A stretch of DNA of 20,038 bases from a virus: positions 1-20,038 of IMG/VR virus record IMGVR_UViG_3300017971_000881; one strand, written 5' to 3'. The notes beneath the pieces were generated by a model, which saw only the letters and a list, made by a program, of their open reading frames with translations, ran no database searches and had not been told where the DNA came from. A program made the translations under genes and the position numbers. Shown piece after piece: positions 1 to 20,038 of this stretch; positions within the stretch are counted from its first letter, which is position 1; every line of letters begins with the position of its first letter.

Positions 1-191
1 TAATAGCCCTTGGCGATCTCTTTGGTCTGCGGCCCTGTGACTCGCAACTCGACGTGGCTGAGTTGCATGTTGTCGTCGTCGCGTTCGTCGATGCCTTCGA
101 CGAAGTACGGGATGTTGTTGGCAGCCGCGATACCCTCGAAGTGATACGCGATGGAGGAGAACAACCAGCGAGGAAGATTCTTCATGCTCAT
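1..191 (-). CDS. Putative head-tail/tail completion protein (partial, runs off left edge)
   Basis: Only the first 63 codons are inside the window; the reading frame stays open to base 1. The ATG at 191 overlaps the TGA of the upstream head-closure-like gene (188-190) as ATGA, which implies translational coupling; a second in-frame ATG lies at 185. The visible protein starts MSMKNLPRWLFSSIAYHF and later contains HVELRVTGPQTKEIAKGY, with an acidic ERDDD stretch between. The position directly after a head-closure-like gene is where tail-completion or tail-terminator proteins usually sit in long-tailed phages, and that is the main basis for the guess. I do not recognise a specific family. The C-terminal part is missing because of the window edge, not because of a visible mutation. 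Confidence 0.6.
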   Translation of the reverse strand, partial: MSMKNLPRWLFSSIAYHFEGIAAANNIPYFVEGIDERDDDNMQLSHVELRVTGPQTKEIAKGY

Positions 192-691
192 GATACGGTG
201 GCCTCCGCGCTGTCAGAGAGGATCATGTTTTGGGACGGCTTGTTACGAATGTCCTCGTTGACCTTGGAGCCGTCGACCTTGGTGGCGGTCACGAGCCAAG
301 CGGTGTCTTGCTCGAAGTCCTCAATGACCTTGATGTCGTAGCGGTAACCGGAGTAGACGATCCAATCATCTTGTTGCAGTTCCCAGTTCGGCACGTCGGT
401 TCGGTCGATGATGAACCGCCGAGTGCCGGGGTCGTATGTGCCGCCTTGCACAACTTGCTTGTTGGCCGAGATCACGGAGATGTTCTGTACGGCAGCACGC
501 GTCAGCTTGTCAGGCAGCACCACAGCCCGATCCACATAGACGGAATCCCGGTCCACAGTCTTCGTGCCCGTGCGCCTGTCGGTGCTCGTGCTGTTCAACT
601 TGTAGATAGTGATCGGGCTTCCGTACTCTTTCTTCATCTGCCGGATACAACGGCGGATGAAGCGGATCAGGTTGTAGTTGGGTCTAGCCAT
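188..691 (-). CDS. Putative head-closure / head-tail connector protein
   Basis: This is a 167-aa soluble protein with no signal peptide or membrane segment. A basic N-terminal helix (residues 1-22, with RFIRRCIRQMKKEYG) is followed by a beta-rich body. The body contains YGSPITIYK, a charged turn DRRTGTKTVDRD, and FIIDRTDVPNWELQQDDWIVYSGYRYDIK style strands split by turns. A small beta-barrel with the pattern D-x-I-x-x-x-G-x-x-Y-x-I/V is typical of phage head-closure proteins that cap the portal-adaptor ring. The start ATG at 691 overlaps the stop of the upstream gene by 8 bp, and the stop overlaps the next start as ATGA. The position after the coat and fiber genes and before a tail-completion candidate fits. 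The family assignment is inferred from fold pattern and position only. Confidence 0.6.
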   Translation of the reverse strand: MARPNYNLIRFIRRCIRQMKKEYGSPITIYKLNSTSTDRRTGTKTVDRDSVYVDRAVVLPDKLTRAAVQNISVISANKQVVQGGTYDPGTRRFIIDRTDVPNWELQQDDWIVYSGYRYDIKVIEDFEQDTAWLVTATKVDGSKVNEDIRNKPSQNMILSDSAEATVS

Positions 692-947
692 TGTTACGTG
701 CCTTGCACTGAGTCATGAGTTCGGTCATGATCCGCATCTGTTCCGTGTTGGTCTGGATGACGGACGTGTTGGTCGCGATGACGGTGGCGTTGTTCTTCAC
801 CATCTCGGTGAGCACCGTCGTATTGAACTCCTCCAAGTTCTTGACGCGTTCGACGAGTCCTTCCTCACGTCGCCAGTCTCTCCAGATGAAGAACAGGACG
901 ATACCAACCAATGGCCCGAAGTCCTTCGCCAATTCCATAAGTTCCAT
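684..947 (-). CDS. Small membrane protein with coiled coil (holin-like candidate)
   Basis: This is an 87-aa protein. Residues about 10-22 (FGPLVGIVLFFIW) form one short hydrophobic segment followed at once by a charged patch (RDWRREE). The rest is a long amphipathic helix rich in Asn/Thr (LVERVKNLEEFNTTVLTEM and repeated NT-x-x-x-x-T steps), likely a coiled coil. One N-terminal membrane helix plus a cytosolic charged coiled coil resembles BhlA/UviB-like phage holins and small phage membrane proteins, but its place among head genes could equally mean a structural or morphogenesis role. The start ATG at 947 is preceded by an AGGAAGGA ribosome-binding site; a second ATG lies three codons later. 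It overlaps the next gene by 8 bp. Function is not established. Confidence 0.65.
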   Translation of the reverse strand: MELMELAKDFGPLVGIVLFFIWRDWRREEGLVERVKNLEEFNTTVLTEMVKNNATVIATNTSVIQTNTEQMRIMTELMTQCKARNNG

Positions 948-960
948 CGCGATGTCCTTC

Positions 961-1275
961 CTACGGTGCGGGGTCAGGTTGCGGGTTGGCTTGGCTGACG
1001 GCCGCCAACTCCTTGACGAAATCCTTTATCTTAGTCTTCAGATCAGCGTGCCCCTGAAGAAACGTCGCGAGGTCTCTCACTCGCCACTTCGTCGATGCTG
1101 TCACCAGAGATTCGTCGCTGTCCGAATCGTACGGTGCGTACACGACTACCAAGTTGTAGACGTCGCCGTTCTTCTTGATTCGCAAGTCGACGAGATCGAG
1201 ATGGCTGTAGGTCTTCTCGACGGTCGCTTCGATGACAACCGGTTCTGTCTTATTGATCGTTGCGATGGCGGGCAT
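961..1275 (-). CDS. Hypothetical phage protein between fiber and connector genes
   Basis: This 104-aa protein is not assigned to a family. It has a beta-rich N-terminal half (TINKTEPVVIEATVEKTYSH, then alternating strands through VYNLVVVYAPYDSDSDE) and a helical C-terminal half (RVRDLATFLQGHADLKTKIKDFVKELAAVS) ending in a Pro/Ala tail. There is no signal peptide, membrane segment or Cys motif. The ATG at 1275 has a good AGGAG site seven bases upstream, and the start lies 9 bp after the fiber stop. The initiation region is identical over 15 nt to that of the 49-aa gene near 15.46 kb. Its place right after the giant fiber suggests a fiber-associated or chaperone-like protein, but this is context only. 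Confidence 0.7.
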   Translation of the reverse strand: MPAIATINKTEPVVIEATVEKTYSHLDLVDLRIKKNGDVYNLVVVYAPYDSDSDESLVTASTKWRVRDLATFLQGHADLKTKIKDFVKELAAVSQANPQPDPAP

Positions 1276-1284
1276 CGTTATCTC

Positions 1285-4200
1285 CTAGTATGCGTGGTAT
1301 GCGCCGTTGCCGCCAGGAGCGGCTTCAGTTGCACGGGTTGTTGAGGCGTCAGTCGTTGTACCAGACGAGTCGATGCCACCACCAGAGGTGACATAGAAAG
1401 CAGTGCCGGATGCGTAGGTGCCGTACACCAAACTGTTCTCCGCGTCGATGAACCCACCCTTGTAGGCGAGCATGTTGTAGGTAGCACCCGCAGTGTACAG
1501 TTCGATCTGGTAAGCGTTGGCGACCGAACCATTGAACGCTCGGATACCGTAGGTACGAGCACCACTCAGGATGGCTCCGTAGCGAATGCTGATCGTCCCA
1601 CCACCGTTGATCGAGATGATGTAACTGTCCGAGTACGAGTGAACCGAACTGTCGGCAAAGATCGAAGCATTGTTCTGGGCATACAGGTTGATGTCCCAAC
1701 CGCTCGTGCCGAAGTTGTCTTGCAAGCCGATGGACGCACCATCGAGAAGCCAAACACCATTGTAGCTGATCGAGCCTTTGAACACCAAGCAATCCCAGGT
1801 GCCACAATGGTATGCACCGTTGACCTTAATGCCATTGCTGGCCGAGAAGTTGAACACCGAACGCACCAAGGTATATGCGGTCGCCGTGATCGAACCGCTC
1901 GGAACATGCGTGATCCCAGAGCGACGCACGCAACGCACAGTGGCGGTGTTGGCCGACACCGATTGGATCTCGTGGCATCCCTTTGTCAGATAGTTCTTCG
2001 TGCCGCCAGAGACAGTCTTGATGATGACAAACATGCCTGCTGAAGCACCATGGCCAGCAGGAAGCGTGATGTCGAAATCAATATAGGACAAACCGGTGGA
2101 GAGTGCAGTGTCGGAACCGATGTTGCTGATCGCACCTGCGGTCGTGTACTCAGAGCAGTTGCCGCTCCAGGTGACGTTGGCACCGTAGGCGTATGACGGA
2201 GCGAGGGCGGCTCCGCAGTTGAAGGTTCCTTCGCCGATGTCAATGGTGATGAAATAGCCGTCGGCCACCCAGCGATACAGTTCAACCAACGCGCGGTTCG
2301 GTGTCAGGAAAGCGTCGTCGCTGGAGTAGCCTCCGTTGCTGTCGCTGCCGGTTGTCCGCAGGTAGATTGTCTTGTCTTCGCTGAGAAGCTTCGTGAGTTC
2401 CGACCCGCCAACACTGAGGCTGTCGCCGTTCAGTTCCCAGTTGGTGGTGCCGTCTCCGTTGTCCTTGATCTCCATGCCAGGACCGGCCCACATTGGACAC
2501 GCTTCTTCACCGGTAATCGTGGGCCAATCAGTGGCTTCATCGTCCGAGATGTCAAATGTCCATGAGAATCCATCGTCGATGTCCCCGGCACCGAAGTTGT
2601 CAGGCGCGGTCACCGACTCGACAAACACGAACGGGTAGTTCCAAACGGTGCCCTCGTTACCGAGGAGGATAACCGGATAGCCATACTCGAACGCAACTCT
2701 GACACTTTGAAACGGCGGGTTGCCTTCGACGGAGCAACTCTGAGCATACCAAGCAGGGCCGGATGAATAATCGTAGCCGCCGACGCGAATCGACCAGGGG
2801 CCTTCGTTGTCACCGGAGTAGTTGAAACCACGAATAATTACGTGGCTCATCACGTTGGAGATCGCCCATCCGAAGCGAATCTTCATCGTGCCTGTTTGCG
2901 TTCCTGACCATGCCGAACTATCGTAGCCTTGACACTGGATGCCAGCGCCAGCGTCATTTGTGAAGATCGCGGCGGCGGTGACTTTGACTTCGTCGCCTTC
3001 CTTTTTCAACTGCAACACATCGTTGCTATTCAAGTTGAAGTAGACATCGTACGAGGTACCGATGGTCTGGAAAGCGTAGCGGTCGGTGCCATCGATGAAG
3101 TAACCCCATCGCATGTACTCGGTGCCGCCAGTGTCTTTCGCCCACACGTAGAGATAGTTGTAGTCGGTCCCATCGTTGGTGCCACGAGGGCGAGCAAAGA
3201 AGTCGTAGATGCCGCCAGAGCCATCGCTACGATTGGCGACGAATGCCAGTCGGTTCGTGACCTCTTCACCTACGCTGTACTGCCCCATGTTGTGGACGTA
3301 GCCGTACTCCAACGTCGTGTCACAATCATTGAAGTAGACTGTGGCACCGGTGTCGTTGTAGTTCGGCTCCAGATACAAGTGGCCGCCGTTGTGATAGACT
3401 CGGCCATTCTGGTCGGGGCCAAGAATGAGACCGGCAGTTGAGCGGTCGATCACGATGTCGTTGTGACACCAGATGGCGTAGTTGTTGTCAGCAAAGCTGT
3501 ACTCTGGAATGTAATAAGCGGCGGCGTTGGTTGCGCCGTTCCCGCCCGTGTCGGTGATGTACATGTACTCGCCGATGGCCCACAGGAGTTTCCCTGCGGT
3601 GGTATCGGCTGAGATACGAGTCTCACGGCCCCGGGCCTGCTGACCACTGCCGGGTGCCAAGGTGATGACGCTGTAGGTACCGTACTGGGTAGAGGCACCT
3701 GATGACGCCACGTTGTCGTATTGGGCGTATGTTACGCCACCGTTGATGGTCTTCGAGAACGTACCGTTGCTTACGGTCATCGTGCGAGTGTCGAAGACGA
3801 AGTCATCGACTTCCAAGCGAGTCAGACCCTGAATGTTGGTCGTCCAGCTTGCTGCGTCCGCACCGGTAGCTTGCAGCAGTTGGTTGTCTGCTGTGGGTGC
3901 CGACAGTGTGTACGAGCCCATGACGATGTTCGCACCGAAGTACGCATCGCCTTCGCAGTACAGGCTCCAGTTGTCCACTGTGCCGACGGACTGGGCGGCC
4001 AGCTTGAGACCGTACGCAGTGTTCACCGTGCCAGCCCCATCGTTGGTGATGGTGGTGACCGACATTGCGTAAGCTTCGTTGACCGTTTCGCCGGAGGCCG
4101 GAGCAACGTGCAACGAAGGTGTGATACCTTGCACGTTGAAGCCGTCGGCCGGTGTCAGCGTGTAGTTCGTCCAGATGCCGAACACGTTGCCAACAGAGGT

Positions 4201-6798
4201 TTCGTAGGTGCCTTCGAGGGTGGCGACCAACGTCGGGGCGGACGCTGATACTGTATCCTTGATGGCGAATGTCGGAGTGAACGTCGGGGCACTGTCGCCA
4301 ACATACACCTTGTCTGCCGATACATTGCCGGTCGTGACAATATGGTCGTTGGAGAAGTTTACCGTACCGGTGTTACTCGTGATCGAGTTGTCGTTGATGA
4401 CGATATTGTCAATGGACAGGTATGTGCCGCTGATGGTCGACAACGTGGCAGTGCCGCCGATGAGAGCGGTGAAATCGTAGATCACGTTGGCGGTCAGGTT
4501 CTGCGTACCGAGAGCCAGTTCTTGCGTGGCTCCGGTGTAGGGCACATAGCCAGTGCTGATGGTGTTGTCGACGTACAGCTTCGTCGTGAGGTGTTCGTTG
4601 GCTGTCGGGGTGACTCCACCGACAGTGCCGGTGAAGGCTCGTGTGCCATCGACCAGACTGTATTGCGTGTGATCGTCGTCAGCCAAACCAGACAAGGCAC
4701 CGTGGTCGCTCGCAGATGACACGCCAGAAGCCGAGTCAACATCGAAACGGTAGTCGTCGATCTGCTCAATCGAGTAATAAGGTGACGATGATTTCCGCAG
4801 CATGATGATCTTAGCAATGGCTTTGTGCTCTGCCGTTGGCAGGTTGGCCAAGTCCAGGTCGCCAAGTGCGTTGTTCTCTTCTGCCTCAGAGATTGTACCG
4901 CCGTCAGCTTGACCAGGAATCAAGTAGACAGGGTGACGACGATCAGATGAAGCGAACACCCAGTAGACGTAATACTTGTTGACGCCAACATCCACGAGAT
5001 TCCAAGCAGTACCATTCCAGGTGTTGACCTGCGGAATGTTTGTATCGAGAATGACAGGGGTTGTCGCAGTGTTCTGACTGAGCCAGTTACCACTCGCACC
5101 GTCTCTGTAGAGCGTCCATGTGTCGAGCGGGGTGAGAGGCTGTTGGAACCACGGCGGCGGAGGATTAACCGGGCCTACCCCGTCAACGATGTTTATTTCG
5201 ATGTCTTCGTCGTAAATCTCGCCTTCGGCTACATTCAACACGAGATCGTCAGGAGTGCTGACACCAAGACCTGACGCCCAGCGTGTACCGAATGTCTCGT
5301 GCAGATATTCGTGCAGTTTGGTGGGGAAGTTGTGCCCGTGGAACTCAATCGCGCGGGTAATCATATCCCCCTGCGCGACGCTCCAATAGCCAGCCGCCAC
5401 TGTCACTTCGTTGCGGGTGGACGGGTAGTTTGGGTGAATGTCCCAGGCAGTGTCGCTGAACACCAAAGTGTCGGACGAGTCGAGGATCAGATACTTCGGA
5501 CCCTCAGTGTTGTTGAGCGTGGCAACCTTGCTGGTGTTCGCAGAGAAGGTGTGCTTCACACCCTCGATCCAGTAATCGGTGTCAGCCGAAGCTGAAAGCG
5601 TGGCTGTGTAGTTCGCTGTGTTCAGAGTCAGGTTGAGGTTTTGCCATGCGCTATCATCCCAACCCGTCTTGAGGTGGGAGTATTGAGGCACCGGATCAGT
5701 ACCATCGCCAGCAACCCAATTGTTGTTGGTGGAGTTGTACGTGAGAAGCGAGCCATCTGCGACGTTCGTTGTGTCCACGTCGTGACAAGCACCAAGCCAA
5801 GGGTTGATGTCTATTAGAACATCAATGATGCCTTCGGTGGCGTGCGAACGAAGTACGCGAGCGACGTAAATCTTGAAGTTAGGCCAGTTAGGGGCGGGGC
5901 GTGTCAAGCCACCGGTCTCGTCAAGATAGAGTCGGTCGCCTTCATTCCACGACGATGTATCAATGTCTCGAACTAGACCTTGAACAGAAACGTACCCATT
6001 ACTATTGTGATCGATGTCCTCGGTGGCTACACCATAGACGAATGTCGTGGAGATGCTGTTGGCACTTGCAGGGGCGATGAGTGGCTTGTTACCAGAAGCG
6101 CCCGTGATTCTGACAGGGGTTCCGTTATTGATCGTGGAGCCGGTTTCATTGCGACAGCGAACAATAGTCTCCTGCCCGATTTGCAGGTTGACGTTTCCGC
6201 CGGGCATCCCTACTTCCAGCGTGCCGTCGTCGACGTTCCATTGGAGCCGACCTTCAGATACACCATCGGCGTAGGTGGTGTCGAACTGCACGTAGTCGAC
6301 ATTGTTCACCGTGTTGAGTGTAGCGTTGTTGGCAGTAATGTCGCCACCGAAGTAGCAGTCGCCGCCAGCAACGTAGATGCTCCAGTTGGTTTCGCCAATG
6401 CCTTGCTCAGCGACATAGAGGCCATATGCCGTGGTGACGTTACCGGAGCCCGACTTCGACATCGCACCGACGTTCAAGCCGGTGGCGCTCAGGACAGTCT
6501 CGCCTGTTTCAGCGACAACCGTACCTGTCATGTCCACGACGCGAATGTTGTCGAAGTTGCCCGGGTTGAGAGTCGGGTTGAACCACGCACCGTAGACACT
6601 GCTGTCGGTGGAGGCGTAGGAACCCTCCATGATGAAGCCCCACTGGAAGCCAGTGTCGCTCACAGTCTCGTCGATGAGGAAAGTAGTGTTCCAAGTGGAC
6701 GTACCACCTCCGACAATCATCTGCTGAACAGAGACAGTGTCGTCGTGCGACTCCCGGTTGCGACCGGTGTCGTTGACCAGCGGTTGTCTTACTGTCAT
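1285..6798 (-). CDS. Giant fiber/spike protein with duplicated modules and C-terminal beta-helix
   Basis: This 1837-aa protein is rich in Thr, Gly, Asn and Ser. Modules in order: (1) residues about 40-155, ending GLYVAEQGIGETNWSIYVAG; (2) about 205-335, a small virion-type domain with NNGTPVRITGASGN, YGVATEDIDHN and DTSSWNEGDRLYLDE; (3) about 695-745, with GLADDDHTQYSLVDGTRAF and LTTKLYVD, a hallmark of tail fibers; (4) YVPYTGATQELALGTQNLT just after; (5) about 850-965, a second copy of module 1 ending GLKLAAQSVGTVDNWSLYCE; (6) a related partial copy near 1030-1115 (NNYAIWCHNDIVID); (7) about 1470-1837, starting KTIYLRTTGSDSNGG, a probable right-handed beta-helix of the pectate-lyase type. 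I see no S74 chaperone end. It probably binds, and might cleave, host surface glycans. Its ATGA overlap with the upstream gene and its place inside the head block leave head fiber as an alternative to tail fiber. Confidence 0.88.
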   Translation of the reverse strand: MTVRQPLVNDTGRNRESHDDTVSVQQMIVGGGTSTWNTTFLIDETVSDTGFQWGFIMEGSYASTDSSVYGAWFNPTLNPGNFDNIRVVDMTGTVVAETGETVLSATGLNVGAMSKSGSGNVTTAYGLYVAEQGIGETNWSIYVAGGDCYFGGDITANNATLNTVNNVDYVQFDTTYADGVSEGRLQWNVDDGTLEVGMPGGNVNLQIGQETIVRCRNETGSTINNGTPVRITGASGNKPLIAPASANSISTTFVYGVATEDIDHNSNGYVSVQGLVRDIDTSSWNEGDRLYLDETGGLTRPAPNWPNFKIYVARVLRSHATEGIIDVLIDINPWLGACHDVDTTNVADGSLLTYNSTNNNWVAGDGTDPVPQYSHLKTGWDDSAWQNLNLTLNTANYTATLSASADTDYWIEGVKHTFSANTSKVATLNNTEGPKYLILDSSDTLVFSDTAWDIHPNYPSTRNEVTVAAGYWSVAQGDMITRAIEFHGHNFPTKLHEYLHETFGTRWASGLGVSTPDDLVLNVAEGEIYDEDIEINIVDGVGPVNPPPPWFQQPLTPLDTWTLYRDGASGNWLSQNTATTPVILDTNIPQVNTWNGTAWNLVDVGVNKYYVYWVFASSDRRHPVYLIPGQADGGTISEAEENNALGDLDLANLPTAEHKAIAKIIMLRKSSSPYYSIEQIDDYRFDVDSASGVSSASDHGALSGLADDDHTQYSLVDGTRAFTGTVGGVTPTANEHLTTKLYVDNTISTGYVPYTGATQELALGTQNLTANVIYDFTALIGGTATLSTISGTYLSIDNIVINDNSITSNTGTVNFSNDHIVTTGNVSADKVYVGDSAPTFTPTFAIKDTVSASAPTLVATLEGTYETSVGNVFGIWTNYTLTPADGFNVQGITPSLHVAPASGETVNEAYAMSVTTITNDGAGTVNTAYGLKLAAQSVGTVDNWSLYCEGDAYFGANIVMGSYTLSAPTADNQLLQATGADAASWTTNIQGLTRLEVDDFVFDTRTMTVSNGTFSKTINGGVTYAQYDNVASSGASTQYGTYSVITLAPGSGQQARGRETRISADTTAGKLLWAIGEYMYITDTGGNGATNAAAYYIPEYSFADNNYAIWCHNDIVIDRSTAGLILGPDQNGRVYHNGGHLYLEPNYNDTGATVYFNDCDTTLEYGYVHNMGQYSVGEEVTNRLAFVANRSDGSGGIYDFFARPRGTNDGTDYNYLYVWAKDTGGTEYMRWGYFIDGTDRYAFQTIGTSYDVYFNLNSNDVLQLKKEGDEVKVTAAAIFTNDAGAGIQCQGYDSSAWSGTQTGTMKIRFGWAISNVMSHVIIRGFNYSGDNEGPWSIRVGGYDYSSGPAWYAQSCSVEGNPPFQSVRVAFEYGYPVILLGNEGTVWNYPFVFVESVTAPDNFGAGDIDDGFSWTFDISDDEATDWPTITGEEACPMWAGPGMEIKDNGDGTTNWELNGDSLSVGGSELTKLLSEDKTIYLRTTGSDSNGGYSSDDAFLTPNRALVELYRWVADGYFITIDIGEGTFNCGAALAPSYAYGANVTWSGNCSEYTTAGAISNIGSDTALSTGLSYIDFDITLPAGHGASAGMFVIIKTVSGGTKNYLTKGCHEIQSVSANTATVRCVRRSGITHVPSGSITATAYTLVRSVFNFSASNGIKVNGAYHCGTWDCLVFKGSISYNGVWLLDGASIGLQDNFGTSGWDINLYAQNNASIFADSSVHSYSDSYIISINGGGTISIRYGAILSGARTYGIRAFNGSVANAYQIELYTAGATYNMLAYKGGFIDAENSLVYGTYASGTAFYVTSGGGIDSSGTTTDASTTRATEAAPGGNGAYHAY

Positions 6799-7532
6799 AG
6801 GATTGCTACCTCGTTGACTTCGATGTCGAACTTGGAGGTCGTGAGTGCGGTACCCATTGTGACAACAACGTGGTTGTCAGTTGTGGGAGGCGTTGTGGAC
6901 ATGGTGCCGGGTGTGGTGCCGAGGAAGTAGGTTGCGCCCGGCGTGAGGGCAGCGGAGCCAATCACGCTTGTCCAGTCGGCTTGGTTGACACTTCCTTCGG
7001 TCAGCACGTTGGCTGTTCCGTTTGCTGTGGCTCCGGTCAGAACGAGCCCGATTGCTCTCGCTGCGGTAGAATCAGAGGCGTCTGCGAGATTGATCGTGTT
7101 GTTGCCAGACACGTAAACAGGTTGACCGACGAGGACGGTTTCGTTTGCCGTCATCTCGTGCTTGCTCAAGTCGACGTCGCCTCCGTTGCCAGTTCCAGGT
7201 GGGTGATAACCACACAGGCAGGCGTGGGCGTAGTCCGTCAGGTTTAGCGTCGACTCGCAAGGTCTCAGCATTTCCATCGTCAGGGTGGCTGAGTCGCTCA
7301 TGTTGAGAGTGCTGATGCCGGGATCTTCGCCGTGGTTGTTGTGCCACTCAGCGGCATCGCTCATCAACATCGTGTCCCAGAGGGACTTGTTCTTGTCACC
7401 GTAGGAGATGACTTCATCATCCAACCCCATCCAAGAGAACACGTTCAGACGCTTCTCTGTGGTGCCGACGCCTGTCGCGCTTGCTCCAAGCGGAACCATC
7501 GGCATTCTGATGTTGGATGCGAAAGGGATCAT
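6795..7532 (-). CDS. Virion decoration / fiber-base protein
   Basis: This is a 245-aa soluble protein. The N-terminal half (1-125) is unassigned and carries three Cys (one at CESTLNLTD, two at HACLCGYHPP). The C-terminal half (about 130-245) matches a small beta-domain common in phage capsid decoration and fiber proteins: ANETVLVGQPVYVSGNNT, then DASDSTAARAIGLVLTGATA, VLTEGSVNQADW, LTPGATYFLGTTPGTMS and VVVTMGTALTTSKFDIEVN. A related domain occurs in the downstream giant fiber (its residues about 205-335), so the two may assemble together. It overlaps both neighbours by 4 bp (ATGA at 7529-7532 and 6795-6798), indicating tight translational coupling. Role as decoration or fiber attachment is inferred from the domain and position. 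Confidence 0.75.
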   Translation of the reverse strand: MIPFASNIRMPMVPLGASATGVGTTEKRLNVFSWMGLDDEVISYGDKNKSLWDTMLMSDAAEWHNNHGEDPGISTLNMSDSATLTMEMLRPCESTLNLTDYAHACLCGYHPPGTGNGGDVDLSKHEMTANETVLVGQPVYVSGNNTINLADASDSTAARAIGLVLTGATANGTANVLTEGSVNQADWTSVIGSAALTPGATYFLGTTPGTMSTTPPTTDNHVVVTMGTALTTSKFDIEVNEVAIL

Positions 7533-7819
7533 TTGTACGCCAAGATGTTGACCTCGGCCCCTGAAGCTTCTTCGATGAATCGGACTTTACGGAGATCGCC
7601 AGTGTACCAGATCGACTGGCCTGCGAAGATCACCATGCCGACTGAAGCTATGGGGTCTACCCCGTCGTCGCGGTAGCGTACGTTTTGGTTGACTGCTTGG
7701 ATGAGGGCGACACGGCCGTCGCCGATTTTCACGCCGCTCACTGAGGAGAGGCTGGTGAGTTGCCGGTACCCTGCGGGCTCTACGGCAGCGTCAGCAGTAA
7801 ATCTGTCGGCCCATGCCAT
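7529..7819 (-). CDS. Small virion structural protein
   Basis: This 96-aa protein lies just after the coat protein gene and its terminator. It begins MAWADRFTADAAVEPAGYRQ and continues with ALIQAVNQNVRYRDDGVDP, a beta-rich segment GMVIFAGQSIWYTGDLRKV and the end RFIEEASGAEVNILAYK. The pattern of strands, with a polar ligand-like middle and an end such as VNILAY, resembles small phage virion proteins that sit on the capsid surface or at the head-tail interface. The ATG at 7819 is preceded by GGAG nine bases upstream. It ends in a 4-bp overlap with the next gene. There is no signal peptide or membrane segment. The exact role is unknown. Confidence 0.7.
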   Translation of the reverse strand: MAWADRFTADAAVEPAGYRQLTSLSSVSGVKIGDGRVALIQAVNQNVRYRDDGVDPIASVGMVIFAGQSIWYTGDLRKVRFIEEASGAEVNILAYK

Positions 7820-7841
7820 GTGAAATCTCCAGAGAGAGAAA

Positions 7842-7879
7842 AGGGGCCCGGCGGGGAGGTACGATCCGCCCCGCCGGGC
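7842..7879 (-). terminator. Intrinsic terminator after the coat protein gene
   Basis: A perfect 11-bp GC-rich inverted repeat (gcccggcgggg at 7846-7856 and its complement at 7869-7879) encloses a 12-nt loop. Read on the minus strand, the hairpin is followed by CCCTTTT and then a CT-rich run. It begins 35 bp after the coat protein stop and ends before the next start at 7819. A terminator, perhaps partial, at this place would make coat mRNA more abundant than the downstream genes. Confidence 0.85.
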
Positions 7880-7914
7880 GACGCTATCGAATCCGGCTCA
7901 AGGCCGGGTGGTGC

Positions 7915-9297
7915 TTACGCGTAGAGAACAGCACCGAGGTTCTCGTCGAGCAGGGCGACGCCGCACAGCATGTCGAGGGTCACGATGGTACCCTGGCTGG
8001 AGATGTCGTACTGCATCGCGACACGCATCGCGAGGTCGTTGTAGCTGCCAACGGCCGCCTGGACGCCAAGGGCGTTGGCGGGCACTGCCAGCGGGCGGCT
8101 GACGAGAGCGACGGCATCCCGGTGGAACGCCATGCACATCGAGCCGTGCGGGCCAGGGAAGACCTCGTCATCGTCATCGAGGCCGACCTCAAGGGGACGG
8201 TCCAGCCAGACCACGACGGACGTGGTGTTGACCGAGTCGACCTCGATGATCGTGTACGTCTTGCGGGACGTACCGGTTCCGGTGGCGAGCAACTGACCCA
8301 CGACGGGCAGCTTGTTGGCAGTGATGCCATCGAGCGTAATGCCCTTGTCGTAGCCGACGGCATAAGCACCATCGACGTCCGCCGGAGCGAAAGCATAACC
8401 GACGGCGTTGGCCGACACGTCATACTTGTACGCATCCACGAGGGTGATTCCGGTCGTCGAACCCGTGTGGGCACTGATGACCTGCGGCTGCTGGTCGCCA
8501 GTGAACCAGACGAACGAACCGTTGGTGACCTCGGCGGAAGCCGTGACGGCCTTGTTGCCCGTGTCGCCAGCGGTCGCGCCAGCGGTATGGTTCAGCGTGA
8601 TCGTGTCCGCGTCCGTCAGGGCACGGTAGTTCACGTTCTGATCCATGTAGGTGTCGAAACCGAGGACGCGACCCAGTCGGGCCTCTTCCAGGGCGGTCCC
8701 GCCGTCACCACGTTGGTTAGCGGCGATGAAGAGTTCCGTCTTCAACATCTCGGTCTCGGCCTGCGGGCTGACAACAAGGTTACGCCCGTTGGGGTACGCC
8801 TTGTTGACGTTCATGACCTCGCGAGCCTCCAAGATCCAATCCTTGGCGTTCGAGGCCGACATGCCAGCCAGCTTGCCAGCGGCGTTGTCGAAGAAACGGA
8901 ACACCTGACCGCAGAGGATGCGATCCACACCACGGGCCATCTGCATCGCAGCGGGCTCCATGTAGTAGGAGATCAGTTCCTTGAACGAGAGGCTGGCCTC
9001 TTCGTCCTTGATGGTGAACGTCACGTAGACGTGCTGGTTCAAGGGAACCTGCACGTTCGTGCTCGTAGCGTCCTGGTTGACGACGCTGTCGGACTGGGCC
9101 TTACGCTTGGTCGAGAACTCGCTCGGCCGACGCGTGTTGACCACATCGCCGTAGCTCGCTACCAGCGGGGAGAAATCCCGGTGGACCAAGTTGGCCATCA
9201 CCATGTTCTCTTCGAGGATCGCGAGGGACTCGTTCGCCCACAGTTCGGGGATGAGGGCGTCGTTGTCGTTGGCGTAGCAAAGGGGGTAGAGTCTCAT
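7915..9297 (-). CDS. Major capsid (coat) protein, P22 coat-like with HK97 fold
   Basis: This 460-aa protein builds the icosahedral shell. The N-terminus (LIPELWANESLAILEENMV, then VHRDF and GDVVNTRRPSEF) is the signature start of P22-type coat proteins (HK97 fold). A long helical spine follows (LISYYMEPAAMQMARGVDR). Residues about 225-390 are rich in Thr, Ala and Gly and look like an inserted surface domain, comparable in position to the P22 I-domain. The C-terminal part (RDAVALVSRPLAVP to MRVAMQYDISSQGTIVTLDM) returns to the core fold. The ATG at 9297 has an AGGAG site. It lies directly after the scaffold gene, with a 162-bp leader, and is followed by a strong terminator. High product demand fits both signals. 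The assignment is by recognised motifs and synteny. Confidence 0.92.
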   Translation of the reverse strand: MRLYPLCYANDNDALIPELWANESLAILEENMVMANLVHRDFSPLVASYGDVVNTRRPSEFSTKRKAQSDSVVNQDATSTNVQVPLNQHVYVTFTIKDEEASLSFKELISYYMEPAAMQMARGVDRILCGQVFRFFDNAAGKLAGMSASNAKDWILEAREVMNVNKAYPNGRNLVVSPQAETEMLKTELFIAANQRGDGGTALEEARLGRVLGFDTYMDQNVNYRALTDADTITLNHTAGATAGDTGNKAVTASAEVTNGSFVWFTGDQQPQVISAHTGSTTGITLVDAYKYDVSANAVGYAFAPADVDGAYAVGYDKGITLDGITANKLPVVGQLLATGTGTSRKTYTIIEVDSVNTTSVVVWLDRPLEVGLDDDDEVFPGPHGSMCMAFHRDAVALVSRPLAVPANALGVQAAVGSYNDLAMRVAMQYDISSQGTIVTLDMLCGVALLDENLGAVLYA

Positions 9298-9459
9298 TAT
9301 GAGTGCTCCTATTGAACTTGAGTGAGTTTGGTTGAAACTGACTCCCAGGTAAAATACACCGTGCGTCCCCTGGTCTTACGCTACGGCAACGAAACCCGGT
9401 CTTACCGGTATACCTCTGGTCTTGAAGGCGCGGACATCCAAGTAGAGGTAGAATTGATC
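9298..9459 (-). promoter_or_regulatory. Non-coding leader of the coat protein gene with repeats and small hairpin
   Basis: This 162-bp gap between scaffold and coat holds no credible gene. On the plus strand ctggtctt occurs at 9370-9377 and 9416-9423, with the one-mismatch copy ccggtctt at 9396-9403. The last lies in a hairpin, ccggt-ctt-accgg (9396-9408), which is followed by the palindrome ggtatacc (9407-9414). It ends in the AGGAG ribosome-binding site of the coat gene. I see no clear sigma-70 promoter. It is the longest gap in the head block, so a leader or attenuation role is possible. Confidence 0.45.
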
Positions 9460-10278
9460 CTAGCTGAGACGTCGCTTGATCGCTTCGCGATTCTTGCGGT
9501 AGTCTTCGTGGGACATGGTCGAGTAGTCGACTTCGCCAGCGTTGCTGACATCAGCCTGACCGGCACCGACGCCAGCCACTACGTTGCTCTTGAACAGGTT
9601 GCCATGGATCTTCGGCAACTGTTGCATCCGCTTGACTGCGTCAGCGGGCGAGCAAAGGGTACGGATGTTGTCGCCCGTCTTCTCGTCGATGTCGGCGAAG
9701 TTGACCATCGGGACCAACTCACCGTCGACTTCCTTCAACTCGGTGTCGGGGCGAAGCAACTGCACGATGTGTGCAGGGTTGTAAGCGTCTGCTCCGCTGG
9801 CGGCGTCCTGAAGGGCGCGGACAACGGTCTCGCTCTTGTATTTGTTCTCCCACGTCTTGGCGGCCTGTCGGGCCTCCTCCAATTCGATCTCGTGGGCTTC
9901 TCTGGCCTTCTTGCGCTCGAACTCGGCCTGCTGCTCTTTCGTGCGGTTCTGGGCCTGCAAGTCGGCGAGGCGAGCCTCCAACTTGTCTCGGTCTTCCTTG
10001 GTGAGGTTCTGGTTCTGGAGCAACTGTTGGTGCTCGGATTCCAGTTGCTTGTACCGGTCCTGGTGTTTGCGACGATCCTTCGCGAGGAACTCATTGAGTT
10101 CTGCCTGCGTGAACGTCTTTTCACCTCCGCCTCCGCCTGCGTTGGCAGCGGGATCAGCAGCAGCATTGGCGGCAGCATTGGCAGCAGCAGCGGCAGCAGC
10201 GGCGTCACCTCCACCTCCGCCTTCGCCTTCGCCGTCAAAACAAAGAACGTAAACGGGACGATGTGTGAAATTCAACAT
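9460..10278 (-). CDS. Capsid scaffolding protein
   Basis: This is a 272-aa protein from the ATG at 10278, chosen because it has an AGGA site just upstream and starts after the adaptor stop; the longer frame reaching back to 10665 only reads through the adaptor gene in another frame. Residues 15-52 are a Gly/Glu and Ala/Asn low-complexity linker. Residues about 53-155 (TFTQAELNEFLAKDRRKH onward) are highly charged and helical, a long coiled coil with many Q, E, K and R. The C-terminal third ends NREAIKRRLS, a basic helix of the kind that contacts coat protein. The place directly before the coat gene, the coiled coil and the charged composition are classic for a scaffold that shapes the procapsid and then leaves. 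Confidence 0.85.
   Translation of the reverse strand: MLNFTHRPVYVLCFDGEGEGGGGGDAAAAAAAANAAANAAADPAANAGGGGGEKTFTQAELNEFLAKDRRKHQDRYKQLESEHQQLLQNQNLTKEDRDKLEARLADLQAQNRTKEQQAEFERKKAREAHEIELEEARQAAKTWENKYKSETVVRALQDAASGADAYNPAHIVQLLRPDTELKEVDGELVPMVNFADIDEKTGDNIRTLCSPADAVKRMQQLPKIHGNLFKSNVVAGVGAGQADVSNAGEVDYSTMSHEDYRKNREAIKRRLS
10126..10236 (-). repeat. Low-complexity trinucleotide stretch in the scaffold gene
   Basis: Runs of GCA/GGC/GCG-type triplets (about 10141-10206) flanked by CCT/CCG/CTT-type triplets encode poly-Ala/Asn between two poly-Gly blocks, residues 15-52 of the scaffold. Such triplet tracts can gain or lose units by slippage without shifting frame, so linker length may vary among relatives. 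Confidence 0.8.
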
Positions 10279-10294
10279 AGATCCTAACCTTTCG

Positions 10295-10840
10295 TTAGTC
10301 GGCCCTACTGAGTCTAATAAGACGGCCATCGACGAGGAATGGCTGGAGCCATCTCCACACTCGCGCCGTTGGAATACCATATCCAAGATACTCCTGGTTC
10401 TGACTGTCGGCGGCGTAGGTGGTCCGCACGGCAGAGTATGCTTGCCGGATAACGTTCGCCCGATCAAGGGCGTCTTCCGGGTCAAAGCCTTCGAGAAGAG
10501 CAAGGGCGATCTCGTAGCACGCCCACTCAATCTCCTGTGGTACTGTGGTATCCTTACCACGCGGGAATTCCAACTCCTGCGTCGCGTCGGCGGCGATGAC
10601 TTGATCGCGCGTCGGCGGGTCCGTGAGGATCTTTTCCTCTTTCTCGGTGCTGCTGTCGTACTCATACATGATGAGCCAAACAGCGTGCTTGACGCCCTTG
10701 TAGTTCAGGTCGTCGATGATCCGCGTGGCTTCCGTCAACGCCTTCGGCCTATCGGCAGCGGGGGAATCCAACCAACCATCCGAATGGAGTCGTTGATCGA
10801 AATAGGCGTTCGCCCCAGATAGCGTTCCGTAGTAAGCCAT
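10295..10840 (-). CDS. Head-tail adaptor (connector), DnaT-like family
   Basis: This is a 181-aa protein. The N-terminus (YYGTLSGANAYFDQRLH, W at 23, then RPKALTEATRIIDDLNYKG) matches the phage family often labelled putative DnaT-like ssDNA-binding protein, whose structural members are helical adaptors that ring the portal. Later hallmarks are QELEFPRG, VPQEIEWACYEIALALLEG and the C-terminal LQPFL. The ATG at 10840 has an AAGGA site about eight bases upstream and begins 11 bp after the stop of the 55-aa gene. The location between portal and scaffold/coat is the usual place for this protein. A direct DNA-replication role is unlikely given the neighbours. Confidence 0.75.
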   Translation of the reverse strand: MAYYGTLSGANAYFDQRLHSDGWLDSPAADRPKALTEATRIIDDLNYKGVKHAVWLIMYEYDSSTEKEEKILTDPPTRDQVIAADATQELEFPRGKDTTVPQEIEWACYEIALALLEGFDPEDALDRANVIRQAYSAVRTTYAADSQNQEYLGYGIPTARVWRWLQPFLVDGRLIRLSRAD

Positions 10841-10851
10841 GTGTCAGATCC

Positions 10852-11019
10852 TTATGAGTTGCCGATGCCGCTGCCAGCGTTTGCCGACCCGCCTGCCTTC
10901 TTCGCCATTGTGTACGGAGACATAATGACCTTCGGCTTCTGCACGACCGGCTTTCCGGATGGTTTGTTCGCTCCGCCCTTCTTGATGACTGGGCCTTTCC
11001 CGTTAGTCTTCGCTACCAC
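10852..11019 (-). CDS. Small basic Gly/Lys-rich protein with GTG start
   Basis: This is a 55-aa protein starting at a GTG (11019) that overlaps the last 17 bp of the portal gene. An excellent GAAGGGAG site six bases upstream decides this start; the much longer frame that continues to 11376 only shadows the portal. The protein begins MVAKTNGKGPVIKKGGANKP, contains PVVQKPKVIMSPYTMAKKAG, and ends in a Gly/Ser/Asn-rich tail. It is strongly basic in the first 40 residues and appears disordered. It has no Cys and no membrane segment. The position between portal and adaptor suggests a minor head or DNA-binding protein. I do not recognise a family. Confidence 0.6.
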   Translation of the reverse strand: MVAKTNGKGPVIKKGGANKPSGKPVVQKPKVIMSPYTMAKKAGGSANAGSGIGNS

Positions 11020-12937
11020 GTTTTTCTCCCTTCTTGAGGGACTTGCCGTCGCCTCGGGTTTTGTCTTTCTTTTCAACTTCCATGGTGGTATCGTTGGCTG
11101 CCTCACGTTCCTTCTCGCCGGACTTCTTGTCAGGGTCGAGGTCTTCCAATCCTCTGGCGGCGGGATTGTCGCCTGCCCCTTCGGGCTGTTGCGGTGCTTG
11201 CGCCTCGGCAATTGCCTCTGCGCGTTCGATGTGATCTTGCTTGGCCTTGTCCCATTCGTCGTCGTCAAAACCAAGAGCAATGGAAGCTGTCTCGCCACCA
11301 ACCAGTCCGGTCTCGTGTGCTCGGATGATGGTGTCCGGATCGGACGTGGCATATCCGGCCTCTTCGATCTCTCCATAGATCTTGTCGATGGTCTCGGTGT
11401 TGACCTTGCCGGACAGAAGAGCGGTGACGATGTTCTTCGCCAGTTCCTTCTTGACCTCTTGGCCGGGCACCGTGTACATCAACTCGGACAGTTCCTTCGC
11501 TTCCTTGATGCGGTCTTCGTCGTTCTTCAGACTGTAGCGGTCTGGGTACTTGATCGTAGCAATCTCTCGCTGCTCCGGCTTCTTGCTCTCGTAAGAAGCC
11601 CAGTGCGAAGCGATCTCTCGCTCTGCGCTTTCCAGCACAAGACCGATGAATGAAAGTCCGGCTTCTAGTCCCTGGTCCGACAACTTCATGGCCTCGGCAG
11701 AGATCGCCCGCTGCCCCATCTTGTTCTGGACGGCGAGGTTGACCAGCTTCCGAATATCGTCCTCCAGCTTCTCTTGAAGCTTCATAGACGCCATGAGCGG
11801 TTCAGGACTCGGGTGAATGAAGCCGGGGCGTTCGGCTCTCAGGTCGTAGTAGCGACCGTGAGAGACGCCTGATCGCATCTCTTCGCCCGGCTTGCTGTTG
11901 TCTGAAGTGTTCGAGGTTCCGTCGTCGTCGACCCGGGCCATCTGAAGGTGGCGGCCGACGTCGCGGGCGTCCTTCTGCTCAGTGTAGAACGGGATGTTCG
12001 ACTTGATGGCGTAGGACACGTCGCTGGAGCCGAGATTCAGCAAGGCGACTTGATGCTTGTACACGTCCTTCAGCAAGCTGCCTTGGATCGTCAGCATGGT
12101 GAACGGGATGCGTGAGAGTTCGAGGTTGATGACCCCAGTCTCATCTTCCAGACCGCCTTCGTTGGCGATCTCAACAGCGTCGTCGTCCACCTGCTTCTGA
12201 GGTGTCTCGTTGCTTTTGCGGCCGACTAGCACGTTACCGCTCAGGTCGATGACGTTGTCTTCTTCATCGTACAACTTCATCTTGACGCGCTGCGTCATCG
12301 GATCGATCCAGACGAAGCGGTACCGAGTGTAACCACCGCTGGGCAGGCACGCACCGCGTGCAAAGCCTTGGTTGTAGTTGATGCCTCGATCTCGAAGCAG
12401 GAGGGCTGTGAAGTTGCCCGGCTCTTCCGGCTTGGCCACTGCCCACGACAGGATGTCTTCGACGCGATACATGTAGCAGTACGGGCGGGCGTTGCCTTCG
12501 TCGGCCATCGTCCGCATTCCGGAGAGCTTAGGCATGTCCACGTACACACCGGTACGGCCCATGACCAACAGTTCGGTCAGGACATCAATACCGAGGAAGG
12601 ACTGCATGGATGAGCCCTTGTTGTCGACGCCGCCGATCTCTCCGTTCGCGGCCTTCATGTAGTTCTCGCTTCCGCCACGTCGAAGGACGTCACGAAGACG
12701 CTGGAAGATCGCGTTACGGATGTCGTTGACGGCCGCCTTGGCGTAGGCGGGGATCGGAGTGTAGAACTTGCGGTTGTTGAAGTCTTCGGGAGTCTCACGC
12801 ACACTGAAACGCTTGAGGTTCCTACGGACGAACGCAGGTCCGCCGTTGTACGTTTCGCGCCAGTCCTGCCAGTACATCTCGTCTTCGAGATATTCCGGGT
12901 GCCTGATCGCGGTGAGGAACTTTGCGTCGCGTGCCAT
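11003..12937 (-). CDS. Portal protein
   Basis: This is a 644-aa protein. It starts 1 nt after the large terminase stop, the standard terminase-portal order. The N-terminal part (QDWRETYNGGPAFVRRNLKRF and FYTPIPAYAKAAVNDIRNAI) and the segment VLTELLVMGRTGVYVDMP are typical of portal proteins. A long central helix region follows (MKLQEKLEDDIRKLVNLAVQ then RAISAEAMKLSDQGLEAG), with a SAEAMK motif common in portal stems. From about residue 565 the C-terminus becomes strongly charged and disordered (PQQPEGAGDNPAARGLEDLD, then many K/E/D), which may contact scaffold or the terminase. As a dodecameric ring it would form the DNA channel and docking site for the packaging motor. The fold was assigned by motif pattern and synteny. 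Confidence 0.9.
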   Translation of the reverse strand: MARDAKFLTAIRHPEYLEDEMYWQDWRETYNGGPAFVRRNLKRFSVRETPEDFNNRKFYTPIPAYAKAAVNDIRNAIFQRLRDVLRRGGSENYMKAANGEIGGVDNKGSSMQSFLGIDVLTELLVMGRTGVYVDMPKLSGMRTMADEGNARPYCYMYRVEDILSWAVAKPEEPGNFTALLLRDRGINYNQGFARGACLPSGGYTRYRFVWIDPMTQRVKMKLYDEEDNVIDLSGNVLVGRKSNETPQKQVDDDAVEIANEGGLEDETGVINLELSRIPFTMLTIQGSLLKDVYKHQVALLNLGSSDVSYAIKSNIPFYTEQKDARDVGRHLQMARVDDDGTSNTSDNSKPGEEMRSGVSHGRYYDLRAERPGFIHPSPEPLMASMKLQEKLEDDIRKLVNLAVQNKMGQRAISAEAMKLSDQGLEAGLSFIGLVLESAEREIASHWASYESKKPEQREIATIKYPDRYSLKNDEDRIKEAKELSELMYTVPGQEVKKELAKNIVTALLSGKVNTETIDKIYGEIEEAGYATSDPDTIIRAHETGLVGGETASIALGFDDDEWDKAKQDHIERAEAIAEAQAPQQPEGAGDNPAARGLEDLDPDKKSGEKEREAANDTTMEVEKKDKTRGDGKSLKKGEKRGSED

Positions 12938-12938
12938 A

Positions 12939-14600
12939 TTAGATTACCTTGTCTTCTACGTCACCGCCCGATACTGCGCCTGCCGCCAACGGCAGTGCGA
13001 TCTCGGCGTAGTTGAAAGCGTGTGCGAAGTGGTCGGGGCCTGTGTTCAGGTAGACGGCCTTGGAGTTTCCTTGCTCATCCTTCTCGTACGTCCTGACGAG
13101 AGCCTTGATGTGGTCCTTGAATTCCAGCGACGTGTCGGCGGGCAGGTTGACTCGATCCGAGTGGAAACGCCCCATAGAGGCATCCAACCAGTTAGTTCTA
13201 TCCACCGTCACAATCGGTGCGCCACTGTCCTCCTCGGCGACTTGCATTTCCTTGCCTGTCACACCGCGTCGATACCGGCACAAGTAAACGTAGCCAGGGA
13301 AGCGGCGAGCAAAACGGCGGGCATCGTTGATCTGTGGGTCAGCGTCAATGACGGCCGCTCGAACTTGCCACTCCCGCATGAGCGGGTCTAACGTCTCGAA
13401 GTCGTCTCCGGGTAGTTTACCCTCCCACAAGATCTTGGCGTGGGAGGCCGCGTTGATGTCGATCTCTTGCCCGGCAAGTAGGAACTCGACAATGACGACG
13501 TTGTTCATCTTTCCTTGGTCAACGCCCATCACGATACAGCGTTCGGTTCCGATGTCCGGCCGTTGGTTCTCCTTGAAGTACGGTCGGATAGCGTGTTCGA
13601 TTTCGCCGTCCGTTACCTGTCCGCCGTCAGGGATGTAAGGTAAGCCCTGCTTTGAGTTGAAGAACTCGACCATGGCTGCTTCGTCACCGATGCCTCGGAA
13701 ATACGCGGCGGCGAGTTCCCATGGCTTGACCGTGTAACTGTACATCTGGTTGATGTAGAAGCTACGGTGGTCGTCGTCTACGGCGACTGTCGACTCCCAA
13801 AAGGCTTTCTTCAGGAAGTCAGGCTTCTCTTCGTGTTCGATTCGCTTCTTGCACTCCTTGCACTTCAAGTATGACTTCCTGATGTCGGGGTCGGTGATTC
13901 CTTCACCGCAGATCTCCAAGCAATCCGGAAAGATAAACTCGGTGTTCCGGCCACATCGTGGGCACTTGAAGTAGAAGTGCTCTTGTGTCCCTTGCAGGTA
14001 CAGCTTGTGGATGCCGAAGTTCGGGATGGTCGGCGTGCTCAAGCTGAACACGAACTTGTGCATCTGACCTGACAGACGCTCCAGGGCGAGCCAGATAGCT
14101 CGCTGGTCCATTTCGTCCGCCTCGTCGAGGATCAGGACGGAGACCGGGATCGACTTCAGGTTTGAGTCGCCTCGCGACCCACGGATGTACAAGTTCACTC
14201 CGCCCGCTTGCTTCAAGCCTACCGTGTTCGTGTCCGTGAACAGGTTGGCGAGGTACTCGCTATGCAGCAAGGCGGTGTTGAACCTGGACTTGCTGAAGTC
14301 GGACGCATTGAGGGCTGTGGGCAGCACGTACAACACGTCGCGCTTCAGTCGGTCGACCGTGTAGAACGCGACGTTGATCGCGACCTCGGTCAGACCCATC
14401 TGTGCCGACTTCATGATCGTGTTGAAGCCAGCGTTCGAGTCGTGTACCTCCCGACACCACGGGTGGTAGGTGAAGCTGTAAGGTCCGCTCAGGGGTTCGC
14501 CCATGACTCGGCGATTCACTACCCATCGGCTGCATGTACCGAGCGTGCTCGATATTAGCCCTTCCTTGAGCACATCGCCGAAGTCAGTGAGCAATCCCAT
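12939..14600 (-). CDS. terL: Terminase large subunit, lambda gpA-type
   Basis: This 553-aa ATP-driven DNA packaging motor and nuclease has the features of the GpA family. They are a deviant Walker A KSAQMGLTE (64-72), where gpA relatives have similar KSA-x-x-G-x-x-E/K loops; a Walker B VSVLILDEADEMD (153-165) with catalytic acidic residues; a coupling segment FSLSTPT (185-191); a two-part zinc motif CPRC (213-216) and CKEC (247-250); and a nuclease domain with GVDQG (D361) and AAVIDADP (D419, D421). Length is somewhat below lambda gpA (641 aa). The ATG at 14600 begins 7 bp after the upstream coiled-coil gene; its ribosome-binding site is weak. The portal gene follows after one base. The ATPase would sit at the portal vertex and cut packaged concatemers. 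Confidence 0.93.
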   Translation of the reverse strand: MGLLTDFGDVLKEGLISSTLGTCSRWVVNRRVMGEPLSGPYSFTYHPWCREVHDSNAGFNTIMKSAQMGLTEVAINVAFYTVDRLKRDVLYVLPTALNASDFSKSRFNTALLHSEYLANLFTDTNTVGLKQAGGVNLYIRGSRGDSNLKSIPVSVLILDEADEMDQRAIWLALERLSGQMHKFVFSLSTPTIPNFGIHKLYLQGTQEHFYFKCPRCGRNTEFIFPDCLEICGEGITDPDIRKSYLKCKECKKRIEHEEKPDFLKKAFWESTVAVDDDHRSFYINQMYSYTVKPWELAAAYFRGIGDEAAMVEFFNSKQGLPYIPDGGQVTDGEIEHAIRPYFKENQRPDIGTERCIVMGVDQGKMNNVVIVEFLLAGQEIDINAASHAKILWEGKLPGDDFETLDPLMREWQVRAAVIDADPQINDARRFARRFPGYVYLCRYRRGVTGKEMQVAEEDSGAPIVTVDRTNWLDASMGRFHSDRVNLPADTSLEFKDHIKALVRTYEKDEQGNSKAVYLNTGPDHFAHAFNYAEIALPLAAGAVSGGDVEDKVI

Positions 14601-14607
14601 GTCAGAC

Positions 14608-15018
14608 CTACTTCTCGGGTTTCTCTTCCTTGGCGGGCTTCTCCCGCTCTTTCGCCTTGGCTTCCGCTTCGGCCAGCTTGCGTTTCGCCTCGGCCTCGGC
14701 CTCTGCCAGCTTGGACTCGGCCTCCGCCTTGCGGACTCGCTCTGCCTCCATACGAGCGTCGTGGTCGGCCTTCTCCTGCTTCATCTTCACCTTGCAGTCG
14801 TAGTCTGCCGGGTTGAGCAGGCCCCACTCCTTCGTCCAGATGCGGGGCTCAGAGACGGAGTTGGCTTTGCACCGGCCCTTGTCGACGGGCTCGATCACCA
14901 TCTCCTCGACGCCCTCGGGCACTTCGATCTCGTGGCATGCTCCACAAACTCCAACGAGGCCATCAGGGCAGCGGAATCGAATGTGCGGCCAGTTGGGCCA
15001 AGGGTTAGCGATCTTCAC
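14608..15018 (-). CDS. Cys-motif and coiled-coil protein just upstream of the large terminase
   Basis: This is 136 aa from a GTG at 15018 with GGAG seven bases upstream; the start overlaps the previous gene by 14 bp. A longer frame to 15150 would overlap that gene far more and lacks a good ribosome-binding site. The N-terminal half has Cys at 17, 25, 28 and 50 (CPDGLVGVCGACHEI), a possible metal-binding site. Residues about 77-136 are a charged Ala/Glu/Lys helix with AEAEAK-type repeats, a strong coiled coil ending in KPEK. The slot directly before the large terminase is where small terminase genes often lie, so a packaging role is an alternative, but no helix-turn-helix is evident. I do not recognise a named family. 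Confidence 0.6.
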   Translation of the reverse strand: MKIANPWPNWPHIRFRCPDGLVGVCGACHEIEVPEGVEEMVIEPVDKGRCKANSVSEPRIWTKEWGLLNPADYDCKVKMKQEKADHDARMEAERVRKAEAESKLAEAEAEAKRKLAEAEAKAKEREKPAKEEKPEK

Positions 15019-15319
15019 GGCGGGGCTCCAGTAGCAGTAAGGGTGCGATTGTGAGAATGATCTCCAAGATGGCGGGCCAGTTCGCGAGGAACCAATCCCA
15101 CAGGTTCTGGAGCCATTCCTTCCAGTCCATGCCGATGAGTCCGTCGGCACGGTTCCACGGATTGACGTCGCGCTCGATGCGCTCGTTGAACTTTCGCAGT
15201 TGGACTTCGTCCTCGGCGAGTGCTTTGCACACGTCGCGTTGGTACTCGGTCATGCGTCCCGCGCGGTATTCACGGTCAGCTTGACGTCGAAGTTTCTTGC
15301 GTAGTTTGCTGAGTTTCAT
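15005..15319 (-). CDS. C-terminally anchored small membrane protein
   Basis: This is 104 aa from the ATG at 15319, which overlaps the stop of the 49-aa gene as ATGA; the coupling and the weak own ribosome-binding site support this start over upstream codons in the same frame. Residues 1-50 are a very basic and charged helix (MKLSKLRKKLRRQADREYRA). A Trp-rich amphipathic stretch follows (MDWKEWLQNLWDWFLANWP), then one hydrophobic segment (about 83-98, ILEIILTIAPLLLLE) and a charged tail. A single membrane anchor near the C-terminus with a cytosolic charged domain could suit a lysis accessory or membrane tether. The family is not recognised and function is unknown. Confidence 0.6.
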   Translation of the reverse strand: MKLSKLRKKLRRQADREYRAGRMTEYQRDVCKALAEDEVQLRKFNERIERDVNPWNRADGLIGMDWKEWLQNLWDWFLANWPAILEIILTIAPLLLLEPRREDR

Positions 15320-15465
15320 AGTTTTGGCTTTCTGCCCTGTGATTGGGCTACTGCAAGTCCTTGTTTGATGGCCTTCTTCTTGGCCCCTTTTCCCGTGTAG
15401 CACTTCCCTGATTTTCCGTACTTGAAGCCGGACTTGCCGTCCTTACTACATTTCTGAACTGGCAT
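15316..15465 (-). CDS. 49-aa basic protein (small conserved phage type)
   Basis: A short gene beginning at the ATG at 15465 with a GGAG site six bases upstream. The protein starts MPVQKCSKDGKSGFKYGKSG and continues KCYTGKGAKKKAIKQGLAVA, ending in a basic tail. Two Cys (6 and 22) lie in a Gly/Lys-rich turn region, followed by a basic helix AKKKAIKQGLAV. Many tailed phages carry a small protein of this pattern (KC-x-x-x-GK-x-G-x-K-x-G-x-x-GKCYT then KKKAIKQG), of unknown role. It overlaps the stop of the upstream membrane protein gene by 20 bp and the next start by 4 bp. The intact frame, ribosome-binding site and double overlap support it as real. Confidence 0.75.
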   Translation of the reverse strand: MPVQKCSKDGKSGFKYGKSGKCYTGKGAKKKAIKQGLAVAQSQGRKPKL

Positions 15466-15733
15466 CGTTATCTCCAATTGCGTCAAGTTCGGCGTACACC
15501 TTCAGGATCACGAGCATCCATACGTTTGAGAGCCCAACGATGAACAAATAGTGCAATGGGCCATACCAGAAGGAAGGCAGTGCAAGCCAGAAGCCCAAGC
15601 AGATCGGACAGTAGAGTACCCTCCACTGAAGGCGATCTCGGATGGTCGATGCGATCTCGCTCTCTGAGATCAAACACGCAAGCACGCCGACTGCTGCGGC
15701 GTGCTGTAGAGCGAGGATCAGGTAGTCGACCAT
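15446..15733 (-). CDS. Small membrane protein with CPICLGFW motif (DUF1360-like)
   Basis: This is a 95-aa hydrophobic protein. Segments near residues 3-21 (DYLILALQHAAAVGVLACL), 40-56 and 58-78 look membrane-embedded. The central motif YCPICLGFWLALPSF matches the CP-x-CLGFW pattern of small DUF1360-type membrane proteins found in phages and bacteria. The ATG at 15733 shares one base with the upstream TGA (TGATG); a TTG one codon earlier (15736) is an alternative that lies at a better distance from GGAG. The polar tail ends NDASSEM. It follows the exported thioredoxin-like gene and may belong to the same membrane-related unit. Its role is unknown. Confidence 0.7.
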   Translation of the reverse strand: MVDYLILALQHAAAVGVLACLISESEIASTIRDRLQWRVLYCPICLGFWLALPSFWYGPLHYLFIVGLSNVWMLVILKVYAELDAIGDNDASSEM

Positions 15734-16239
15734 CAATAGAGGTCTCCGGGGTCTTCATCTTGTTCGGGTTCCGGTGGCATGTGCTCTTCAACGAACTTGT
15801 CCACCTCTGCGACTGTTGCGGCGACCTTCAAGTAGATCATCTCACCCTTGTAGTGGACGACGATGGCAGGCACTGCTCTCAACTGCGGGCGTTCCTTTGC
15901 GTCCTTGTCCCAGTCCTTCACCACGACTGTGTAGCCAAGCTTCAGTAGAGCCGGTTTGACTCGGGCTTTGTAGGCTGGGCACTTTCTGCACCATCCTGCG
16001 GACCAGATGGTGACGGTGTAGCAGGACTTGTCGGTTCGTGGCTTGGGGTCTTCGGCCGACGTGTCAGACTTATATAGTCGTTGGCTATCGACAACAGGGA
16101 CTTCCACGCTTGAAACGACATGCCCTTGATTAGGACCGAGCGCAAGAGCCGCTTGAGTCGGAGCCAAAGCGGAATGAGCCGTAAGGAGGGCGAAAGCGAC
16201 ATAAACCGCTCCTGCAATTTCGAGTGATCTGCGTTTCAT
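15733..16239 (-). CDS. Exported thioredoxin-like protein with CRKC active site
   Basis: This is a 168-aa protein. Residues 1-26 form a signal peptide (basic MKRR, hydrophobic IAGAVYVAFALLTAHSALA with an A-x-A-type end). A linker of about 45 residues precedes a thioredoxin fold: YTVTIWSAGWCRKC (active-site Cys84 and Cys87 after Trp83), a helix KARVKPALLKLG, a strand TVVVKDWD, then AVPAIVV with the cis-Pro at 124, and a strand GEMIYLKVA. The acidic tail PPEPEQDED is likely disordered. Such a protein would exchange disulfides or thiols in the periplasm or outside. It starts 9 bp after the protease stop and is followed by a membrane protein overlapping by 1-4 bp. Direct adjacency to an exported cysteine protease suggests, but does not prove, that it keeps the protease thiol reduced. 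Confidence 0.8.
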   Translation of the reverse strand: MKRRSLEIAGAVYVAFALLTAHSALAPTQAALALGPNQGHVVSSVEVPVVDSQRLYKSDTSAEDPKPRTDKSCYTVTIWSAGWCRKCPAYKARVKPALLKLGYTVVVKDWDKDAKERPQLRAVPAIVVHYKGEMIYLKVAATVAEVDKFVEEHMPPEPEQDEDPGDLY

Positions 16240-16248
16240 GGTAAAACC

Positions 16249-17244
16249 CTAGTACAAAATGTAGGGAGTAATATCGACCCGTGGGAATCCCACATAGGCG
16301 CTGAAGGCGAACGAGTCACCCTGCCGGAGCATCGCGTCGACTGTGGCAGCATCGATCCAAAAAGTCCCCTCCGGTTGGGGGCCTCTCTTGGGACCGTAGA
16401 CCCAGTCCTCGCCCCACGAGTTGAAGCACAGGGCTCCGGGGCGGCGGTACTCGTCGTCGTAACCGGCAAACAGCATGGCGTGGTACCACGGCTTACGCTT
16501 GCGGGTCAGGAAGCCTTCTGAGTCGCGACGTCGCTTGCCACTGCCGAACCCGACATTCGAGCATACCATGACAGGCGAGCCGTTGTAAATGCAGTCGCAG
16601 AGGTCCGAATAGGACTTGCAAATGGCTGTTTTCTTCACCGGATGGAGCCGCGCGATCGGTTCGAGCGCGTCTGGGCAGCCATCTCGGCCCATTTCAACGG
16701 CTTTCGCCGCGCTGTACTGGGTGAAATCGTGCCCGGTCGGGTATTTCTGTCGCAGGAGCACGCCGTACTTCACGAGCCACTCGGCGGCCCAGTGTCCGGT
16801 CGATCCTCCGCCTCGGCCGGTGTATCCGCCGATCTCGACGCGAGAGCCGCCGTATATGGGCTCTGTGGCCGCTTTGGCGACCCAACGCTGCGGTAGCCGC
16901 TTCGTGACGATCTGGACGCCCTGGAGGACGTCTACGGCCAATGCAGCGGACTGGGAGACGCAATCTGGTGCTCCCTGGTCGTGCGGGACGTACTTTCGCC
17001 CCATAACTCGCTCCATCGCGAGGTGCAGGAAGGCTTTCTGGCCTTTTCCGCTACCTTTGATCGCCGCATTCATCTGCGAGATGAACGGGCGGCGATGTCG
17101 GCGGATGAAGTCTTCGAGGCTCTTGCGGTCCTGGGTCCATCCGAAACGCACGTCGGAGGTCATCGGGTTGGCCTGCACGAACGTCGGGAGGAGGAGGCCG
17201 CTTGCGGTCGCGGCGAGGGCTCTGAGGGCTGTCCTGCGGTTCAT
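16249..17244 (-). CDS. Exported papain-family (C1-like) cysteine protease
   Basis: This is 331 aa from the ATG at 17244. A GTG at 17322 in the same frame would overlap the upstream gene and bury the signal, so I reject it. The N-terminus MNRRTALRALAATASGLLLP looks like a twin-arginine-type signal with cleavage near VQA-NP. The catalytic apparatus of C1 peptidases can be placed: Gln90 and Cys95 in HDQGAPDCVSQSAA, His255 in WYHAMLFAGYDD, and Asn275 in CFNSWGEDW. The Gln-Cys spacing is one residue shorter than in papain. There is no obvious propeptide beyond residues 27-85. It may cut host envelope or surface proteins, act in lysis, or process virion proteins. It lies between exported PKD-like and thioredoxin-like genes. 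Confidence 0.82.
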   Translation of the reverse strand: MNRRTALRALAATASGLLLPTFVQANPMTSDVRFGWTQDRKSLEDFIRRHRRPFISQMNAAIKGSGKGQKAFLHLAMERVMGRKYVPHDQGAPDCVSQSAALAVDVLQGVQIVTKRLPQRWVAKAATEPIYGGSRVEIGGYTGRGGGSTGHWAAEWLVKYGVLLRQKYPTGHDFTQYSAAKAVEMGRDGCPDALEPIARLHPVKKTAICKSYSDLCDCIYNGSPVMVCSNVGFGSGKRRRDSEGFLTRKRKPWYHAMLFAGYDDEYRRPGALCFNSWGEDWVYGPKRGPQPEGTFWIDAATVDAMLRQGDSFAFSAYVGFPRVDITPYILY

Positions 17245-17285
17245 TCCGTTGCCTTTTCCGTCTGAATATCGTGATTTTCCGCTTT

Positions 17286-17996
17286 TCAGCTTGCTCTCAG
17301 GCCAGCAGCGATGTCTCTCCACACTTTTTCGTGGTCTTCGGGGCTCATAAGAGCGCCGGATTGGGTCATTTCCGCTAGTTTCGCGCCGATTCTATCGAGC
17401 ATGGGCTTCCAAGCCTCGATTCGGTCGCCCAAGACCTCTCGGTTGGCGGCTGCCGTGGCCCTGATCCAATCGGCGGGCTCATCCAAGGCATGGGCTCTTG
17501 CGGCGATTCCTTCAAAACTGACCGCCATCGCCTCGCGTTCGTCGGCCGGAAGTTCCATTTCCCAGTTCCAGAACGGAATCCACTCCGAAAAACTGTCCGA
17601 CTGCGGCGTGGCCGGAGGTCCAAGCACTTTCACCACATGCGTGACGACGTCGACTGTCCCGCCTTTGGCACACGCCACAATGAATCGATACTCGCCTGCG
17701 GTCCTCCCCGAAAAACATGCCCTCGCGCCCGCATCGTACGTCAGGAAATCAGTGACAGAGTCGGGAACCAGTAACCACTTGAAAGAATCAGCGGTCGACT
17801 CGGACACGTCCAGACGGACCAACTCACCAATACGTGCGGTAGATTGGGCGTGGAGGACAATCTTCGCCTCGCCTGCGTCCGATCTGACTGCAACGGCCGC
17901 AGGGCGTTCCTGCGGGCTTGAAGCGGGATCGGATTGGGCCAGAATGGGCGTGGTCAGCAGGAGAAGGCAGGCTAACGAGGCGATTCTACGGTTCAT
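17286..17996 (-). CDS. Exported PKD/Ig-like domain protein
   Basis: This is a 236-aa protein. A signal peptide covers residues 1-21 (MNRRIASLACLLLLTTPILA). Residues about 44-127 form a PKD/Ig-like beta-sandwich: AKIVLHAQSTARIGELVRLD, SADSFKWLLVPDS-type strands, then AGEYRFIVACAKGG and THVVKVLGP. After a Pro-rich hinge and an aromatic stretch (FSEWIPFWNWEMEL), the C-terminal half is helical (residues about 150-236, ending HEKVWRDIAAGLRAS). PKD-like domains bind proteins or polysaccharides outside the cell and are common in secreted proteins of Planctomycetes-type bacteria; a role in adhesion or as partner of the protease gene 41 bp downstream is inference. The ATG at 17996 has a GAGGA site and lies 7 bp after the upstream stop. 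Confidence 0.75.
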   Translation of the reverse strand: MNRRIASLACLLLLTTPILAQSDPASSPQERPAAVAVRSDAGEAKIVLHAQSTARIGELVRLDVSESTADSFKWLLVPDSVTDFLTYDAGARACFSGRTAGEYRFIVACAKGGTVDVVTHVVKVLGPPATPQSDSFSEWIPFWNWEMELPADEREAMAVSFEGIAARAHALDEPADWIRATAAANREVLGDRIEAWKPMLDRIGAKLAEMTQSGALMSPEDHEKVWRDIAAGLRAS

Positions 17997-18003
17997 GTGT
18001 TCC

Positions 18004-18189
18004 TCAGAGGCGTTTGTGGGCGGCCGGGAGCGTTGCGGCGATCAGTTCGAGCACTTGCCGGTGCTCTTCTCGCCGGTCCTGGCGTTCTTTGGTGGTTTGA
18101 GGCTCGGCGATCCTGCCACATCGGCAGAGGGCCACCATGCCCTCCGGCCACTCAATCTCTCTGCCACATTGGCAGAATGCTGCGTTCAT
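18004..18189 (-). CDS. Small zinc-ribbon-like protein
   Basis: This is a 61-aa protein. Residues 6-25 contain two CxC knuckles (FCQCG at 5-9 and LCRCG at 21-25) separated by 13 residues, a four-Cys metal-binding ribbon. The rest is a charged helix (TTKERQDRREEHRQVLELIA). The ATG at 18189 follows GGAGG and AGGA sites 5-12 bases upstream. It sits 7 bp before the exported PKD-like gene. Small zinc-ribbon proteins of phages often bind nucleic acid or host transcription proteins, but no function can be claimed. Confidence 0.7.
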   Translation of the reverse strand: MNAAFCQCGREIEWPEGMVALCRCGRIAEPQTTKERQDRREEHRQVLELIAATLPAAHKRL

Positions 18190-18212
18190 GGCTTCCTACC
18201 TCCGCGCGGGTA

Positions 18213-18398
18213 CTATCGACCGACGTTGGGGACTGCGCCGCTGCCACCGGCCGGATTGGGGCCGGGCTCGCCGCCGGTCTGCGGCTGCTTGCGGATGGTC
18301 GGCTTCTCGCTGCCTCCGCCGACGTTGTGGACGGCTCCCATGCTGCTGGCAGGGTTCGCGGGCTTGGGCGGATGCTGGGGTCGGATGTTCTCGGGCAT
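18213..18398 (-). CDS. Small Pro/Gly-rich protein with internal repeat
   Basis: This is 61 aa from the ATG at 18398, preceded by AAGGA eight bases upstream; the frame runs on to 18530 but that would read through the tRNA-like element, so the shorter form is chosen. The protein is rich in Pro, Gly and Asn and appears disordered. Two 13-residue units, NPASSMGAVHNVG (15-27) and NPAGGSGAVPNVG (48-60), match at nine positions. There is no membrane segment or Cys. It lies between the tRNA-like element and the zinc-ribbon gene. Because it has low complexity, the coding call is moderate. The duplicated motif could be a short binding peptide. Confidence 0.5.
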   Translation of the reverse strand: MPENIRPQHPPKPANPASSMGAVHNVGGGSEKPTIRKQPQTGGEPGPNPAGGSGAVPNVGR

Positions 18399-18435
18399 CG
18401 TGGTATCCTTGCGGGTTGGGGTCAGGTTGGTGGAG

Positions 18436-18501
18436 CGACGCGGGCAGGGATCGAACCTGCCTTCACCGGTAGACAACCGGCCTACGGCCTCTCGCCGCGT
18501 C
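18436..18501 (-). tRNA. tRNA-like gene, tentative anticodon GUC (Asp), short D-arm
   Basis: On the minus strand a 7-bp acceptor stem (GACGCGG with CCGCGTC) encloses a 5-bp T-stem and standard T-loop (GCAGG TTCGATC CCTGC). There is also an anticodon arm GCCGG/CCGGT (one G-T pair) with the 7-base loop TTGTCTA, giving anticodon GTC. The stretch between acceptor and anticodon arm is only 13 nt (usually about 19), so the D-arm is short or degenerate. Position 37 is T rather than a purine. CCA is not encoded directly after the discriminator G. It is probably a phage tRNA or a decayed one. Confidence 0.55.
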
Positions 18502-18510
18502 GTATCGGGT

Positions 18511-18613
18511 ACCAGGACGACCGTCTTCAACGGAATTTCGTTCGTTCGCTGGTCCCCGAAGTAGAAGACGGACCCCGACGATGAAGTCGGCGGCCCTGCC
18601 TTGTCGGGCTGAC
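18511..18613 (-). other. Structured non-coding gap between holin-like gene and tRNA
   Basis: No gene is credible in this 103-bp gap. It contains inverted arms ccgtcttc (18521-18528) and gaagacgg (18564-18571), ggtcc/ggacc (18551-18555 and 18570-18574), and a tight hairpin ccgac-gatgaa-gtcgg (18575-18590). There is no T-run, so none of these is a classic intrinsic terminator. It could be a processing region for the tRNA or a structured RNA. Confidence 0.35.
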
Positions 18614-18805
18614 TTATTGGACGATGGGTTCGGTCGTCAGGAACCGAAGGACGATGTTGAGGCCGCCCTGGACGGCCACGAGGATCGGGAGGACGTTCTG
18701 GTAGTCAGCCAGGAACTCCGATCCGGCGGCGTAACCAACGAGACCGGCCGTGAGGGCGATCAGGTTGAACCAGACGGTCTTCGACTTCAGAGGGGACTTG
18801 GGCAT
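18614..18805 (-). CDS. Holin-like small membrane protein
   Basis: This is a 63-aa protein. A short basic N-terminus (MPKSPLKSKT) leads into a hydrophobic segment (VWFNLIALTAGLVGYAAGS, 11-29). A polar turn (EFLADYQN) and a second hydrophobic segment (VLPILVAVQGGLNIVLRFL, 38-56) precede the end TTEPIVQ. The pattern KSKT-x-W-x-N plus two membrane helices and an end of the form NIVLRFLTTEPI is that of a common phage holin type, which would form holes in the inner membrane at lysis. The ATG at 18805 immediately follows the nuclease stop, so it is probably translated by coupling; its ribosome-binding site (GAAAGG) is inside that gene. No endolysin of a classic type is next to it. Confidence 0.75.
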   Translation of the reverse strand: MPKSPLKSKTVWFNLIALTAGLVGYAAGSEFLADYQNVLPILVAVQGGLNIVLRFLTTEPIVQ

Positions 18806-19210
18806 TTACTTTGGCCTTTCGAGGTAAAGGATAGCGGAGGCGAGAAGTTCAGGGCTGTCTTGGAACGCGCCGATGGCAGTGTTGCAGTAATGGCACAGGA
18901 GGCCCCGAACTTGACCACTCTTGTGGTCGTGGTCGACGCTCAGGCGTGATGTCCCGGCCCGACCCGAATCCTTCCGACCGCAGATGGCACACATGCCGCC
19001 TTGGGCCGCGTCGAGGCTATCGTACTCCTCGACGGTCATTCCGTATTGTGCTTTCAGGTTGGCTTTGAAGTTCTTCTCAGGTGAGCGTTGTTCGGCTCTT
19101 CGCGCCGAGCAGCATTCTCGACAGGTGCCTTGCAGGCCGTCAGTGGAGCGGGCGTCCTTGGTGAAGGCGGCCCGGGGTTTCGTGGTCTTGCAACGGCGGC
19201 ACTGCTTCAC
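18806..19210 (-). CDS. HNH nuclease, endonuclease VII family
   Basis: This is a 134-aa protein. An N-terminal double CxxC (Cys4, 7, 30, 33) forms a zinc ribbon. The C-terminal nuclease has CAICG (Cys73, 76), the catalytic LSVDHDHKSGQVRG segment (Asp92, His93, Asp94, His95) and LLCHYCN (Cys105, 108, Asn109). This Cys-x2-Cys ... DHDH ... RGLLC-x2-CN layout is the recombination endonuclease VII family, which resolves branched DNA; single-domain copies with an extra zinc ribbon are frequent in phages and may assist packaging or act as homing nucleases. The ATG at 19210 overlaps the upstream stop as ATGA, and the stop abuts the holin-like start. A role in clearing DNA branches before packaging fits the neighbours. 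Confidence 0.9.
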   Translation of the reverse strand: MKQCRRCKTTKPRAAFTKDARSTDGLQGTCRECCSARRAEQRSPEKNFKANLKAQYGMTVEEYDSLDAAQGGMCAICGRKDSGRAGTSRLSVDHDHKSGQVRGLLCHYCNTAIGAFQDSPELLASAILYLERPK

Positions 19211-19725
19211 GAGTTCTCCTTTGCTGCGATGGCCGCGACAATTTCCGTGCCAATCGCCTCAATGGCGTCGTCCACCGCGTGGGTATCCGGCGACGAGTCG
19301 ACGAACGGACGGATGTGCTTATCGATGATGCCGATCATATCTTGAGCGAGACTCATGAGGGCTCCCTTGTTGAGCAGGTTGCCCAGCTTGACGTCCATGG
19401 CGTGCGTGCTCGCGACCAGCTTCTCGATCTGTCCGGCGAGATCCTTCAATGCGGGTGTCGCGGCGATGAGTTCCGCCTCGCCCTCGCACTGGTTGATTCG
19501 ACGTTCGAACAGGGCTCGAAGGATCGCGATTTCGCCAACCAGCGACTTGATCCGATCTTGCTGAGCGTGACGTTCTGCGGGGTCACCGATCAGCTTGTTC
19601 GTAATCATGTACTGCTGGATGGCCTTGTTCGCTCCTTGGGACGAATGTTCGTCGCAATACCGGTAACCCGGCATCGCGTCGCGTTTGCATTGCCCGTAGG
19701 CCGTCACATGTTCGCACTGGCTCAT
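19207..19725 (-). CDS. Zinc-finger protein, candidate terminase small subunit
   Basis: This is 172 aa from the ATG at 19725, chosen because GAAGGAG lies five bases upstream; the frame extends to 19815 but without a ribosome-binding site and across a likely promoter. The N-terminus holds a C-x8-C-x10-C-x2-H motif (Cys4, Cys13, Cys24, His27), common at the start of phage small terminase and related DNA-binding proteins. The rest is mostly helical, including DRIKSLVGEIAILRALFER, a helix IEKLVASTHAMDVKL and GALMSLAQDMIGIIDKHI, which suits an oligomer. A small terminase would recognise the packaging site and feed DNA to the large subunit, but that gene is 4.6 kb away. A general DNA-binding role is the alternative. 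Confidence 0.7.
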   Translation of the reverse strand: MSQCEHVTAYGQCKRDAMPGYRYCDEHSSQGANKAIQQYMITNKLIGDPAERHAQQDRIKSLVGEIAILRALFERRINQCEGEAELIAATPALKDLAGQIEKLVASTHAMDVKLGNLLNKGALMSLAQDMIGIIDKHIRPFVDSSPDTHAVDDAIEAIGTEIVAAIAAKENS

Positions 19726-19744
19726 GATTGCTCCTTCTATCCCT

Positions 19745-19772
19745 ATTGTAGGCCAATCCGGCAGAATGTGAA
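19745..19772 (-). promoter_or_regulatory. Likely sigma-70-type promoter of the leftward operon
   Basis: On the minus strand TTCACA (19772-19767) and TACAAT (19750-19745) are spaced by 16 bp, each one mismatch from the bacterial consensus. The expected start near 19738 leaves a very short leader that is almost only the GAAGGAG ribosome-binding site before the ATG at 19725. Confidence 0.55.
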
Positions 19773-19804
19773 GACGAAAAACCGGAAAATCCCGCATTTT
19801 CGGC

Positions 19805-19884
19805 AAAATAGTCACAATCTGACCTCATTTTCGACTATTTTGACGCGTCAAGGCAAATCGCACGCCGAAAATCGCAAAAATCGC
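19805..19884. promoter_or_regulatory. Operator-like cluster of inverted and direct repeats
   Basis: A perfect 9-bp inverted repeat aaaatagtc/gactatttt (19805-19813, 19833-19841) is followed by the perfect 12-bp palindrome ttgacgcgtcaa (19840-19851). Next come three copies of aaatcgc (starting 19855, 19869 and 19878). The cluster lies just upstream of the likely promoter, so it may bind a regulator; an origin or packaging-site role is also possible. Confidence 0.5.
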
Positions 19885-20038
19885 GAAATTTCCGGATTTT
19901 CTCTGCTCGGAGTTCGGATCTGCGGAATTTGACCCCTCCGGGCACCCGCCGACCCGCTCGTGTCCCTGGATTCATCGTAAACCCTTATCCTGGCTGCATT
20001 TACGTCGAGATGCCTTAGTGTCACCCCTCCAGTGGGGA
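19816..20038. other. Non-coding right-edge region
   Basis: I see no credible gene on either strand here. The left half (to about 19910) is AT-rich with A and T runs and repeats, unlike the GC-rich coding parts. The right half is GC-rich with two copies of acccctcc. A plus-strand frame covering 19279-19932 runs antisense to the zinc-finger gene and is a shadow. This may be the upstream control region of the leftward operon or lie near a genome end. Confidence 0.5.

Follow-up and report, generated by a model that had tools for sequence, protein, structure and literature searches.

The window analysed here, the whole of a 20,038-base IMG/VR virus record, holds in its right half a block of genes that all lie on the minus strand. 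In the direction of transcription, the block comprises a gene in the position of the terminase small subunit (TerS), an endonuclease VII gene, a gene for a two-helix membrane protein, two short genes, the genes for a PKD partner, a protease and a thioredoxin, genes for small membrane proteins, and the genes for the terminase large subunit (TerL) and the portal. A preliminary description had singled out the three central genes as adjacent and co-directional, and their positions were verified: the predicted PKD-domain partner (236 aa) is encoded at 17286 to 17996, a predicted papain-family (C1-like) cysteine peptidase (331 aa) at 16249 to 17244, and a thioredoxin-fold protein (168 aa) at 15733 to 16239. 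The protease most likely starts at the ATG at 17244, within an open frame that itself opens at a GTG at 17322. All three proteins begin with a hydrophobic N-terminus (MNRRIASLACLLLLTTPILAQS in the PKD partner, MNRRTALRALAATASGLLLPTFVQA in the protease and MKRRSLEIAGAVYVAFALLTAHSALA in the thioredoxin), consistent with the signals predicted earlier; that of the protease appears to be of the twin-arginine (Tat) type, and that of the thioredoxin may be a signal or an anchor.

The syntenic block is anchored by the gene for a gpA-type TerL (12939 to 14600; Pfam GpA_ATPase, 1.4e-31; PHROG 675, 2.3e-91). At the upstream end lies a conserved gene (19207 to 19815; Pfam WRC below cut-off), which occupies the same place in the loci of many relatives and whose putative assignment as TerS comes from its place only. 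Between it and the two-helix membrane gene lies the endonuclease VII gene (18806 to 19210); such genes occur at varying spots within the block (also L006:2670-3149 and L016:4637-5299), as if mobile. The small two-helix membrane protein (18614 to 18805) belongs to a conserved family that precedes the trio in many related loci (alignment A10, 13 relatives); since its PHROG holin match reached only E 0.2, we infer its holin-like nature. Downstream of the trio, a small multi-helix membrane protein with a CPICLGFW motif (15446 to 15733) has a start that overlaps the thioredoxin stop and relatives downstream of thioredoxin in many loci, and a small protein with a C-terminal membrane helix (15005 to 15403), encoded before TerL, has relatives in most trio-lineage loci. 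Membrane or signal-bearing open reading frames made up 118 of 304 in the cassette region versus 15 of 164 from TerL on, as counted with a crude gene caller and with the cassette genes themselves included. Elsewhere in the window, a minus-strand gene at 684 to 947 encodes one membrane helix and a coiled coil, resembling BhlA/UviB-type holins by eye; similar genes adjoin the protease in L060, L062, L065 and L071.

Sequence-family scans of the window named neither the protease nor the PKD partner above cut-off. The protease scored 16.9 bits against Pfam PF00112 (cut-off, 20.7), a family that matched 7 of 56 protease relatives with an E-value of 0.01 or below (lowest, 6.8e-9). Across these 56 relatives, Gln90, Cys95, His255 and Asn275 were invariant and stood in the catalytic order of C1 peptidases. 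A structural model predicted from the same relatives (pLDDT 90) had xylellain as its best match (3ois; VIA Z 23.3, rmsd 2.8, 247 residues), with many papain and cathepsin entries at VIA Z of about 18 to 20. The protease is thus predicted to have a papain fold, and the papain-type set of Cys95, His255 and Asn275 proposed from the single sequence was upheld. In common with xylellain and the cathepsins, the modelled protein places its Cys at the start of a central helix (predicted to span 95 to 115), followed by His and then Asn (NSWG); it differs from them in having less than 20% identity to solved structures, in placing Gln 5 rather than 6 residues before Cys, and in being phage-borne with a Tat-type signal. 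A profile alignment to cathepsin K was discarded because it paired Cys95 with a Cys that we take to be non-catalytic.

Twin arginines followed by a hydrophobic stretch, as expected of Tat substrates, are present at the N-terminus of the window protease. An MxRRxxLK or similar start was seen in nearly all trio-lineage protease relatives, several of which carry the canonical DRRDFLK, and Pfam TAT_signal matched 7 of the 56. The sequences therefore favour the twin-arginine-type signal originally suggested. Another short protein, encoded in a related phage (L091:12782-13075), likewise starts with a Tat-type sequence (MKRRSFLRVIG). Protease genes split across two frames, through frameshift or sequencing error, were found at L021:4134-4400, L022:3705-4699 and L055:6001-7106.

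Inteins in the protease relatives gave independent evidence, as judged from sequence, for the active site. They were inserted immediately ahead of the catalytic Cys in L011, L013, L047, L049, L050/L052 and L053 (L010 has a fragment there), immediately behind the catalytic His in L085, and three residues past the catalytic Asn in L013, L021 and L048, so that the L013 protease carries two. The intein-bearing regions are L013:6913-10098, L047:3051-5219, L048:8001-10037, L049:6567-8735 and L052:2-2152, together with L053:7286-8785, L085:7983-10034, L021:2432-4303 and L011:500-1909. Their domains were recognised by Pfam Intein_splicing, Hom_end_hint or LAGLIDADG, and their ends were read in the sequences as a Cys at the start and GN or HN before Cys or Ser at the end. 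Inteins tend toward the most conserved sites of their host proteins; because the insertion sites adjoin the catalytic positions, they appear to mark the same three residues that the preliminary description had chosen.

Pfam returned no match for the PKD partner of the window and no PKD match in its relatives, 41 of which were aligned. An AlphaFold2 model (pLDDT 89) matched the PKD domain of ColG (4aqo; VIA Z 10.7, rmsd 2.2, 80 residues), with Ig-like folds close behind at Z 9 to 10. The beta-sandwich noted earlier, at about residues 41 to 126 behind the N-terminal signal, is accordingly predicted from structure, and not from sequence families, to be a PKD domain; the helical region C-terminal to it (136 to 235) belongs to no named family. 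The CRKC thioredoxin fold of the preliminary description was well supported: the CxxC (WCRKC in the window; C84 and C87) and cis-Pro (P124) were invariant in 46 relatives, Pfam Thioredoxin matched 37 of the 46 (best, 2.3e-15), and the profile matched thioredoxin-domain proteins in the PDB (best, 3e-25). Among the related loci, one has two tandem thioredoxin genes downstream of the protease (L050:1849-2268 and 2220-2837). A small conserved protein with a WRRFVVWLR start lies between the protease and a signal-less thioredoxin at L034:2365-2607, with genes of this type also in L009, L011, L030, L031, L033, L039, L040, L042, L044, L053 and L086, and is fused to thioredoxin in L010:856-1410.

We then scanned IMG/VR with the protease alignment and found 197 relatives, 80 of which were retrieved. 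Synteny was counted over loci that held both the protease and TerL, with near-copies pruned by hand to 46. The PKD gene lay upstream of the protease in all 40 loci with enough sequence (within 150 bases in 36), and thioredoxin lay between the protease and TerL in 45 of 46, while the remaining block genes come and go. Co-occurrence and order are thus conserved in related phages, and the trio in the window is no accident of one contig. The phage group carrying the cassette is widespread but uncultured, with the putatively exported set fixed beside the DNA-packaging genes. Among 50,697 records of isolated phages, no protein matched the window protease or its relative on pPLIM01, the phage-plasmid of Planctopirus limnophila. 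Close protease relatives occur in two Mucilaginibacter genomes (L087:7926-8888 and L088:7896-8822), with no evident phage genes around them. Chloroflexota, considered as host on account of a contig from an Anaerolinea MAG (L086), was rejected; this contig was the single strong match among 400 genomes of the phylum and is therefore likely of phage origin and binned with the MAG.

More distant protease relatives lack both thioredoxin and the Tat-type start, some having a plain start and some a membrane anchor, and often lie beside a small putative holin-like gene. Many of them are preceded by genes for a small membrane protein and a signal-bearing partner. Homology to the PKD/helical protein was found for some of these partners (set A8; hhalign, 97%), while the probability for the small partners (A9) was 9%. 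On pPLIM01, as in the window, a PKD/helical partner (PLIM_RS21795; hhalign, 98.7%) lies directly upstream of a remote protease relative (PLIM_RS21800; 22.7% identity, profile E 2e-21) and near TerL. The pPLIM01 set differs in that its partner has an extra N-terminal membrane segment, its protease has an anchor in place of the Tat-type signal, and there is no thioredoxin; comparison of the holin-like gene with the N-terminus of PLIM_RS21795 gave an hhalign value of 9%. The core, PKD/helical partner plus protease, is thus older than the trio, and thioredoxin belongs to one lineage only. The proposal that the three proteins form one functional unit fared poorly, since the distant phages and pPLIM01 keep a membrane or exported partner with the protease and do without thioredoxin.

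Searches for peptidoglycan hydrolases covered contigs that may be incomplete and would miss divergent enzymes. Within this scope, Pfam Amidase_2, Phage_lysozyme, SLT, M23, M15_4, CHAP and NlpC/P60 were found in none of 35 to 38 related contigs, Pfam scans detected no hydrolase among most of the proteins of pPLIM01 (47 CDS), and two large related contigs (123 proteins) yielded none in the 25 of 28 families listed. As a control, we used 33 IMG/VR contigs at least 20 kb long that had been drawn by matching short arbitrary DNA patterns; Amidase_2 was found in 1 of them and SLT in 5. Because matches were rare in random contigs, failure to find a single family says little; for the two families together, the difference was 6 of 33 controls versus 0 of 35 related contigs (one-sided p about 0.01, ignoring the relatedness of the contigs). 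The hydrolase deficit is suggestive, not strong.

Taken together, gene order, folds, invariant residues, intein placement and the lack of detected hydrolase families form the basis for reading these genes as a conserved host-lysis cassette, to which we assign a probability of about 0.5. A papain-family cysteine peptidase would occupy the usual place of the peptidoglycan-hydrolysing endolysin, and its substrate would be an envelope protein or a peptidoglycan peptide. In the trio lineage, the Tat-type signal implies that the protease would fold in the cytoplasm before export, whereas in the distant relatives the protease has no signal, or an N-terminal membrane anchor, and often has a small holin-like gene as its neighbour. 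Whether exported or anchored, the PKD/helical partner probably serves to tether the enzyme to the envelope or to position it there. The thioredoxin-like protein would have been gained in a single event or a few at the most, and probably acts on disulfides either in the protease or in its target. As in lambda S-R-Rz type cassettes, a holin-like protein and an envelope-directed hydrolase appear, from the genes alone, to be grouped near terminase genes; here, however, the hydrolase is a papain-like peptidase and no known muralysin, a PKD partner and thioredoxin are added, and in one lineage the enzyme has its own Tat-type signal. Holin-independent export would be expected, as for SAR and Sec-exported endolysins, from which the window protease differs in its Tat-type signal and its fold. 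Holin family matches for the small membrane genes near the protease were weak, and their assignments follow topology. The Mucilaginibacter relatives, in no evident phage context, are a point against a role in lysis. So is the peptidoglycan now known from planctomycetes (PMC4432640), since a protease and nothing more would have to cleave the peptides of this polymer or have the help of other enzymes.

In the preliminary description, thioredoxin was proposed to act outside the cytoplasm with the other two proteins and to keep the protease active as its redox partner, in the service of lysis or of a block to superinfection. The envelope and lysis setting was supported. Nothing found here spoke for superinfection exclusion, and both genomic context and the lack of detected peptidoglycan hydrolases in the contigs searched favour lysis. 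A role outside lysis, in early envelope remodelling, superinfection exclusion or as a virion-associated protease, is somewhat unlikely. Export or anchoring of the proteins would suit it, as would the PKD domain, whose fold is frequent among surface proteins, and some phage exclusion proteins are likewise exported; but the cassette sits between TerS-like or holin-like genes and TerL, its neighbours are putatively holin-like, and no endolysin candidate was seen elsewhere in the loci and contigs covered. The redox unit itself seems unlikely. All three window proteins have N-terminal signals, nearly all Tat-type proteases have a neighbouring thioredoxin, and no protease whose start is complete but non-Tat has one. 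However, both traits follow the phylogeny and can be accounted for by only one or two changes, so that their association amounts to little more than a single event. In a well-supported subclade inside the Tat lineage (tree support 98/96), moreover, thioredoxin lacks a signal while the proteases keep the Tat motif; it cannot simply act there as an extracytoplasmic reductant, which weakens the redox-partner proposal. A lock between Cys95 and the conserved Cys228 as the reason for thioredoxin was rejected, as Cys228 is conserved in most relatives without thioredoxin too.

Within the lysis reading, the protease may cut peptidoglycan peptides in the manner of NlpC/P60 or CHAP, as an ordinary endolysin of unfamiliar sequence, a case we consider rather improbable. 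The lack of detected hydrolases in related contigs and the peptidoglycan now found in planctomycetes, including P. limnophila (PMC4432640), are in its favour. Yet the modelled fold and the NSWG motif are those of C1 proteases, closest to xylellain and the cathepsins, and no cell-wall binding domain was seen. Alternatively, protease and thioredoxin may together breach a protein layer that disulfides stabilise in planctomycete-like hosts, proteolysis and reduction replacing peptidoglycan hydrolysis. Planctomyces envelopes have been reported to consist of SDS-resistant, disulfide-stabilised protein with a high content of proline and cysteine (PMC3035269), and pPLIM01 places a remote protease relative in a planctomycete; but pPLIM01 has no thioredoxin, and the old protein-wall model has been revised (PMC4432640). 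Since peptidoglycan has been found in these bacteria, we do not adopt protein-wall attack as the main reading and regard it as quite unlikely.

The literature that we searched contained no described role of papain-class enzymes in phage lysis. If the lysis reading is true, a large uncultured phage group would open its hosts with such an enzyme. The cassette would also make testable how phages open planctomycete-type envelopes, whose protein layer and peptidoglycan are the subject of a long debate, and P. limnophila with pPLIM01, a cultured host with a sequenced phage-plasmid, could be used as a test system.
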